This document shows positions 1 to 62,830 of a stretch of DNA of 62,830 nt, in pieces. The notes beneath the pieces were generated by a model. The model was not told where the DNA came from. It did not search any database and was given only the letters and a program-made list of their open reading frames with translations. How positions within the stretch are numbered: position 1 is the first letter of the stretch; each line of letters starts with the position of its first letter. This DNA is from Phycisphaeraceae bacterium (GTDB lineage Bacteria > Planctomycetota > Phycisphaerae > Phycisphaerales > Phycisphaeraceae), in assembly GCA_029260655.1 (NCBI GenBank), contig JAJDCU010000017.1, positions 1-62,830 on the forward strand, written 5' to 3'. The translations under genes were made by a program, and so were the position numbers.

Positions 1-784
1 GCGCGACTTTTTGTTTCGCGTCTGCCGACAACCTCACGATGGCGGCTGGTCGGCTTCCATGAGTATCCGCTGATTAAAAGGACCGGGACTCACGGGCTGC
101 CCCCCACCCCCGCCGGAGGTGCGCCAGGTTTCACTGGATGCATCGCCGGCGGTCAACGGCAGATGTTCGGATGAAACTTCGAACACCTTCCGGGGGGGGA
201 CCTGGTAGCGCACCGCCCCGGCTAGATGGTGGAACTCAGCACACGGGCCCGACCCGGTCCCGCTGATCCCGTGGCTGCCGCTACTGCTGGAACGTTGTGG
301 GGATTGATGATTTGAAGAAAGAATCAGGATTAACCGCAGAGGCGCAGAGGCGCAGAGAACGCAGAGGAGACAAGGCGGAGAAGGTTGAGGCGGGTGATCC
401 GCAGATGACGCAGATTGCGCAGATGGGAATGTACGTGTGTATGCGCGCTGGGTCTTAATCTGCGTCATCTGCGCAATCTGCGGATGCCTCCCCTCAGAGT
501 TTTTCTCTGCGCCCTCCGCGACCTCTGTGGTGAAACCGGCTTCATTCATATCCGCTTCTATTTGTACATCTGAGTGTATCTGTCCGGCTTTGTCTGCGCG
601 ATGCCGTGGGTGCCATGAGTTCGGCGGGTCTGCGTGGGATTTGACGGGGCTGGGGATTGGGATTAGAAAATCATGATTCAATGCGGCGGGACACCCGGGA
701 TGCCCCCGGACACCCCCGGCACCTCCGGATCGTCCGGGGGCGGCGCACTTCTTTCTCTCTGGCGTGAAAAATAAGGGGTTCGAC
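1..784. other. Left-edge region without a convincing gene
   Basis: No reading frame here has a recognisable family, a ribosome binding site or protein-like composition. One long antisense frame crosses it, but it runs straight through the palindromic repeat at 331-533, so I do not call it. Positions 1-70 may hold the end of a gene cut by the window edge. The stretch 646-663 has a lone GGGGATTGGGATTAG word like the repeat at 4068-4148. Confidence 0.5.
331..533. repeat. Nested imperfect palindromic intergenic repeat, copy 1
   Basis: Two pairs of inverted words are nested. The outer arms are 331-366 (CGCAGAGGCGCAGAGGCG words) and 501-533 (CTCTGCGCCCTCCGCG, CCTCTGTGG). The inner arms are 398-424 and 456-484, built from ATGACGCAG and ATTGCGCAG words whose order is swapped between the arms. 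The RNA could fold into one long interrupted hairpin. The same design with different words occurs at 2149-2298. Confidence 0.75.
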
Positions 785-1480
785 ATGTACAGGATCTTGA
801 TTGCGATGATCGTGCTCGGCGGGCTTATGGTCTACTGGGGCTATCAGGAGATGAGTCTCGCGTCGAAGACGGACGCGACGCCGCAGACGATCACCTGCCA
901 GGCGCTTTCCGATTCCGGCCCGGGCGACAACGCCAACGTCGTGATGTCAGACTTCCTGCTGTGCACGATGGCCTATGTGTACGAGGGCGTCGGCAGCAGC
1001 GACAGTGTGTACTCGACGGTCTGGGTCCCGGCTGTGCCGCTGGACGGCACGTACCACCGGCTGCTCAAGTCGATGCTCGACGAAGAGGGGAACATTGTTG
1101 GCGATCTGCCGATGCCGACGGACCTGGCCGTGCTCGTCAAGACTTCCAAGACCCCCAACGACGAGGCGTTGGACCGGCTGGCGGCGGCCGACACGCTCGG
1201 CGGGCTGGTGATCAACGAGATCGCGTCGCTGGATTCGGAGGAGAAAAAGCTGCTCTCCGAGAGCTACCCCGGTGTGGACTTCGATAAGGTATGGATCCTC
1301 GAGCACGGCCGGGTGCCCGCGGGGGCGGGCAAGATGTACGGGCTCATGGGCGGCGGCCTGGCGCTATTGGTCCTTGGCCTTGGGATCGGCGCATCGGGGA
1401 TGGGCCTGCTTGGGCGAGGCTCGAAGACAGCTGTCGCCAGCTCGGCCGGTGTGCATCCAAGCGAACAGGAAAACAGCTAG
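785..1480 (+). CDS. Hypothetical membrane protein with two terminal TM helices
   Basis: I do not recognise this family. The 231-residue protein starts with a short hydrophobic segment (MYRILIAMIVLGGLMVYWGY) that can be a membrane anchor. A soluble middle of about 160 residues follows, and a second, glycine-rich hydrophobic helix (LMGGGLALLVLGLGIG) lies near residues 185-205, leaving a short tail. The ATG at 785 is chosen because AAGGGG lies six bases upstream; an in-frame GTG at 764 has no such site. Its stop codon overlaps the stop of the convergent rdgB gene, so there is no room for a terminator between the two. Confidence 0.7.
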   Translation: MYRILIAMIVLGGLMVYWGYQEMSLASKTDATPQTITCQALSDSGPGDNANVVMSDFLLCTMAYVYEGVGSSDSVYSTVWVPAVPLDGTYHRLLKSMLDEEGNIVGDLPMPTDLAVLVKTSKTPNDEALDRLAAADTLGGLVINEIASLDSEEKKLLSESYPGVDFDKVWILEHGRVPAGAGKMYGLMGGGLALLVLGLGIGASGMGLLGRGSKTAVASSAGVHPSEQENS

Positions 1481-2142
1481 GTTGCGTGGAATATCCCCCG
1501 GACCTTGACCCACATCTTCCGCACCGCGTCGCCGCGGTGGCTGATGGCGTTTTTTTCATCGGCGGTGAGTTGGGCGACGGTCTTGTTCAGGTCGGGAACG
1601 AAGACGATCGGGTCGTAGCCGAATCCGTTAGACCCACGGCCTCGCTCGGGGTGGGCGGGGTCGTCGGCCTCTTCGATCATCAGGATACGGCCTTCGAGTG
1701 TGCCGCGGACCACGGCGAGGGGTTCGCCCCCGCCCCCGGAATTACGGCCATCGACCAGCGCCATCGCGCAGACGAATCGGGCGGTGCGTTGTTCGGTCGG
1801 GGTGTCGCCGAGGTTACTCAGTAACGCCAAGCTGTTCGCTGCATCGCGCTCGGCGCGGGGGCTGTCGGCGCCGCTGTAGCGCGCGCTACGGATGCCCGGT
1901 TCGCCGCCCAGCGCATCAACTTCCAAGCCGCTGTCGTCGGCGAGACAGAGCATACCGGAGGCCTTGGCGTAGTAACGGGCCTTGAGCATGGCGTTGGCCT
2001 CGAAGGTGTCCTGGTCCTCTACGGGTTCGTCGATCTTTTGCGGGAGCGCATCAAGCGTGATGAGTTCAACCGCCGGATCATCAATCACGGCCCGGATCTC
2101 GTCGAGCTTGTGCGGGTTGGAAGTGGCGATGAGGATTTGCAT
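1477..2142 (-). CDS. rdgB: XTP/dITP diphosphatase (RdgB/HAM1 family)
   Basis: This is the house-cleaning pyrophosphatase that hydrolyses dITP, XTP and ITP to monophosphates and keeps deaminated purines out of DNA. The 221-residue protein has the family marks in order: SNPHK at residues 8-12, DDSGLEVDALGG at 69-80 (metal and active site), SNGFGYDPIV at 171-180 and SHRG at 201-204. Length is slightly above the usual 195-200, due to a short glycine-rich insertion near residues 133-142. It ends convergently against the preceding gene with overlapping stop codons and is followed upstream by an intergenic palindrome. Confidence 0.95.
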   Translation of the reverse strand: MQILIATSNPHKLDEIRAVIDDPAVELITLDALPQKIDEPVEDQDTFEANAMLKARYYAKASGMLCLADDSGLEVDALGGEPGIRSARYSGADSPRAERDAANSLALLSNLGDTPTEQRTARFVCAMALVDGRNSGGGGEPLAVVRGTLEGRILMIEEADDPAHPERGRGSNGFGYDPIVFVPDLNKTVAQLTADEKNAISHRGDAVRKMWVKVRGIFHAT

Positions 2143-2148
2143 GTTGGT

Positions 2149-2298
2149 TTAAACACAGAGGCACCGAGAAGAAAAATCGATCCACAGATGAACAGGATGG
2201 GCAGGATAGGATTTCGATCCGGCTGACCGTCTTACATCCTGATCATCCTGTCTATCTGTGGACCCTTCCTCTTTCTTACTCTGTGTCTCTGTGGTTAT
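2149..2298. repeat. Nested imperfect palindromic intergenic repeat, copy 2
   Basis: Outer arms ACACAGAGGCACCGAG (about 2153-2168) and CTCTGTGTCTCTGTGG (2280-2295) enclose inner arms ATCCACAGATGAACAGGATG (from 2179) and CATCCTGTCTATCTGTGGA (to 2262). The architecture matches the element at 331-533, but the sequence words differ. It sits between the starts of rdgB and the end of the branching-enzyme gene, with no coding signal. Confidence 0.75.
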
Positions 2299-2336
2299 CC
2301 GTCTTCTGCGCTAAGCCGCGAGCGGATGCATGGGGA

Positions 2337-4046
2337 TCAGGACATCCACCACTCCAGGTCGATCTCCGGGAAGATCACGTCGTGGATCTCGGCGTCCTTG
2401 ATCTCGAACTGTTCGACCTCGGTGAGCTTGCCGAGGTATTCGCTGTCGGCGGCGACTTTTTCGGCGATGTCGGTCAGGCTTTCGAACCGGGCGACGTGCT
2501 GCATGTAGCGCTTGATCCCGTAGTCCACGGCCTGTCCGCGCCGGATGACAAACGGCCAGTCGCTCGCCTGCAACAGCAACAGCTCTCGGCCGGCCTTCTT
2601 TAAGAGCTCGTGAACCTCCTTGTTCTTTTTCCAAGGCAGTTCGCGGACGAAGCGCAGGAAGTTACTCTCGCAGCGGTACTCGATGTCCCACATCCAGTTG
2701 ACCTGGTCGTTAGTCCAGACGCTGTGATCGCCCTTGTCGCCCCAAGACCCTTCGGGCAGCGCGACAACCTTGTCGACGGGGTTGGCTTGCAGGTATTCAC
2801 TGGTGGTGCAGACGTTGACCTGATCGTCGGCGTTGAGCGTGAGCATGACGTCGCGGAGGAACTTTGGCCCTTCGAACCACCAGTGGCCGAACAACTCGGC
2901 GTCGAAGGTGGCGGTGACCATGCCCGGCTTGCCGGTAAGATCGCGGTGAGCGTGGAGTCGGCCTTTGATCTTGTTGACAAAGTCCATCGCGTGTTCGTGG
3001 ATTTTGCCCGAGACGTTATCGGGGTAGTACAGGTGCTTGTCGCCGAGGTCGGTTTTCTTGCCGGTGACTTTCCAGTATCGCAGGCCGCGCTTGGGGCTCC
3101 ACTTCTTGTGGAACTCGAGGTAGACGCCGTCGGCGGGGTATCCGATCTCGCCGGACCAGACGCTCTCGCAGACGTCGGGGTCGCGCGCGATGGCGGCGGC
3201 GCGCGACAGGCCTGTGCCGTCGGAGTTCACGCCCTGCGGCTCGTTGACGCTGCGCCAGCCCCGGCTTGGATACTTGGCGGCTTCTTCCCAACCGATCTTC
3301 CACCACTGCCCGTCGTTGAAAACCTGCTCGCTTCGGCTGTTCTCGACCAGGTGGTTCTCGACGAAGAAGTGCGTGATGCCCTCATCGGCGACGATGTGTT
3401 CGATCCCGACGCGATTATTGACCTTGCCCCAGTGGATCGGCGGGTCCCAGTCGCCGCTTGGCCGATAGGCGCACTCGGGCAGCCACATCCCGGTCGGCTT
3501 GAACCCGAGGATCCGCTCGCTGGACGCAACGCCTGCGCGGACCTGTGCCCGGATCGAGTCGTCGTGATAGAGCAGCGGCATGTACCCGTGGGTCGCGTTG
3601 GAGGTGAGGATTTCCAGGTGGCCCTTCTTCGCCTGCGCCGCGAAAGCCTTGGGGATATCCCGGTCGATTTTGTGGAACTGTTCGAGCAGTTCGTTGAACA
3701 GCTCAACCCACTTCCCGGCGAGGAAGGCCATGTGCCCGTTGTCCATTTTCTTGAAGTCCGCCAGGTCGTAGGCAGCCTGCTGGGCGCGGTCTTCCAGGTA
3801 GTGCTCAAAGCCCTGCTTGAAGTGCTCGTGGCTGAGCTGCTCCAACAGCACGGGGGTCAGCCCCATGGTGATCTTGGGCCTGGCGTTGAGGAACTCGCAC
3901 TCGTCGACCATCGCCAGCAGGGGCAGGTAGGTCTCCGCCGCGGCCTCGTAGAGCCAGTCCTCGCCGTGGGGCCAGGTCCCGTGACGCAGGACGTAGGGAA
4001 GATGGCCGTGAAGGACCAGACAGAAGCTGCCGAGGAAGTCGCTCAT
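2337..4046 (-). CDS. GH57-family 1,4-alpha-glucan branching enzyme (DUF1957 type)
   Basis: This glycoside hydrolase family 57 enzyme probably introduces alpha-1,6 branches into glycogen-like glucan in the cytoplasm. The 569-residue protein has the family N-terminus HGHLPY (residues 13-18), the nucleophile motif WLPECAY with Glu191, and the acid motif TFDAELFGHWWFEG with Asp382, followed by the helical C-terminal DUF1957 part. These two carboxylates correspond to the catalytic pair known from the archaeal enzyme TK1436. Length is normal for the compact branch of the family. No other glycogen gene is nearby. A long open frame on the opposite strand is a codon-bias shadow. Confidence 0.9.
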   Translation of the reverse strand: MSDFLGSFCLVLHGHLPYVLRHGTWPHGEDWLYEAAAETYLPLLAMVDECEFLNARPKITMGLTPVLLEQLSHEHFKQGFEHYLEDRAQQAAYDLADFKKMDNGHMAFLAGKWVELFNELLEQFHKIDRDIPKAFAAQAKKGHLEILTSNATHGYMPLLYHDDSIRAQVRAGVASSERILGFKPTGMWLPECAYRPSGDWDPPIHWGKVNNRVGIEHIVADEGITHFFVENHLVENSRSEQVFNDGQWWKIGWEEAAKYPSRGWRSVNEPQGVNSDGTGLSRAAAIARDPDVCESVWSGEIGYPADGVYLEFHKKWSPKRGLRYWKVTGKKTDLGDKHLYYPDNVSGKIHEHAMDFVNKIKGRLHAHRDLTGKPGMVTATFDAELFGHWWFEGPKFLRDVMLTLNADDQVNVCTTSEYLQANPVDKVVALPEGSWGDKGDHSVWTNDQVNWMWDIEYRCESNFLRFVRELPWKKNKEVHELLKKAGRELLLLQASDWPFVIRRGQAVDYGIKRYMQHVARFESLTDIAEKVAADSEYLGKLTEVEQFEIKDAEIHDVIFPEIDLEWWMS

Positions 4047-4067
4047 GGGCGTATGGTAGCGGGATTG

Positions 4068-4148
4068 GTGATTGGGGTTTGGGGATTAGGGGTTAGGATT
4101 TCGGATTCCCAGTCCAATCTCCAATCCCTAACCCCCAATCCCTAACTC
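4068..4148. repeat. Imperfect palindrome of GGGGATTAGG words
   Basis: The left arm (about 4068-4099) is built from GATTGGGGTTTGGGGATTAG-type words and the right arm (4112-4148) from their complements (CCAATCCCTAACCCCCAATC). It fills the gap between the divergent branching-enzyme and murC genes. It has the word-repeat, inverted-arm design of the other two intergenic elements. Confidence 0.65.
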
Positions 4149-4164
4149 CACCGATACAATCATC

Positions 4165-5613
4165 ATGATGACCATGCCTTTGCGATACGAGACCGAGACC
4201 GGGCGGATCGACCTTGAGGGTCGGCGGGTGCACTTCATCGGGATCGGCGGCTGCGGGATGTCGGGTCTGGCCCGGCTGGCGCAGCACCTTGGGGCCCGGT
4301 GCTGCGGGTCTGACCTGAACACGTCGGCGGTCGTTGAATCGCTGCGAGAAAGCGGGGTCCCGGTTGCTCTGGAACAGTCGGCCAAGAGCCTGCCCGAGGA
4401 CTGCGACCTGGTGGTGACCTCGGCGGCGATCCGGGACGACCACCCCGAGCTCGCCGAGGCGGTCCGGCGGGGGGTTGCGGTCGTCAAGTATGCCCGGCTG
4501 CTGGGCGAGCTGATGATCGGCCGGGTCGGGGTCGCCATCGCCGGGACGCACGGCAAATCCACCACGACCTCGATGCTCAGCCACATCCTGATCCGGGCCG
4601 GGCTGGACCCATCCTTCATCGTCGGGGCGAACTGCAAGCAGATCGGCGGGGGCGTGCGCGTCGGCGAAAGCGACATCCTCGTCGCCGAGGCCTGCGAGTA
4701 CGACCGGTCGTTCCACAACTTCCACCCGACTCACGCGACGATCCTGAATGCCGAGGCCGACCACCTGGACGTGTACGACTCACTGGATGAGATCGTCGAG
4801 GCGTTCGCTGTGTTTGCCCGTAAGCTACCCTCGCACGAGCAGGGTGGGACGTTGCTGATCAACCACGAGATGCCCCACCGCCTGGCGATCACCGCCGGGC
4901 TCAACTGCGCGGTCCAGACGCTTGGGTTCGCGCCCCAGGCCGACTGGCGCATCGGGATCGAGGGCGACCAGGTCCAACTGCACCACGAAGACGAACCGGT
5001 CGCGGAATGGGCCGCGCCGATACCCGGCGAACACATGGCCTACAACGCCGCCGCCGCCGCCATCACCGCCCACCGCCTGGGCGCAGCCTGGCCCGACATC
5101 GCCAAAGCCATCGAAGGTTTTGAAGGGCTCGACCGTCGGATGCAACTTTTGGGTTACCGCGGCGCGGACGGTTCACCGGCAGACGGCAGCCAACCCGCCG
5201 ACGTCATCACCGTTGTCGACGACTACGGCCATCACCCCACCGAGATCGACACCACCTTGCGCGCCCTGCGCCACCACTACCAACCCAAGCGCCTCATCTG
5301 CGTCTTTCAGCCCCACCAGCACAGCCGGACACGCTTCCTGATGGACGAGTTCGCCGTGAGTTTTTCTTCGGCCGACACCGTGATCGTCCCGCACATCTAC
5401 TTCGTCCGCGACTCCGAAAAAGAACGCCACGCCGTCACCGCCGGCGACCTGGTCGACCGCCTCCGAGGCACCGGCGTCCAGGCCATGCACCTCTACCCTT
5501 TCGGCGCAATCATCGAGCAGTTAGAGTTAATCACCAAGCCCGGCGACCTCGTCGTCACCATGGGCGCGGGGAACGTCTGGGAAGTGGCAAGGGATTTTCT
5601 GGGTGCAAAGTAG
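4165..5613 (+). CDS. murC: UDP-N-acetylmuramate--L-alanine ligase
   Basis: MurC adds L-alanine to UDP-MurNAc in the cytoplasm, the first amino-acid step of peptidoglycan precursor synthesis. The 482-residue protein has the Rossmann motif FIGIGGCGMSG (24-34), the ATP loop GTHGKSTTT (127-135), EACEYDRSF in the Mur central domain, and DDYGHHPTEI followed by FQPHQHSRT, which are specific to MurC and Mpl. MurC is preferred over Mpl because of the overall length and the context of the C-terminal motifs. ATG at 4165 is the first of three close in-frame starts (4165, 4168, 4174). The rest of a division/cell-wall cluster is not adjacent. Confidence 0.92.
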   Translation: MMTMPLRYETETGRIDLEGRRVHFIGIGGCGMSGLARLAQHLGARCCGSDLNTSAVVESLRESGVPVALEQSAKSLPEDCDLVVTSAAIRDDHPELAEAVRRGVAVVKYARLLGELMIGRVGVAIAGTHGKSTTTSMLSHILIRAGLDPSFIVGANCKQIGGGVRVGESDILVAEACEYDRSFHNFHPTHATILNAEADHLDVYDSLDEIVEAFAVFARKLPSHEQGGTLLINHEMPHRLAITAGLNCAVQTLGFAPQADWRIGIEGDQVQLHHEDEPVAEWAAPIPGEHMAYNAAAAAITAHRLGAAWPDIAKAIEGFEGLDRRMQLLGYRGADGSPADGSQPADVITVVDDYGHHPTEIDTTLRALRHHYQPKRLICVFQPHQHSRTRFLMDEFAVSFSSADTVIVPHIYFVRDSEKERHAVTAGDLVDRLRGTGVQAMHLYPFGAIIEQLELITKPGDLVVTMGAGNVWEVARDFLGAK

Positions 5614-5691
5614 TCTTGATGAGTTACAAGCAGAAAAAATGTGGCTTGATGTCCGGCGCTTTTGTGTTTCTATACATATGGGATTCAGGCA

Positions 5692-6204
5692 ATGGATTCG
5701 AACACAATAATTGCTGTTTGCGCATTGTTCACTTCAGTCATGGCAACCGGATTGGCAGCATGGTCTGGGTATGTTCAATGGAAACATATGAAACTATCCG
5801 TTCGGCCTCTTGCGGGATTCAGTGTTGGGGACTATGAAGATTGTCTTGGAGTGTGGTTGGCGAATAAAGGGCTTGGTCCATTTCAGATTGCCACTCTTCA
5901 AGTAGCAGATTCACGTGGTTTAGTTGAAAACAGCATCATACCTCACATGCCAAGTCTTATTGGCGATGTGCACTGGTCTAACTTCCGTGATAATTCAAAT
6001 GGAACCGCAGTTGAAAAGGGTAAGAAAATCGAGCTTATTCTTCTAAAGGGTGATCCGGAATCCATTGATTTCCAGAAATCACGCGACGAAGTGCGGCGAG
6101 CACTAATGGGTCTAACCCTAATACTTGAATACAAAGATCTATATGGTAAACCCATGCCACGTGTCGAATACAAGCTGTCGTGGTTCGGGCGCCTCCTATC
6201 ATGA
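5692..6204 (+). CDS. Low-GC hypothetical protein with N-terminal TM helix
   Basis: The function is unknown. The protein of about 170 residues begins with one membrane helix ([19 protein letters not shown], residues 5-23), followed by a cytoplasmic or periplasmic beta-rich domain with SVRPLAGF and [10 protein letters not shown]. That pattern occurs in widespread uncharacterised single-pass proteins. The DNA is clearly poorer in G+C than both neighbours and uses A/T-ending codons, so recent acquisition is likely. ATG 5692 is preferred because it directly precedes the membrane helix; a start at 5662 is possible. Confidence 0.7.
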
Positions 6205-6295
6205 TGTTAACAGTAACCTGGGTGCCGAGATTTATTCTGAGGGGCAAAGTGTGGCACCCGAATCTACAATCGGTTCCAGGCTACTCTTCTCACCC

Positions 6296-6598
6296 ATGGA
6301 CAACTCCTTCAAAGACTTCGCACTCGACCAACTGCGTCAACTCGACGGCGTCACCAGCCGGGCGATGTTCGGGGGGTGGGGGTTGTATCGCGGGGAGGTG
6401 TTCTTCGGGATCATCCACGACGGGCAGCTATTTTTTAAGACCGATGATGCGACCCGGCCGGCCTACCTCGAACACGGGATGGAACCGTTTCGGCCCAACG
6501 ACAAGCAGACGCTGAAGAACTACTACGAGGTCCCGGTCGGGGTGCTGGAGAACGCCGAGGAGCTTGCCCAGTGGGCTCGGCGGGCGATGGAGGCTTAA
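6296..6598 (+). CDS. TfoX/Sxy family N-terminal domain protein
   Basis: This 100-residue protein matches the stand-alone TfoX N-terminal domain: [20 protein letters not shown] near residues 23-42, then LFFKTDD and a YYEVP motif, in a compact alpha/beta fold. In gamma-proteobacteria TfoX/Sxy helps switch on competence genes, but single-domain relatives are spread through many phyla without a proven role. The start at 6296 gives the conserved N-terminus; upstream in-frame sequence belongs to no family. It is followed by a strong GC hairpin shared with the convergent regulator gene. Confidence 0.85.
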
Positions 6599-6629
6599 TG
6601 TATTCTCGATCTGTTCGCAGCGGTCTTTG

Positions 6630-6667
6630 ATAGCCGCGGGGCCCGCCGCGTGTTACGCGGCGGCTAT
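6630..6667. terminator. GC-rich hairpin between convergent genes
   Basis: A nine-pair inner stem CCGCCGCGT/ACGCGGCGG with a GTT loop lies inside outer arms ATAGCCGC/GCGGCTAT. There is no T-run on either side, so factor-independent termination is uncertain. The position between the ends of two convergent genes suits a bidirectional terminator. Confidence 0.55.
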
Positions 6668-6705
6668 TAATTCAAAGTGTTTAACCTGGCTGAAGCCGCT
6701 CTAGA

Positions 6706-8172
6706 TCACCCCGCCAAGCCCGGCTCGTCGAGGTGGTACTGCTTGATTTGTGTGTAGAGGGTGCTGCGGTTGATGTCGAGTTGTTTGGCGGTTTCCTGGC
6801 GGTTCCAGCCGTTGGCTTGCAGCGCGGCGAGGATGATCTGTCGCTCGGGCTCTTGAAGTGCGTTGGATAGCGGCATGGGGTTCCACCCGCCGGCGAGCGC
6901 GGGGATCACCGATGGGCCGGACGGCGACGCGCTACCGCCGATCGAGCCTGCGGTAAAGGGGATCGACCCGGGGCTCGTTGCGGCGATGATCGGGTCGGGG
7001 AGGTCGGCCAGCTTGATCTCGTTATCTTTGCTCAGCACGACGGCGCGCTCGATCGCGTTTTCCAGCTCACGGACGTTGCCCGGCCAGGTGTAGTGCCGAA
7101 GCCCCTCGGTCGCCTCGTCGCTAAGACGGCGCTGCCTGCCCATCTCCTTGCAGTACTTATCCAGGAAGTGGTCGGCCAGCAGCGGGATATCGCCGACGCG
7201 CTCTTGAAGCGAGGGCATGTGGATGTTGACCACGTTGATTCGGTAGTACAGGTCTTCGCGGAACAGCCCCGACTCGACCATCTCCTTGAGCGATTCGTTG
7301 GTCGCCAGCACAAACCGCACGTCGACCTTGACCGTCTGTGTCGACCCGACCGGCTCGAAGGCTTTTTCTTGAAGCACGCGCAGGAGCTTGAGCTGCAGCG
7401 CGGGGGTCGCGGAGTTGATCTCGTCGATGAACAAAGTCCCGCCGTCGGCGGCCAAGCACTTGCCGGGCTTGTCGGCATCTGCGCCGGTGAACGCGCCCTT
7501 GACGTGGCCGAACAATTCGCTTTCCAGGAGCGTCTCGGGGATCGAGCCGCAGGCGAAGGTCACGAACGGGCCGCCGGACCTTGGGCTCATCGTGTGGATC
7601 GCCCTACCGACCAGGCTCTTGCCCGTGCCGGATCCGCCGGTGACCAGCACGGTGGTCTTGCTCTCGGCGACGGCTTCGACGAGGTCGTAGACCTTCTGCA
7701 TCCGGTAGTCGTTGCCGACCAGGCTGCCCATCCCGAATCGCTCGCTGAGTTGGGTCTTCAGCGACTTGTTCTCGTGGACGAGGGTGTGCTGGTTGACGGC
7801 CTTGCTGACCGCCAGGCGCAGCTCATCATCGACGACCGGCTTGGTCAGGTAATCGACCGCGCCAAGCCGAACCGCCTCGACCGCCGAGTCGATCTTCCCG
7901 AACCCCGTCACGACGATCGGGACGACCGACTCGTGGTTCTTGCGCACGTTTTTAAGTAGTTCCATCCCGTCGCAGCGTGGCATGTTCATGTCGGCGATGA
8001 GGATGCCGAAGTTTCCGCCGGCGCTGTTGTTCGCGTCGTCGAGGACCGTCAGCGCCTCCATGCCGTCGCATGCGGTGGCGGTGGCGTAGCCCTCTTGGCT
8101 GAGGAAGTCGGCGAGGCTTTCGGCGACGATCGGGTCGTCGTCCACGATCAGGATGCGTGCTTTGTCCGGCAT
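6706..8172 (-). CDS. NtrC-family sigma-54-dependent response regulator (kinase-linked)
   Basis: This cytoplasmic transcription activator has 488 residues: receiver domain (phospho-acceptor Asp61 in ADMNMP), AAA+ domain with Walker A GGSGTGKS (179-186) and intact GAFTGA loop (226-231) that contacts sigma-54, and a C-terminal Fis-type helix-turn-helix (RQETAKQLDINRSTLYTQIK). A linker of about 60 low-complexity residues separates the AAA+ domain from the DNA-binding part. The gene lies 15 bases downstream of a soluble histidine kinase, so they form a two-component pair. Its targets are not evident here; flagellar or cytochrome genes are possible. Confidence 0.95.
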   Translation of the reverse strand: MPDKARILIVDDDPIVAESLADFLSQEGYATATACDGMEALTVLDDANNSAGGNFGILIADMNMPRCDGMELLKNVRKNHESVVPIVVTGFGKIDSAVEAVRLGAVDYLTKPVVDDELRLAVSKAVNQHTLVHENKSLKTQLSERFGMGSLVGNDYRMQKVYDLVEAVAESKTTVLVTGGSGTGKSLVGRAIHTMSPRSGGPFVTFACGSIPETLLESELFGHVKGAFTGADADKPGKCLAADGGTLFIDEINSATPALQLKLLRVLQEKAFEPVGSTQTVKVDVRFVLATNESLKEMVESGLFREDLYYRINVVNIHMPSLQERVGDIPLLADHFLDKYCKEMGRQRRLSDEATEGLRHYTWPGNVRELENAIERAVVLSKDNEIKLADLPDPIIAATSPGSIPFTAGSIGGSASPSGPSVIPALAGGWNPMPLSNALQEPERQIILAALQANGWNRQETAKQLDINRSTLYTQIKQYHLDEPGLAG

Positions 8173-8187
8173 AGTCGGTGTTGGTTC

Positions 8188-9024
8188 TTAGGGGGTGTCC
8201 GTGTTGGATTCGGCGTTAAGTTCGGCCAGGGCGCGGACCCCGGCCGACGGATAGGTCAGGGTGAACTGGGCCCCCTGCTGTGGACGGCTAGCCAAGCGCA
8301 GGCTCCCGCCGAGGCTCTGGGCGATCTGCTGGCTGAGTGTCAGGCCCATCCCGTGGCCGCCGGGCTTGGTGGATCGGCCAAGGATCAGATGTCCCTTTGG
8401 GTCGCACATCGAGCTGTCCAGCCCCGGCCCGTCGTCGGTGACGGTCAGATACACCTGTTGATCACGCAGCTCGGCGCGGATCTGGATCCGGTGGTCTTGT
8501 GGCGTGGTGTCCGGGCCTTCGGCGGCGATCGCTTCGATGCTGTTACGCACGGCGTTGGCGATGATCGGGAACACGGGCCCGGCCGGGAGCGCCCCGGCGT
8601 CTTCGTCGATGGAAAGGCCCAGGCCGATCTCGAAGCGGTCGGCCGAGGGGCGGTGGACCTTGACTACCTGCTCGAGGCTCTCACCGAGGGTCTGAGGCTG
8701 CTCGTAGAGTTCTCTTGGCCCGGTGGGTTGTTTCATCCACTTGTGGATCAGGGACACCATCTGCCGCATCGACTGGTCCGCGGTCTGGAGCCGGCCAAGC
8801 AGTTCGTCGTCTTCGGCCGGGGCGGTCGTATTGGAATCGTCCTGTTGATCCGTGTCATTTGGCGGGCGCAGGGAGTTGATAGCAATCCCCAGGTGGCGCA
8901 GCGACCCGTCCAGGAGGTTGGCCAGCTCGTGCGCCAGTTGAGCGGAGGGGTCGGCGGGCCCTGTGGCTTGGCCGGGCGACGGGGCTGGGTCGGCGGGCGT
9001 CGGGTTGTTGTCTGAAGGCGACAT
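8188..9024 (-). CDS. Soluble histidine kinase, partner of the adjacent NtrC-type regulator
   Basis: The 278-residue kinase has no membrane segment and no recognisable sensor domain. After a Pro/Ala-rich start the phospho-acceptor box HELANLLDG carries His32. The ATP-binding domain follows with the N box NAVRNSIEAIA, the G1 box DDGPGLDSS and the G2 box GHGMGLTLS. The layout resembles NtrB/FlrB-type kinases that take their signal from protein partners. It is the first gene of a two-gene unit with the regulator at 6706-8172. Confidence 0.9.
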   Translation of the reverse strand: MSPSDNNPTPADPAPSPGQATGPADPSAQLAHELANLLDGSLRHLGIAINSLRPPNDTDQQDDSNTTAPAEDDELLGRLQTADQSMRQMVSLIHKWMKQPTGPRELYEQPQTLGESLEQVVKVHRPSADRFEIGLGLSIDEDAGALPAGPVFPIIANAVRNSIEAIAAEGPDTTPQDHRIQIRAELRDQQVYLTVTDDGPGLDSSMCDPKGHLILGRSTKPGGHGMGLTLSQQIAQSLGGSLRLASRPQQGAQFTLTYPSAGVRALAELNAESNTDTP

Positions 9025-9177
9025 TCAGTCACTGTTATCGAACACCTGAGGCCTTCGATTAAGCGCCGCGTCGTAAAAATGCAACACACCCCAGCCGGCT
9101 TACACGGTGTCCATGGGCAACACGCGGATGGGTTGGTTGTGTTATCGGCCTAAGGGCGCGGCTTTGACGCACGCCCT

Positions 9178-9197
9178 GTGAGCAAGAAGGTGCTCAC
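9178..9197. terminator. Small hairpin after the 9203-9655 gene
   Basis: GTGAGCA and TGCTCAC form a seven-pair stem with a six-base loop just past the stop codon of the minus-strand gene at 9203-9655. No T-run follows, so it is only a candidate terminator. Confidence 0.4.
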
Positions 9198-9202
9198 GGC
9201 AT

Positions 9203-9655
9203 CTACGCAGCGTTTTGAGTGCCTTCGTCTGGTTCGACGGACGCATCGGGCTCGACGGACGTGTCGGTCTCAACGGACACATCAGGCTTGGCGGACGCGT
9301 CGGGGTCACCGATCCAGTTAGCGGCCGGCCAGTCCCCCTCGGGCGAGGTGTTGCCGTGCTGGTTGATCTGGCACCTGCGGATGCCCTGGCCGTTGACTTT
9401 CATCAGGGCCTTGTCGATCAGATCGCGCATCAGCCCGTCGTGGCTCTCGGTGTTGCCGAAGCAGACCCGTATTTCGCAGGACTTGCTGGGCATTTTGATG
9501 CCCAGGACCGCCGCGACGATCGTTTCGCCGTCACGCGCCAACAGGCTGACCTGTGGGTCGACCGACTCGGCCTTGGCGTCACAACCGACCGTCTTGGCGA
9601 AGTCGACCGCAGACTGCAATTCCTCGGGGCGTAGCTGTGAGATGACCACCGGCAT
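9203..9655 (-). CDS. Hypothetical protein with repetitive acidic tail
   Basis: I do not recognise this 150-residue protein. The first 110 residues form a plausible small alpha/beta domain (start MPVVISQLRPEEL, then SLLARDGETIVAAVLGI) vaguely like half of a GNAT acetyltransferase, but no acetyl-CoA motif is visible. The C-terminus is an imperfect six-residue repeat of the type D-x-S-V-E-P, coded by an 18-base tandem repeat near 9219-9310, so it is probably disordered. The gene is transcribed with, but not tightly linked to, the kinase downstream. Confidence 0.65.
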   Translation of the reverse strand: MPVVISQLRPEELQSAVDFAKTVGCDAKAESVDPQVSLLARDGETIVAAVLGIKMPSKSCEIRVCFGNTESHDGLMRDLIDKALMKVNGQGIRRCQINQHGNTSPEGDWPAANWIGDPDASAKPDVSVETDTSVEPDASVEPDEGTQNAA

Positions 9656-9745
9656 GGCGCGATTCCTGGCGGATACACGGGACGGAAAGCCCGTCCTCTA
9701 AGCAGGCTATCGGCCATTACCGGGCGGGGGTTTGGGGCGAGTACG

Positions 9746-12616
9746 TCAGGTCAGCCCAAGCGCCTGGGCGTCACGGTCCGATAGCATCCCGCCGTCGCTG
9801 CGCTGTTTGACCGTCCCGTCGCGCTTCCACGACCGCTCGCAACGGGGCTCGCTGCGCAGGTCGTCGACCGTCACGGTTTGGACCGAGTCATCGAACGCGA
9901 ACCGGCTGACGCCGCAGAGGTCGGCCAGGTCGGCTAGGTCGAACGACGCACACGCGACATCTTTGATCGCCGGGACACGCACGCCGCAATCAAGGGGGTT
10001 ATCGATCCCCTGCGCCTGACGCGCCTCTTCGATCGACTTTAGCCAGGTGTCGCGGGCTTGCATCAATGCGCCCCAATCCTCGCTGACCGGGATCTGCCGC
10101 ATGCAGTCCACATCCTGAAACGGCAGCAGGTGTACGCAGTCATCCCCGTTGCCCGTCAGCGCACGCCAGGCCTCGTCGGCGGTGTGCGGTAACAGCGGCG
10201 CGAGCAGGCGGATCAATACGGTCGCGGCGCGGTAGAGCGTGGACTGAGTCCTGTGTCGGCGCGGGCTGTCGGGCGCGTCGCAGTACAGCCGGTCTTTCAG
10301 GGCCGTGAGGTACACGGAGCTGAGCGTGTCGTTGCAGAAGTTAAATAGCGCCTCGTGAGCCTTGCGGTATTGGAAGCCGTCGTACGCCGCCAAAACGGTA
10401 TCCGACACCTTTGTCAGCTCGCGGGTCATCCAGGCGTCGATGCTGGTGGCGTCGGCGTCCTCGAAGTGGACTTTCTCCTGCTTGAAGTTGAAGCCGTCGA
10501 GGTTGCTCAAGAGGAACCGGATCGTGTTGCGGACCTTGCGGTACTCTTCGCCGGCGAGGCGGAAGTATTCGGGGTCGACCTTGATGTCGTTGTCGCTGTT
10601 CAGCGAACTGACCCACCAGCGGCAGACATCCGCGCCGTAGTCTTTCAAGAGTACGTCCACATCCAGCGCGTTGCCGCCGGACTTGGACATCTTTCGGCCT
10701 TCACGATCGACCATGAACCCGTGGGTTAGCACCGAGGTGAACGGCGGCTTGCCCTGTGATCCCAGGCAAGGCAAAAGCGAGAGCTGGAACCACCCGCGGT
10801 GCTGGTCGGAGCCTTCGAGATAGAGATCGGTGACGGTCGGGGCATCGTCCGGCTTCGCAAGCCCGCGCTGGCGGATCACAGCGTTCCAACTTGAGCCGGA
10901 CTCGAACCAGACGTCGAAGATGTCGGCCCCGGGAACGAGCTTGCTAAGGTCGCATGACTTGGCCCATGGGGGCGCGTCCGTGTCGCCGGCGGGGTCGTAA
11001 TGCTGCAGCAGGTCTTGCGGGGGGGCGAGGAACCAGGCGTCGCTGCCCTTCTCACGAAACAGCTTGGCGACAGCGAGAACGCTGGCGGGTGTGAGCAGGG
11101 GTTCGCCTTCGACACCTTCCGGAGGATAGAACGCCGGGATCGGCAGGCCCCAGGCGCGCTGGCGGCTCAGGCACCAGTCCGGGCGCGATTCGAGCATCCC
11201 GCGCATCCGCTTTCGGCCCCATTCGGGAAAGAAGCGGATGTCGTTGGCCGTGACGTCAAGCGCTCGTTGGCGCATGGCGCCGCCGGAGGATCCCCCCGAC
11301 GACGATCCTACGGCCGATCCCCCGGCAGAGCCGGGGGCTGAGGGGACGGAAAAAGACTTGTTGACGTCCACAAACCACTGCTCGGTTGCGCGGAAGATCA
11401 CCGGGCTCTTGCCCCGCCAGTCGTGGGGGTAGCTGTGGGTGAACTGCTCGGCGTGGAAGAGGTGCCCGCTCTCTCGCAGTTTTTCGACGACAAGGTCGTT
11501 GGCTTTCCACACGCTGACGCCTTGGAGCCAATCAGGGGCGGTGTCGTCGAACGTGCCGTCGTCTTTGACCGGGCAGTAGACATCGAGCCCTTCACGCAGG
11601 CCGGTCTGGTAATCGTCTACGCCGTGGCCGGGCGCGGTGTGGACCAGGCCTGTGCCGTCTTCGAGTGTGACATAGTCGGCGGCGACGACTTTGCTTGTGC
11701 GGTTGATGAAGGGGTGCTTGTATTCGAGGCCGACCAGTTCGCTGCCCTTGCAGGTTGTCTTAGGCTCGGCGTCGGTCTTGAGGACTTTCTTCGCCAACTC
11801 GACCGCGAGGATGAGGGTTTGGCCGTTGACTTCGTATTCGCCGTAGTCGTAGCGCTCATGGACCGCGACCGCGAGGTTGGCCGGGAGTGTCCAGGGCGTG
11901 GTGGTCCAGATCATCAGCGAGCCTTGGCCATCTACCCTATCAAACTTCACAAACACGCTCGTATCTTCCCGGTCGTAGTACTCCAGCTCCGCCTCGGCGA
12001 GCGCGGTCTGGTTTTCGATCGACCAGTGGACGGGCTTGAGCCCGCGGAAGACCACATCGCGCGAGACAAGGTCGGCGAAGACCTCAAGCACCGCGCCCTC
12101 GTAGCGCGGGTTCATGGTCAGGTACGGGTCTGCGTAGTCGGCGAGCGTCAGCAGCCGTTTCATCTGTCCGGTCTGGAGCTTGACGAATTTCTCAGCGTAG
12201 GTCTTGCACTTTCGGCGGACCTGGATCGGCTGCATGTCCTTGGCTTTGTCGCCCAGCTCCTGCATGACCTTGTGCTCGATCGGCAGGCCGTGGCAGTCCC
12301 AGCCCGGGACGTAGGGCACGTCGTACCCGGCCATGGTCTTGGTGCGCACGACGAAGTCCTTGAGGACTTTGTTCAGCAGGTGCCCCAGGTGGATCGACCC
12401 GTTGGCGTAGGGCGGGCCGTCGTGGAAGACGTAGGGCTTCTTAGAGCCGCCCTGCTCGCGGAGCTTTGGGTAGAGCCCGAGCTTGTCCCAGCGTTTGAGG
12501 CTGGCGGGCTCGTTCTGCACGAGGTTCGCCTTCATCGGGAACCCGGTCTTGGGCAGGTTCAGCGTCTTCTTGTAGGTCTTTTTGTCGGCCCGGGGGTCGG
12601 TCTGTTGGTCGCTCAT
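9746..12616 (-). CDS. ileS: Isoleucyl-tRNA synthetase
   Basis: IleRS charges tRNA-Ile and edits misactivated valine. The protein of about 956 residues has the class I signature HLGH (76-79) within GPPYANGSIHLGH and KMSKS near 642-646, plus the CP1 editing domain between them. ATG 12616 is chosen over the upstream TTG. Two oddities stand out. A Gly/Ser/Ala-rich insertion of about 27 residues (near 421-447, between WFVDVNKSF and MRQRALDV) is coded by a copy of an intergenic repeat. The C-terminal zinc knuckle is degenerate, with only one cysteine left in RCERSWKR. The gene is preceded by a leader peptide and terminator, so transcription attenuation is likely. Confidence 0.97.
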   Translation of the reverse strand: MSDQQTDPRADKKTYKKTLNLPKTGFPMKANLVQNEPASLKRWDKLGLYPKLREQGGSKKPYVFHDGPPYANGSIHLGHLLNKVLKDFVVRTKTMAGYDVPYVPGWDCHGLPIEHKVMQELGDKAKDMQPIQVRRKCKTYAEKFVKLQTGQMKRLLTLADYADPYLTMNPRYEGAVLEVFADLVSRDVVFRGLKPVHWSIENQTALAEAELEYYDREDTSVFVKFDRVDGQGSLMIWTTTPWTLPANLAVAVHERYDYGEYEVNGQTLILAVELAKKVLKTDAEPKTTCKGSELVGLEYKHPFINRTSKVVAADYVTLEDGTGLVHTAPGHGVDDYQTGLREGLDVYCPVKDDGTFDDTAPDWLQGVSVWKANDLVVEKLRESGHLFHAEQFTHSYPHDWRGKSPVIFRATEQWFVDVNKSFSVPSAPGSAGGSAVGSSSGGSSGGAMRQRALDVTANDIRFFPEWGRKRMRGMLESRPDWCLSRQRAWGLPIPAFYPPEGVEGEPLLTPASVLAVAKLFREKGSDAWFLAPPQDLLQHYDPAGDTDAPPWAKSCDLSKLVPGADIFDVWFESGSSWNAVIRQRGLAKPDDAPTVTDLYLEGSDQHRGWFQLSLLPCLGSQGKPPFTSVLTHGFMVDREGRKMSKSGGNALDVDVLLKDYGADVCRWWVSSLNSDNDIKVDPEYFRLAGEEYRKVRNTIRFLLSNLDGFNFKQEKVHFEDADATSIDAWMTRELTKVSDTVLAAYDGFQYRKAHEALFNFCNDTLSSVYLTALKDRLYCDAPDSPRRHRTQSTLYRAATVLIRLLAPLLPHTADEAWRALTGNGDDCVHLLPFQDVDCMRQIPVSEDWGALMQARDTWLKSIEEARQAQGIDNPLDCGVRVPAIKDVACASFDLADLADLCGVSRFAFDDSVQTVTVDDLRSEPRCERSWKRDGTVKQRSDGGMLSDRDAQALGLT
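11319..11347. repeat. Repeat arm inserted in frame inside ileS
   Basis: The sequence TCCCCCGGCAGAGCCGGGGG and its extension CTGAGGGGA match, with one or two changes, the right arm of the intergenic inverted repeat at 27657-27684. On the coding strand it encodes PSAPGSAGG within the linker-like insertion of IleRS. The element is itself a palindrome around CCCCCGGC/GCCGGGGG. Confidence 0.8.
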
Positions 12617-12636
12617 GGCTGTCTCTTGTGTCAACG

Positions 12637-12664
12637 AAAAAAGCCCCGCCTTTTCGGCAGGGCT
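12637..12664 (-). terminator. Attenuator terminator in the ileS leader
   Basis: Read on the minus strand, AGCCCTGCC (12664-12656) pairs with GGCGGGGCT (12650-12642) as nine pairs with one G-U. The loop is GAAAA and a run of six T follows. It ends 20 bases before the ileS start codon and 32 bases after the leader-peptide stop, which is the position of an attenuator rather than of an ordinary gene-end terminator. Its 5' arm can also pair with 12690-12695. Confidence 0.85.
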
Positions 12665-12695
12665 CTTGGGATTGATCGTGTGGGGATCGCCTGCC

Positions 12696-12758
12696 CTACC
12701 GGGTTCCGGGAGAGTGAATGAGGGTTATGGCGATGCTAATGGGCAATTCGGCGCTCAT
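12696..12758 (-). CDS. Isoleucine-rich leader peptide controlling ileS
   Basis: A 20-codon frame reads MSAELPISIAITLIHSPGTR and ends in TAG. Four isoleucine codons (ATT, ATC, ATA, ATT) fall within eight codons, using all three Ile codons. The start codon lies 11 bases after a perfect TATAAT, so the message would be almost leaderless, and no ribosome binding site is seen. The stop is followed by two alternative RNA pairings. ATCGCC at 12734-12729, inside the Ile codons, pairs with GGCGAT at 12691-12686. GGCAGG at 12695-12690 pairs with CCTGCC at 12661-12656 in the terminator arm. These two overlap and exclude each other. A ribosome waiting for Ile-tRNA would free the second pairing and allow ileS transcription. 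This is inference from classical attenuation. Confidence 0.75.
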   Translation of the reverse strand: MSAELPISIAITLIHSPGTR

Positions 12759-12768
12759 GTTGGTTGGC

Positions 12769-12774
12769 ATTATA
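12769..12774 (-). promoter_or_regulatory. -10 box for the ileS leader
   Basis: A perfect TATAAT reads on the minus strand (12774 to 12769). The hexamer 17 bases upstream (TTCCGC) is a poor -35. Expected initiation near 12760 leaves almost no untranslated sequence before the leader-peptide ATG. Confidence 0.6.
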
Positions 12775-12957
12775 CGCCTATTGTCGGTTGTGCGGAAGTC
12801 GGGCTTGAGCGGCGGCGAACGGATGAAGAATCAAGCCCGATCACCCCGGCGCGGATAAGGGGGAGTTGGGACAGTATGGGCGTCGGGGAAGCATGGGGGC
12901 TTTTCGGAATGCGTCTAAGAGGTCTGCGGCGTGTACGGCCAGAAGATTTTCAACCCT

Positions 12958-14337
12958 TCACGCGCCTGCTTCGGCGTGGTCTTGTTCCTGCATGTTTTTG
13001 GGGATGTTCAGTTCTTCGAGTTTTCGGTAGAGGCTGGAGACCCCGATCTCCAGGTGCTTGGCGGTCTCGGCCTTGTCGTAGTGGTGTTGGCGGAGGCTGT
13101 AGATGATGTGGTGCCGTTCGAACTGGCGCATGGATTCCTTGAGGCTTTCGGCGTCGTCGTGTGTGAGGCCCGGGATGGCGAAGGGGAGGTCTTCGGTTTC
13201 GACGTGGCGGTCTTCAGCGAAGATGACGGCCCGCTCGATGACGTTCTCCAGCTCGCGGACGTTGCCCCGCCATTCATGCGAGAGCATGGCCCGCATCGCG
13301 TCGTTGGTGATCCCCAGCACGTTCTTGTTCATCTGCTTGGTGTATTTATCGAGGAAGTGGTGGACGAGCGCGGGGATGTCTTCCTTGCGTTGGCGCAGGG
13401 GGGGCAGTTCGAGCTTGACGACATCCAGGCGGTAGAGCAGGTCCTCGCGGAAGCCGCCGTCTTCGACCATCTTTTTGAGGTCCTGATTGGAGGCGGCGAC
13501 GATGCGGACATCGACGGGCCTTGGCTGGGTATCGCCGACGGGGACGACGACGCGCTGTTCAAGGGCGCGCAGCAGCGAGCTCTGGACGCTCAGCGGGAGG
13601 GTCGAAATCTCATCGAGGAACAGCGTGCCGTGGTTGGCGGCTTCGAAGTAGCCCTTCTTGTCCCGGATCGCGCCGGTGAAGGCGCCTCGTCGGTAGCCGA
13701 ACAGCTCGGACTCGATCAGGCTGTCCGGGATCGCGCCGCAGTTGACAGCGATGAAAGGCTTTTCGCGAGTGATGCCGTTGTAGTGGACGGCCCGGGCGAA
13801 CAGCTCCTTGCCCGTGCCGGATTCCCCGACGATCAGGACACTGGTCTTGACGGTCGCCAGTTTTTTGACCGTGTCAAAGAGCCTGGTCATGTTCAGCGCA
13901 TCGCCGACGAGGTTGTGGAAGGTGCTGTCCCGGGCGAGCTGCTCGGTCATGACCTTTCGGGTCTGTGTCAGGTCGCTGTACTCTAAGGTGCGTTCGACCT
14001 TCAGGAGGACATCGTCGAAGTTGACGGGTTTGAGCAGGTAGTCGTGTGCGCCTGCGCGCATGGCGGCGACTGCGCTCTCGACCGTGCCGTAGGCCGTGAT
14101 GATGATGATCGGCGTCTGAGGGGCGGTCTGCTGGAGCTTGCCGATCAGCTCCATCCCGTCCATGTTGGGCATGCGGATATCGGTGATGACCAGGTCGGCC
14201 GGCTGCTTGAGGATCAGGTCGTAGGCCTCCTTGCCGTCGCCGGCCTGGAAGACCTGGTAACCCTCGTCTGTCAGCAGTTCGGCCAGGGATTGGCGTAGGA
14301 CCTGCTCATCTTCGACTATGAGGACGGATTTTGACAT
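12958..14337 (-). CDS. NtrC-family sigma-54-dependent response regulator (ahbC operon)
   Basis: The 459-residue activator has a receiver domain with Asp53 (ITDIRMP), an AAA+ domain with Walker A GESGTGKE (170-177) and an intact GAFTGA loop (217-222), and a C-terminal Fis-type helix-turn-helix (KAETAKHLEIGVSSLYRKLE). ATG 14337 has AGGTG five bases upstream; in-frame sequence further upstream is inside the intergenic junction. It lies only seven bases behind ahbC, so the two are co-transcribed, and no kinase is adjacent. The three sigma-54-type promoters 5-7 kb away in the cytochrome locus make that locus the best candidate regulon. That link is inferred. Confidence 0.95.
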   Translation of the reverse strand: MSKSVLIVEDEQVLRQSLAELLTDEGYQVFQAGDGKEAYDLILKQPADLVITDIRMPNMDGMELIGKLQQTAPQTPIIIITAYGTVESAVAAMRAGAHDYLLKPVNFDDVLLKVERTLEYSDLTQTRKVMTEQLARDSTFHNLVGDALNMTRLFDTVKKLATVKTSVLIVGESGTGKELFARAVHYNGITREKPFIAVNCGAIPDSLIESELFGYRRGAFTGAIRDKKGYFEAANHGTLFLDEISTLPLSVQSSLLRALEQRVVVPVGDTQPRPVDVRIVAASNQDLKKMVEDGGFREDLLYRLDVVKLELPPLRQRKEDIPALVHHFLDKYTKQMNKNVLGITNDAMRAMLSHEWRGNVRELENVIERAVIFAEDRHVETEDLPFAIPGLTHDDAESLKESMRQFERHHIIYSLRQHHYDKAETAKHLEIGVSSLYRKLEELNIPKNMQEQDHAEAGA

Positions 14338-14344
14338 TGTGCAC

Positions 14345-15622
14345 CTAGGTCGGCGTCTTGGCCGCATGATTGAGAGCGGGCGGAGTGCCTTTGTTCTCAT
14401 TATCGGGAATCTGAACGGGATCACCAGCGATTTCTTCGTCGGTGAGGTAGCAATAAGGGTCTGAGGCCCAGGGATCGCCGGTCATGGACTCGGCCCGGGC
14501 CCTGAGCCCGCCGCCGCAGGCGTTCTGGAACCGGCAGGTGGCGCATCGGCCTTTTAATAGCGGCAGGCGGTCCTTGAGCCCGGCCATGATGGGGTCGGAC
14601 GTGTCCTGCCAGATCTCGGAGAACTTGCGTTCCTTGACGTTGCCGAAGGTCCGGTACATGGAGAACTGGTCTGCGTGGACGTTGCCGTAGAAGTCGATAT
14701 TAGAGATCCCGACGCCCGAGGAGTTCTTCGCCCCGCCGTTCCAGGTGATCATGTCCAGGACCTGCTGGGCGCGTGGGTGGCCTTCCTTAAGCATCTTCAG
14801 GTACAGCGCCGGGCCGTCGCAGTGGTTGTCGACCATGAGGATCTCGACGCGCTTGCCGCGCTCGTTCATCTCGCGGGTGCGGTCAAAGATCGTCTCGACG
14901 GCCTGGCGGGTTTCCTTCTGGGTCAGGCTGATGAGGTTGCTGCCTCGGCCCGCCGGGCACAGGTGGTAGAAGCAGGCGCGGTTGATGTCTTCTTTCTCGA
15001 TCAGGTCGAATATTTCGTCGAGGTCCTTGGCGGTCTGGCGGGTTAAAGTAAGGCGCAGACCGACTTTCTGGTCGGCGTCGACGCAGTTGCGAAAGCCCCG
15101 CATCGCCTTATCAAAAGCCCCATCTTTGCCGCGAAACTCGTCGTGGATGGCGGGGGTCGCGCTGTCGAGGCTGATCCCGATGTAGGCGAACTTCAGGTCG
15201 TGCAGCCGCTTGGCGGTCTTCTCGTCGATGAGGGTGCCGTTGGTAGACAGCACGACGTGCAGGCCCAGCGATCGGCCGTACTCGGCGAGCTCCAGGACGT
15301 CAGGCCGGCTCAGCGGTTCGCCGCCGGAAAACAGCACCGCCGGAACCTGGAACGCCGCCAGGTCGTCCAGCACGGCCTTGCACTGCTCGGTAGACAGTTC
15401 GTTGGGGTAGCGCTTGGCCTCGGAGTCGGTGTAGCAGTGGACGCACTTGAGGTTGCAGGTGCGTGTGATGTTCCAGACGACGATCGGTCGGCGCTCCGCG
15501 GCGCTCTTGGCGACCGCCATCTTCTGGTGCTCGGGCGGGTCGATCTGGGTGATCGCTCGGCCGTAGCGGTGGGGGGTGCTGGGCGTCTCCAACCCGCCAT
15601 ACAGGACGCTCACATCGATCAT
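14345..15622 (-). CDS. ahbC: AhbC-like radical SAM/SPASM protein (siroheme-dependent haem synthesis)
   Basis: This 425-residue enzyme resembles AhbC, the 12,18-didecarboxysiroheme deacetylase of the alternative haem pathway, and the related NirJ of haem d1 synthesis. It has the N-terminus MIDVSVLYGG...RYGR typical of this group, a radical-SAM cluster motif CNLKCVHC (Cys56, Cys60, Cys63), an FYGNVHADQF segment, TFGNVKERKFSEIW, and a C-terminal auxiliary cluster region GRCATCRFQNACGG. AGGAG lies eight bases before the ATG. No other ahb gene is in the window. Being co-transcribed with a sigma-54 activator and close to a multihaem locus, it fits haem supply for cytochromes. NirJ remains an alternative. 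Confidence 0.82.
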   Translation of the reverse strand: MIDVSVLYGGLETPSTPHRYGRAITQIDPPEHQKMAVAKSAAERRPIVVWNITRTCNLKCVHCYTDSEAKRYPNELSTEQCKAVLDDLAAFQVPAVLFSGGEPLSRPDVLELAEYGRSLGLHVVLSTNGTLIDEKTAKRLHDLKFAYIGISLDSATPAIHDEFRGKDGAFDKAMRGFRNCVDADQKVGLRLTLTRQTAKDLDEIFDLIEKEDINRACFYHLCPAGRGSNLISLTQKETRQAVETIFDRTREMNERGKRVEILMVDNHCDGPALYLKMLKEGHPRAQQVLDMITWNGGAKNSSGVGISNIDFYGNVHADQFSMYRTFGNVKERKFSEIWQDTSDPIMAGLKDRLPLLKGRCATCRFQNACGGGLRARAESMTGDPWASDPYCYLTDEEIAGDPVQIPDNENKGTPPALNHAAKTPT

Positions 15623-15696
15623 GTTCTAACTCCTATTCGTGTTGGCCTACAGGGCCTGGCGGGGTACGGATCGCACCGTCCCCATCAGGATTATCT

Positions 15697-15712
15697 AACA
15701 AACCGCGTGCCT
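15697..15712 (-). promoter_or_regulatory. Weak sigma-54-like promoter upstream of ahbC
   Basis: On the minus strand AGGCACGCGGTTTGTT aligns to the consensus TGGCACG-N4-TTGCW with the GG element and spacing intact, but the -12 GC is GT. It would place initiation near 15686, about 64 bases before ahbC. It is a weaker match than the three sites in the cytochrome locus. Confidence 0.4.
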
Positions 15713-15744
15713 AAGCGACAGCCCGGGCCGGGATTGGAGTATAG

Positions 15745-15900
15745 CTTAGGGTTCATGCTGATCGGGCGGAGGAACCGGCGGGGCCCTGCCAGGACGGCCA
15801 GACCAAGACCGAGGTCCTGCGTATGGTCCTCGGCTTCAAGCCGGCGCTGATCTCACACCTGGTGCTGGATGCAAAGACCGCACGGGAGTTGGCCGCTTAA
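15745..15900 (+). pseudogene. Open gene-like remnant without a start codon
   Basis: A protein-like frame ends QTKTEVLRMVLGFKPALISH...ARELAA and a TAA at 15898-15900. It is preceded by a stop at 15742 and contains only one internal ATG. Codon use in the last 40 codons looks coding. I cannot name the family; it may be the tail of a lost gene. The remaining gap from 15623 to 16024 holds the ahbC promoter region and nothing else I recognise. Confidence 0.3.
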
Positions 15901-16024
15901 CACGGGAGGCGGTAACTAGACATGCTGAATTGGATTAAGGCTTAAGGGATATCCGAAGATCCATCAAAACCTGTATGCTTCCTGACGGAGCAAGCGCCCC
16001 AACAGCGCATCAGGAGGTGTACAC

Positions 16025-17035
16025 ATGGATTACTCACCGTCCCCGGACCGCTACGACGCGATGACCTACAACCGTTGCGGGCGAAGCGGCCTGAGGCTCC
16101 CGGCGATCTCGCTGGGGCTGTGGCACAACTTCGGCGGGGTCGATCCGTTCGACACCGCGCAGGCGATGATCCACCGCGCATTCGACCTGGGCATCACGCA
16201 CTTCGACCTCGCTAACAACTACGGCCCACCGCCGGGCTCCGCGGAACTGACTTTCGCCAAAGTCATGCGCCACGGGCTGGACAGCCACCGCGACGAGTTG
16301 GTGATCTCAACCAAGGCCGGCTGGGGCATGTGGCCCGGGCCCTATGGTGACTGGGGCTCGCGCAAGTATCTGCTGGCCAGCCTGGATCAGAGCCTTTCGC
16401 GGCTGGGGCTTGATTACGTCGACATCTACTACCACCACCGGCCCGATCCAGACACGCCGCTGGAAGAAACGCTGGGGGCACTCGATCAGGCTGTGCGATC
16501 GGGCAAGGCGTTGTACGTCGGCATCTCCCAGTACAACCCCGAGCAGACCCGCCAGGCCTCGGACATCCTCCGCGCGTTGGGCACACCTTGTCTGATCCAT
16601 CAACCGTCGTATAGCATGTTCGATCGCTGGGTCGAGGACGGGCTGCTGGGCGAGCTTGAACAGCAAGGCCTCGGCGGGATCGTCTTCTGCCCGCTGGCGC
16701 AGGGGATGTTGACGGACAAGTACCTCGCCGGCATTCCCAAGGGTTCACGCGCCGACAAGCCCCACGGTTTTCTTAATCGCGACACCATCACCGCCGAGAA
16801 GCTGACCAAGATCCAGGCGCTCAACGAGCTGGCCAAACAGCGCGGTCAGAGTCTTGCGCAAATGGCGCTCGCCTGGGTGCTGCGCCAGCCGGCTGTCACG
16901 TCGGCGCTGATCGGCGCAAGCCGGGTCGAGCAGATCGACGACTGCGTCGCGGCGCTTCAGAACACGGGCTTTACCCCCGACGAATTGCAAGCGATCGAGC
17001 ACATCCTCGCAGGGGCCACATCCGTCAGCGCCTGA
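16025..17035 (+). CDS. Aldo/keto reductase (YghZ/Gpr-like)
   Basis: The 336-residue protein is an NADPH-dependent aldo/keto reductase of the group that includes E. coli L-glyceraldehyde-3-phosphate reductase YghZ. The catalytic tetrad is visible: Asp61 and Tyr67 in FDLANNYGPP, Lys97 in ISTKAGWGMW, and His137/138 in YYHHRPD. The C-terminal cofactor motif SALIGASRVEQI is present. The WGMWPGPYGDWGSRKYL stretch is characteristic of the YghZ subgroup. A near-perfect ribosome binding site, AGGAGGTG, lies five bases before the ATG, suggesting strong expression. The physiological substrate cannot be read from context. Confidence 0.92.
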   Translation: MDYSPSPDRYDAMTYNRCGRSGLRLPAISLGLWHNFGGVDPFDTAQAMIHRAFDLGITHFDLANNYGPPPGSAELTFAKVMRHGLDSHRDELVISTKAGWGMWPGPYGDWGSRKYLLASLDQSLSRLGLDYVDIYYHHRPDPDTPLEETLGALDQAVRSGKALYVGISQYNPEQTRQASDILRALGTPCLIHQPSYSMFDRWVEDGLLGELEQQGLGGIVFCPLAQGMLTDKYLAGIPKGSRADKPHGFLNRDTITAEKLTKIQALNELAKQRGQSLAQMALAWVLRQPAVTSALIGASRVEQIDDCVAALQNTGFTPDELQAIEHILAGATSVSA

Positions 17036-17243
17036 ATCATTATATGGGGATTGAGAACCATCTCGCGGTCCAGGCGTAAAGGAATATGGGGACACCGTCC
17101 GCTGAGGCGTCCGCCCCGGTGTCAAAGCCCGCCTGATCCTCCAATAATGGCGAAGTCTGTGCCGTTTAGTTGAGCCGTTGCCGCTGCCGTGTAAAGTAAT
17201 GGCAGAGATATTCCTTCAAGTCGCTGATCAATAGGAGCAGACC

Positions 17244-18518
17244 ATGTATAACGCGCCAGCACGACGGGCCCTTGACATCAGACCGATCGTCCACGGTTTA
17301 AGCCTCCTGTGCTTGTTGGCGCTGGCCGGGCCGGCGTTCGCAGAAGAAGCACAGCCGCAAACACAACCACAGACCCAGCCCGAGTACACATGGGTCCATG
17401 CCCCCGCCCCGGAGGGTCCGGTCTCGGTCAGGCTCCAGGTCGACCCTGGCGAGCAGTTGATTCCCGGGCTGCATGCAAAGAAGGTCAAGGTGGTCGTGCG
17501 GAACCACAGCGAAGACCAGGCCGTTGTGATCAGGGGTCTGAAGTGGTGGGAAGGCGGGCTCGAATCGCTTAACTGGTACGGCCCGATCCAGGGCGCTTCG
17601 GCGCAAGCAGAAAAAGGCGAGATCGAAGTCTCGCTGAACCGCACCGCCCAGTCTCTTACTTCCCTTTCATTCGAGAAGGGCCTGCTGCTTCCCGGCGATC
17701 AGATCACGGTCATCATGCCGTTCACCCCGCAGCGCTACCCCAACAATATGTTCACTGTCGACTACGTCGCGGTCGGCGGTGAGGGAGAAGATTGGGCCGA
17801 CCTTGTTCTGATCGAGGGCCCGCCGCCTGCGTACATGGGCTCGGTCTTTGTGCGCCCGAATCAAGATGCGCTGCAGCAACGCAAGGGTCGCGGCGGGTTG
17901 GGGCTGTTGCGTAATACGATGGACCCCGGCGAGGCGGACCCCATGGTCAAGGGGTCTCACTTTGACATCCCGATCCCGATCGCCAAGGAATACGACACGG
18001 CGTTGACCGGCGGGCTGACCCGGATGGAGGCCGCGGGGCGGGCCGGTGCTACGATCGAAGAGATGAACCACATGGGCTACTACCTCCCGAAGATGCAGAC
18101 GTGGTTCTTCATCCGCGGTGACGGCGACGCCCGGTACCTCCGCCTAGAGGACGGCAAGTGGGTGTTCGATTTTATGATCAACATGCCCGCGTTCACGCCG
18201 GAGCTGTTCGGCCGGGGCGAAGCCAAGACACCTATCCTCCTGAACCCCGACGTGTTTGGGGGCATCGTCGAGGTGAACACACCCTCGCAGGGCATGTACT
18301 ACGACCCGGGGATCACGATGCTCGATGCCGAAGAGCTTTGGCAGGTGCTCCAGCTCGCGGGGAAGAAGAAAGGCGCTTTGTTGGACGCCGTGGTCATCGA
18401 CCCCAACGGCCTGGACAGGCAATGGATCCTGACGCTTGCCGTTCGCGTTGACGCATCCGGACGATGGGAACACCCTCCCGTTGAGATCCGTCAGGCGCCG
18501 GACGATCCGTCCGAGTGA
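17244..18518 (+). CDS. Secreted protein of unknown function
   Basis: I do not recognise this 424-residue protein. It has a clear N-terminal signal peptide (hydrophobic GLSLLCLLALAGPAFA, cleavage likely after about residue 34), a Gln/Pro-rich linker, and then a domain with alternating hydrophobic residues that looks beta-rich (VSVRLQVDPGEQLIPGL, KVVVRNHSEDQAVV). The middle has a conserved-looking FDIPIPIAKEYDTALTGG stretch. An in-frame ATG at 17244 follows AGGAG at eight bases. It stands alone between the reductase and the cytochrome locus, and no haem motif is present. Confidence 0.75.
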   Translation: MYNAPARRALDIRPIVHGLSLLCLLALAGPAFAEEAQPQTQPQTQPEYTWVHAPAPEGPVSVRLQVDPGEQLIPGLHAKKVKVVVRNHSEDQAVVIRGLKWWEGGLESLNWYGPIQGASAQAEKGEIEVSLNRTAQSLTSLSFEKGLLLPGDQITVIMPFTPQRYPNNMFTVDYVAVGGEGEDWADLVLIEGPPPAYMGSVFVRPNQDALQQRKGRGGLGLLRNTMDPGEADPMVKGSHFDIPIPIAKEYDTALTGGLTRMEAAGRAGATIEEMNHMGYYLPKMQTWFFIRGDGDARYLRLEDGKWVFDFMINMPAFTPELFGRGEAKTPILLNPDVFGGIVEVNTPSQGMYYDPGITMLDAEELWQVLQLAGKKKGALLDAVVIDPNGLDRQWILTLAVRVDASGRWEHPPVEIRQAPDDPSE

Positions 18519-19284
18519 TACGTTTGGCTCCATACCATTAGGTGGATTTCTGCGATGCGTCGCCGCTTCGGGGGCGCATCGCGCCAGATACACGCAGGCC
18601 ATCCGCGGGTTGGGATTCTTCACCGGCGCAGTCTTGAAGTACCCGGTTGTGCGGTTTGGGTTACCCAACCCGTACAGAGCTACGTTGTAACAGCGGGCGA
18701 CGTCTTCGCTCAGGTCCGTGCCGAGGGCGCGACTCTCATTATTGAAAAACAACATGAACGCGGATCAGTCTCGGCGCTTGTTTCATCGAAGCGATGCGCG
18801 CCCGATCGTGCGGATTTCTCTAAACAGCGGGAAGGGTTAGCACCCTTGATTCTTACTGTTGGGTTCTGTCTTGCGCCCAAAGCGATCCATCCCGGTTTAG
18901 TTGTCCTGCGCAGTGATTCGGACGGAATCGGTTGGTACGACAGTTGCAATATCACGGGTGGACAGTCCACGCTTTAGCGAGATTGGTCATGTGTCCACTT
19001 ATGAAACATCCAATTTGCGACGGTTTTCCAGGCCCCGATAAGGCGCCCCCGATATCGCGGTGCCACCCGGCATCGATCGGCGCGCTCCCTCGAGCAAGAG
19101 CCTGGCTTTGACTTTGGCGGTCGGTCCCCGTTCTGGACCGGCCGCCGATCCGACCCGTTTCACAAGCTCTAAAGTTTGAGAAAAGACGCCCCGGCCAATT
19201 CGACCCACACTGTTACCGAGTAGGCGAATACGGTCCGAGGCGCCAGCCAATAGGCAGCATTATCTTAGTTAAGGAGACGTAAAA
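18519..19284 (+). other. Long upstream region and leader of the tetrahaem gene
   Basis: These 766 bases carry no convincing gene; a 140-codon frame at 18555-18977 has no protein-like features. The recognisable items are the sigma-54-type promoter at 18933-18948 and, right at its expected start point, a perfect hairpin GTGGAC-A-GTCCAC (18957-18969). If that promoter is used, the tetrahaem message has an untranslated leader of about 325 bases. I found no match to GEMM or other known riboswitch cores in it. Confidence 0.5.
18933..18948 (+). promoter_or_regulatory. Sigma-54 (-24/-12) promoter of the tetrahaem cytochrome gene
   Basis: TGGTACGACAGTTGCA matches TGGCACG-N4-TTGCW at every defined position but one. 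GG at 18934-18935 and GC at 18946-18947 are separated by the required ten bases. Initiation is expected near 18960. Two NtrC-type activators with intact GAFTGA loops are encoded within 13 kb. Confidence 0.72.
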
Positions 19285-19896
19285 ATGAAATCACAATTCC
19301 TTTTAGCGGCGATAGCGGTCGTTGCGCTGGGGTTGGGGGTCAGCGGCGAACTTTTTGCCGCCCACTCCGACCACGGCTGCTTCAACTGCCACGTCCCGCA
19401 TAAGTCAGGCGACGCGACCAACCCGGACGCCTACGGCGTCCCGCTGTGGAGTAACGCGCAGCTCACCGATGGCCTGCCGACCTTCACCCTCTACAGCAGC
19501 AACAGTCTCGACGCCTCAGACCTCGGCCAGCCCGACGGCCCCAGCAGGCTCTGCCTGGGTTGCCACGACGGCAGCTACGTCGTGTTCGCCCAGTACCTCC
19601 CGGACTCTGAAGCCATCTTCGGGCCCGAGGATCTGGCCAGTTCTCACCCGGTGTCCTTCACCTATGACACCCCCCTGGCGACCGCCGACGGCGCCCTGCA
19701 TGACCCGTCGACCGTGACCTCCGGCCTGGGGGGAACGATCGAGCAGGACCTGCTCGATGAGCAGAGCAAGATGCAATGCACCTCGTGCCACGACGTGCAT
19801 ACCACAGGGATCGGTGACTACCTGTTGAAGTATGACATCGAGGCCGATCCAAGCCTCGGCGAGGCCGTCCTCTGCCAAGCTTGCCACGCCCGGTAG
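19285..19896 (+). CDS. Secreted tetrahaem c-type cytochrome
   Basis: The 203-residue protein has a signal peptide (AAIAVVALGLGVSGELFA) and four haem-binding CXXCH motifs: CFNCH, CLGCH, CTSCH and CQACH. The first and third are followed by a PH or VH pair of the doubled-CXXCH families. It therefore acts outside the cytoplasmic membrane as an electron carrier. Its whole mature part resembles the first 220 residues of the large cytochrome at 25834-27519 (shared GQP-x-G-x-SRLCL-x-CHDG and D-x-HP-x-SF-x-YD). AAGGAG lies eight bases before the ATG. It is a single-gene unit with its own sigma-54-type promoter and terminator. Confidence 0.93.
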   Translation: MKSQFLLAAIAVVALGLGVSGELFAAHSDHGCFNCHVPHKSGDATNPDAYGVPLWSNAQLTDGLPTFTLYSSNSLDASDLGQPDGPSRLCLGCHDGSYVVFAQYLPDSEAIFGPEDLASSHPVSFTYDTPLATADGALHDPSTVTSGLGGTIEQDLLDEQSKMQCTSCHDVHTTGIGDYLLKYDIEADPSLGEAVLCQACHAR

Positions 19897-19932
19897 TCTT
19901 ACCTGTGTCAGTACCGTTGTGATTGGATGTTC

Positions 19933-19968
19933 AACGGGGCCCGTCAGCCGGCGGGCCCCGTTTGTTTT
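19933..19968 (+). terminator. Rho-independent terminator after the tetrahaem gene
   Basis: Arms AACGGGGCCCG and CGGGCCCCGTT form a perfect 11-pair stem with an eight-base loop, followed by TGTTTT. It lies 37 bases after the stop codon. Confidence 0.88.
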
Positions 19969-20101
19969 GACCGGGATCCGAACACCGGGTTGGCGTCGGG
20001 GGAAGCATCGGTGAACAAGAGGTAGACAGAGAGCGGACTCACATCAGCAGTATGTCACGTTAGGTTTAAGTACCCGGTGGCCCACCCGTATTCGCCTTTA
20101 T

Positions 20102-21181
20102 TCAAGGCTTCATTGTTCCGAATGCGTATACGCCGATCTTGTTGACGCCGAACTGGTTGGCGACGAAAAGCAGGTACTTCGGCTCGAACCCGGGTGCGAG
20201 GTAGGATCGGAAAGCATCGAGGCTGGTGTCGTCGACGAACAGCCCGGCCGGCATGCCCATGCCTTGCGGTCCTGCATCGGCGCCGCCGAAGTACAGCAGG
20301 GTCTTGCCCTGGGTCGTGAAGATCTGGATGACTTCCCACTGTGCGTCGGCGACATACATATTGCCCTGCGGGTCGATGGCGATGCCCTTGGGCCTGGCGA
20401 AATACCCCGGTCGATCGCCCGGCTCGCCGATCAACCGAAGCAGCTTCCCCTCTGGGCTGAAGACCTTAACGGTGCATAGCTCGGTGTCGGTGACGTAGAG
20501 GTTGCCGTCGGGGCCGATATCCAGATTGGTGGGCATGCGTAATTGGTCTGGCTCCATCCCCTTGCTGGAGAAATAGCGAAGCAGTTCTCCGGTCGTTTTG
20601 GACCAGACCTCTATGGTGCTGCGGGAGATGTTGACGACGTAAAGTTCTTCGCCTTGGATGGCCAGGTCGATCGGTGTGCAGCGGTCGGGGTCGCCGAGGT
20701 ATCTGACGAAGCGGTCCTGGGCGTCGTAAACGACCACCCGCGCCTTTTGGGTGTCGCAGACGTACTTGGTGCCGTCGGCGTCGAGGGTGATGTTGACCGG
20801 GCCGAGGATCTGCTCGGGCGTCCCCAACTGGGCGTAGGATCGGCCCACGAAGTCGAAGATGTGAACCCGGTGCTTGGCGATATCACAGATATAGACCTTG
20901 CCTCGGTTTGCCGCCAACCCATAAGGACCGTGGATCTTGCCGATCGCCTCCTGGTCGGGAGTTCCGACCACGAACTCGGCGAAGGAAGACTTTTTCTGCA
21001 CGAGGAACTCGGCGTCGCTGAAGCTGGTGAGGAACTGGAGCCGGGGTTGATCCGGGGGCGGGGGGTAAAAAACCGCCCCGGGTGGCCCCGTCTCTGCCTT
21101 GGGCGCTGACGAGCATCCGACGGCTACAAGAGCCAACACAAGCATGACGATCGCAGGTACTGTTCGGGTCGGGTCGGTCAT
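20102..21181 (-). CDS. NHL-repeat beta-propeller lipoprotein (divergent)
   Basis: The 359-residue protein starts with a lipoprotein signal ending in LVAVGC, so it is lipid-anchored in the periplasm or outer membrane. The rest is a six-bladed propeller of NHL repeats, seen as recurring units such as GPYGLAANRGKVYICD, MPTNLDIGPDGNLYVTD and RPKGIAIDPQGNMYVAD. There is no haem motif. NHL propellers usually serve as protein scaffolds. It is divergent from the decahaem operon, has its own sigma-54-type promoter, and AGGAG precedes the ATG by eight bases. A second NHL lipoprotein sits inside the operon, so the two may form a pair around the conduit. Confidence 0.9.
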   Translation of the reverse strand: MTDPTRTVPAIVMLVLALVAVGCSSAPKAETGPPGAVFYPPPPDQPRLQFLTSFSDAEFLVQKKSSFAEFVVGTPDQEAIGKIHGPYGLAANRGKVYICDIAKHRVHIFDFVGRSYAQLGTPEQILGPVNITLDADGTKYVCDTQKARVVVYDAQDRFVRYLGDPDRCTPIDLAIQGEELYVVNISRSTIEVWSKTTGELLRYFSSKGMEPDQLRMPTNLDIGPDGNLYVTDTELCTVKVFSPEGKLLRLIGEPGDRPGYFARPKGIAIDPQGNMYVADAQWEVIQIFTTQGKTLLYFGGADAGPQGMGMPAGLFVDDTSLDAFRSYLAPGFEPKYLLFVANQFGVNKIGVYAFGTMKP

Positions 21182-21240
21182 GGCAGGGCTCCTTGATCAT
21201 GCGATGCCGTGCGCGTGCGACAGCATGTATCAAACCGATG

Positions 21241-21256
21241 TGCAATCGGCGTTCCA
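21241..21256 (-). promoter_or_regulatory. Sigma-54 (-24/-12) promoter of the NHL lipoprotein gene
   Basis: Read on the minus strand TGGAACGCCGATTGCA differs from TGGCACG-N4-TTGCW at one position, with GG and GC ten bases apart. Expected initiation is near 21230, about 50 bases before the start codon. Confidence 0.75.
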
Positions 21257-21387
21257 GTCTTACGGCTTTCGGTGATGTGCGCCGGAGCCTCGCGGCCTTT
21301 TTTACTGTTGTCTTGGTAGGTGGCGCGAGGGGTGGTCTTTGGGCCAGCGAGGTTCGTCAAAGTGTTGTTTCTTTAGCCGTGTCGCGT

Positions 21388-21403
21388 TGACAGATTAACC
21401 TGT
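21388..21403. promoter_or_regulatory. Possible activator site between divergent sigma-54 promoters
   Basis: GACAG-ATTAAC-CTGTC is an inverted repeat lying about 130-150 bases from each of the two divergent -24/-12 elements, a usual distance for NtrC-type upstream sites. The arms are only five bases, so this is weak. The rest of the 21182-21604 gap shows no gene. Confidence 0.3.
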
Positions 21404-21555
21404 CGCCTCACTTGCGCGAAACGATTCGGTGAGGGAATCCCGCAATCGAGAAATGCGCCGAACTAAGGCGGAATCTGATCGGTGCGAGTCATACATAAAC
21501 CCCCTTAATCGTGACGGATAGGCACGATCATTTCGGTGTGGGGTTTTGAGGTGGA

Positions 21556-21571
21556 CGGCACGGGCTTTGCC
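21556..21571 (+). promoter_or_regulatory. Sigma-54 (-24/-12) promoter of the decahaem operon
   Basis: CGGCACGGGCTTTGCC matches the GGCACG and TTGC parts of the consensus exactly. GG at 21557-21558 and GC at 21569-21570 are ten bases apart. Initiation near 21582 leaves a short leader of about 23 bases before the ATG at 21605. Confidence 0.72.
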
Positions 21572-21604
21572 ATTTTGTATGGGCGTCAAGTTAGGTGCGC
21601 CCGT

Positions 21605-22789
21605 ATGGACAAGCCGACTCGCCGAGACCGTGCCGGGACCGGGGCTGGGGAAGTCTTTTGCCCATCGTGGCGGCATGCGCCGATTCTGGTCGCGGCGCTG
21701 GCCGGGTTGGCGCTGATGTTCTCGGGGTGTCAGGACGAGGTATCGCGGTACCACACGCTGAGTTTTTTCTTCGATGGCGTGCCGCCGCCGGAGGGGGTTG
21801 AACTCCCGCCGCAGCCGGAGAAGCTCATCGGGCCGTGGGGGATCCAGGTCGACCCGGACAGCGAATTAGGCCAGCAGATGGTGTCGCGCCGGCAGGTTCG
21901 TCGTGCTGTCGACGCCGAGCCCGAGCCTCAATATTTCTATCACACGCCCTACAAGCAGCGCAACTGTTTCGGCTGCCATCAAAAGGATCAGGGGTATCAG
22001 CCACCGGAGTTGGGTAAGGACCTGTGCCGCAAGTGCCACGGGGCCTACCTGGAATACCAGCCGGATGACAAGGTGCACGGCCCGGTGGTCGTCGGTCAGT
22101 GCGGGGTGTGTCACGAGGCTCACAAGTCCGAGCAACCCGGGTTGCTCCGCGCCGATCAGCCGGCCCTGTGCTTCCGCTGCCACGACGAGTCGTTTATCGA
22201 CGACGACCCCTTCCACGCGCTGATGCAGGCGCCGCGCTGCTCGGACTGTCACGACCCACACGCCGCGGGCAACCGCCTGCTGCTGGCGGACTCAAGAACC
22301 TACAAGCGCCGGTCGGGCACGATGCAGCTATTGCCCTCGCCCCACGCCAGTTGGCCCAAGGACCTGTGCAGGCAATGCCATGTCCCCGAGCGGTCCAACC
22401 AGCTCACCGATGAAGTTGATTCAACCTGCCGGACCTGCCACAGCCGGTTCGATCCCAAGCAGCCGGAAGACCCCAATCTCCACGGGGCGATCAAACAAGC
22501 CCGATGCACCGCCTGTCACACACCGCACCGGTCATCCCGGCCAAAGCTGATCCGCCCCGATGCCGAAGACCTCTGCTTCACATGCCATAAGCTCGACGAG
22601 CTACGCACCGCAAGCCACCCCGACGTCACACGGGTCGATTGTTTGCTGTGTCACGCTGGCCACAGCTCTGATCGGCCGTACCTGCTGAGGCCGAACATTT
22701 CGATGGCGCCCGGACGGGCAGACCCGTCGCCGGGACCCGAGATGGCTGCACCCGCGCCGGCCGGCGCACCTTCGGAGGGCGCGCCATGA
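21605..22789 (+). CDS. Decahaem c-type cytochrome lipoprotein
   Basis: This protein of about 394 residues has a lipoprotein signal ending LALMFSGC and ten CXXCH motifs in the mature part: CFGCH, CRKCH, CGVCH, CFRCH, CSDCH, CRQCH, CRTCH, CTACH, CFTCH and CLLCH. Several are followed by a PH, AH or GH pair. The C-terminus is a Pro/Ala-rich tail. Ten haems in about 300 residues is the packing of MtrA-like conduit cytochromes that thread an outer-membrane barrel, but those are not usually lipoproteins. The next gene, overlapping by four bases (ATGA), encodes a barrel. ATG 21605 is chosen because it gives a normal signal peptide and follows the promoter. Confidence 0.93.
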   Translation: MDKPTRRDRAGTGAGEVFCPSWRHAPILVAALAGLALMFSGCQDEVSRYHTLSFFFDGVPPPEGVELPPQPEKLIGPWGIQVDPDSELGQQMVSRRQVRRAVDAEPEPQYFYHTPYKQRNCFGCHQKDQGYQPPELGKDLCRKCHGAYLEYQPDDKVHGPVVVGQCGVCHEAHKSEQPGLLRADQPALCFRCHDESFIDDDPFHALMQAPRCSDCHDPHAAGNRLLLADSRTYKRRSGTMQLLPSPHASWPKDLCRQCHVPERSNQLTDEVDSTCRTCHSRFDPKQPEDPNLHGAIKQARCTACHTPHRSSRPKLIRPDAEDLCFTCHKLDELRTASHPDVTRVDCLLCHAGHSSDRPYLLRPNISMAPGRADPSPGPEMAAPAPAGAPSEGAP

Positions 22790-24795
22790 TCGGCCGTAGC
22801 GCCCAACGTGTGTCCGCCGGCTTGATGGTTGCCCTGGCGCTGACCGGGCCCGCCCATGCTCAGAAGGGGGCCCCGATCCAGTCGATCAACATCGTCGACA
22901 TCGGCGGCGACCTGTTGTTCGAAGGTCACTACCGCAAAGACCACGAAACCCGAGGCGCCTCGGGCCTGACCACCGACGAGAAAGATCTTTTCTTCCGTGA
23001 ACAGATCGAGCTTCGGCTAGGCGGGTACAGCTACCACCCCAACCTGTTCGATTGGGATGCGGCCCTTCGCCTGGGGGTGTCCCAGCAGCGGATCGATATC
23101 AACCAGGACAGCTTCGATTCGGATGGGACGATCGTCGGCTACAACCTCTCGGGGATCCTGCTCAAGGAAAAACCCGTGTCGGTCCGGGTCTACGCCTCCA
23201 AGGCCGAGGAATTCATCGACCGGAGCTTCGCCCGTTCGATCGAGTTGGATAGCCGGGCCCACGGCGCAGAGGTCTACTTCAAAAGCTCGGTCCCGATCTC
23301 CCTGCTGTTCGAGCAAAGCCACACCCGGGAAGAAAGTGATCTGCGGATCGATGATGAACAAACGGACTACCTGCGATTCAAGGTGACCGACGACCGCGAC
23401 CGGGACTGGTTTACCGTGTTCACCTACGAGCACGAAGACACCGACGAAACCTCCACATTTCTAAGCTCCTCCAGCCCGCCTACCCCGCAGGACCTGCCGG
23501 ACAGGCGCGACGAGTTGAACCTGTCTAACCGATGGCGGTTCGGTGACGGGCTGAACCCCCATCGGCTGTCTGGCAGCACCCGCTTGCTGCGAAGACGCGG
23601 GGCTTTCTTCAACGATCTTTTTTCAATCAACCAGCGGCTGGACCTGTACCACAGCGAGACATTCTCCACTTTCTACCGGGCCCAGGCCAGCTACGACGAC
23701 AACCAGACGCAGAACGACGACCTGATCAGCGGCGAGGTCGGGTTAGTCAAGAAGTATTACCAGAGCCTGGAGGTGACCGGCCGGGTGTTCGGGTCGGACC
23801 GGCAGATCGACGAGGGCTCTGAGCAGGTCTTCGGCGGGTTCGTCGACCTGGATTACCAGAAGCGTACCGGTGTGGGGCGGTATTCGTCGAACCTGGGACT
23901 CGGCACCGAGCGGGAGACCCAGAGAACAGCCGGCGGCGAACTGAGCATCCGCGATGAGCCGGTCACCCTCAGCGGCATCCTGCCTCAGCGCCTCGGCGAG
24001 CCCGGCATCGCTTCGGGGTCGATCGTCGTTACCGACATCAACAACATCCTCACCTTTGTCCAGGGCGTGGACTACCGGGTCCAGCAGATCGGCGAGTTTA
24101 CCGAGGTCGTCCGGCTGGTCACCGGCACGATCGCCGACGGGCAGACGGTGTTGGTTGATTACACCGCCGGCGCGGCGCGCGACGGGCAGTTCCGCACCGA
24201 TCGGATTAACTGGCGCCACCGCCTGGAGCTTGATGACCTGCCGGTCGCCCTGTTCTTTGAATACCGGCTACGCGATGAACAGATCGAGTCCGGCGACGAC
24301 CCGGGCAACCTTGACCGCGAAGAGGTATACCTCCTCGGCTCCGAGCTGACGTTCAACGACCTGACCCTGATCGGAGAGTACGAGCAGCGCAACCAACGGC
24401 TATTCCCCTCCTCCACCGCCTACCGCGCGCGGGGAACTTACGACCGGGTGTTCGACGACACGCTGGCGATGACCCTCGGCGGAGATTACGAACGGCTGCG
24501 TTACAAGGACGCGGACGCCTTTGGCTTTGAGCCCGGACGCGATTTTCTGGATCGGTACAGCCTGTTTGGGCACCTGACTACCAAGCTCCGGCGGAACCTG
24601 ATCGTCCGGCTCGAAGCTTCGTATGTCGACCTGCGCGGCAGGGAAAACGACACGCTCGGCAGGGTCGGGGCCTCGGCGAACTGGAGCCTGGGGAACCTGG
24701 ACGTGTCCATCAGCGGCTACCACGCCGTTTATGAGCAGGAGGGCGACGATGGCACCAGCGACTACGTCATGTTCACACTCAGGCGGTCTTTCTAG
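22786..24795 (+). CDS. Outer-membrane beta-barrel, probable cytochrome conduit porin
   Basis: The 669-residue protein has a signal peptide ending PAHAQ and a long series of amphipathic strands with many Tyr/Arg/Asp, ending in the aromatic outer-membrane sorting residue (TLRRSF). It contains no cysteine and no TonB box. Between about residues 385 and 475 is an inserted beta domain (GSIVVTDINN, VDYRVQQIGEF, ADGQTVLVDY). Size and position directly after a decahaem protein fit an MtrB/PioB/ExtD-type sheath that holds the cytochrome across the outer membrane. Sequence similarity to MtrB itself, including its N-terminal CXXC, is not apparent, so the family may be new. Its ATG overlaps the preceding stop. 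Confidence 0.82.
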   Translation: MIGRSAQRVSAGLMVALALTGPAHAQKGAPIQSINIVDIGGDLLFEGHYRKDHETRGASGLTTDEKDLFFREQIELRLGGYSYHPNLFDWDAALRLGVSQQRIDINQDSFDSDGTIVGYNLSGILLKEKPVSVRVYASKAEEFIDRSFARSIELDSRAHGAEVYFKSSVPISLLFEQSHTREESDLRIDDEQTDYLRFKVTDDRDRDWFTVFTYEHEDTDETSTFLSSSSPPTPQDLPDRRDELNLSNRWRFGDGLNPHRLSGSTRLLRRRGAFFNDLFSINQRLDLYHSETFSTFYRAQASYDDNQTQNDDLISGEVGLVKKYYQSLEVTGRVFGSDRQIDEGSEQVFGGFVDLDYQKRTGVGRYSSNLGLGTERETQRTAGGELSIRDEPVTLSGILPQRLGEPGIASGSIVVTDINNILTFVQGVDYRVQQIGEFTEVVRLVTGTIADGQTVLVDYTAGAARDGQFRTDRINWRHRLELDDLPVALFFEYRLRDEQIESGDDPGNLDREEVYLLGSELTFNDLTLIGEYEQRNQRLFPSSTAYRARGTYDRVFDDTLAMTLGGDYERLRYKDADAFGFEPGRDFLDRYSLFGHLTTKLRRNLIVRLEASYVDLRGRENDTLGRVGASANWSLGNLDVSISGYHAVYEQEGDDGTSDYVMFTLRRSF

Positions 24796-24806
24796 GAGCC
24801 ACGACG

Positions 24807-25862
24807 ATGAATGATCGCATGCGAAACTACCTGTTCATGGCCTGTGCCGCGGCGACGCTCTTTGCATTGGTCGGCTGCGCTTCACCGGGATTGGTTAAGC
24901 AGCATCACCCGGTCTGGCCCGCGCCGCCTGTTCCGCCACGGGTCATTCACCGCCAGGACATCCGATCATCGGGCGATCTGCAGGAAACGTCCGCGTTAAG
25001 CGGGCTTGGAAGGTTGATCACGGGAGGCAAGAGGCAGGCCATGCTTCGGCCCCACAGCGCGGCGGTGATTGATGATCGGCTGCTGTGTGTTACCGACCAG
25101 GAGCTCCAGGGTGTTCACGTGATCGACCTGAATACCTCCAAAGCGCGGTTCATTGGCCGGGTCGATGGCGTGCACTTCGTGTCCCCTTTGGGCGTCGCCG
25201 CATTCGGCGGCGGGATCGCCGTCTCTGACAGCGCGCTGAACCGGGTCTTCCTCATGACGGTCAAGGGCGAACCGCTAGGCCTAATCGACAAGCCCGGCGG
25301 GTTTAAGAGGCCGACCGGCCTGGCGTACGACGCGCGACACCGCGAGTTGTACGTCGTGGACACCCTCGCCCATGAGGTCTGTGTGTTCGGCATCGATGGC
25401 CGATTGGTCCGCCGGTTCGGGGGCTTGGGGACCGATGTGCAAAGGTTTAACTACCCGACACATATCTTTGTCGACACGCGCGGCAGGGTGTTTGTGACCG
25501 ACTCGATGAACTTTAGGGTGCAGGCTTTTGACCGCGCGGGGCGGTACCTGTTCGATCTGGGGGCTCACGGCGACGCGTCGGGCTACCTGGCTGTGCCAAA
25601 AGGGGTGGGGGTCGACAGCTTCGGCCATATCTATGTGGTTGACTCGTACTTCTCAAATGTGCAGGTGTTCGACGAGCAGGGAAGGTTCCTGTTGAGCATC
25701 GGCGGACCGGGCGAAGATTCCGGGCGGCTGCAGGTCCCCGCCGGATTGACCGTCGATAACCACAACCGGATCTATGTCTGCGACAGCTACAACAGGCGCG
25801 TGCAGGTATTTGAATACATAGGAGACGTCGATCATGAAAACGACGCGGCTTCTGATAATTAG
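24807..25862 (+). CDS. NHL-repeat beta-propeller lipoprotein (in the conduit operon)
   Basis: The 351-residue lipoprotein has a signal ending FALVGC and a six-bladed NHL propeller with units such as RPTGLAYDARHRELYVVD, YPTHIFVDTRGRVFVTD, VPKGVGVDSFGHIYVVD and VPAGLTVDNHNRIYVCD. There is no haem motif. It is the third gene of the operon: AGGAG lies nine bases before the ATG, only 11 bases after the barrel gene. Its last 29 bases overlap the next cytochrome gene. A scaffolding or docking role in the cytochrome complex is likely but inferred. It is paralogous in design to the protein at 20102-21181. Confidence 0.9.
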   Translation: MNDRMRNYLFMACAAATLFALVGCASPGLVKQHHPVWPAPPVPPRVIHRQDIRSSGDLQETSALSGLGRLITGGKRQAMLRPHSAAVIDDRLLCVTDQELQGVHVIDLNTSKARFIGRVDGVHFVSPLGVAAFGGGIAVSDSALNRVFLMTVKGEPLGLIDKPGGFKRPTGLAYDARHRELYVVDTLAHEVCVFGIDGRLVRRFGGLGTDVQRFNYPTHIFVDTRGRVFVTDSMNFRVQAFDRAGRYLFDLGAHGDASGYLAVPKGVGVDSFGHIYVVDSYFSNVQVFDEQGRFLLSIGGPGEDSGRLQVPAGLTVDNHNRIYVCDSYNRRVQVFEYIGDVDHENDAASDN

Positions 25863-27519
25863 CATCGCCTGGCTGTGCGCCTGGTTGGTCACTCTTGTTC
25901 CGGCTATGCCGCAGGAGCGCGGGACCGACGTGGCGGCGACACGGCACAACCTCACGGCCACAGGCCCGGGGTCGATCAGGGTCGCCGGCGCCAAAGACGT
26001 CTGCCGGTTCTGCCACACGCCCCACGCCGCCAACCCGATCGCCCCGCTGTGGAACCGCCAGGACCCCGGCACCTACTACCAGACCTACGACAGCTCGACG
26101 CTTGTCTCAAGTGTCGGCCAGCCCACCGGCTCATCCAGGCTGTGCCTGAGCTGCCACGACGGCACGATCGCGCTCACACAGACCTACAACCCGCGCAACG
26201 CACCCGGCGGCGGCACGATATACATCACCCAAGCCGACCGAGGATTCCTCGGCACCGATCTAAGCGACGACCACCCGATCTCATTCGTTTACGACTCGAC
26301 CGCCGTATTGATGAAAGGCCAGATGCGCGACCCGTCGACGCTGCCGCCGCAGTTGCCGCTTGACCACGAAAGCCGTGTGCAGTGCGCCACCTGCCACGAC
26401 CCGCACGACGACTCGCGGGGCAAGTTCATGCGCATGGACAACACCGAATCGCGTCTGTGCCTGAGCTGCCACAACCCGGATGGCTGGCAGGCCTCGGCGC
26501 ACGCGACTTCCCCGGCGAGCCTGGCCTTAGCATCTCAGACCTGGGACAACCTTGACGCCGCATCGGTCCGGGAGGCCGGCTGCGGCAGCTGTCACAGACC
26601 GCATACCGCCGGCGGCAGGCAACGGCTGCTCAGGCTCGAAGCCGAGGAAGACAACTGCCTTTCGTGCCACGACGGCGGCGTTGCTCAGACCGACCTGCGC
26701 CGTGCGCTAGCGGCCATCTCGACCCACCCGGTCAGACGGACCACCGGCAAACACGACCCGGCTGAGAGCCCGTCGGTGATGGTCCGGCACGTCGAGTGCG
26801 CCGACTGTCACGACCCGCACCAGACAGGGACCGGCCCGCCGGCGCAGGCCCCGTTCATCAAGCCCGCGATGGCCGGCGCGACCGGCGCGTCTGGCGTTGG
26901 CGGAGACCCCACCGAGGCGAGGTACGAGTACGAGGTCTGCTACAAGTGCCACGCACAGCGCAATGTCAGCCGGGCCATCGTCGATCGGATGTTTGGCAAC
27001 AACGATATCTCTGATGAGTTCGCCACCGTCAACGCAAGCTACCACCCCGTGGAGGCACAGGGCCGAAACGGCAACGTCCCCAGCCTTCTTCAAGAATACA
27101 ACACCGCGTCCATCATCTACTGCACCGATTGCCACGGCTCGGACAACCCGCAAGACGCCGCCGGACCGCACGGGTCACGCTACAGCCCTCTGCTGACGGA
27201 CAACTACAACACCCAGGACAACGCGGTGGAGAGCCCGCAGGCTTTTGCGCTGTGCTACCGATGCCACAGCCGCGCCAGCATTCTCGACGATAAGAGCTTT
27301 AAGAAACACAGGGAACACATCGAGGAGGGCATCTCCTGCGCCGCCTGCCACGACCCTCACGGCGTCAGAGAAAACACACACCTGATCAACTTCGACCGCG
27401 CTGTCGCCAGGCCCTCTGTAAAAGCCGGCGCCGGCCCGACCTTCACCGACCTGGGCAACACCCACGGATCCTGCACCCTCCTGTGCCACGGCGAAGACCA
27501 CGATGACGAATCCTATTAG
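25834..27519 (+). CDS. Secreted 11/12-haem c-type cytochrome
   Basis: This 561-residue protein has a signal peptide (IISIAWLCAWLVTLVPA) and eleven CXXCH motifs (CRFCH, CLSCH, CATCH, CLSCH, CGSCH, CLSCH, CADCH, CYKCH, CTDCH, CYRCH, CAACH) plus a final CTLLCH, a CX3CH that may hold a twelfth haem. The first 220 residues repeat the tetrahaem protein encoded at 19285-19896; the remainder is an added module of seven or eight haems. It is not a lipoprotein, so it may be periplasmic, or exported through or bound to the barrel as the terminal reductase. The gene starts inside the preceding NHL gene, showing translational coupling. GGAG lies eight bases before the ATG. Confidence 0.93.
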   Translation: MKTTRLLIISIAWLCAWLVTLVPAMPQERGTDVAATRHNLTATGPGSIRVAGAKDVCRFCHTPHAANPIAPLWNRQDPGTYYQTYDSSTLVSSVGQPTGSSRLCLSCHDGTIALTQTYNPRNAPGGGTIYITQADRGFLGTDLSDDHPISFVYDSTAVLMKGQMRDPSTLPPQLPLDHESRVQCATCHDPHDDSRGKFMRMDNTESRLCLSCHNPDGWQASAHATSPASLALASQTWDNLDAASVREAGCGSCHRPHTAGGRQRLLRLEAEEDNCLSCHDGGVAQTDLRRALAAISTHPVRRTTGKHDPAESPSVMVRHVECADCHDPHQTGTGPPAQAPFIKPAMAGATGASGVGGDPTEARYEYEVCYKCHAQRNVSRAIVDRMFGNNDISDEFATVNASYHPVEAQGRNGNVPSLLQEYNTASIIYCTDCHGSDNPQDAAGPHGSRYSPLLTDNYNTQDNAVESPQAFALCYRCHSRASILDDKSFKKHREHIEEGISCAACHDPHGVRENTHLINFDRAVARPSVKAGAGPTFTDLGNTHGSCTLLCHGEDHDDESY

Positions 27520-27558
27520 AGCCGTTCACCACAGGAAACGCATGGTAATCCAACCTGG

Positions 27559-27606
27559 TTACGGCACCTTCAATTCCCGCCGCAGGATCTTGCCGGTGGT
27601 GTTACT
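27559..27606 (-). pseudogene. Remnant of an acyl-CoA ligase C-terminus
   Basis: The minus strand reads SNTTGKILRRELKVP and a TAA. This is the A10 motif and C-terminal end of AMP-forming acyl-CoA ligases, like NPTGKILRRELKEE at the end of the intact gene at 28175-29668. Nothing of the rest of the gene remains; the sequence is cut off exactly at the inverted repeat at 27607-27684. Codon-level differences show it is a paralogue, not a fresh duplicate. Confidence 0.75.
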
Positions 27607-27684
27607 TCCCCTCAGCCTCCGGCTCCGCCGGGGGATCGGTTGACCATTGATCGCAATCCCCCGGCGGAGCCGGGGGCTGAGGGA
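27607..27684. repeat. Inverted repeat with 28-base arms
   Basis: The left arm (27607-27635) and right arm (27657-27684) are nearly perfect reverse complements built on CCCCTCAGCC and CCGGCTCCGCCGGGG. The spacer is 21 bases. One arm recurs inside ileS at 11319-11347. The element abuts a decayed acyl-CoA ligase tail, so it behaves like a small mobile or recombination-prone element. It could also act as a terminator for the cytochrome operon 88 bases upstream. Confidence 0.8.
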
Positions 27685-27722
27685 CAAGTGAACATCCGTA
27701 CTCATCCCGATTCAGCGACCAA

Positions 27723-28172
27723 TCATTCTTCATCAACAGCGTCATCCGGATCGTGCTTCACCGCCGCGATCTTGGCGCCGCACTCGGGGCAGGCGGTCGA
27801 TTCGTCGGGGGTGCCACGTAGGTCGTAGCCGCAGTTCACACACATAAATGGACGTAGGCCTCTACGAATCAATTCTTCTACTAGATAATGCCGCACATAA
27901 ACATAGGATTGAAAAAATAAATTTCCTATGGCAAGCACATATAGACCTAGAGTAATTACTATAACTATATCATTTTCATAAATTGGACTGTTCAACTTTC
28001 TTGCAGTCCACAACAACAATCCCGGTACTAACAGAGGGCCCAGTGCTTTTGCGCTGAATCGCCTATTACGAAGTGTGCTATTTCGTGAAACATTAATTAG
28101 TTCATCCACCAATCCATCGGGCCCAATGCCTTCAAGCGATCTTCTTAGTGACGGTCTGTCGTGCCAAAACAT
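27723..28172 (-). CDS. Low-GC membrane protein with C-terminal zinc ribbon
   Basis: The 149-residue protein has two hydrophobic segments (ALGPLLVPGLLLW and IVIVITLGLYVLAIGNLFF) followed by a four-cysteine zinc ribbon, CVNCGYDLRGT...CPECG. That ribbon is very common at the ends of planctomycete membrane proteins of unknown function. The middle of the gene (27840-28140) is markedly AT-rich compared with both neighbours. ATG 28172 has AGAGGAG five bases upstream; a GTG at 28178 would overlap the stop of the upstream ligase gene. It is apparently translated from the ligase message. Confidence 0.75.
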   Translation of the reverse strand: MFWHDRPSLRRSLEGIGPDGLVDELINVSRNSTLRNRRFSAKALGPLLVPGLLLWTARKLNSPIYENDIVIVITLGLYVLAIGNLFFQSYVYVRHYLVEELIRRGLRPFMCVNCGYDLRGTPDESTACPECGAKIAAVKHDPDDAVDEE

Positions 28173-28174
28173 CG

Positions 28175-29668
28175 TCACTCCTCTTTCAGCTCGCGGCGGA
28201 GGATCTTCCCGGTGGGGTTGCGGGGCAAGGCGTCCAGGACGTGGATTTCTTTGGGGACCTTGAACTGGGCGAGTGATTCGCGGCAGTGATTGCGGATGCT
28301 GGCCTCGTCGAAGTCGGCGTCTTCTTCGAGTTCGACAAAGGCGATGGGGACTTCGCCGCGCATGCCGTCCTGCTTGCCGATGACGGCGGAGGCGTGGACG
28401 GCGGGGTGGGTGTTCAGGACTTCTTCAATCTCGCGTGGGAAGACGTTTTCACCGGCGATGATGAGCATCTCTTTTTTTCGGCCGGTGATGTAGAGGAAGC
28501 CGTCTTCGTCGAGCTTGCCGATGTCGCCGCTGCGGAACGCGCGTACGGGCGCATTTGTCCCGGGCGGTGTGATCGTGGTGATGACCTGCTCGGTTTGTTC
28601 GTCGAGCTTGTAGTAGCCCTTCATGAGATTGGGGCCGGTGAGGACGATCTCGCCCTCTTCACCGTGCGGCAGGGGCCTGTCGTCTTTATCGACGATGATG
28701 TTCCCAACGCCGGGCAGCGCGGTGCCGACGGAATGGCGTTTGTTTCGTTCGCGGGTGGACCAGTTGGTCGCGGGGGATGTCTCTGTCAGGCCGTAGCCTT
28801 CGAGCAGCTCGACGCCGAAGCGGTCCTTGAAAGCGTTGAAGGTCGCGTCGGGCAGCGGCTCTGCGCCGGAGACGGCAAGCCGGATCGACTTGAAGCTGTC
28901 GGGGTCGGCCTGCTTGACCGACAGCAGCGCGCCGTACATCGAGGGGACGGCGATGAAGATGTCCGGGCGGTGCTTCTCGATCAGCGAGACGATCTTGCGC
29001 GGGATGAAGCGGGCGGTGTAGACGACCTTTGCGCCTACCAGCAGCGGCATGAGCGTGAGGACCGTGAGCCCGAAGCTGTGGAACTGCGGCAGCACGCCGA
29101 GGAAGGTTTCGGCGCGAGTGATGTTGGCGTGTTCGATGGCGGCGGCGGCGTTGCTGTGTAGGTTGCTGTGGGTGAGCATCACGCCCTTGGGCTTACCCGA
29201 AGTGCCGGAGGTGTATAGCAGCACGGCCAGCTCATCGTTGCCTGGTTTCCTTGGCCAGCGCAGCGGCGGGAGGCCGGTGAACTTGACGTTTTCCAGTTCC
29301 AGCAGCCCGATGCCCTGCGGGATTTTTTCACTGCCGCCGATGAAGTCGAGCATCTGGGTCGAGGTGACGATCGTGTCGATGTCGCTGTCCCCGATGACGT
29401 ACTTGAGCTCGTCTTCCGCCAGCAGGTAGTTCAGCGGCACGGGGACCCGGCCTGCGAGCCAGGCGCCCAGGAAGGTGATCGGGAACGCCCCGCTGGTCGG
29501 GAGCATGACCCCGACGTGGCGTGCGTCGGTGGCCCTTTCGATCTCCCGTGCGACGAACAGCGCCGCGGCGAGCAGCTTGCCGTAGGTGTAGGTCCTGCGG
29601 TCGTCGATCACGGCGACGCGCCTCGGGTGCCGCAGTGCCTGGAAGATGATCGGCCGTAGAAGGCTCAT
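28175..29668 (-). CDS. AMP-forming long-chain acyl-CoA ligase
   Basis: The 497-residue enzyme activates a fatty or other carboxylic acid to its CoA thioester through an acyl-adenylate. All core motifs are present: LLYTSGTSGKPKGVMLTH (P-loop), GYGLTET, GDIGKLDEDGFLYITGR, and the C-terminal NPTGKILRREL with the catalytic lysine. Length is typical of FadD-like and fatty-acyl-AMP enzymes. No beta-oxidation genes are adjacent, so the substrate is open. It is followed by the overlapping zinc-ribbon gene and, further on, by the fragment of a second ligase. Confidence 0.93.
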   Translation of the reverse strand: MSLLRPIIFQALRHPRRVAVIDDRRTYTYGKLLAAALFVAREIERATDARHVGVMLPTSGAFPITFLGAWLAGRVPVPLNYLLAEDELKYVIGDSDIDTIVTSTQMLDFIGGSEKIPQGIGLLELENVKFTGLPPLRWPRKPGNDELAVLLYTSGTSGKPKGVMLTHSNLHSNAAAAIEHANITRAETFLGVLPQFHSFGLTVLTLMPLLVGAKVVYTARFIPRKIVSLIEKHRPDIFIAVPSMYGALLSVKQADPDSFKSIRLAVSGAEPLPDATFNAFKDRFGVELLEGYGLTETSPATNWSTRERNKRHSVGTALPGVGNIIVDKDDRPLPHGEEGEIVLTGPNLMKGYYKLDEQTEQVITTITPPGTNAPVRAFRSGDIGKLDEDGFLYITGRKKEMLIIAGENVFPREIEEVLNTHPAVHASAVIGKQDGMRGEVPIAFVELEEDADFDEASIRNHCRESLAQFKVPKEIHVLDALPRNPTGKILRRELKEE

Positions 29669-29756
29669 CGCTCTCGCCTCATGTGATAAACACGTCGGTT
29701 GGGCTTAGACTATATCAAGCCTAGCCGCCTGGGGAACCCGGACAGGAACCCAAACC

Positions 29757-30551
29757 ATGAACCGAACCGCGATCCGCCATGCCGTGCAACTAGGTGCCAT
29801 GACCGTTGTGTGTGTGTTGATGCCGGGGTGCGCCGCGGATCGGGGCCCGTCCCCCACCGAGCAGGCCCAGGCGCAGTACCAGCGTGGTCAGTACGCCCAG
29901 GCCCAAGCCACGGCCGCCCGGGCGGCGACGACCGCCGGGGGAGCGCAGCGCGACATGGCACACTACATGGCGGGGATGTCGGCGTACCGTCTGGATAACA
30001 TGGCGATGGCCCAACGCTACCTCCATGTCGCGGCGCAGAGTTCGGACCCGTCTTTGGCCGCGGACGCGCGGTCGACCCTTGGGCTGATCTATTCCAGGCA
30101 GGCACGTTTCGCTGAGGCCGCCGATGCGCTGTTGCAAAGCGCTACCCTGCAAAAAGGTGAGGACCGTGCCCAGGCGTTTTTCTATGCCGGGATCGCTCAG
30201 CAGAAGCTCGGCCGCTGGCCCCAGGCGCGGACCAGCCTGCTGCTGGCAAGGTCGACGACGCGCGATCGGGGGTTGGCGCACCGGGTCGATCAGCAGTTGG
30301 CGGTCACCGGGTACACCATCCAGGTCGGCGCGTTTACCGAACGCGCTAACGCAAGCCGGGCCGCAACCAGCTACGCCGCCCGGGCCAGGCCCCTTGGGCT
30401 GGGGAACGCCCGTGTGACCCCCTCGACCGATGCCCGGGGCCGGGCCGTCAACCTCGTTCAGGTCGGGCGGTACGCGACGTTCAACGCCGCCAACGCGGCT
30501 CGCATCAAACTCGGCGACCGCAGCGCGGTCATCGTGCCGCTGCAGAGGTAA
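29757..30551 (+). CDS. SPOR-domain lipoprotein with TPR-like repeats
   Basis: The 264-residue protein has a lipobox (LMPGC at about residue 25), an Ala/Gln-rich helical region with tetratricopeptide-like helices (residues 35-165), and a C-terminal SPOR domain starting GYTIQVGAFTERANA. SPOR domains bind denuded peptidoglycan, usually at the division septum, so this is probably an envelope protein that follows cell-wall remodelling. It is a single gene divergent from the acyl-CoA ligase, with a compact terminator after it. Confidence 0.9.
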   Translation: MNRTAIRHAVQLGAMTVVCVLMPGCAADRGPSPTEQAQAQYQRGQYAQAQATAARAATTAGGAQRDMAHYMAGMSAYRLDNMAMAQRYLHVAAQSSDPSLAADARSTLGLIYSRQARFAEAADALLQSATLQKGEDRAQAFFYAGIAQQKLGRWPQARTSLLLARSTTRDRGLAHRVDQQLAVTGYTIQVGAFTERANASRAATSYAARARPLGLGNARVTPSTDARGRAVNLVQVGRYATFNAANAARIKLGDRSAVIVPLQR

Positions 30552-30608
30552 CAAAAAAGCAAGGGCATCGCTAACAATACCCAAGCCCAGGGTGCTGACA
30601 GCCTTGCG

Positions 30609-30627
30609 AAGCCGCAAGCGGCTTTTT
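30609..30627 (+). terminator. Terminator after the SPOR lipoprotein gene
   Basis: AAGCCGC-AA-GCGGCTT forms a seven-pair hairpin followed by TTT at 30625-30627. The loop is short, so one or two pairs probably open. Confidence 0.65.
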
Positions 30628-30680
30628 CGCGTCGGAAGTTTTATATTTTTAGAGGCGCCCACAGGCTACACGGGGCGCTG

Positions 30681-31061
30681 TCAGTTGTTGTGGCATCGGA
30701 ACACCAACTGGTCCGCAGCGACCCGAGCCAGATCGCCCAACTTCTGTTTCTGATCATCGGGCAGATCGGCAAACGCCATCCCGTAGATGTGCTTGCGGAA
30801 CCCCGATCGCTGGATCCAGACCACCCGGGCGGGGATGGTCACGGTCGAGTCTTCCGAGTCGTGATGCACGGAGATATGCAACTCGTCGCCGACTTCCATG
30901 ATAGGTCGGCCACGCCGCTGGACACGCATCCCCGTCGCCGAAAGATCGACGATCTCTCCGACGCAGCAGCTGGTCTGCTCGCACCGGAGCCGGCCGTGTT
31001 TACGACGATCGCCATCCGATGCATCTTCCATGACCAGCTTGGGGTTCCGGGCGAGTCTCAT
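30681..31061 (-). CDS. PilZ domain protein
   Basis: The 126-residue protein is a single PilZ domain, a cyclic-di-GMP receptor. The binding motifs RRKHGRLR (about residues 19-26, RxxxR type) and DLSATG (about 39-44, DxSxxG type) are both present, followed by a beta-barrel pattern with VVWIQRSGFRKHIYGMAF. It probably links cyclic-di-GMP to motility or surface behaviour. An HD-GYP-like protein is encoded at 47964-49172. A second in-frame start (ATG 31031, MEDASD) is possible. Confidence 0.9.
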   Translation of the reverse strand: MRLARNPKLVMEDASDGDRRKHGRLRCEQTSCCVGEIVDLSATGMRVQRRGRPIMEVGDELHISVHHDSEDSTVTIPARVVWIQRSGFRKHIYGMAFADLPDDQKQKLGDLARVAADQLVFRCHNN

Positions 31062-31263
31062 ACCTCGAAGATCGGTAAAAACACCGCTTCACTGGCCGGG
31101 GCCCGGCATGGAAGGCGAGGATTAACCTGCCAGCCATCCTCTTGTAACGGTCAGGCAACCCGGCACAGCCCGATAACAGCCAACCGACACGCCGCCGCCT
31201 GGGCCGAAGACTTGATCCGGCGTGGCCGCCTGTGTACCCCGGTAAGAGAAAACGGGACACGCC

Positions 31264-32595
31264 CTAATCGGTGTTGAGCCGGCGATGGATCCGATCGATG
31301 CCGCGGAGGATGTCTTTGGCGGATCGGAACTGGGGGTTGGCCTGATCCTTGGGGCGCAGTACCGCGGCGGTCAACGACGAGACCGCCTGGGCCTGGTCGC
31401 TGTGCGGGTCGTATTCAACCAGGTGCGAGAACTGGGGGTTGTGTGTGGGCTTATTGATCTGCACCGCCAGGTAGAACGTGTCGATGGCCTTGTCCGCCTT
31501 GCGGTGGACACAGGTGAAGGACTGGTTGGTGACCTGGCCCTTATCGAGCATCCGTCCGAGCATCCGTTGGATCTTGCTGGTGCGCATCATCTCCCCGAAG
31601 AGGCTGGTGAGCATCGGGCTCTGCGCTAGGTCTTCACCGATCCGCGCCGATGAGCCGAAGTCGACGAACCCGACCCCGCGGGGGGTGAGCACGAAGTTGT
31701 CCAGCCGTAGGTCCAGGTGCATGACCTGAGCCTGTTCGTGTAGGACGGTTAACAACTGCGCGCTTTGCCGCGCGAACTCCAGCTGCGTAAGTCTGGGCCC
31801 GCCAGTGCGCAGCCAGTTCATCGCCAGCCGACGGACAAAGCCTTGCTCGTCTTTCTGCACCCCCAGCACCTTGGGCACGAGCTGGTCGTAGGGCTTGGGC
31901 ATCTGGGTCTGGAGGATCTTGAGGATCGCCGCCTCGCGGGTGAGGAACATCGGGAAGACGCTGTCGACCAGCTTGTGCGTGCGTGTTTCGATCTCGTCGT
32001 CGGGCAGATCGGGGAACCGCTGCCGCAGGCGGTAGGAGACGTCGGCGTGGGTCGGGACCTGCTTGCAGACGGCGTAGCCGAACTCGGTCCCCTTGGTGGG
32101 CATCAGCTCGACCTGGTAGGTGAACCGTTCGGTGAACTGGCCCGGCTGGATAAGCCCGACCTTGCGCGCCGCGAAGTAGAAAGCGCGGGGCGCCAACCCG
32201 GGAAGCCGAAGACCCAGCCGGCTTAGCCATAGGCGCGTCGGCTGTGTTTCAAGGATAAAGCCGCGCTTGCCGTCGTAATCCTGCGCGATCCGTGTCGCGC
32301 GGGTCTGATCGGTGTCGACGTAAACAAACAGCCCGCCCCACTGGAGCATCCCGAAGACTTCATCCGGCAGCTTTGGATCGCTGCGGGCGGCGAACAGGAA
32401 GTCGACCGGGGCGCCGGTATGCCCGGGAGCGCTTCTGGCGCTGAGAAATCCATTGGTCTGCTGTTGGTACCTGTGCTTGGCCACGGCGTCGATGAACCGG
32501 TCGCCGTATCCGGTCCCGCCTGCGCCGGCGGATACAGCCGGGCCTGAGGCGTCGCGCCGCTTGCCGGACGTACGTGTTAATGACGGTATACGCAT
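31264..32595 (-). CDS. Kinase-like protein (APH/protein-kinase fold)
   Basis: This protein of about 443 residues has the catalytic-loop pattern HLDLRLDNF (Asp about 295) and the metal motif DFGSS (Asp about 312) of the kinase/aminoglycoside phosphotransferase fold, preceded by a poorly conserved N-lobe. It has no membrane segment. The N-terminal 50 residues are Ser/Gly-rich and probably disordered. ATG 32595 is chosen; sequence upstream of it in the same frame is intergenic in character. The substrate is unknown; it could act on a small molecule, a lipid or a protein. Confidence 0.75.
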   Translation of the reverse strand: MRIPSLTRTSGKRRDASGPAVSAGAGGTGYGDRFIDAVAKHRYQQQTNGFLSARSAPGHTGAPVDFLFAARSDPKLPDEVFGMLQWGGLFVYVDTDQTRATRIAQDYDGKRGFILETQPTRLWLSRLGLRLPGLAPRAFYFAARKVGLIQPGQFTERFTYQVELMPTKGTEFGYAVCKQVPTHADVSYRLRQRFPDLPDDEIETRTHKLVDSVFPMFLTREAAILKILQTQMPKPYDQLVPKVLGVQKDEQGFVRRLAMNWLRTGGPRLTQLEFARQSAQLLTVLHEQAQVMHLDLRLDNFVLTPRGVGFVDFGSSARIGEDLAQSPMLTSLFGEMMRTSKIQRMLGRMLDKGQVTNQSFTCVHRKADKAIDTFYLAVQINKPTHNPQFSHLVEYDPHSDQAQAVSSLTAAVLRPKDQANPQFRSAKDILRGIDRIHRRLNTD

Positions 32596-32712
32596 CGGAC
32601 CACCGTATCGTGGGTCGCTACCGGGCGTCACATCGGCCTCGGCGGTTAGGGGGGCACCTCTATTATAGTCCCCCACACGCAAAAGGCTCAAGAACAACAC
32701 CCTTTGCAGCGC

Positions 32713-33570
32713 TCAGGGCTGGGTCTGGGTCTGTGCCGGCTGCTCCGCAAGCCTCTGCTGTGTCAGCCAGGGCAACAGCCCCGGCTCCGCAAACGCGGGG
32801 ACCCAGCTTCCGTGACCGACGCCGGGGTATTCGGTGTATTTCGGCTCACCTCCGGCATCTTTAATGGCATTGATCATGGCACGGGTGAAGTCGACGGGGA
32901 CGACCCTGTCTGCGTCTCCGTGGAACGCCCATACCGGGACCCGCGCGATCCGCTCGCCCATCGCCGGATCGCCGACACCGCAGATCGGCGCGGCCGCGGC
33001 GAACCGGCCGGGCTCCCGGCTGACCGCGTCCCATGTGCCATGCCCGCCCATCGACAGCCCGATGATGTAGAGCCGGGTTTGATCCACGTCATAGCGATCG
33101 GACAGGTCGTCGATCAACTCAAGCGTTAGCCTCATCGGCTCGGTTGGCTCGTCGGAGAATCTGACGATGTTCTTGGGAAGGTCCACGCGGCTCCACTTTT
33201 CCTCGGCGTGGCATTGGGGCGCGACCACGATGAACCCGAAGTCGCGCGCCGCGGTGAGCATCAGGTCCTTGCCGTGAGTCAGTTGTGCGCGGTTGTCATC
33301 GCCGCGTTCCCCGACGCCGTGCAGGAACAGCAGCACCGGCATCGGCTCGTCCGACTCATCCGGTACGAGCAGGCGGTACGGCAACTGATTGCCTTGATCA
33401 TCGGCATACACCCGGGCCTGGAACTTCGCACCCTCGTCCGGTTGGGACGCGGCCGTGTCGGCTTGGCCGGTGCCCGCCAAACCCAGAATAAGCGACAACA
33501 ACAGAATTTGAGCGCACCAGGATCGACGATATTTCACGGTTATGTCTCCAGGCGTAACCCCGCCGGACAC
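32713..33570 (-). CDS. Secreted alpha/beta-hydrolase (esterase/PHB-depolymerase-like)
   Basis: The 285-residue protein has an N-terminal signal (ILLLSLILGLAGTGQA) and a serine-hydrolase domain. The nucleophile is Ser173 in GLSMGG, the acid is in HGDADRVVP (Asp219/221), and His253 lies in YPGVGHGSW. The oxyanion region LLFLHGVGERGDDN is typical of dienelactone-hydrolase and esterase families with a phospholipase/carboxylesterase domain. It acts in the periplasm or outside the cell, probably on carbohydrate acetyl or feruloyl esters or similar. It may be co-transcribed with the kinase-like gene downstream. Confidence 0.88.
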   Translation of the reverse strand: MSGGVTPGDITVKYRRSWCAQILLLSLILGLAGTGQADTAASQPDEGAKFQARVYADDQGNQLPYRLLVPDESDEPMPVLLFLHGVGERGDDNRAQLTHGKDLMLTAARDFGFIVVAPQCHAEEKWSRVDLPKNIVRFSDEPTEPMRLTLELIDDLSDRYDVDQTRLYIIGLSMGGHGTWDAVSREPGRFAAAAPICGVGDPAMGERIARVPVWAFHGDADRVVPVDFTRAMINAIKDAGGEPKYTEYPGVGHGSWVPAFAEPGLLPWLTQQRLAEQPAQTQTQP

Positions 33571-33945
33571 ATCGTAACACCCCGCACCGAGGCCGGTAGG
33601 TCACTGCGTCGCGATGTCCTCCAGGGCACAGCGGATCGGTTCGGTAGTGGCGGCATCCACCCCTCTGGCCTGTGAAATGCAGGCCGGCCGGTTGCCGAAG
33701 ATCCGCTACACCGGGCAATTACCGTGGGTTTAAAATGGGCTGTTTTGGGGGTCTACAAAGAATACGCCGGGCCGATGTCTGCGTCAGGCCCCTGGCGATC
33801 CGGCAGTTTTCTCAGGCCCATGCCCCACGGGCTGTCACCCGGTCGGCAATGTAGAGAATATGGGCGCTCGAGAGGGGACGCTTTTTTGCTCTCTGCGGGT
33901 GAAATACCCTTGCATTGCGGTGGGGTTTTCGGTTACAGTTTCCCA

Positions 33946-34094
33946 CGCAGGGAACGGAGGGGAAGGGGAGAAAGACCAGCTACCACCCTTCGGTAGTGCA
34001 TTCGAAGAAGAATCAGACTTTGGAGAATGCCTCATCCGTTGACCTGTAAGGCCGTCGCCTGGAGGGGAGAACTCAAGGCGACGGTTTCTTTTTG
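33946..34094 (+). ncRNA. Candidate structured RNA with three-way junction
   Basis: No reading frame fits this stretch, yet it has promoter, fold and terminator. The -35 TTGCAT (33910-33915) and -10 TACAGT (33934-33939) are 18 bases apart. The closing stem pairs 33948-33958 with 34035-34046 (AACGGA/TCCGTT and CAGG/CCTG). A second helix is CTACC/GGTAG (33980-33996) and a third is GCATTC/GAATGC (33998-34030). A terminator ends it. The family is not recognised; it is not a typical 6S, SRP or tmRNA. Because the next plus-strand gene begins about 550 bases later behind a convergent transcript, a trans-acting RNA is more likely than a riboswitch. Confidence 0.55.
34052..34094 (+). terminator. Terminator of the plus-strand candidate RNA
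   Basis: CCGTCGCCT (34052-34060) and AGGCGACGG (34076-34084) form a perfect nine-pair stem with a 15-base loop, followed by TTTCTTTTT. Confidence 0.8.
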
Positions 34095-34120
34095 CGCGCA
34101 CCGACTGGCTATACCAGCCC

Positions 34121-34147
34121 GATGCCCCGATGCCCCGATGCCCCGAG
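34121..34147. repeat. Eight-base tandem repeat GATGCCCC
   Basis: Three full GATGCCCC units and a partial fourth stand between the two convergent candidate RNAs. They could reflect replication slippage; no function is suggested. Confidence 0.7.
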
Positions 34148-34230
34148 GCTGCGGGCGCGGGTTGGGTTCGGCATCTCATCGATCAGCCCCCAAGCGGTGA
34201 GCGCACGAGATCTGATCGATAGGCGTACGT

Positions 34231-34264
34231 AAAAAAAAAGCCCGACCGCATAAGCCGGTTGGGT
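34231..34264 (-). terminator. Terminator of the minus-strand candidate RNA
   Basis: On the minus strand CCCAACC (34263-34257) and GGTCGGG (34247-34241) form a stem with a nine-base loop, followed by C and a run of nine T. It is the strongest T-run terminator in the window. Confidence 0.85.
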
Positions 34265-34405
34265 CCAGAACGGGCCTCACAGCTTGAAGCGGTCGGAGCC
34301 AGATCAGGGGTCGGTCCAATCCCTCAAGTTCCAGAGGGCGGGTTCCGGAACGGGGGTCGCGGAGGATTCTCCGACAACCAACCCCTGATTCATCGATACC
34401 ATAGC
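34231..34405 (-). ncRNA. Candidate structured RNA, convergent to the previous one
   Basis: Read on the minus strand the region folds well and ends in an excellent terminator. The main stem pairs ATCAGGGGTTGG (34389-34378) with CCGACCCCTGAT (34314-34303), 12 pairs with one G-U. Inside it are hairpins CGGAG-AATC-CTCCG and CCCTC/GAGGG. The 5' end is uncertain: TTGACT lies at 34431-34426, but no -10 box has normal spacing. No coding frame fits. The family is not recognised. The surrounding 1 kb (33571-34650) contains no gene, only these two RNAs and the promoter region of the surface-protein gene. Confidence 0.55.
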
Positions 34406-34650
34406 TCCCTATCGATCAAAAGACAAGTCAATCTTTTCATTTTAGCTCTTTTTTTTTCTCCGGCAGCTCGGACCCTCCGGATGGCAAAAATATCACCCCC
34501 ATAGCCCGCAAGATGCTTGGGTCAGTGCATCGGCATGTTAATATGATATTTATAGGTAAGGCGTCCGACCCAAGGCTCACGCCGATCGCACCCTTGCCCA
34601 CCTGAGCGATGGTCCGTACGAACGTCCAAATAACAAAAAAGGTCTGGGCA

Positions 34651-37600
34651 ATGGCGAGACACACAGCTGTTTCATGTTCGCGGCTCGGCTCTGGGTCCAT
34701 CCTCAAGCACCCAGGGGCAGGCCCTTCCCCGCACAGGTCCGGGGTACTCGAGCCGCTGGAGCCAAGGCTGCTGCTGTCGGCCAACCTGGTCGACCCGGCT
34801 GGGGGCCAGCAAGACTTCGAGGTGCTCCTGAATAACTCGGGGTTCGCCGGGTTAGAGTCCCTGGGGATCTCCGCGACGCTGGACTTGCCAGACGGGTTCG
34901 TCACGACATCGGGCACCCAGCCGCAAGCCCTCCAGGCCGCGGGCCTGGTCGATGTAGGTACCCAGCCGCAGGGCGCGCTGTCGGGCAAGATCGTCTACGT
35001 CCACGGGGGTCACGGCTTCAAGGCCAACTCCAACGGAAGTTGGGGCTTCCAGCGTCCCGAGATCGCGGAGATCAACGAGGACCTGAGCAACCAGGACATG
35101 ATGACGTTCCTGGTCGACGTCCTGTGGAACGCCGGTGCTACGGTTGTGCCGCTGCGCCCGGTCGGGCACCAGCTCAACGAAGTGATCCTGGACAACGACG
35201 ACGCCGAGGTGACATTCGTCGGCTCGTGGAGCAACAGCAGTTCTTCGATCTTCTACGGCAGCCCCGGCGACACGCCCTACCGCTTCGCCAACACGTCACC
35301 GACCGAGACGGCGTACGCGCGTTACCGGCCGAACATCCCCGAGGCGGGGTTCTACCCCGTTTACACCTGGGCCAGCCACAGCTCCAACCGGGTCAACCAG
35401 CTCTACCGCGTCACCCACTCCGGAGGCGCGACCGAGGTCAGCATCAACCACCGACGGGTCGGCAACGGGCTTGTTTACCTGGGAACCTACCACTTCCAGC
35501 AGGGCACGGACGGGTACGTCGATATCAGCAACCGCAGCAGCGAGTCCGGCGTGGTGATCGCGGACATGATCCGTTTCGGCAACGGGATAGGCGACATCAG
35601 CCCGTACGGTACGACCTCGGGGACCTCACGCGAGAACGAGCCGGGGGTGTACTGGATCGAGCAGAACCTAGGCCAGGGTATCTCCAGCAGTGAGTACGGA
35701 GGCACCACCTCGACGGTGAGCGCGCCGCCACGTTTCGCGGAGTTCATGAACCGTGAGGCCGACGGGTCGCTCAGCGACCGAGTGTTCATCAGCTACCACT
35801 CCAACGCTGGCGGCGGTCGGGGCGCGGTGGGATTGCACAACACAAGTAGCGGCGGTGATACGCCCAATCAGTTCCTGTTGGCAGACATCCTCGGGGGCAA
35901 GGTTAACGATGACATGTCCGCGCTCAACGGCACGTTCGAGCACAACTGGTCTACCCGCTCCAGCGACACGTACCAAGCGTCGTTCAACTACGGCGAGATC
36001 AACAATAGCTACATCAACGACGAATTTGACGCTACGATCCTCGAGTGGGCGTTCCACGACAGCTCGTTGGACCTGGACCTGATGCGTGACGCCGACGTAC
36101 GTATCGCCGTGGCACGTGCGACCTACCAGGGCCTGCAGCAATACTTCAATTCGGTCGACGGCGGGGCCACGGGCCTGACCTTCCTGCCGGACCCGGTCAC
36201 GGAGACCAAGGCCGAAACCAACGGCGACGGGAATGTGACACTGAGTTGGACACCGCCGACGGTTACGTCGGTTAGCGGCCATGCCCCGACCGGGTACATG
36301 GTTTACACCTCGCTAAATGGCTACGGGTTTGACGGCGGGACGTATGTGTCGGGCGGTGCGACGACAAGCCACGCCATGACGGGGCTCAGCAGCGCCAACG
36401 GGACGCACTACTTCAGGGTCGTCGCGGTCAATGCCGGAGGCGAGTCGTTGGGCTCCCCGGTCGTGGCCGCTACCCCACTGGCGACCCAGCCGACGGTGCT
36501 GATCGTCAACGGTTTTGACCGGCTTGATCGGAACGGTAACTCCCGGGAGAGCCAGCCCAACGGGTGGGTCGTCGACCGAGTCCGGCCGCGTTTCCAGAAC
36601 GCGGGCGACTACGCGGTCCAGGTCGCCGAGGCCGTCGAGGCCTTCAACCCGGCGCTGGGGATCGACACCGCGCAGAACGAAAACATCATCAGCGGCGACG
36701 TGCTGTTAAGCGATTACGACACCGTCATATGGATACTTGGCGAAGAGTCCAGTGCCGACGGCACCTTCAACCCTGCCGAGCAGGCGCTGGTGTCGGCCTT
36801 CATCACCGCGGGGGGCGACCTGTTCGTCTCGGGCGCTGAGATCGGGTGGGACCTTGACAACCTCAACAACGGAAGGTCGTTCTTCAACAACACTCTCCGC
36901 GCGGACTACGTCGCCGACGACGCCAATACCCACAACGTAACCGGCGCGGCCGGGTCGATCTTCGCGGGGTTGTCCTTTAGCTTCGATGACGGCTCGCTGT
37001 TCTACGACACCGAGTTTCCCGACGTGATCAGTCCGCTTGGCGGCGCGGTCACGGCGCTGAATTACGCCGGCGGGACAGGCGGGGGCGCCGCGATCCAGAA
37101 GAAAGGCTCCGGGGTCGACGGCGACGTCGTGATGCTGGCGTTCCCGTTCGAGACAATCGTCAGTGAGGCCGACCGCGCCTCGGTGATGGCGGCGGCGTTG
37201 ACCTTCTTTGGTGCGGCCCCCAGTGAGAACCCGGGTGTACCCAACGGCCTGGTCGCCACGCCGGGTAACGACACAGTCTTGCTTGATTGGAACGACAACG
37301 TCGACATCGACCTGCTGGGCTACGACGTCCGCCGAGCCACGGTGTCAGGCGGGCCATTCACCACACTCAACGTCTCGACCGTCCTGGTTAGCCAGTTCAC
37401 CGACAGCACGGCCGTCAACGGGACGACCTATTTCTATCAGGTCGTCGCTATAGACACCGATACCAATGTCAGCGACCCGAGCATCGAGGTCGCCGCGACC
37501 CCCGACGACCACGGCGATACCAGGGAGTCGGCGACCGTCGTCACCCTGCCTTCCACCACAGGCGGGCAGGTCGGCACGTCGATCGACACGGATTGGTTCC

Positions 37601-38691
37601 GGCTGGACCTCAACAGCGGCGTGGATTACAGCTTCTCGCTGCTCGATAGCGGCTTGGCTACGGGCGAACTGCGTTTGTACAGCAGCGGGCTGACGCTCCT
37701 GGCGACAGACCTGGGCCCTGCGCAGGGCGGCACGCTCGCGCAGGTTGACTTCTCCATCGCGATCAGCGACTTCTACCTCCTGGAGGTGCGAGGCGGGGGC
37801 GGCGCGACCGGGGACTACCAGTTGGCCGTCCAGATCGCGGATGACCACGGCAACACGATCAACGACGCCACCGACCTGCTGGGCCCGTTTGGGATCGGGT
37901 TAGTGGAAGTCGGCGGCGATGTCGATTTCTTCCGGGTCCCGGTCACCGCCGGGTTGACCTACGACTTGCAGGTAGTGGACGCCGGCGTCCCCGATGCGAT
38001 CCTCACCCTGTACGACAACGTCGGCGCGATCATCACCCAAGACATCGGATCGAACCCCGGCGGGACACATGCGCAGATCCTCTGGCTCGCGCCAACCACG
38101 GCCGACGTCTTCCTCAGTGTCGCCGCCAGCCCGGGATCAATCGGGAGCTACGCGGTGACCGTGACCTCCTCGGTTCAGCCGCTGGAAGGGGATCTTAACG
38201 GTGATGGGTTCGTCGGGATCGAAGACCTGAACATTGTGTTGGGTGATTGGAACGCGAGCCCGCCGACCGACCCCGCCGCCGATCCGACCGGCGACAACTT
38301 CGTCGGGATCGAAGACCTGAACCTCGTCCTGGGCAACTGGAACGCTGGGACACCGCCGCCCGCGACGGCCATCGCCACGTCCGTACCCCTGGAGCAAGCT
38401 GCCGGTGACCTGACGACACAGCAGGATGCGCCGGTTGGGTCCAGTGATGACGCAGCCTCGCCATCAAGGGGCGCAGCGAATGCCGACACGGGGCCCGAAC
38501 GTGGCCGACCGGCATCGCCGCAGGCAACGGGGCTCGACCGACAGGCCCTGCAAGCGGCCTGGAGCCATAACACGGCTCGGGCTCACGGCACAGGCTTCGC
38601 GGGCCCGGGTCAACTCGGCGAATACGGGCCGTTACTTAGGCTTTGGGAATTGGCGGACGAAGAAGATGAGCCGCTGAATACCTTGATATAA
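34651..38691 (+). CDS. Large modular surface protein: amidase, golvesin-like, FN3, PPC, dockerin
   Basis: The 1,346-residue exported protein opens with the planctomycete motif LEPLEPRLLLSA (about 33-44). Domains in order: an N-acetylmuramoyl-L-alanine-amidase-type fold (VHGGHG near 115, YHSNAGG near 382, EWAFHDS near 463) split by a golvesin-like beta domain (about 185-310); fibronectin III (512-610); a Rossmann-like domain (612-855) resembling glutamine-amidotransferase folds; a second fibronectin III (859-950); two pre-peptidase C-terminal domains (950-1171); a dockerin-type pair of calcium loops (GDLNGDGFVGIEDL and TGDNFVGIEDL); and a low-complexity tail. AAAAAAGG precedes ATG 34651. It probably binds or trims an extracellular polymer, peptidoglycan or polysaccharide. 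Confidence 0.88.
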   Translation: MARHTAVSCSRLGSGSILKHPGAGPSPHRSGVLEPLEPRLLLSANLVDPAGGQQDFEVLLNNSGFAGLESLGISATLDLPDGFVTTSGTQPQALQAAGLVDVGTQPQGALSGKIVYVHGGHGFKANSNGSWGFQRPEIAEINEDLSNQDMMTFLVDVLWNAGATVVPLRPVGHQLNEVILDNDDAEVTFVGSWSNSSSSIFYGSPGDTPYRFANTSPTETAYARYRPNIPEAGFYPVYTWASHSSNRVNQLYRVTHSGGATEVSINHRRVGNGLVYLGTYHFQQGTDGYVDISNRSSESGVVIADMIRFGNGIGDISPYGTTSGTSRENEPGVYWIEQNLGQGISSSEYGGTTSTVSAPPRFAEFMNREADGSLSDRVFISYHSNAGGGRGAVGLHNTSSGGDTPNQFLLADILGGKVNDDMSALNGTFEHNWSTRSSDTYQASFNYGEINNSYINDEFDATILEWAFHDSSLDLDLMRDADVRIAVARATYQGLQQYFNSVDGGATGLTFLPDPVTETKAETNGDGNVTLSWTPPTVTSVSGHAPTGYMVYTSLNGYGFDGGTYVSGGATTSHAMTGLSSANGTHYFRVVAVNAGGESLGSPVVAATPLATQPTVLIVNGFDRLDRNGNSRESQPNGWVVDRVRPRFQNAGDYAVQVAEAVEAFNPALGIDTAQNENIISGDVLLSDYDTVIWILGEESSADGTFNPAEQALVSAFITAGGDLFVSGAEIGWDLDNLNNGRSFFNNTLRADYVADDANTHNVTGAAGSIFAGLSFSFDDGSLFYDTEFPDVISPLGGAVTALNYAGGTGGGAAIQKKGSGVDGDVVMLAFPFETIVSEADRASVMAAALTFFGAAPSENPGVPNGLVATPGNDTVLLDWNDNVDIDLLGYDVRRATVSGGPFTTLNVSTVLVSQFTDSTAVNGTTYFYQVVAIDTDTNVSDPSIEVAATPDDHGDTRESATVVTLPSTTGGQVGTSIDTDWFRLDLNSGVDYSFSLLDSGLATGELRLYSSGLTLLATDLGPAQGGTLAQVDFSIAISDFYLLEVRGGGGATGDYQLAVQIADDHGNTINDATDLLGPFGIGLVEVGGDVDFFRVPVTAGLTYDLQVVDAGVPDAILTLYDNVGAIITQDIGSNPGGTHAQILWLAPTTADVFLSVAASPGSIGSYAVTVTSSVQPLEGDLNGDGFVGIEDLNIVLGDWNASPPTDPAADPTGDNFVGIEDLNLVLGNWNAGTPPPATAIATSVPLEQAAGDLTTQQDAPVGSSDDAASPSRGAANADTGPERGRPASPQATGLDRQALQAAWSHNTARAHGTGFAGPGQLGEYGPLLRLWELADEEDEPLNTLI

Positions 38692-38719
38692 GCGGTGTCG
38701 TTAACTCGACAGCCAACCG

Positions 38720-39142
38720 TCATGGGGCGGGTTCGTGACCTGTTTTCGTACACGGCGCAAGGGCAGATACCCCCAGCATTACCCACCCGATCAGCAGCGA
38801 AACCCCGCCCAATGGGGCGACCATGCCCAGCCACTTCACGCCGGCGACCACCAGCAGGTAGAGGCTGCCGCTGAAAAGCAAGACGCCGACGGCGAACATC
38901 CACCCCGCCGCCGCGGGCATCCTGCCGGGCCGGCGCGAATACACCCACGCCGCACAGAATATCGCCAGGGCGTGGTACATCTGGTACTGCACGGCGATCT
39001 GAAACGTCTCAATCGACTTCGGCTCTAGATTCTTGTCCAGGACGTGCGCGGCGAAGGTCCCGGCCACCACGGCCAACATACCAAGAATGGACCCGACCAA
39101 TACCAACCTACGCTCGACCCGCTGATCCGATAGCTCGTTCAT
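38720..39142 (-). CDS. DUF423 family membrane protein
   Basis: The 140-residue protein has four hydrophobic helices and the family pattern LGMLAVVAGTFAAH near the N-terminus, then YQMYHALAIF and GVLLFSGSLYLL. DUF423 (YgdD-like) proteins are widespread small inner-membrane proteins of unknown function. ATG 39142 aligns with the usual start of the family; an upstream in-frame codon at 39205 adds a charged, unlikely extension. It is convergent with the surface-protein gene, 28 bases away. Confidence 0.88.
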   Translation of the reverse strand: MNELSDQRVERRLVLVGSILGMLAVVAGTFAAHVLDKNLEPKSIETFQIAVQYQMYHALAIFCAAWVYSRRPGRMPAAAGWMFAVGVLLFSGSLYLLVVAGVKWLGMVAPLGGVSLLIGWVMLGVSALAPCTKTGHEPAP

Positions 39143-39220
39143 GTGCCGCTTTCGTCCTTGCAAAACAAATCGGTCAAAGCCCCAGGCTTCCGCGCGGAGC
39201 AACACCCGCCCGGCTCGCGG

Positions 39221-40210
39221 CTACTGCTCTTGTATCCGCAGCACCTGACCCTGTAGCGTCTGATCAATCCGGCGGGTGATGGTCACGCTGGGCATACGGA
39301 TGGTGACGTCGATCGTCGTGGTTTGTACCGAGTTCCGCCCCACCGCCTCGCCCCGGGTCAGATCGAACATCACCTGGGTCTGGAGTTCGCCCTTGGCCAG
39401 CTTGACGTCATAAGGCGGCATCTCTTCAGGAATCGACGAGCGGTCCAGTTCCAGCTTCAGCTTGGACCGGCCTTCAACCATCGCGACGGGGAGCCCGGCC
39501 AACTCCTCCACGCCGGCAAACGTAAACGACATGTCGTGGTGCATGTGCCCCTCGAAAGGCGGATCGGACCAGGTCCATTTCGCGTCGGCGTCCCACTTCT
39601 TACCGACGGCGATGTCTTGCGGGGCCGCGACCAGGGTCGCCAGGTCGCTGGCGGCCTCGATGAAATCCAGGTCCTCGGGGACCATCTCCTTGAGGTCGGA
39701 CTTGATCTTGTTGCGTATCGCGCCGACCCCGTCGACCGCGGTGACGGTCCCGTCGGTCGCGACGGTGACCTTGATCGCAGTGCCGGCCATCGCCTTGATC
39801 AGCCCATGGAATGACTCGATGTCACCGCTACCTTTGCGCGAATCGCTGACAAGCTTCTTGCCGTCGTCCCCAACAAAGACCACCTTGATCCAGTCGAACG
39901 TCATGGTGCAGACCGACGAGCCGTCGGGCTTGACCTTCTGTACGGCCCATGTCATCTCCCCCTCGCTGGTGAGGGTGAACTGGGTGGCTCGGCTCTCGCC
40001 GGCAACCGTCACCGTGGCCTGCTGGGTTCGGCTGGACCAGACCTCGTAGCGCGCGGTCTGGCCGGGCGTCCAATCCGGGCGGAGGTTGTAGGTTTCGGGC
40101 GGCTCGGCCAACACCGCCGTCGGCGCCAGCAGGACGAGCAGGACCAAGGCACCATACCTCGCGAGGCAAAGACGGTTGTGCAGGTCAGGACGGGCAAACA
40201 CACTTGGCAC
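39221..40210 (-). CDS. Secreted beta-rich protein, DUF6263-like
   Basis: The 329-residue protein has a signal peptide (ALVLLVLLAPTAVLA) and a mature part of alternating strands with features of DUF6263-type planctomycete proteins: an opening YNLRPDWTPGQTARYEVW, a middle GTAIKVTVATDGTVTAVDG, and a closing repeat TTIDVTIRMPSVTITRRID. The resemblance is by eye only. The function is unknown; a periplasmic or outer-membrane-associated location is likely. It lies 18 bases downstream of the next gene, so the two form an operon. Confidence 0.72.
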   Translation of the reverse strand: MPSVFARPDLHNRLCLARYGALVLLVLLAPTAVLAEPPETYNLRPDWTPGQTARYEVWSSRTQQATVTVAGESRATQFTLTSEGEMTWAVQKVKPDGSSVCTMTFDWIKVVFVGDDGKKLVSDSRKGSGDIESFHGLIKAMAGTAIKVTVATDGTVTAVDGVGAIRNKIKSDLKEMVPEDLDFIEAASDLATLVAAPQDIAVGKKWDADAKWTWSDPPFEGHMHHDMSFTFAGVEELAGLPVAMVEGRSKLKLELDRSSIPEEMPPYDVKLAKGELQTQVMFDLTRGEAVGRNSVQTTTIDVTIRMPSVTITRRIDQTLQGQVLRIQEQ

Positions 40211-40228
40211 GGTTCACTTCCTTTCGAG

Positions 40229-40831
40229 TCAGGGCAGCAGACCCCGGCTCACCGTTTGGCCGTTAAACAGCACCCATCGTATATCAACCACGCGCCAGAT
40301 GCCGTCTTGCCCCCTGCGCCATGTCAGACGCCAGCCGGTGTTGACCGGGCCGATGCCCGACCCGTTCGCGATGGTGCGGACGGTCAGGGTAGACTCGCCC
40401 CAACCGGTGTCCTGGGCATGGGCCTTGACCTGCCTGACCCGCTGGCTGTCGATGCCGAACCGTTTGACGGCCCCACGGAGTCGGGGGTTGATCTGATCAT
40501 ATCCCAGCCAGCGTCCGCCGTCGGGCCCGCTGACGATGGCCGTGGGGTCGATCAGGCTGTCAAGCATGGCCTGGTCCAGGGGCGCGGTGGCGGCTACCAA
40601 GCGGTGCGTCTGCTCGATCAGCAACTCCCGATCGGTGGTCACCGCCCAAGCCAGAGCATAAACCCCGCAGGCAGCAATCAAACCGACGGCGGCGAGAACG
40701 CCCAACAGCTTGCTGCGCCGCTTACGGCTTAACGCGGAAAAGACCCCCGAGAGAATCACTAACACCGTTATCGCCGCCCACGGCGACTCAAAGAGCAGAA
40801 GTTCGAACATCGGAGGCGGGTCAAGATCCAT
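40229..40831 (-). CDS. Membrane-anchored protein with NTF2-like domain
   Basis: The 200-residue protein has two N-terminal hydrophobic helices (ITVLVILSGVFSAL and LGVLAAVGLIAACGVYALAW). A domain of about 120 residues follows whose pattern (LLIEQTHRLVAATAPLDQAML... WRLTWRRGQDGIWRVVDIRWV) fits an NTF2/SnoaL-like fold facing the periplasm. No catalytic residues can be assigned. An alternative start at 40810 (MFELLL) is equally possible. It is the first gene of a pair with the secreted protein behind it. Confidence 0.7.
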   Translation of the reverse strand: MDLDPPPMFELLLFESPWAAITVLVILSGVFSALSRKRRSKLLGVLAAVGLIAACGVYALAWAVTTDRELLIEQTHRLVAATAPLDQAMLDSLIDPTAIVSGPDGGRWLGYDQINPRLRGAVKRFGIDSQRVRQVKAHAQDTGWGESTLTVRTIANGSGIGPVNTGWRLTWRRGQDGIWRVVDIRWVLFNGQTVSRGLLP

Positions 40832-41051
40832 GACACATCTTTGCCACTGGGCAGGTCGCAGGCAAATCTCGCCGTCGAATTCATGTCACGGAAGACTACC
40901 CGAGCATCGACTATGACAAGGCCGTTGGGATGAAGCCGACTCCACCGGAGTTGGCGTCAGGACACATCGCTGTGCTGTCCCCGTGGTGATCTGCTTCCTG
41001 TCAGAGATAATCAAGCGCAGGCGGGGGAGATTCCGATAATACCTAGACGTT

Positions 41052-43031
41052 ATGCCCTCAACGGATGACATCCTGGCTGGGAACCTGCAAGTGCTGGCCC
41101 TGCACGACGCTGACCTGGCGGCGCGGATCGCCCAGGCTCAGCCGGCGGCGCTTAACTGGTCCACCTCTAAATCCGGGCCTCTCACCGCGAGCGTCGAACA
41201 CAACGGGCGAAGCCTCTGGCTGGCCAGCCGGTACGACCCCGACGCCGAGGCGGCGAAACTGGTCGGTGAGATCGAACACGAAATAGCCGCGTGCGTCGTC
41301 GTGCTGGGGATGGGTTTAGGCCATCACGTCGCCCGGCTTGCCAAAGATATGGGCCAGCGCGGTGTGCTGGTGGTCTTTGAGCCCGACGCACGGATGTGGC
41401 GGGCCGTTATGCAGCAGATCGATCACCGCGGCTGGCTAAGCCGCGCGGAACTGGTGCTGGCCGACAGCGAGATCGACCGGGCGGCGATGCTCAAGCGGAT
41501 GGAGAAACACGCGGCGACGATCACCCAGGGGACGCAACTGCTGACCCACCCGCCCAGCCGGCAACGCAACGAACAGCCGATACGCGACTTCGGACAGGTG
41601 GTGGCGGAGGTACTGGCGTTTAGCCGAACGAATGTGGCGACTGCGCTGGTCAACGCCGCACGGACTTGCCGGAACCTCGCCAGCAACATCGATCACTACG
41701 CCGCCGGCGCGGGCACGGACGAGCTTCACAACGCAGCCAAGGGATACCCGGCGGTATGTGTTGCCGCCGGGCCCAGTCTTGTGAAAAACATCGACCTGCT
41801 GCGCGACCCGGAAAGACGGTCCAAGATCGTATTGATCGCGGCGCAGACGGTGCTCAAGCCGCTGCTGGCCCGGGGGATCAAGCCCGACTTCGTCACCGCG
41901 CTAGACTACTCGCATATCAGCACCCGGTTCTACGAGAACCTGCCGCTCTTGCCCGACGTGACCCTGGTCGCCGAGCCCAAGGCCCACCGCACGGTTCTGG
42001 ACAGCTACCCCGGGCCGATCCGCGTGCCGCATTCGCAGTTCAACGACCTGCTCCTGGACGATATGGCGCGCCCACGCATCCCGCTTAAGTCCGGGGCAAC
42101 CGTCGCCCACCTGTCGTTCTACCTCGCGCAACACCTGGGTTGCGACCCGATCATCTTCATCGGCCAGGACCTGGGGTTCTCCGATGGGCTCTACTACGCC
42201 CCGGGGACCGCGGTCCACCAGGTCTGGTCAAGCGAACTCAATCCGTTTAACACCCTTGAGATGATGGAGTGGCGCAGGGTCGTTCGGATGAAAGGCCATC
42301 TGCGCCGTGCGGAAGATATCCGGGGCCAGCCGATCTTCACCGACGAGCAGATGGTGACCTATCTCAAGCAGTTCGAGCGAGATTTCGCCCTTGCTAAGCA
42401 GACGATCCTGGACGCGACCGAGGGGGGGATGCCCAAGGAGCACACGACCCGGGTCACGCTCGCTGAGGCGCTTGAAGAACACGCCACTCGACCCGCGCCC
42501 AAGCTGCCGATCCCGCCGACCGAATTGGATAAAGATCGGCTAAGCGAACTGCGCGCCCTGCTCCGCCGGCGCATCAGCCAGGTCAACGACCTTCGGCGTA
42601 CCACCCAGAAAACGATCCCGATCCTCAAGCAGATGCAGGAGCACCAGCGAGACAAGGCGCGTGTCGACAAGCTGTTTATTCGGCTCAAGAAGCTTCAGGA
42701 TCACGTCGAGAGCGGGCTCGGATCGACCTTCAACCTGGTCAACGCGCTGAACACGGTCGGCTCGTTCAAACGGGCTAAGGCGGACCGGGCACTTGCCCAC
42801 GTCGCCAGCGACAACTTCGACCGCCAGACCCATCAGCTCGAGCGCGACATCGAGAACCTGGACTGGATGACGCAGGCCTGTGACGAGGCGCTGTGCATCC
42901 TCGATGAGACTCAACAGCACGTTAATCAGTCTTACGAGAAAACCAACCCGCGTCCGGGCCCGGCCCAAGAACAGGGCCCGCGTTCCGGCCAAGGCCAAGA
43001 CAAAGCCCCCCACGCCGCCAAGGTTGGGTGA
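41052..43031 (+). CDS. Maf-type motility accessory factor (DUF115), flagellin glycosylation
   Basis: The 659-residue protein belongs to the DUF115/Maf family (6-hydroxymethylpterin-pyrophosphokinase-like fold), glycosyltransferases thought to attach nonulosonic acids to flagellin. Visible marks are the N-terminal VVLGMGLGHHVARLAK, the central core AAGPSLVKNIDLLR and FVTALDYSHIS, and KSGATVAHLSFYLAQHLGCDPIIFIGQDLGFSDGLYY with its GQDL motif. The C-terminal 150 residues are helical and charged, ending in a Pro/Gln-rich tail. It heads a four-gene cluster with nucleotide-sugar genes, which supports the assignment. Confidence 0.88.
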   Translation: MPSTDDILAGNLQVLALHDADLAARIAQAQPAALNWSTSKSGPLTASVEHNGRSLWLASRYDPDAEAAKLVGEIEHEIAACVVVLGMGLGHHVARLAKDMGQRGVLVVFEPDARMWRAVMQQIDHRGWLSRAELVLADSEIDRAAMLKRMEKHAATITQGTQLLTHPPSRQRNEQPIRDFGQVVAEVLAFSRTNVATALVNAARTCRNLASNIDHYAAGAGTDELHNAAKGYPAVCVAAGPSLVKNIDLLRDPERRSKIVLIAAQTVLKPLLARGIKPDFVTALDYSHISTRFYENLPLLPDVTLVAEPKAHRTVLDSYPGPIRVPHSQFNDLLLDDMARPRIPLKSGATVAHLSFYLAQHLGCDPIIFIGQDLGFSDGLYYAPGTAVHQVWSSELNPFNTLEMMEWRRVVRMKGHLRRAEDIRGQPIFTDEQMVTYLKQFERDFALAKQTILDATEGGMPKEHTTRVTLAEALEEHATRPAPKLPIPPTELDKDRLSELRALLRRRISQVNDLRRTTQKTIPILKQMQEHQRDKARVDKLFIRLKKLQDHVESGLGSTFNLVNALNTVGSFKRAKADRALAHVASDNFDRQTHQLERDIENLDWMTQACDEALCILDETQQHVNQSYEKTNPRPGPAQEQGPRSGQGQDKAPHAAKVG

Positions 43032-43072
43032 GAGAAACCGCAAACACAGCGGCAGACAGGGAACAACCACCG

Positions 43073-44761
43073 ATGACCGTGATCGCCCTGATCCCGACCG
43101 ACACGCAGACAAGCCGGCTGGGGCTGCGCGCCCGTCTGGATGACAAGCTCAACGGCGAAAGTGTGCTGGGACACACCGTCGGGCGCGCGGCTTCGATCCC
43201 AAGTGTTGAAAAGATCGTATTGATTCACCCTCCGGGGCAAGACCCGATGTCGCTGATCGAGCCCGGGTCGATCAAGAAACCAGTCACCACCTACCTGGAC
43301 CCGGGTTGCCTAAGCGACCGCCAGACTGCGCGCTGGGTCGCGGCGCGTAAGTGGGCTCAACCCAACTGGCGCGGCGGTCTTGGCGGGGCGACCTGTTACG
43401 ACGAGCTGTTGCCGCCGGGCCCGCTGGTGGCGGCGCTTGAAGCACACGGGGACGAAGCGGCGTTTATCGTCCGCGGCGACTGGTGTCTGTTCGATCCGGA
43501 GCTTGCGCAGGAGCAGCTAAACCTGCTGTTTCAGGATGTGCAGGCGATGAAGATGATCTTCACCCAGGCGCCGCCGGGGCTCTCAGGGATCGCGGTCAGC
43601 CTGGAGACGCTGGGTCAACTGCGTGAGGGCCAGGCGGGGTTCGGGAACATCCTGGGGTACAACCCCCAACAGCCGTACATCGACCCAATCGGACGTGACG
43701 TCAACTGCCCCGTGCCGCCGCCGGTTCGTGACTGTGGGCATCGGTTTATTTATGACACCCCGCGAAGCGTCGCCATGATGGAAGCGGTCGCCGAGAGGCT
43801 GGGCGATGCGCTGACCCGCGCCGACGCCTTGGCCGTCACCGACGCCTGCCGCGCGGTCGAGTTTGCAGACCCGGGGTTGGGCTACCGCTGGCTGCCTAGG
43901 CAGGTCACCCTCGAACTGACACCCAGGCGTCAAGCGGCCGGCCCGATCACGCCGCATCACCACGTTACGATCGATCGTCCGGACATGGACACCGACATGG
44001 CGCTGCGCATCGTCGAGCAGATCGGCGAAGCGTCGGCCGGACACGACGTGACATTGCTGTTGGGCGGGCTGGGCGATGCGATGCTGCACCCGCAGTGGGA
44101 TCAGATCGTCACGAAGGCGCGTGAGGCCGGCGTGCTGGGTGTGGGGATTGAAACCGACTTGCTCTGTGAGCAGGACGACCTGGCTCCGCTGCTGGACCTG
44201 CCGCTTGACCTGGTGAAGATCCGGTTTAACGCGGACACCGCGGAGACCTACCGCAAGGTGATGGGTACCGATGGGTTCAAGCAGGTGATTAATAACATCG
44301 AATGGCTGTTTAATGAGCGCCTCCGGCGCGCGCAGGACACGGTCGGTCATCCTGACACACGGGCGTCGTTGCCTTGGCTGATCCCGTCGATGGTTAAGAC
44401 CGCGGACACGCTGGCGGAGATGGAAAGCTTCTTCGACAAGTGGACACACTATCTGGGGCAGGCGTTGATTGAGCCGGCGTGCGATGGCTGTGGGTTGATG
44501 CCCCCGACAAGCCCCGTCCCGATGCAGCCCCCGGACAGGCAAGCATGCCGACAGATCACCCGCCGGATGTCGATCCTGAGCGACGGATCGGTCGCCCTGT
44601 GTGACCAGGACTGGCTTGGCCGATCGGTGATCGGTGATACCAAATTGCAGACACTGATGGATATCTGGCGCAGTTCGCGGGATGTCGCCTTGGCGCACGC
44701 CCAAGAGCGTTGGAGCGAGTTAACGATCTGTGGCGGCTGCGTGGAGTGGCATCGGCCATAA
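43073..44761 (+). CDS. Nucleotidyltransferase-like domain fused to a cysteine-less radical-SAM/SPASM domain
   Basis: The protein has about 562 residues. The N-terminal 250 resemble a SpsF-type cytidylyltransferase (IPTDTQTSRLGLRARLDDK, SIPSVEKIVLI). The C-terminal half looks like a radical-SAM barrel: it opens VTLELTPRRQ where family members read LELT-N-RCNLRC, and the CxxxCxxC cluster motif is absent. The C-terminal SPASM part keeps its cysteines (CRQITRR, ALCDQDW, CGGC). It is therefore a degenerate enzyme or a binding protein. An alternative GTG start at 43028 overlaps the preceding stop. Its place between maf and the sugar genes implies a role in surface-glycan synthesis. Confidence 0.72.
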   Translation: MTVIALIPTDTQTSRLGLRARLDDKLNGESVLGHTVGRAASIPSVEKIVLIHPPGQDPMSLIEPGSIKKPVTTYLDPGCLSDRQTARWVAARKWAQPNWRGGLGGATCYDELLPPGPLVAALEAHGDEAAFIVRGDWCLFDPELAQEQLNLLFQDVQAMKMIFTQAPPGLSGIAVSLETLGQLREGQAGFGNILGYNPQQPYIDPIGRDVNCPVPPPVRDCGHRFIYDTPRSVAMMEAVAERLGDALTRADALAVTDACRAVEFADPGLGYRWLPRQVTLELTPRRQAAGPITPHHHVTIDRPDMDTDMALRIVEQIGEASAGHDVTLLLGGLGDAMLHPQWDQIVTKAREAGVLGVGIETDLLCEQDDLAPLLDLPLDLVKIRFNADTAETYRKVMGTDGFKQVINNIEWLFNERLRRAQDTVGHPDTRASLPWLIPSMVKTADTLAEMESFFDKWTHYLGQALIEPACDGCGLMPPTSPVPMQPPDRQACRQITRRMSILSDGSVALCDQDWLGRSVIGDTKLQTLMDIWRSSRDVALAHAQERWSELTICGGCVEWHRP

Positions 44762-44782
44762 AGCGTGGCGTCGGTGAGGTTG

Positions 44783-45511
44783 ATGGATATGCATGTACTG
44801 ACGGTCATCCTGGCGCGAGCGGGTAGCAAGGGGCTGGCAAACAAGAACATTTTGCCGGTCGCGGGCAGGCCGATGCTTGCCTGGACGATCGATCACGCGA
44901 TGGCGTCGAGCCGAGCGGGGCGCATCGTGCTGTCGACCGACGGCGAGAAGCTGGCGGAAGTTGCCCAGGGGATGGGGGTCGAAGTGATACCTCGGCCACA
45001 GGAACTTGCCGACGACCTGTCGACGGTCGATAGCGCCGCACGCCATGCGGTCAAGGCCGTCGAGACCGAGACCGGCTCATCGTTCCAGGCGGTCGTGATC
45101 CTTTACGGCAACATCCCCGTGAGGCCCGGCGACCTGACCGACCGCGCGGTCGAAAAGCTCATCGAGACCGGCTGCGACAGCGTGCAGAGCGTTTACACTG
45201 TGCAGAAGATGCACCCCTACTGGATGAAACGGCTCGGCGGCGACCAGGGCGATGCGCTATTGATGTACGAACCCAACGAGGTGTACCGCCGACAGGACCT
45301 GCCCCCGGTGTACATGCTCAACGGCGGGGTCATCGCGGTGACGCGCAAGAGCCTGTTCGCCACAAGCGAAGGCCAGCCCCACGCTTTTTTGGGCGCGGAC
45401 CGCCGGGCGATTGTTAACGAGCCGGACCAGGTGATCGACGTCGACACCCACCTGGACCTGCGTGTCGCCGAGGCCGTGCTGCTGGAGCGCCGCGCCGGCG
45501 CGGTTGCATGA
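44783..45511 (+). CDS. Acylneuraminate/nonulosonate cytidylyltransferase (NeuA/PseF/LegF family)
   Basis: The 242-residue enzyme activates a nonulosonic acid with CTP to its CMP-sugar. It shows the nucleotide-binding start ILARAGSKGLANKNI, STDGEKLAEVA, and the acidic metal site VIDVDTHLDL near the C-terminus. Sialic, pseudaminic and legionaminic acid enzymes cannot be told apart by eye, so no symbol is given. ATG 44783 follows TGAGGT; earlier in-frame codons lack a site. Its end overlaps the next gene by four bases (ATGA), so translation is coupled. Confidence 0.88.
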   Translation: MDMHVLTVILARAGSKGLANKNILPVAGRPMLAWTIDHAMASSRAGRIVLSTDGEKLAEVAQGMGVEVIPRPQELADDLSTVDSAARHAVKAVETETGSSFQAVVILYGNIPVRPGDLTDRAVEKLIETGCDSVQSVYTVQKMHPYWMKRLGGDQGDALLMYEPNEVYRRQDLPPVYMLNGGVIAVTRKSLFATSEGQPHAFLGADRRAIVNEPDQVIDVDTHLDLRVAEAVLLERRAGAVA

Positions 45512-46599
45512 CGATGGCGAGCAAACGAAGAACCATCGCGGTCGTAACAGGCAGCCGGGCGGAGTCCGGTTTGCTGCTTAGCACGATGCGCGCGGTGCGG
45601 GCGCACCCCAGGCTGAACCTGGTTGTGGTCGTGTCGGGCATGCACCTGGTCAGCGGGTCGTGGCGCGATATCAAGTCGGCAGGTTTCACGATCGATGCGA
45701 AAGTCTCGATGCAGGTAAAGGGAAAGTCCGGACGATCGGCGGACGTGGCGGCGCTTGGCAAGGGGATCACGGGTTTCGGCCAAACATTCGATCGGATCAA
45801 GCCGGACGTGGTCCTGGTGCTCGGCGACCGGATCGAGGTGCTGGCGGCCGCGTCGGCGGCGAGTGTCGGCGGCTACCGGCTAGCGCACATCCACGGCGGG
45901 GATCGGGCCGAAGGCGTCGCCGACGAAGCGATCCGTCACGCCGTCAGCAAGCTGGCGCACCTACACCTGCCTGCAACGGCGCAAAGCAAACGACGCCTGG
46001 CCCGGATGGGCGAGCAACCGCATCACATCCACCACGTCGGGTCGCCGGCCATCGACGGGCTGGGGCTTGTCGAACCTGCCAACGATGCGCCCGAATTGAT
46101 TGTGATGCAGCACCCGGTAGGTGAAAGTGACAAGCAAGAGTCGGCCTGGATGCGTGCGACCCTGTTGGCCACGAAGCCATACAAACGCCTGGTCTTGATG
46201 CCCAACCGGGACCCGGGGTCCGACGGCATCCGCCGGGCCATCGCGGGACTTAGGGTGCAAGCGATCGATCATCTGCCCCGGCAGCGGTTCCTTTCACTGC
46301 TTAAAGGCGCCAAGGCAATCGTAGGTAATTCCTCCGCGGGTCTGATCGAGGCGGCGGGGATGCGCACTTCGTGTGTCAACGTCGGGCCCAGGCAAAACGG
46401 CCGGGAGAAGCCGGGCAACGTCATCGACTGCGCCTACGGACGCGGCCCGATTAGCGCTGCGATCCGCAAGGCCCTGCGCCTTGATTTAAGGCGTTTGCAT
46501 CATCCCTACGGCAACGGCACGGCCGGGGGCCAGATCGCCAACCTGCTTGCAACCATCGACTTACGCGCCATCCCGATCCGCAAGCAAAACACCTATTGA
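45508..46599 (+). CDS. neuC: UDP-N-acetylglucosamine 2-epimerase, hydrolysing (NeuC/LegG type)
   Basis: The 363-residue enzyme converts a UDP-N-acetyl sugar to the free 2-epimer, the first step toward sialic or legionaminic acid. It has the epimerase marks VTGSRAESGLL, VLVLGDRIEVLAAASAA, IHGGDRAEG, DEAIRHAVSKLAHLH and GNSSAGLIEAA. With the cytidylyltransferase and Maf protein upstream it forms most of a nonulosonic-acid route, but a NeuB-type synthase is not in the window. The hydrolysing NeuC branch is favoured over WecB by the RAE start and the gene context. Confidence 0.88.
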   Translation: MTMASKRRTIAVVTGSRAESGLLLSTMRAVRAHPRLNLVVVVSGMHLVSGSWRDIKSAGFTIDAKVSMQVKGKSGRSADVAALGKGITGFGQTFDRIKPDVVLVLGDRIEVLAAASAASVGGYRLAHIHGGDRAEGVADEAIRHAVSKLAHLHLPATAQSKRRLARMGEQPHHIHHVGSPAIDGLGLVEPANDAPELIVMQHPVGESDKQESAWMRATLLATKPYKRLVLMPNRDPGSDGIRRAIAGLRVQAIDHLPRQRFLSLLKGAKAIVGNSSAGLIEAAGMRTSCVNVGPRQNGREKPGNVIDCAYGRGPISAAIRKALRLDLRRLHHPYGNGTAGGQIANLLATIDLRAIPIRKQNTY

Positions 46600-46699
46600 A
46601 AATCGCCGCTGGCTTTGGGAACCGCACGGTGAACCGGTGCGTCCAACCGGGGGTACTAATCAGCGTACCCTCCGCACCCACCCCCGAAAGGAGCCAGTG

Positions 46700-47857
46700 A
46701 TGCGACGATGGACTTATTGCCTGACGGCGACCCTGCTAGGCCTGCTGATCTTCCAACCGTTGGTGTCCGCGAAACAAGACCGTGTCCAGGCCCACAGGCC
46801 TGAGGTCGATATCGCCATCCTGCTGGATACCAGCAACTCGATGGACGGGCTGATCGACCAGGCCAAGAGCCAGCTCTGGACGATCGTCAACGAGTTCGCC
46901 GCCGCCAAACGCCACGGGCTGACCCCGACGCTGCGGGTCGCGCTGTTTGAGTACGGCAACACTAATCTTCCGGCAGGCGAGGGCTACATCCGTCAGGTCG
47001 TGCCGTTGACTGACGACCTGGACAAGCTGTCCGAGGCGTTGTTCGCCTTAACGACCAACGGCGGGGACGAGTACTGCGGGCAGGTCATCGACGAGACAGT
47101 CAAAAGGCTTGACTGGTCCGGCGATCCCGATGCCTACAAGGCCATCTTTATCGCCGGCAACGAGCCGTTTACCCAGGGCCCGGTGGATTACACCATCTCC
47201 TGCGCCTACGCGATCCAGAAGGGCATCACCGTCAACACGATCCACTGCGGCGACTACGAATCGGGGATCTCGGGGATGTGGCAGCACGGCGCGCAGTTGG
47301 CCGAAGGCAACTACCTGAACATCAACCAGGACCAGGCGGTCGTGCAGATTGAATCGCCCCATGACCCCGAGTTGATGCAGTTGAATCTTGAGCTGAACGC
47401 AACCTACCTGTGGTACGGCAAAGAAGGCGAAGCCTCGGGTGCACGCCAAAAGGTCCAGGACAGCAACGCCATGTCGCTGGGGCTGTCCTCCAGTTCGCAG
47501 CGGATCGCCGCCAAGGCCTCGGGCGTGTATCAGAACAGCCGGGGGGACCTGGTCGACGCGGTCGTCAACGAAGTCGTCAAACTCGATGAGGTAAAGGAAG
47601 CGGACCTGCCCGAGCCGATGAGGGCCATGAGCAAGACGGAGCGCGAACACTACCTTCAGGAGCATTCCGAAAAGCGGACCGAGATCCAGGCAAAGATCAA
47701 GGAACTGTCCAGGCAGCGAGAGGACTATGTCGCCCAGGAACGCAGGCGTCTGGCGGAATCAGGGGACGACACGCTCGGCGACGCGGTCGTCAAGTCCGTG
47801 CGGCAGCAGCTTCTCACGGCGGGGTTCGATGTGGAGACACAAGAGCAGGCCGAGTAA
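46700..47857 (+). CDS. Secreted von Willebrand factor A domain protein
   Basis: The 385-residue protein has a signal peptide (LTATLLGLLIFQPLVSA) and a vWA domain with an intact metal-ion-dependent adhesion site: DTSNS at 43-47 in ILLDTSNSMDG and later TNGGDEYCG and IAGNEPFTQGP. The C-terminal 110 residues are charged and helical (KTEREHYLQEHSEKRTEIQA). It probably acts in the periplasm as a metal-dependent binding protein. ATG 46700 is chosen because AAGGAG lies seven bases upstream and a signal peptide follows. The end faces a convergent gene across a perfect palindrome. Confidence 0.88.
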   Translation: MRRWTYCLTATLLGLLIFQPLVSAKQDRVQAHRPEVDIAILLDTSNSMDGLIDQAKSQLWTIVNEFAAAKRHGLTPTLRVALFEYGNTNLPAGEGYIRQVVPLTDDLDKLSEALFALTTNGGDEYCGQVIDETVKRLDWSGDPDAYKAIFIAGNEPFTQGPVDYTISCAYAIQKGITVNTIHCGDYESGISGMWQHGAQLAEGNYLNINQDQAVVQIESPHDPELMQLNLELNATYLWYGKEGEASGARQKVQDSNAMSLGLSSSSQRIAAKASGVYQNSRGDLVDAVVNEVVKLDEVKEADLPEPMRAMSKTEREHYLQEHSEKRTEIQAKIKELSRQREDYVAQERRRLAESGDDTLGDAVVKSVRQQLLTAGFDVETQEQAE

Positions 47858-47893
47858 ATCTTCCGTCTTTCAGCGAACCTTGAAAAGGTGCCT

Positions 47894-47932
47894 GTACCGC
47901 GATCAAACACGGTCCGTGTTTGATCGCGGTAC
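47894..47932. repeat. Perfect 39-base palindrome between convergent genes
   Basis: Two 19-base arms (starting GTACCGCGATCAAACACGG) flank a single central base without a mismatch. It lies between the ends of the vWA and HD-GYP genes, so it can serve both as terminator. There is no T-run, and the length and perfection exceed what a terminator needs, so a repeat-element origin is possible. Confidence 0.8.
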
Positions 47933-47963
47933 ATAAAACCACATGCGGACAAGGGTGATTGAC

Positions 47964-49172
47964 CTAAGCCGACCAGGCCGGTTCATGGTCAATCAACTGC
48001 GACAGGAACTTGGGACGCTCGAAGTTCAGATCGGAGACGTCAAAGCCATCGCAGTGGGCGATGTAAAGCCGCAGGGACTGCTCGGCGAGATTCAGGATCG
48101 GACCCAGAGGCAGGTCGCCTTTGTTCATGACCGCGGGGTCCGGGATTAATTGGATCTTCGGCCGGCAGGGGCGCTGGGGATGGTGTTCGATGACCACGGC
48201 GTAGCGGTCGTCACTGAGCCTGACCACAGACCCCGGCGCGTACGGCGGGACGACCTCCAGCAGCGCATCGAGGACCTGTGGGTCGTACCGGTGCACCAGC
48301 GGATTTTCTATCATGCAGCGCAGCGCCCATACGGTCGGCTGGGCCGGGCGATCCGGCGGCATGCGTAGCCGATCAAACTGGTCTGCCACGGTTACGATCC
48401 GTGAGAACACATGGATGCGCTTGTGCCGGAGCACCGCGAAATCAGCGCCGGCGAAGCCCGAGCCGTCGTAGTGCTGGTGGTGATGCAGGACGGTCGATGC
48501 GGCGGTCGGGTTGATCTTCCCTCGGACCATCCTGAACCCCAGCGCCGTGTGCTCGCGCCAGGCGGGGTCGGATTCGTCTCCCGTCGTCTCGTAGCCTTGG
48601 CGGACCGATTCGGGCAAAAGCGTCGTGCCTACGTCGTGCAGCATCGCGCCCAGTCCCAGGTTCACCACCTCCGCCGCGCGGGCCGGGTCGACGTGTCGCC
48701 GTTCGCGGACCAGGTAGCCTTCCAGTTTCAACCCCATCAAGAGCGACAGGTACGTCACGCTTGAGCTGTGACGCATCAGGTCTTCGCCGGCGTCGTAGAT
48801 GTCGCCGAGGAACACCGCCGACTCCGGGTGGCTGATCAGTTGATCCACCAATTGAGACAGCGTGCGGACGTACTGGTGATAAGGGAGATTGGCAGAAGAC
48901 TGGCTCTGGACCGCCTCAAATGTCTGGGTGATCTGGCTTGCCACAGCCGACTGCGACTGGATCGTATCCGGGTTGATGATGCTGCCCAGGAACGACAGGC
49001 TCGGGTAACCGACCCACAGCGACCGCACACCAAGCGCCCCGAGTTTGGCCAGGGTCTTGGCGGTCAGAGGATAGCCCACCCGAAGCAGCAAACGCGTCGG
49101 CGATTGGGGCATCTGCACCGGCAGCGCGAGCTTCATCCCGGGCTTGGCATTTTGGGTCTCGATGCGCAGCAT
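47964..49172 (-). CDS. HD-GYP-like domain protein with altered GYP motif
   Basis: The 402-residue protein has an N-terminal domain of about 120 residues, then an HD-GYP-type phosphohydrolase domain. The metal dyad His179-Asp180 (MLHDVG) and the histidine cluster HHHQHYDG (about 230-237) are present, but the GYP triplet reads GFA in DGSGFAG. HD-GYP proteins normally degrade cyclic-di-GMP; the altered loop makes activity uncertain. ATG 49172 has GGGGAGAGG directly upstream; the in-frame extension to 49268 is not needed. The PilZ protein at 30681-31061 is the only other cyclic-di-GMP component seen. Confidence 0.85.
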   Translation of the reverse strand: MLRIETQNAKPGMKLALPVQMPQSPTRLLLRVGYPLTAKTLAKLGALGVRSLWVGYPSLSFLGSIINPDTIQSQSAVASQITQTFEAVQSQSSANLPYHQYVRTLSQLVDQLISHPESAVFLGDIYDAGEDLMRHSSSVTYLSLLMGLKLEGYLVRERRHVDPARAAEVVNLGLGAMLHDVGTTLLPESVRQGYETTGDESDPAWREHTALGFRMVRGKINPTAASTVLHHHQHYDGSGFAGADFAVLRHKRIHVFSRIVTVADQFDRLRMPPDRPAQPTVWALRCMIENPLVHRYDPQVLDALLEVVPPYAPGSVVRLSDDRYAVVIEHHPQRPCRPKIQLIPDPAVMNKGDLPLGPILNLAEQSLRLYIAHCDGFDVSDLNFERPKFLSQLIDHEPAWSA

Positions 49173-49413
49173 GGCCTCTCCCCTACCGGATCCATTTGAT
49201 ATTTCGGCTCTCCAAAGGCCCGCCTTGACCGCTTTGCCCCCCCCGTCGGCACAAACCGACCTTCCCAAAGCACCCGACCAACTGATTCCCCCCGATCACG
49301 CCATCGAACCCCTACCGCTGTCACAAACGGCCATAAGACCACCCATAACCCGGCCAACCGGTCGTCGGCTCGTCCCGCTTTGCTGAAAAACCGTCCGTCG
49401 TGCTGGGGTAACC

Positions 49414-49441
49414 TTGATAAAAGTCCACTAGATCTTAATAT
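49414..49441 (+). promoter_or_regulatory. Sigma-70-type promoter for the PNPOx-like gene
   Basis: TTGATA (49414-49419) and TAATAT (49436-49441) are 16 bases apart. It lies 16 bases before the ATG at 49458, so initiation would fall close to the strong TAGGAGGT ribosome site. Confidence 0.5.
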
Positions 49442-49457
49442 AGGTAGGAGGTCAAGC

Positions 49458-49934
49458 ATGATCGACGACGAGCAAATCCTCGAAATTGCTAGAAAAGTCA
49501 TCGAAGACGCCTTCGTCGGGGTGATGACCACGGTCGATGAACACAACGCCCCCTTGAGCCGGCTGATGGGCGCGGTGTCCGATGATGAGGGGCTGCACAG
49601 GCTCTACAGCCTCAGCGCCAAAGACACACGGAAGATCCAGCACCTGGCAAACAACCCCGAGGTGTGCTGGTTGTTCTCCGTCCCCCCCTACGACACGGCC
49701 GTGACCCTGCGGGGTGTAGCCAAACGGTCGGAGACCCCGGTCGTGCCCCAGCCAACATGGGACCTCCTTGCGGACTGGGCCAGGCCCTACGCCGCCAACG
49801 TCCTCACCGACAAGTCCCACTACGCCTTCTCGGTCATCGTGTCGGACATCCACACGCTTGAGTTCCTCTGCCCCGAGAAAGACATCAGGGCCCCGCGCAT
49901 CATCAAACTCGAACAGTTCGCCGCCGAGAGGTGA
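49458..49934 (+). CDS. Pyridoxamine 5'-phosphate oxidase-like split-barrel protein
   Basis: The 158-residue protein has the small split-barrel FMN-binding fold of PNPOx and general-stress-protein-26 families: FVGVMTTVDEHNAPLSRLMG, YSLSAKDTRKIQHLANNPEVCWLF, and VTLRGVAKR. Such proteins bind flavin, deazaflavin or haem; which one cannot be told. TAGGAGGT lies seven bases before the ATG, giving one of the best ribosome sites in the window. It stands alone between divergent and convergent neighbours. Confidence 0.85.
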   Translation: MIDDEQILEIARKVIEDAFVGVMTTVDEHNAPLSRLMGAVSDDEGLHRLYSLSAKDTRKIQHLANNPEVCWLFSVPPYDTAVTLRGVAKRSETPVVPQPTWDLLADWARPYAANVLTDKSHYAFSVIVSDIHTLEFLCPEKDIRAPRIIKLEQFAAER

Positions 49935-50014
49935 GGATGGGATGGTTATTACCTGATCTTTTGTCTACGTCTACCGGCGATCTTTGCCACCGTCCTCAGT
50001 TTCTAATTCCATTT

Positions 50015-50923
50015 CTAGCGGCGACCGCTGTTAAGGCCGTCCTGCTTTTGCTCCCCCCGCCACTGCACCATCGCCACCGCCGCGAACACGCCGACCAGCG
50101 CCAGTAGCTGCGCCCCCGTTACCGTTTCGCCGTCAAACCAGCCCCACGAAAGCGCGCCTATCGGGATCACGTACGTCACCATCCCCGCGTACAACGGGCC
50201 GTGCGTCTGGATAAGCCGGTAGAACATCACCGTCGCCAGACCCGTCCCGATCACGCCCAGCCACGCCACCACCAATAACGCTTCCCACAGCGCCGCGCCG
50301 CTGACAGGCTTGACCCCTTCCGCCACTGCGCCGATCGGGGTGACCACCAGGCTCGTCAGTCCCAGGATCATCGCTGTCATGAATAACGGCGGCATCCCCG
50401 ACAGCCGGCGCTTGATAAACGTGTTGCTCACCGCGTAACTCGTCGGAACCAGCGCCGCAAGCGTCAGGTCCCAGCCGGACATCCCGCGCACCCCGCCGTC
50501 GCGGAACAATAACCCCATGCACAAAAGCCCAAGCAGCACCCCGCCCGTCTGCCTCGCCGTCGGCCAGATGCGCAGCAAAGGCACCGACGCGACGATCGTT
50601 AATAACGGCACAAGGCTCACCATCATCCCGAAGAACGCGCTGTCCTGGTGCTTGCCGATCAGGTAAGGCTGCATGATGTACGGATAGATCGACCCGATCG
50701 TTACCGGCACCATCAACGCAAGCCAATCCCCCTTGCTCAAATCCCTCGCCGCGCCGCGCACCCCGCGCTTCGATAACGCCCACACAACCCACAACACCCC
50801 CGCCCCACCCAGCACCCGCCCCGCCGCAACCCCGATCGGCCCAAACGCCGCGTACGCCCACTTCATCAAAATGAAGTTGCTCCCCCAGATCACACAAAGC
50901 AAGCCGAACATTACGTGGTGCAT
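50015..50923 (-). CDS. EamA/DMT-family membrane transporter
   Basis: The protein of about 302 residues has ten hydrophobic helices in two EamA repeats. The first opens FGLLCVIWGSNFILMKWAYAAFGP and the second has VPTSYAVSNTFIKRRLSG and YVIPIGALSWGWF. Drug/metabolite transporters of this type export or import small metabolites; the substrate cannot be predicted. ATG 50923 is favoured, with a TTG at 50944 possible. It is the last gene before the HxlR regulator and is convergent with the flavin-fold gene. Confidence 0.9.
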   Translation of the reverse strand: MHHVMFGLLCVIWGSNFILMKWAYAAFGPIGVAAGRVLGGAGVLWVVWALSKRGVRGAARDLSKGDWLALMVPVTIGSIYPYIMQPYLIGKHQDSAFFGMMVSLVPLLTIVASVPLLRIWPTARQTGGVLLGLLCMGLLFRDGGVRGMSGWDLTLAALVPTSYAVSNTFIKRRLSGMPPLFMTAMILGLTSLVVTPIGAVAEGVKPVSGAALWEALLVVAWLGVIGTGLATVMFYRLIQTHGPLYAGMVTYVIPIGALSWGWFDGETVTGAQLLALVGVFAAVAMVQWRGEQKQDGLNSGRR

Positions 50924-51020
50924 GGCGGGAGTATAGGGCGTCAAGCGTCATGAAATCCAACCGTGCTCATGCAACACACTCGACGTGCTGGCTGAAATCG
51001 ACTCTGACACGACGTATTGA

Positions 51021-51380
51021 TTATGTCGCCTTGTCGTAGCGCATCTGGGCTTGGATGACCAACTTGAAATGTGCTTCTTTCCACTGGTCAAGCGATTTGA
51101 AGATGGGTTTGAGTGATTCGCCAAGCTCGGTAAGTGTATAAACCACCTTAGGCGGTATCTCGGGGTATTGTTTGCGCGAAACCAATCCGTCGCGCTCGAG
51201 TGAGCGCAGTTCCTGCGTAAGCATTTTCTGGGTGATCGGAGAAACCTCGTTGCGTAGTTCATTGAATCGCTTAGGTCTTTCCGCCAGGCAATAGACAATC
51301 GTCCCACGCCATTTCCCGCCAACCACCTCCATCACTTCGATGAAAGGGCATGAACCTTCGGGATGATCGTGTTTAGCCAT
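51021..51380 (-). CDS. HxlR-family winged-helix regulator
   Basis: The 119-residue protein matches the HxlR family: a cysteine near the N-terminus in SCPFIEVMEVVGGKWRG, then FNELRNEVSPITQKMLTQELRSLERDGLVSRKQY (recognition helix region) and VVYTLTELGESLKPI. Relatives such as HxlR, YodB and HypR sense formaldehyde, quinones, diamide or other electrophiles, often through that cysteine. It is divergent from the Rieske operon and almost certainly controls it. ATG 51380 has AAAGGA nine bases upstream. Confidence 0.93.
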   Translation of the reverse strand: MAKHDHPEGSCPFIEVMEVVGGKWRGTIVYCLAERPKRFNELRNEVSPITQKMLTQELRSLERDGLVSRKQYPEIPPKVVYTLTELGESLKPIFKSLDQWKEAHFKLVIQAQMRYDKAT

Positions 51381-51405
51381 ACTTAGTATCCTTTTGGTAA
51401 CTATA

Positions 51406-51413
51406 GCAATTGC
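51406..51413. promoter_or_regulatory. Candidate HxlR operator
   Basis: GCAATTGC is a perfect eight-base palindrome inside the wider GTAACTATAGCAATTGCATA tract, between the regulator start and the operon promoter. HxlR-type operators are short A/T-rich dyads. The site is 11 bases upstream of the -35 box. Confidence 0.4.
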
Positions 51414-51423
51414 ATACACTTAC

Positions 51424-51452
51424 TTGATATTTCGCCCGTCGGTGATTATACT
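51424..51452 (+). promoter_or_regulatory. Sigma-70-type promoter of the Rieske operon
   Basis: TTGATA (51424-51429) and TATACT (51447-51452) are separated by exactly 17 bases. Initiation near 51459 gives a leader of about 60 bases before the ATG at 51518. Confidence 0.75.
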
Positions 51453-51517
51453 GCCTCGATCATATCGTACACAAGTGCAAAGCCTGACCTCACACGCCCT
51501 ATACCAGGAGATGAGCG

Positions 51518-53164
51518 ATGAATCTTGACCAGATAGAGCCCGGATGCCGGGTGAAGGTCGCGGTGTGGAGCGAGCTGCCGGACAGAGCGCCTCGGCCTGC
51601 GCTGGTTGAGAACGTCGACCTGGTCATTACCCGATACGGGGATGAGGTCTCGGTCCTCTACGGTCGGTGCCTGCACCGTGGCGCGCTGATGGCGGATGGG
51701 TGTGTGAAAGGCGACAACTTGATCTGCGGTGTGCACGGGTGGGACTACCGCTATGACACGGGGGTCAGCGAATACAACAACGCCGAGCGGCTACACAAGT
51801 TCAACGCGTGGGTCGTTATCGATGATGATGCGGCCTATGTCGATAAGCAGGAGATTGCGGACTGGCACGAGGAGAACCCGCAGGCCTACCAGCGGGATGA
51901 ATATCTCGGTCAGTATCAAGACCTTCATGGCATACCCGAAGAGCCTCACACGAAATACATCCAAGAGCTCGCGAAGAATGGTCTTAAGAAATTCGGGCAT
52001 CACGGGCCCACTTCCGCGATGGGGGTGCCATCCACCGAATTACCCAAGTGGGATGACATCCAGATCCTTACCGGGCAGTTGGCCCGGCTGCCCCATCTGG
52101 AGAGCCAGGCGGTTGGCACTGATTTGGTCATAGGGCCTGAGGCGAAAAAGCCGCTTCATCTAAAGATCCCGATATTCGTCAGCGACATGAGCTACGGCGC
52201 CTTGTCTGAAGAAGCCAAGGTAGCGCTCGCTATGGGGGCGGAACTGGCCGGCACGGGGATATGCTCCGGTGAAGGCGGGATGTTGCCCGAGGAGCAGCAG
52301 GCGAACGGGCGTTATTTTTACGAACTGGCCAGCGCCCGGTTTGGGTGGTCCCTGGACAAGGTCGCGAAGTGTCAGGCGTTCCATTTCAAGGCCGGCCAAG
52401 GGGCCAAGACGGGCACCGGCGGTCACCTGCCCGGCGACAAAGTCGTGGGCAAGATCGCCGAAGTACGCGGGCTTGAACCGGGACAGGCCGCTATCAGCCC
52501 GCCTCGGTTTACTGATCTGAAGTGTGTGGAAGACTACAAGCGTGTTGCCGATGAAGTCCGCGAAGCGACCGGAGGTATCCCGATCGGTTTTAAGATGTCG
52601 GCCCAGCATATCGAGGACGATATCGATTTTGCACTTGCAGCCACCGCGGATTTCATCATCCTCGATGGTCGTGGTGGGGCGACCGGTGCCGCGCCCAATA
52701 TATTTAAGAACAACATCTCGATCCCAACCATGGCGGCACTGGCACGGGCACGCCGTCATCTGGATTGGCGCAAATGTCATGACGTAACGCTTATCATCAC
52801 GGGCGGGCTGCGCACGGAAAGCGACTTCATCAAGGCCATGGCCCTGGGGGCGGATGGTGTCGCCATCGCCAACAGCGCGATCCAGGCGATCGGGTGCCTG
52901 GGCATGCGCGCGTGCAACAGCAACAACTGCCCGGTGGGAATCGCGACACAGAAGCCGAGCCTCCGAGGCCGTTTAATCGTGGATGCTTCGGCGCAGCGGC
53001 TGAAGAACTACCTGGAGGCAACAGTTGAATTGATGTCTGTCATGGCCCGTGCGTGTGGGCATAACCATCTGAATCAATTCTGTCACGGTGACCTGACCAC
53101 GTGGGACCGTGATATCGCTTATCTCACCGGTATCGCGTTTGCCGGTGTCGTTCCGCTTTCATGA
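51518..53164 (+). CDS. Rieske domain fused to FMN-binding glutamate-synthase-like domain
   Basis: The 548-residue fusion starts with a Rieske [2Fe-2S] domain (Cys51-x-His53 and Cys70-x2-His73 in CLHRGAL and CGVHGWDY). A glutamate-synthase central/FMN domain follows (about 165-548) with IPIFVSDMSYGALS, KAGQGAKTGTGGHLPG, SPPRFTDL, DGRGGATGAAP and the [3Fe-4S] triad Cys460-Cys466-Cys471. There is no glutaminase domain and no NADPH subunit, so it is not a normal glutamate synthase. It is likely a flavin/iron-sulfur oxidoreductase that receives electrons through its own Rieske centre. It is the first gene of a five-gene operon, preceded by AGGAG. Confidence 0.9.
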   Translation: MNLDQIEPGCRVKVAVWSELPDRAPRPALVENVDLVITRYGDEVSVLYGRCLHRGALMADGCVKGDNLICGVHGWDYRYDTGVSEYNNAERLHKFNAWVVIDDDAAYVDKQEIADWHEENPQAYQRDEYLGQYQDLHGIPEEPHTKYIQELAKNGLKKFGHHGPTSAMGVPSTELPKWDDIQILTGQLARLPHLESQAVGTDLVIGPEAKKPLHLKIPIFVSDMSYGALSEEAKVALAMGAELAGTGICSGEGGMLPEEQQANGRYFYELASARFGWSLDKVAKCQAFHFKAGQGAKTGTGGHLPGDKVVGKIAEVRGLEPGQAAISPPRFTDLKCVEDYKRVADEVREATGGIPIGFKMSAQHIEDDIDFALAATADFIILDGRGGATGAAPNIFKNNISIPTMAALARARRHLDWRKCHDVTLIITGGLRTESDFIKAMALGADGVAIANSAIQAIGCLGMRACNSNNCPVGIATQKPSLRGRLIVDASAQRLKNYLEATVELMSVMARACGHNHLNQFCHGDLTTWDRDIAYLTGIAFAGVVPLS

Positions 53165-53224
53165 TGGAAGGCGCATCAGTGGCAGTCTACTAACCGGCAA
53201 CGGAGCCCAAAAGGAACTTCACAT

Positions 53225-53620
53225 ATGATGAATCTTAAGAATGGAATCGCACTCTCAGGGCACGACGCGCTGACTTACTTCCATGGCACTCCCCAGGCGG
53301 GTGAACCGGGCATCTATCACGATCATCAAGGCGCCCGCTTCCAATTTTCCTCGGAAGCGAACAAGGCCAAGTTCGCCGCTGACCCAGCGGCCTACATCCC
53401 GCAGTACGGCGGCTATTGTTCGATCGCGATGTCGGAGGGGAAGACTGTCGGAGCTCACCCCCACAACTTCAAGATCGTCGATGGGCGCTTGTACATGTTC
53501 TTCAAGACCTTGTTCGGCATCATTAACACGAAACGGCAGTGGAACAAGGACGAAAAAGGGCGTATGGCAGAAGCGGACCGGGAGTGGGCGAAGCTAATCA
53601 AGAAAGAGGCCGCCGCCTAG
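53225..53620 (+). CDS. YHS domain protein
   Basis: The 131-residue protein is one YHS domain: IALSGHDALTYFHGTPQAGE, ARFQFSSEANKAKFAADPAAYIPQYGGYCSIAMSEGK, then NFKIVDGRLYMFF. YHS domains bind metal ions and occur with copper-transport and mono-oxygenase systems. The single cysteine in YGGYCS is family-typical. No signal peptide is seen. It lies 60 bases after the Rieske-glutamate-synthase gene in the same operon and may insert or sense metal for the iron-sulfur enzymes; that role is inferred. AAGGAAC precedes the ATG. Confidence 0.9.
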   Translation: MMNLKNGIALSGHDALTYFHGTPQAGEPGIYHDHQGARFQFSSEANKAKFAADPAAYIPQYGGYCSIAMSEGKTVGAHPHNFKIVDGRLYMFFKTLFGIINTKRQWNKDEKGRMAEADREWAKLIKKEAAA

Positions 53621-53635
53621 GTGGTGCATTGAATT

Positions 53636-54151
53636 GTGGCACAGGTGATCCAACAATTAGTAGCTCCGGCGGTGATGATCTCGGCATGCGGCCTGCTGTG
53701 CCTGGCTCAATACGCGCGCCTGGCGGCGATCGTGGGCAGGCTGCACCAGTTTCACCGAGAGCGGTTTGATGTTTTTGTCAAAGCGTCGAACGGCGAGGGA
53801 TCTGAGAAGCAGGTGCTCACGAATCGCTTTGAGGGGATCGGAGAGCAGGCCGATCACATCCTTGAGCGAGTCTATATGACCCGACAAATATTGATGTGCT
53901 TGATCTTCTGTGTCCTCTTTATGATCGCAAGCTCTCTGGCCATTGGTATGTCGTTGATGGTCGGGTGGTTCCAATGCTTCACGGTGGGGTTCTTTATCCT
54001 CGGGGTGCTGAGCATGTCAGCGGCGATGGCCATCGCGCTTGTCGAACTGAGGTACAGTCTGCGAGAGGTTGAGTACGAACACGATCGGAATATCAAGCTG
54101 GATCCGCCCGTTGGGATGCCGCCGCCTGCACCGATGGAACCCTACCCATGA
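53636..54151 (+). CDS. DUF2721 family membrane protein
   Basis: The 171-residue protein has three hydrophobic helices: one at the N-terminus (APAVMISACGLLCLAQYARLA, typical for DUF2721) and a pair in the second half (ILMCLIFCVLFMIASSLAIGM and CFTVGFFILGVLSMSAAMAIA). A charged segment lies between. The function of DUF2721 is unknown. It starts at GTG 53636 and overlaps the next gene by four bases, so it is translated together with the DUF1622 protein, a pairing that suggests one membrane complex. Confidence 0.85.
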   Translation: MAQVIQQLVAPAVMISACGLLCLAQYARLAAIVGRLHQFHRERFDVFVKASNGEGSEKQVLTNRFEGIGEQADHILERVYMTRQILMCLIFCVLFMIASSLAIGMSLMVGWFQCFTVGFFILGVLSMSAAMAIALVELRYSLREVEYEHDRNIKLDPPVGMPPPAPMEPYP

Positions 54152-54564
54152 TCTTACTCCTATCCAGTACCTCAGAAGCCATCGGCGGTCAAAGCCGCGC
54201 CGCGATGCCGCTTGTTGAAGCGGCGATGAGCCATCTGGCGGTCGGGATCGGTGTGATTGGTGTTGCGGCGATCACGTGGGGTATGGTCTGTGGTGTGATT
54301 AAGTGGATCGGCCTGGAATGGACCAACTTCCAGAGGCGAGACGTAGGAGTTCTTCGAGAACAGTTGAGACGCCACCTGGGCTTCTACCTGCTGCTTGGCC
54401 TTGAGTTTCTTGTTGCCGCCGACATCATTGAAACACTGATGTCTCCGACGTTGGAGCACCTGGCGATTCTTGGCGGGATCGTTGTGATTCGAACCGTAAT
54501 TAGCTACGGGCTTAACTGGGAGCTTTCGCAATCCGCCTCCCACACGGGTGTTTCAGAGAGCTAA
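54148..54564 (+). CDS. DUF1622 family membrane protein
   Basis: The 138-residue protein has the DUF1622 hallmark YLLLGLEFLVAADIIETLMSP...LAILGGIVVIRTVISYGLNWE with helices at about 30-50, 75-95 and 100-120. The family is uncharacterised. ATGA overlap with the preceding gene means coupled translation. In this operon it sits between two Rieske fusion enzymes, so it may anchor an electron-transfer partner in the membrane. Confidence 0.87.
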   Translation: MILLLSSTSEAIGGQSRAAMPLVEAAMSHLAVGIGVIGVAAITWGMVCGVIKWIGLEWTNFQRRDVGVLREQLRRHLGFYLLLGLEFLVAADIIETLMSPTLEHLAILGGIVVIRTVISYGLNWELSQSASHTGVSES

Positions 54565-54590
54565 CCGAGCGATACAGAAAGAATCTGTTC

Positions 54591-56561
54591 ATGCCCAAGC
54601 AAACACAACCCAACCTGACCTGGCACAAGGCGCTGGGGCCCAACGAACTTCCCGAAGGGCGCGTCAAGACCGTCACGCTGGGCGTAGATTCGATCTGCAT
54701 GACGCACCACTACGGTCAGTACGCCGCCCTCGATAACCGCTGCCCGCACCAGGGTGGACCGCTGGGTGAAGGATCTATTGAGAACGGCTTCCTGCGCTGC
54801 CCCTGGCACGGCTGGGACTACTGCCCTTTGTCGGGCAAGCCGCCCGGTGGGTACGACGACGGCGTAAAAACCTATCCGATCAGGGTGCGCGAGGATGGGA
54901 TCTATGTCGGGATTCAGGAAGAAGCGCCGCGCGTGCGTACTGTTAGCGATGTCATGATCCAGACGATGATCAACTGGGGTGTGAAGTGGTGCTTCGGTAT
55001 GGTCGGGCATTCGAACCTGAACGTGGCCGAGGCGCTACGGCTGCAAGAGCAAGCGGGCGGGTTGGGCTATATCGGTATCCGACACGAGGGGGCCGCGTCG
55101 TTTGCGTGTTCCGCCTACGGGAAACTCACAGGCCGGCCGGCGGCATGCCTCGCCATCGCCGGGCCGGGGGCGACGAACCTGATCACGGGCCTTTGGGACG
55201 CCAACGTCGATAGGGCGCCCGTGCTGGCACTGACCGGTCAGGTGTCGACGCAGGTCTTGGGGCGACACAATTTCCAAGAGGTCCCACTCGACGCCGCGTT
55301 CGGCAAGGTGGCGCAGTGGTCTCAGACGGTGTTCTCGAATTCAGCCCACAGCGAGCTGATGTCTCTGGCGTGCAAGTCCGCGATGCTGAACCGCGGTGTG
55401 TCGCACCTGATCTTCCCCGATGAGGTCGCCGGTGTGGCAAAGCCCGAGGGGCAGGCCGATACCCCTGACGGCAGGCTGCCGCAACTCGACATCACCCCGC
55501 CACATGACTCGCTCAGCAAAGCGGTTTCGATGCTCAGTGAGGCTGAGAGGCCGGTCATCATCGTCGGCCACGGGGCTCGGTTTGATATGATTGCGGTGAC
55601 CGGATTGGCCGAGCAGTTGAACGCCCCGGTGCTGACGACCTTCAAAGGCAAAGGCCTAATCCCGGACACCCACCCGCTGGGTTGTGGCGTGCTGGGTCGA
55701 TCGGGCACGCCGATCGCATCATGGTTCATGAACGAGTCTGATGTGCTCCTGGTCCTCGGCGCTTCGTTTAGCAACCACACGGGAATCACACCCAAAAAGC
55801 CGACAATCCAGGTTGATAGCGACCCGCTGATGCTCGCTAAGTTCCACAAGGTGGATTGCCCCGTGTACGGTGAAATCTCTACGACCGTACAGCTACTCAT
55901 GGACGGGCTTAACAACAGCGCCGGCATCGACCAACGGCCAGAGATCGCCCAGCGGTGGAAGATCTGGCGGGCGGAGAAAGATTCTCGCAAGGCGGACGAC
56001 CGAGGCGAAGGGGTTAATTCGGCTGAAATCTTCGCCGCATTGACCGACGAAGTGCCAGACGACGCGATTGTCGCTGTCGATGTCGGGAACAATACCTATT
56101 CGTTTGGACGCTATTTTGAGTGTCAGCGCCAGTCCATCCTGATGTCGGGTTACCTCGGTTCAATTGGTTTCTCATTCCCCGCCGCGCTGGGCGCGTGGGC
56201 CGCCACGCAGGAAGACGACCCAAGGTTCAAGGGTCGGAAAGTCGTCAGCGTATCGGGCGATGGTGGGTTTGGTCAGTACCTCGCCGAGTTTAATACGGCG
56301 GTGAAATACGGGATGAACATCACCCACGTGCTTCTTAACAACTGCAACCTCGGCAAGATCACCAAGGAGCAGCGGGCGGGAAACTGGCCGGCGTGGCAAA
56401 CCTCCTTGACCAACCCGAACTTCGCAGCCTACGCGGACCTGTGTGGCGGCAAGGGCTACCGGGTCGGGCGGGCAGACCAACTCAAACCGGCCTTGGCTGA
56501 AGCACTGGAATGTGAAGGGCCCAGCCTCGTTGAGATTATCTCGGATGAAGAACTCATCTAA
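54591..56561 (+). CDS. Rieske domain fused to a thiamine-diphosphate enzyme (pyruvate-oxidase/acetolactate-synthase type)
   Basis: The 656-residue fusion has an N-terminal Rieske domain with Cys51-x-His53 and Cys70-x2-His73 (CPHQGGP, CPWHGWDY). A complete ThDP enzyme follows from about residue 117: the cofactor-activating Glu166 in IRHEGAASFACSAYGKLTG, the central domain (about 305-440), and the ThDP/Mg site from GDGGFG (556-561) to NN (583-584). The best family fit is pyruvate oxidase or a related decarboxylase with FAD or FAD-like central domain. Its substrate is probably a 2-oxo acid, with electrons leaving through the Rieske centre. It is the last gene of the operon, 26 bases behind DUF1622. 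Confidence 0.9.
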   Translation: MPKQTQPNLTWHKALGPNELPEGRVKTVTLGVDSICMTHHYGQYAALDNRCPHQGGPLGEGSIENGFLRCPWHGWDYCPLSGKPPGGYDDGVKTYPIRVREDGIYVGIQEEAPRVRTVSDVMIQTMINWGVKWCFGMVGHSNLNVAEALRLQEQAGGLGYIGIRHEGAASFACSAYGKLTGRPAACLAIAGPGATNLITGLWDANVDRAPVLALTGQVSTQVLGRHNFQEVPLDAAFGKVAQWSQTVFSNSAHSELMSLACKSAMLNRGVSHLIFPDEVAGVAKPEGQADTPDGRLPQLDITPPHDSLSKAVSMLSEAERPVIIVGHGARFDMIAVTGLAEQLNAPVLTTFKGKGLIPDTHPLGCGVLGRSGTPIASWFMNESDVLLVLGASFSNHTGITPKKPTIQVDSDPLMLAKFHKVDCPVYGEISTTVQLLMDGLNNSAGIDQRPEIAQRWKIWRAEKDSRKADDRGEGVNSAEIFAALTDEVPDDAIVAVDVGNNTYSFGRYFECQRQSILMSGYLGSIGFSFPAALGAWAATQEDDPRFKGRKVVSVSGDGGFGQYLAEFNTAVKYGMNITHVLLNNCNLGKITKEQRAGNWPAWQTSLTNPNFAAYADLCGGKGYRVGRADQLKPALAEALECEGPSLVEIISDEELI

Positions 56562-56598
56562 CGTAGAACATCCTGTCTAAGCCAGACTCGGCGTCGTG

Positions 56599-57153
56599 CT
56601 ATTTCAGCACCCGCAACCCGCGCTGGGCGCGTTCGGCGTTGACCATCGCCAGCACTGCGGGTTCTTTCTGGAAGAGTTTGACGAGCTGTGAGCCGGTGAC
56701 GCCCAGCGCGGCGGCGGCTTTGGATGTGTCGTAGTTGAGGGCGGCGAGGGTGTCCAGGGCCTCGGCGAGGAGGGTGGGGAAGTCTTCGTGGTCCTGGCTT
56801 AGGACGATACGGCCAGACTTGATGCGGGATTGCCAGAGGGCGCTCGGGGGCCCCGTAAGTTCGGCGGGGTCTATATCAGTGCGGTGGTGGATGGCGAGCT
56901 TGAGGCGCAGGCGCTTCAGGGCGATGCGGTGGTTGTCGGCCTGGCTTCTTCGTTCGCTTGCCGATGCGGTGATGCCGGTGGGTGTGTGGGTCAGTTCGAT
57001 GGCGGTCTCGACCTTGTTTCGGTGCTGGCCGCCCGGGCCTGAGGCTTTGGTTCGTCGGACGGTGCATTCTTTGAGCAGGGCATCGGGGGCGAGTGAGGCG
57101 GGGTGATGCCTCCGGGGGCGGGGGTGGCGTGGCGTGGGGTCGGACATCCGCAT
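56599..57153 (-). CDS. Release-factor-like GGQ protein with C-terminal extension
   Basis: The 184-residue protein carries the peptidyl-tRNA hydrolysis motif SGPGGQHRNKVETAIELTH (GGQ at 41-43) of class I release factors but lacks codon-recognition domains, like ArfB/YaeJ or the peptide-chain-release-factor-like proteins that rescue stalled ribosomes. The C-terminal half (LLAEALDTLAALNYDTSKAAAALGVTGSQLVKLF) is not the basic tail of ArfB but a helix-turn-helix-like segment, so the exact role is uncertain. A second start at 57147 is possible. It is convergent with the Rieske operon, 37 bases from its end. Confidence 0.87.
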   Translation of the reverse strand: MRMSDPTPRHPRPRRHHPASLAPDALLKECTVRRTKASGPGGQHRNKVETAIELTHTPTGITASASERRSQADNHRIALKRLRLKLAIHHRTDIDPAELTGPPSALWQSRIKSGRIVLSQDHEDFPTLLAEALDTLAALNYDTSKAAAALGVTGSQLVKLFQKEPAVLAMVNAERAQRGLRVLK

Positions 57154-57298
57154 ATCGTACTGCGTCCTGACGCGGAGCCCGCAGTGGGTTCCGTTATGTT
57201 TAGCGGGCGATCGCAGATCGCCGGTTCTATCTTCGGGAGTCGGGCGAGCGCGCGGATCTTTGATCCGCCGCTAAACGGTGGATTGAAAGGGACGGGTT

Positions 57299-58234
57299 TT
57301 GTCGGACGTGAATCAATCACAAGAGCATGACGCAACCTCCCGGGGGGCCGGGCAGTTGGCGGGTTTGGACCGCGCGATGGGCGAGGGGCCTTGGCTGGTC
57401 AGGCTGGGGCCGCTGCTGCTTTGGGTGGCGTGCATGTTCGTGGTGGGGCTGGCGCGTGACTGGGACGCTAGGACGCTGCCGTACCTGTACACGGTGCAGT
57501 GCGTGCTGACGGCGGGGATGCTCTGGCGTTACCGCAAGCTGCTATCTGAGATGACGGTGTGGTTTCACTGGTCGGTGATCCCGTCGGCTGTGTTTTTGAC
57601 GGTCGCGTGGGTCCTGCTGGGCTGGTGGGTCGGGGGCGAACTGCCGGTGCGGTGGGACGCGCTAATGCGGGGGGACCTTCAACTTGGAGCGCTGAATGCG
57701 CAGGCCCAGCCGCACTACTTCCAGACGATGCGGGTCAACCACCCCGGGACATTCACGGCGGCGATCGGGTTACGGCTGCTTGGCATGGCGTTGATCGTGC
57801 CGTTTGTCGAGGAGATATTCAATCGCAGCCTGTGTTTGCGTGCGATGCACTCGGCGAAGAAGACGTGGATCGCGGTGCTCCAGGTTTTGCACGACCTGCC
57901 GGGCATCGGCGAGTGGCTGATGCACAGGCCGGCGGTCAAGCACGCGGCGCAGCAGCCGGCGATGTTTACACAGCAGTTCAACGAGACGCCGCTGGGTCAG
58001 GTCAGCCTGTTCGCGGTGGCGGCGTCGACGTTTGTCTTCATGCTCAACCATGTGCCACGGGACTACCTGGGTTGCATAGCCTGCGGCGTGCTCTGGTGCC
58101 TGATGATTAAGTGGACCAACCGCGAAGGCCGTAAGCGCCAACTCGGATTGGGCCCGGTGATCTGGTCGCACGGCCTGACCAACGCGCTGCTCTGGGGCTA
58201 CACGCTCTATAGCGGGGACTGGCAGTTTCTTTAA
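57299..58234 (+). CDS. CPBP-family intramembrane protease, exosortase-associated type
   Basis: The 311-residue protein has about eight hydrophobic segments and the three CPBP motifs: FVEEIFNRSL (Glu-Glu-x3-Arg), FMLNHVPRDYLG with the second-site histidine, and VIWSHGLTNALLWGY with His/Asn. These are metal-dependent CAAX-protease-like membrane enzymes. The overall design recalls the CAAX-protease proteins that accompany exosortase/PEP-CTERM systems, but no exosortase is visible here. It starts at TTG 57299 behind GAAAGGGAC. An alternative ATG at 57377 would remove 26 residues that look disordered. Confidence 0.85.
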   Translation: MSDVNQSQEHDATSRGAGQLAGLDRAMGEGPWLVRLGPLLLWVACMFVVGLARDWDARTLPYLYTVQCVLTAGMLWRYRKLLSEMTVWFHWSVIPSAVFLTVAWVLLGWWVGGELPVRWDALMRGDLQLGALNAQAQPHYFQTMRVNHPGTFTAAIGLRLLGMALIVPFVEEIFNRSLCLRAMHSAKKTWIAVLQVLHDLPGIGEWLMHRPAVKHAAQQPAMFTQQFNETPLGQVSLFAVAASTFVFMLNHVPRDYLGCIACGVLWCLMIKWTNREGRKRQLGLGPVIWSHGLTNALLWGYTLYSGDWQFL

Positions 58235-58296
58235 GCCGGGCTACCCCGACCTTGCCATGCGGCCTGAAAAAACCGACAGAAAATCAAAACACATAG

Positions 58297-58324
58297 TTGA
58301 CTTGTGATTAACGCGGGATAGGAT
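58297..58324 (+). promoter_or_regulatory. Sigma-70-type promoter of a candidate small RNA
   Basis: TTGACT (58297-58302) and TAGGAT (58319-58324) are 16 bases apart. Expected initiation is near 58331. No gene starts downstream before a strong terminator. Confidence 0.65.
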
Positions 58325-58330
58325 CGAGAT

Positions 58331-58465
58331 GGAATCAGGGACCGGAACCCGGAGCGACTTCCGGAAGCCGGGGATGGGAAAGATAGCCGGCCCCTGTCAT
58401 AGCCGACCACGTAAAGCCGAGTGGCCTCTGGTGGACCCAACCGACTTTGTGTGGTCGGTTTTTTT
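58331..58465 (+). ncRNA. Candidate small RNA with promoter, fold and terminator
   Basis: About 135 bases lie between a promoter and a terminator without a usable frame. The long stem pairs CAGGGACCGG (58336-58345) with CCGGCCCCTG (58387-58396), nine pairs with one mismatch, and contains CCCGG/CCGGG. CCAC/GTGG forms a smaller hairpin. The 3' end is AACCGAC-TTTGTGTG-GTCGGTT followed by T5. It is not recognised as 6S, 4.5S or tmRNA. The next gene is on the opposite strand, so this is an independent transcript. Confidence 0.6.
58439..58465 (+). terminator. Terminator of the candidate small RNA
   Basis: AACCGAC (58439-58445) and GTCGGTT (58454-58460) form a seven-pair stem followed by a T-run. 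Confidence 0.85.
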
Positions 58466-58503
58466 CTGCGCTAAGGGCCCGGGCGTGTTGCGGATATGAG
58501 CGG

Positions 58504-59112
58504 TCATCGGGTGGGCTTAAGTGTCCGGGTATGCCGGACGGTGTAGACCGGGCCGTGCGCGCCTGGCCTGGACTCGATGAGCTTGACCGCCTTGACCCTG
58601 ACCGATCCCAGCCCGGGGCCGGCATTTGATTCGGCGATCACGGCGTTCAGTGTGTCGCGGACCCGGCGGCTCGGCGGTCTGTTACGTCTGAAGCGGGCGA
58701 GGGTGACGTGCGGGTTGAAAGGGTGGTCGCGTGGGGGGACAAGCGCTTCGAGGGCATCCAGTTCGGTATCGATCGCCTGTGACAACTTTCCTAAGACGTC
58801 CTGATCACCCAGGCTGGCAAACAGGACCCACGGCGGCGCACCCCCGGACGGGGGGAACGTGTCAAGGCGAGCCAGGTGAAGGTCGAACGGCCCGAGCCAA
58901 CCATCCGCCAGCCCGATGGTCACAGCCGAGTCGATCGCGCCGGCGACGGTTTCAAGGTGTTCGGGCGCGACGTCACCCAGGAAGCGCAATGTGATGTGCA
59001 GGTGTGTCGCCCTGACAGGCCTGACCGACGGCCCCATCCCGGTAAGCCCGTCGATTACCCGGCAAAGCGGCGCTCGCGCGGGGATGCCCAGTCCGATGAA
59101 TAGCCGCATCAC
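58504..59112 (-). CDS. thpR: RNA 2',3'-cyclic phosphodiesterase (ThpR/LigT)
   Basis: The 202-residue protein is a 2H phosphoesterase with the two HxTx motifs HITL (about 39-42) and HVTL (about 135-138) placed symmetrically. These enzymes open 2',3'-cyclic phosphates at RNA ends and can join 2'-5' bonds. The start MMRLFIGLGIP is family-typical. Length is normal. It has no operon partner and reads toward the candidate small RNA. Confidence 0.93.
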   Translation of the reverse strand: MMRLFIGLGIPARAPLCRVIDGLTGMGPSVRPVRATHLHITLRFLGDVAPEHLETVAGAIDSAVTIGLADGWLGPFDLHLARLDTFPPSGGAPPWVLFASLGDQDVLGKLSQAIDTELDALEALVPPRDHPFNPHVTLARFRRNRPPSRRVRDTLNAVIAESNAGPGLGSVRVKAVKLIESRPGAHGPVYTVRHTRTLKPTR

Positions 59113-59202
59113 GGCCTCATCCTAACGCGCCCGGGTTCGGTGCTTTCGGCAGGGGGTCTGGGCCCGTAGGATGGGCGGCTTTACAGGGCCTGGGACCCAT
59201 TT

Positions 59203-60240
59203 ATGCCGCACCCGCGGATCAGCGCACATGACGGATTGGTGACGCCCGGCGGATCTGCGGCGGCGCTTGGGTACCGCATGCCCGGGGAGTTCGAGCCGTT
59301 GTCCTGCGTCTGGCTTGTGCCGCCGGAGAATCCCGAGACCTGGCCGGGCTGTCTGGATCAGGCGCAACGGCAGTTCGCCGACTGGGTGGATCAACTTAGG
59401 CGCGCAGTGCCGGTAAGCACGACCGGCGAGCTAGGGATCCCAAATAATGATGCGTGGATTCGAGACTTCGGCCCGATCTTCGTGGTCCGCGGCCGATCCG
59501 CAGAAGCTGAGCCGGCGATCGCCTGCCACGACTTCCACTTCAACACCTGGGGCGGTAAGTACGAGGTCCGGGACCTGGACGACGTCGTACCGCAACACAT
59601 CGCACACAACCTGAACCTGCCGATCTGGGTCCATGATTTCGTTTTGGAGGGCGGGTCGATCGACGTCAACGGCCAAGGCACGGTATTGATGACCGAGCAG
59701 TGCCTGCTGAATCCCAACCGCAACCCGGGGCTTAGCCGTGAACAGATCGAAGCCAAGCTGCACGAGACACTGGGGACCCGCCACGTCGTCTGGCTGCCAG
59801 GCGGGATCGAAGGGGATGATACCGACGGCCATATCGACGACGTGGCAAGGTTTATCTCGGCGGACACGGTCGCGGCGGTGTCAGCGCCGAAAGATCATCC
59901 CGACCACGAGGTCACGATGCGTAACCTCCAGGCCCTGCGCGGCGCTCATGATCAGGACGGACGGGCGCTGAACATCGTTGAGTTGCCCGCGCCCAAGCCG
60001 GTTTATTACGACTACCCCACCGGCCGGGAGCAGACCCCGGCGAGCTACGCCAATTTTCTGATCGCCAACGGCCACGTGTTCGTACCGGTGTTCGGCCAGC
60101 CGTCAGACGATGTGGCACTTGAGGCCTTACGGGACGTGATGAGGGGTTACACGGTCCAGCCGGTCCTCTCAGAGCACCTGGTGGTGGGTTTGGGGGCCCT
60201 GCATTGCCTCAGTCAGCACCAGCCCTCGGTCCCGGACTGA
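59203..60240 (+). CDS. aguA: Agmatine deiminase
   Basis: The 345-residue enzyme hydrolyses agmatine to N-carbamoylputrescine and ammonia, a step from arginine to putrescine. It has the family motifs WIRDFGPIFV, FHFNTWGGKY, LEGGSIDVNGQGTVLMTEQC followed by LNPNRNP, and DTDGHIDDVARFI. The catalytic cysteine is in GLGALHCLSQ (about residue 333). Porphyromonas-type peptidyl-arginine deiminases share the fold, but the absence of a signal peptide and the compact length favour the agmatine enzyme. No N-carbamoylputrescine amidase gene is adjacent. Confidence 0.93.
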   Translation: MPHPRISAHDGLVTPGGSAAALGYRMPGEFEPLSCVWLVPPENPETWPGCLDQAQRQFADWVDQLRRAVPVSTTGELGIPNNDAWIRDFGPIFVVRGRSAEAEPAIACHDFHFNTWGGKYEVRDLDDVVPQHIAHNLNLPIWVHDFVLEGGSIDVNGQGTVLMTEQCLLNPNRNPGLSREQIEAKLHETLGTRHVVWLPGGIEGDDTDGHIDDVARFISADTVAAVSAPKDHPDHEVTMRNLQALRGAHDQDGRALNIVELPAPKPVYYDYPTGREQTPASYANFLIANGHVFVPVFGQPSDDVALEALRDVMRGYTVQPVLSEHLVVGLGALHCLSQHQPSVPD

Positions 60241-60390
60241 CCCATGTGCCGAATAGGCCCCGCGTTGGCCGATGATTGTGGGAAACCCGCCAGCAGTCCG
60301 CCTTCACTCGGATTAGGTATACTATTGGTTGGTCCTTATCGTGGTGTGGGTACACGCCGTGTCAGCCTATTAAAAAGATTGGAGACTGCT

Positions 60391-60600
60391 ATGTTCCGTC
60401 AATCCATGTTTGTGATCGTCGCCTTGATGGCCGCCTTGATGCTGGGATGTGAGAAGAAGGAATCGACCCCTACCGAAGGCGACGCAGCCGCCGCAACGGA
60501 AACCGCGAACGAAAAAGCGGAGGAAGCTGTCGAAGCGGCTGAAGACGCCGTCGAGAAAGCCGAAGATGCCGCCGGCGACATCAAGATCCCAGGCCAGTAA
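60391..60600 (+). CDS. Small Ala/Glu-rich lipoprotein
   Basis: The 69-residue protein has a lipoprotein signal (VALMAALMLGC, lipid-modified Cys at 20) and a mature part of only 50 residues, a charged helix of AAE and EAAEDAVEK units. It resembles entericidin-like or Lpp-like small lipoproteins in size only. ATG 60391 is chosen because GGAG lies eight bases upstream and it gives the lipobox. A TATACT box at 60317-60322 may be its -10. It is a one-gene unit with a strong terminator. Confidence 0.82.
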   Translation: MFRQSMFVIVALMAALMLGCEKKESTPTEGDAAAATETANEKAEEAVEAAEDAVEKAEDAAGDIKIPGQ

Positions 60601-60649
60601 GCCGGTGAACAAACGCCGGCCGGTCCGGTCTACAAAGAACAATCGAGAA

Positions 60650-60679
60650 GCTCACGGATCCGATCCGTGGGCTTTTTTT
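60650..60679 (+). terminator. Terminator after the small lipoprotein gene
   Basis: GCTCACGGAT and ATCCGTGGGC form a ten-pair stem (one G-U) with a three-base loop, followed by seven T. Confidence 0.92.
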
Positions 60680-60717
60680 CTGTAGCATCAACATGCGGGC
60701 CAGAAACCGCCGAGCCT

Positions 60718-61506
60718 TCAATGCTCGTGCAGTGATTGATCGGCTTCGTGTACCGTGGCGATCGGGCTCAGCGGCGGGTCGATACAGTCGGCCTCGATCC
60801 GGACCGGGGCGCTCGAGCGTGACGGGGCGACGTGCTTGACCGCGTTGGCGATCACCCGACGGACCTGCTTGTGGTAATAGATCGGGAACGTTTCGTGCCC
60901 GGGGCGGAAGTAGAATATCTTGCCCTTGCCGCGGTTCCAGGTGCATCCAGAGCGGAAGACCTCGCCGCCCTCGAACCAGCTTACGAAGATCAACTCGTCG
61001 GGGGTGGGGATGTCGAACAGTTCGCCGTACATCTCGGTGTGTTCGATCTCGAAGAACTCATCGTCGAGCCCGTCGGCGATCGGGTGCCCGGGCATCAGGC
61101 ACCACAGCCGCTCCTTCTCCGCGGCCTCGCGCCAGCGCAGCGAACAGGTCGTGCCCATCAGCTTCCTGAATATCTTGGCGTAGTGACCCGAATGCAGGAC
61201 GATCAAGCCCATGCCCTCAAGCACCCGGCGGTGGACTTTTTCGACGATGGCGTCATCGACCTGATCGTGGGCGCAGTGGCCCCACCAAGTGAGCACATCG
61301 GTATTGGCGAGCACCTCATCGGTCAGGCCGTGCTCGGGCTGCTCCAGCAGTGCGGTGCGGACGGTGACGGCATCGCCTAGATGCTCCTCGATCGCGGACT
61401 GGATCACGGTGTGCATCCCGTCGGGGTAGAGCTTCTTGACGGCGGGGTTGGTCCGGTCGTGGACGTGCTCGTGCCAGACGGTAACACGGACGGGGTTTGT
61501 GGGCAT
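60718..61506 (-). CDS. ThuA-like domain protein
   Basis: The 262-residue protein matches the ThuA (trehalose-utilisation) family, a class I glutamine-amidotransferase-like fold. Visible are [11 protein letters not shown] at the start, [41 protein letters not shown] with [12 protein letters not shown], and [14 protein letters not shown] near the end. These proteins are linked to sugar uptake and catabolism; the reaction is unproved. ATG 61506 is chosen because upstream in-frame sequence is Arg/Pro-rich and non-conserved. It is convergent with the small lipoprotein gene. Confidence 0.9.
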
Positions 61507-61675
61507 GGGTCGGTTCCTGGCTCGCGTGGGGCGGGGTCGGCGGGGCGGCCTCAAAGCGAGAGGTTGTATCGGTTCTATCGTGGGGCCGCAACCGGTGGCT
61601 CCGTCTCCCGGGAACGGGGCGCGTCAAGCCCCTGGCCCCGGGTTTGACATGGGTTTTGGTCTATAATTGGAGGCC

Positions 61676-62830
61676 ATGAAAAACCGTCCCATGCGATCGG
61701 TGTTGTGGGTGTTGCTGGCGATTTGGTTCGTTGCGCAGGCTAAGCCGGTTGGGCCTGCCGTCGAGACACCCGGCCCCCTGCCGGTCGGCGAGGCCGACAC
61801 ATCCGCCACGCAGCCAGCGCCCGCATCGACACAGCCCGCACCGGTTGCGATCTCCAACCTCGCGCTGCCGTCCGGTTCCAAGATCGCGGTCATCCCGATC
61901 GAGGGGCTGATCTACGACTTCACGCTTGAGAGTCTTCAGCGTCGGGTCGACAAGGCCCTTGCCAGCGGCGCGACGCTGATCGTGATCGAGTTGGACACAC
62001 CCGGCGGGGTCGTGAGCAGCGCGCTGGATATCAGCAAGTACATCAAGACCATCCCCGTGCCGACCGTCGCGTGGGTGAATAACGACGCCTACTCGGCGGG
62101 GATCATGCTCGCTGCGGCGTGCGATGAGATCGTGATGTCCACCGCCTCGGCGACCGGGGACTGCGCCCCGATCGTCCCGGGGAGAGACCTGGCGCCGACC
62201 GAACGCGCCAAAGCGCTGTCGCCGATCCTCACAGAGTTCCGTGACAGCGCCCAGACCAACGGCTACGACTACGCCATGTTCCACGCGATGTGTGTCCTGG
62301 GTGTCGAGGTCTACCTTGTCGAAAAAGACGACGGGTCGGGCGAACGCCGGCTTGTTAACCAGATCGACTACGCGGTGATGGTCCATGGCAAGTCCGCGCA
62401 GGACGTGGCGTCGTTGGCCCCGGCGGCGGACGCGCAACCGCTCACGCTTGAATCGCTCTTAAAGCAGCTCGTGAAGGACCTGTCACAAGGCTCGGCACCG
62501 ACACTACCCAGCACCCTTTCGCCGGAACAGGCCGTCGGCGCGGTGACGCTTTCGGTTGCGACCGATGCCGATCGCGGCCGGTGGCGCGGGGTCGAGGTGC
62601 TGCCCAGCGGTGATACATCCCCCGGGGGGCGCATCCACGACGGCAAGACGCTGTTGACCCTGAGCCAGACAGAGGCGCAAGACATCGGGCTGTCCAAGGA
62701 GATCGTCAAGTCCGAGCAGGATCTCAAGAAGCACTACCGCGCGGCGAGCGTGATGGTGATCCCGCCGACCTGGTCCGAGGGGCTCGCCGTTTGGCTGACC
62801 TCCTGGTGGATGCGTGTGATCCTGATGGTC
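61676..62830 (+). CDS. NfeD/ClpP-class membrane serine protease (partial)
   Basis: The gene runs off the right edge after 385 codons. It has a signal segment (VLWVLLAIWFVAQA) and a Pro/Thr/Gln-rich linker. The ClpP/SppA-like domain that follows shows VIPIEGLIYDFTLESLQRRV, ELDTPGGVVSSALDI, the nucleophile in NNDAYSAGIMLA, and DEIVMSTASATGDCAPI. A hydrophobic segment begins at the edge (VWLTSWWMRVILM), as expected for the membrane part of NfeD1b. Such proteases cleave stomatin-like partners. GGAGG precedes the ATG by two bases and TATAAT lies at 61662-61667; how translation starts is unclear. Confidence 0.87.
   Translation, partial: MKNRPMRSVLWVLLAIWFVAQAKPVGPAVETPGPLPVGEADTSATQPAPASTQPAPVAISNLALPSGSKIAVIPIEGLIYDFTLESLQRRVDKALASGATLIVIELDTPGGVVSSALDISKYIKTIPVPTVAWVNNDAYSAGIMLAAACDEIVMSTASATGDCAPIVPGRDLAPTERAKALSPILTEFRDSAQTNGYDYAMFHAMCVLGVEVYLVEKDDGSGERRLVNQIDYAVMVHGKSAQDVASLAPAADAQPLTLESLLKQLVKDLSQGSAPTLPSTLSPEQAVGAVTLSVATDADRGRWRGVEVLPSGDTSPGGRIHDGKTLLTLSQTEAQDIGLSKEIVKSEQDLKKHYRAASVMVIPPTWSEGLAVWLTSWWMRVILMV

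Follow-up and report, generated by a model that had tools for sequence, protein, structure and literature searches.

The isoleucyl-tRNA synthetase gene (ileS) in a 62,830-nt stretch of DNA from a Phycisphaeraceae bacterium (hereafter, the window, meaning this stretch at its full length) is most probably preceded by a ribosome-mediated transcription attenuator that would sense the supply of Ile-tRNA, with an antiterminator apparently built around the stop codon of the leader ORF; we put the probability of this reading at roughly 0.9. The leader, its isoleucine bias, the competing pairings, the terminator, the position of the -10 box and the association with the gene are read from the sequence and its comparison with relatives. 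Taken together, the evidence is best read as indicating a new sequence family that employs a kind of mechanism already known.

All elements of the leader map to the minus strand. The gene predicted to be controlled, ileS (positions 9746 to 12616, stop codon 9748-9746), encodes a 956-aa protein that scores 804 bits against TIGR00392 (cut-off 621.4); a gene for a sigma-54 response regulator is located upstream of it on the same strand. As the initial annotation had it, a perfect TATAAT (12769-12774) precedes a near-leaderless ORF of 20 codons, MSAELPISIAITLIHSPGTR (12696-12758, ATG at 12758, stop codon TAG at 12698-12696), that contains four Ile codons within eight codons, namely, ATT 12740, ATC 12734, ATA 12728 and ATT 12719 (12717-12740), with all three kinds of Ile codon used. 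Because 10 nt separate the -10 box from the ATG, transcription probably starts within a few bases of the latter, hence the near-leaderless character of the ORF.

The ORF is followed by an intrinsic terminator hairpin (12641-12665; GAGCCCUGCC GAAAA GGCGGGGCUU, -19.7 kcal/mol) with a U-run at 12637-12642. The antiterminator strand CGGUAGGGC (12693-12701), which includes the UAG stop codon, pairs with GCCCUGCCG (12655-12663), that is, the 5' arm of the terminator, GCCCUGCC, together with the next G (duplex of about -20 kcal/mol, -19.8 or -20.2). The competition for this arm had been noticed previously, and the second pairing exists, but relatives keep the register 12701-12693 with 12663-12655, and the pairing originally proposed, 12695-12690 with 12661-12656, is an alternative register in this sequence. 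The other pairing that had been pointed out, between strand 1, AUCGCC (12729-12734), which overlaps an Ile codon, and strand 2b, GGCGAU (12686-12691), is present, with a duplex energy of -10.1 kcal/mol. Only 1 of 200 shuffled sequences folds at least as well as the 169-nt region (z -2.44). A simple consensus scan for promoters and terminators listed neither the leader promoter nor the terminator and detected no promoter-like site with both hexamers, so that the case rests on conservation.

A covariance model trained on ileS leaders only was used to search 397 genomes of the class. At a cut-off of E <= 1.1e-6, this model yielded 41 matches, 31 before cimA, 9 before ileS (7 of these are training sequences) and 1 before thrS; all 34 independent matches precede ileS, cimA or thrS. 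These gene contexts leave aside two partial matches with E < 6e-5 (G335:C87 and G290:C260), and matches with E values of 6e-5 to 0.05, many of which consist of the terminator only, were not counted as attenuators. In the genome from which the window derives, an unlinked copy of the leader precedes cimA, the gene for citramalate synthase, an enzyme of isoleucine biosynthesis (TIGR00977, 637 bits against a cut-off of 450). Closer to the window, all six genomes of the genus retain the Ile-rich frame and the terminator before ileS, which is the comparison with close relatives that the initial annotation had proposed; together with the cimA copy, this result supports the interpretation of the element as an Ile attenuator. 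Across the family, the leader is present in 18 of the 36 usable ileS upstream regions, and the other half lack it; one leader (L015) is degenerate, with two Ile codons and no GGTAGGGC. Variable sites in the leaders within the genus fall at the third codon position in 10 cases, at the second in 8 and at the first in 4, which is only a mild synonymous excess.

The alignment of 60 elements, from which three thrS elements (L104, L111 and L113) were left out, reveals the features that recur. Isoleucine accounts for 276 of the 1154 leader residues, the distance from the last Ile codon to the stop is 5 or 6 codons in 42 of the 60 leaders, the stop codon is TAG in 55, and in most rows it lies within the antiterminator. 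A TATAAT-like hexamer (at least 5 of 6 matches, with a gap of 6 to 10 nt) is found in 38 of the 60 leaders, compared with 15 of 3000 random windows from the same loci. The Ile codons in the leaders are mostly ATT (166, against 97 ATC and 13 ATA), whereas ATC dominates in six ORFs of the window (113, against 5 ATT and 3 ATA). In the antiterminator, 91.1% of the cells are paired, and none of the 500 shuffles reached as high a value; the outer pair is G-C in 19 sequences and C-G in 17. The covariation in this helix exceeds the shuffles chiefly at one pair; neither the number of pairs nor that of pair types among the 60 elements is above that in the shuffles, and among the 20 ileS leaders alone covariation is not clearly above the shuffled level (71 of 500 as high).

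The conservation of the terminator bears on the possibility that the leader acts mainly through translation coupling, through Rho, or through a trans-acting small RNA freed by termination. Trans-acting leader transcripts do exist, as exemplified by rnTrpL of Sinorhizobium meliloti in the accessible text of PMC7298713, and in relatives, leaders of a second type (type II) at ileS and valS mostly lack a U-run, so the class may also use other read-outs. Against this, the hairpin is retained in the 60 aligned elements, with 98.1% of the cells paired, four pairs changed on both sides and none of the 500 shuffles as high, and a T-run of at least five is present in 56 of the 60 (it is shorter in the remaining four). 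A read-out of this kind therefore appears very unlikely to be the main one.

Leaders for other amino acids bear on what is sensed. In the genome from which the window derives, leuA is preceded by a Leu leader and thrS by a Thr leader; each of them has, close to where its ORF ends, an antiterminator whose sequence is its own. Outside the class, five of the six full-length matches were examined (G612:C227 was left out), and these include one His leader at hisG and two Leu leaders at leuA-type genes; the two others (L197 and L210) appear to be unrelated. Upstream of the four other PF00587 genes of the window's genome, for which the gene starts were guessed, we saw no leader of this kind, nor did we see one, in five genomes examined, before leuS or before a PF00133 gene of about 550 aa (for two of the five, no start of the latter gene was found). 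The recurrence of Pro..Arg-stop at the end of the peptide within the family could be taken as a sign that the leader responds to something other than uncharged tRNA: the nascent peptide would cause stalling together with a ligand or antibiotic, in the manner of erm-type leaders. We consider this extremely improbable: the RNA pairing accounts for the Arg codon CGG, and other families have Gly (GGG) as the last residue, together with a compensating base; the Ile clusters are kept while other residues vary; and the leuA, thrS and hisG leaders switch the repeated amino acid to fit the pathway.

The frequency of the combined features addresses the view that the Ile-rich ORF is incidental and that the hairpin does no more than end transcription of the upstream gene or terminate transcription early and constitutively. 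We analyzed 140 ileS upstream rows (60 relatives and 80 named loci, 126 of them distinct; the truncated locus L063 had been dropped beforehand). An Ile-rich ORF combined with a terminator occurs in 30 of the 140, compared with 1 of 700 first-order Markov sequences, the measure of its occurrence by chance, and 0 of 140 opposite strands; among the distinct upstream regions only, the pair is found in 24 of 126. The Ile-rich ORF alone is present in 40 of 140, against 24 of 700 Markov sequences and, on the opposite strands, 14 of 140. The response regulator gene upstream on the same strand would make some terminator ordinary, but a separate -10 box and ORF stand before the hairpin, whose end is 20 nt from ileS, and the ORF, the Ile bias and the complement at the stop codon occur both at ileS and at the unlinked cimA, so that a mere terminator seems to us barely credible. 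Finally, we reject a T-box, the usual control of ileS in Firmicutes, or another known riboswitch on the basis of Rfam searches, which for families other than the T-box covered positions 8000 to 18000 of the window. As previously annotated, the T-box (RF00230) is absent: none was detected with the covariance model between positions 8000 and 18000 of the window at E <= 5 or in the genome G000, and none of 61 genomes had a match over the Rfam cut-off (one match, in G033, is below the threshold). Rfam as a whole, searched over the same 8000-18000 segment at E <= 5, gave four matches, all below the gathering score and to unrelated families.

For the attenuator, we infer from this layout a scheme that comprises the start site, the translation of the leader and stalling on it, a kinetic race, the default of the naked RNA and the direction of regulation. 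The transcript would begin at the leader AUG or a few bases before it, so that the ribosome would load near the 5' end. When charged tRNA-Ile is ample, the ribosome at the UAG would cover CGGUAGGGC, as the position of the stop codon implies, the terminator would form, and transcription would end before ileS. When it is scarce, the ribosome would stall on the Ile codons, which precede the stop by 7 to 14 codons; the free CGGUAGGGC would capture GCCCUGCCG as soon as the latter is made, the terminator would come too late, and ileS would be transcribed. The AUCGCC/GGCGAU pairing would oppose antitermination when no ribosome follows.

Folding models are partly consistent with this scheme. With the best Ile stall, the mean probability of the antiterminator is 0.89, and it exceeds 0.5 in 55 of 59 leaders; when the ribosome is placed at the stop codon, this probability is zero by construction because the strand is masked in the model. 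In the full-length RNA with a stall at the last Ile codon, the terminator of the window has a probability of 0.99 (mean over 59 leaders, 0.37); it thus wins at equilibrium despite the stall, so antitermination in this leader would need a kinetic trap. In the naked RNA, the antiterminator is favored (mean probability 0.64, above 0.5 in 39 of 59 leaders; 0.88 for the window), and at equilibrium the 1:2 pairing lacks the strength for strand 1 to provide a firm default without translation. The best 1:2 duplex ranges from -5.1 to -19.6 kcal/mol among 20 leaders, and that of the window has less strength than its 2:3 duplex. In a test of own versus other pairing partners on 15 of these 20 leaders (five genus members were left out), the p-values were 0.014 for the antiterminator (helix 2:3) and 0.058 for helix 1:2, and given the latter value, we do not claim helix 1:2 as proven. 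Accordingly, of the attenuator architecture in the initial annotation, the leader, the terminator and the antiterminator stand, refined by the location of the stop codon within the antiterminator strand; the 1:2 default is weak, which leaves the classical scheme uncertain at this point.

Further ribosome-mediated attenuators of enterobacteria include those of leu and ilvGMEDA, and pheST of E. coli is a synthetase operon under attenuation. The attenuator leaders of E. coli have a 5' UTR with a ribosome binding site, whereas the planctomycete leader is near-leaderless; we know of no sequence relation between the two. As outlined in the accessible text of PMC1183508, the trp and his attenuators share with the present element a leader ORF that contains regulatory codons, a U-run terminator and a set of alternative pairings (2:3, 3:4 and, less certainly in the planctomycete leader, 1:2); here, in contrast, the stop codon is inside the antiterminator strand and the genes are ileS and cimA. 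A synthetase gene is a less unusual target than had been implied, given the cysS attenuator (the uORFC-8-2 motif) of Rhodobacterales and the candidate trpS and leuS attenuators of Streptomyces, as described in the available portions of PMC8632094 and PMC1262725, respectively. In these cases, as in pheST and in the leader described here, codons of its own amino acid control the synthetase gene; the present element differs in the amino acid (Ile), in the phylum and in being common to the biosynthetic cimA, a comparison made by description rather than by sequence. In S. meliloti trpL, the ATG that opens the leader ORF is also the start of the attenuator transcript (PMC7298713, same text), much as we propose for the planctomycete leader, where the start site is deduced; trpL responds to Trp, in an alphaproteobacterium. 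The ileS T-box, reported also in Actinobacteria (PMC1262725, in the part available), shares the target gene and the signal, the charging of tRNA-Ile, but reads the tRNA directly, without translation. In Planctomycetes, leader genes near start codons have been discussed, in the accessible part of PMC4833913, as a case of translation reinitiation. Our literature search found no Ile leader at ileS or cimA and no amino-acid attenuator in Planctomycetes, in line with the original impression that an Ile leader of this kind is undescribed in the phylum; an older survey (Lopatovskaya et al. 2010) could contain cases.

Near-leaderless attenuators of about 125 nt plausibly form a regulon in Phycisphaerae, and perhaps in Planctomycetota more widely, a generalization that we favor with some reserve. 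This regulon would include ileS, cimA, leuA, thrS and hisG and, with leaders of a second type, valS and ileS. The antiterminator would take in the end of the leader ORF (for ileS and cimA, the stop codon itself), the Ile codons that act as sensors would mostly be AUU, which is rare, and not the preferred AUC, and a single charged-tRNA-Ile signal would couple synthetase supply with isoleucine synthesis. A phylum for which we found no described amino-acid attenuator in the literature thereby gains a mechanism that is concrete and testable and seems to be widespread, and ribosome-mediated attenuation apparently extends to ileS and the citramalate synthase gene. The near-leaderless attenuators provide a natural series for comparing the Ile, Leu, Thr and His specificities. 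The cell organization of planctomycetes has long been debated; if the proposed mechanism is correct, transcription and translation would be closely coupled in these bacteria.

The putative attenuator of ileS was recognized by reading the minus strand of the window from 12774 to 12614: a TATAAT hexamer is followed by a 10-nt gap, an ATG opening a 20-codon frame for the peptide MSAELPISIAITLIHSPGTR, a TAG stop, the motif GGCGAU, and a GC-rich hairpin with a run of six U that ends 20 nt ahead of the ileS ATG. GGCGAU is complementary to AUCGCC inside the leader ORF (helix 1:2), and HMM comparison identifies the downstream gene as ileS (TIGR00392 score 804 bits, cut-off 621.4). Re-reading of the strand bore out the leader coordinates and the Ile codon count of the initial annotation. 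The second pairing it proposed, the antiterminator, in which the strand around the stop codon pairs with the 5' arm of the terminator, is also present, but its register is better set slightly farther upstream, where CGGUAGGGC pairs with GCCCUGCCG, because relatives keep that one. A simple consensus scan listed neither the promoter nor the terminator of the leader.

The ileS gene was found in 61 genomes including that of the window, with 60 usable upstream regions (L063, which is cut off, was left out). Conservation in relatives, the check suggested in the initial annotation, holds throughout the genus, the leader being present in each of the six genomes. Of 36 usable ileS upstream regions from the family, 18 contain an Ile-rich ORF followed directly by CGGTAGGG (GGCAGGG in a single case, L019) and a CCCTGCC terminator; another family locus, L015, carries a degenerate leader, and one more leader (L057) comes from a different family of the same order. 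Across a wider set of 140 upstream regions (the 60 plus 80 named loci; 126 distinct), an Ile-rich ORF with a terminator occurs in 30 (24 distinct), including five of other architectures (L049, L050, L052, L133, L174), compared with one among 700 first-order Markov sequences and none among the opposite strands of the 140 regions. Counted by itself, the Ile-rich ORF is found in 40 of 140 upstream regions, 24 of 700 Markov sequences and 14 of 140 opposite strands. Other families show a second type of ileS leader (L049, L051, L061, L158, L174, L191, L041-L043, L045), in some cases Ile-rich (..I.I.IT.P(H/R)*) and in others with only one or two Ile; the frame usually ends in TGA, after which comes GGCGG or GGGGC, and there is a GC-rich hairpin, in most cases without a U-run. 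A lone T-box-like match (L293, G033:C155:80-351; 75.1 bits against the Rfam cut-off of 93) lies in a genome that is 66% complete and could be contamination.

Twenty ileS leaders were used to build a covariance model whose sole structure is the terminator. Run against 397 genomes of the class, it yielded 41 matches at E <= 1.1e-6, all of which were read: 31 precede a citramalate-synthase-type gene (cimA), 9 precede ileS and one precedes thrS, with genes named from sequence motifs and confirmed by HMM for the window's genome. Seven of the nine ileS matches are training sequences, leaving 31 cimA, two ileS and one thrS as independent. Nine of the next 11 matches (E up to 6e-5) were read, giving seven cimA and two thrS. 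Citramalate synthase produces an isoleucine precursor; thus, the model, trained on a single gene of the isoleucine economy, retrieved a second one and, at the sequence level, the cimA matches are an independent confirmation of the ileS leader. The window's genome itself carries such a second Ile leader before cimA (G000:C15:8998-9115, positions 399-516 of L094; peptide MSHAAAIIIGIAIQTSHR), and some family genomes have it at cimA although it is absent at ileS (G020, G031, G034, G035).

Structure was assessed on 60 aligned elements (alignment A2, without the thrS elements), the alignment being fitted to the terminator rather than the antiterminator. Terminator pairing holds in 98.1% of cells, four pairs changing on both sides, with no shuffle as high; the antiterminator is paired in 91.1% (0 of 500 shuffles as high), its counts of pairs and pair types showing no excess over shuffles in the 60 elements and no clear covariation excess in the 20 ileS leaders alone. 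The outer antiterminator pair is G-C in 19 elements and C-G in 17, and the last codon switches between Arg CGG and Gly GGG along with it. Helix 1:2 is highly variable (best duplex -5.1 to -19.6 kcal/mol in 20 leaders); in a test of own versus other pairing on 15 of these, p was 0.058 for helix 1:2 and 0.014 for the antiterminator.

Folding was modelled for 59 of the 60 sequences, assuming a ribosome footprint reaching 10 nt downstream of the A-site codon. With the ribosome on the best Ile codon and the terminator 5' arm complete, the mean antiterminator probability is 0.89 (0.76 for the worst); once the ribosome sits at the stop codon, the modelled terminator probability is 0.95, the antiterminator being zero by construction because its strand is masked. 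When the RNA is full length and the ribosome stalls on the final Ile codon, the mean terminator probability is 0.37, yet it reaches 0.99 in the window, so that in this model the switch there must be settled by timing. Contrary to the textbook default, naked RNA favours the antiterminator (mean 0.64; window 0.88), and an untranslated leader may accordingly be predicted to give read-through rather than termination.

The distance from the last Ile to the stop is five or six codons in 42 of 60 leaders, and TAG serves as the stop codon in 55. A hexamer matching the -10 consensus at five or more of its six positions, with a gap of 6-10 nt to the ATG, occurs in 38 of 60 leaders versus 15 of 3000 random windows, from which transcripts should start at the AUG or a few bases before it. 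In the available text of PMC5397173, the sole planctomycete is grouped with species that have few Shine-Dalgarno genes and signals of leaderless mRNA and/or S1. The Ile sensor codons are mostly the disfavoured AUU: ATT, ATC and ATA number 166, 97 and 13 (of 276) in the 60 leaders, which represent many genomes, versus 5, 113 and 3 (of 121) in six ORFs of the window, which represent one.

Leaders for other amino acids are present as well. In the window's genome, thrS has a Thr-rich leader (MLNTTPTTTTTMTTTTTTGTPGGRAVVC; L219, G000:C21) and leuA a Leu-rich one (MNHRNATIFANKLAGLLLSLELMARAG; L241, G000:C41), both genes being named by HMM; each has a terminator and, at or shortly before the ORF end, a complementary antiterminator, with different bases. 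For the four remaining PF00587 genes there (L223, L229, L233, L237; starts guessed), no such leader was seen upstream. Thr leaders recur at thrS in G018, G041 and G050 (absent in G010), Leu leaders at leuA in G010 and G018, and a His-rich leader at hisG in G050 (L292), with none seen in the four other genomes examined. Outside the class, five matches were read, among them one hisG (His-rich; L195, G771) and two leuA-type genes with matching leaders (L195 and L196 named by HMM, L199 by motif only). A short Val leader of different build precedes valS in four of five genomes (L264, L265, L266, L267; for example, MSATPHISSVAVS and MSFGQRFIPLSVAVA); its frame closes with TGA, after which comes a GGGG(A/C)..GACCCCC-like or related sequence, and no U-run was seen at these four loci.

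The proposed mechanism of the leader is that of classical attenuators, which also control a synthetase gene in E. coli, pheST. The initial annotation stressed the placement on a tRNA-synthetase gene; such control is already known elsewhere, for example, for cysS of Rhodobacterales (PMC8632094, in the text available), and trpS and leuS of Streptomyces are candidate cases in the accessible part of PMC1262725. Like the leader described here, with its predicted start, trpL of S. meliloti begins at its AUG, according to the available portion of PMC7298713. A literature search, one 2010 survey not covered, found neither an Ile attenuator described for ileS or cimA nor any amino-acid attenuator from Planctomycetes. 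Given the known mechanism and the lack of such an Ile attenuator in the literature searched, we rate the leader as a new sequence family of an established mechanism, near-leaderless in build and with a probable regulon behind it.
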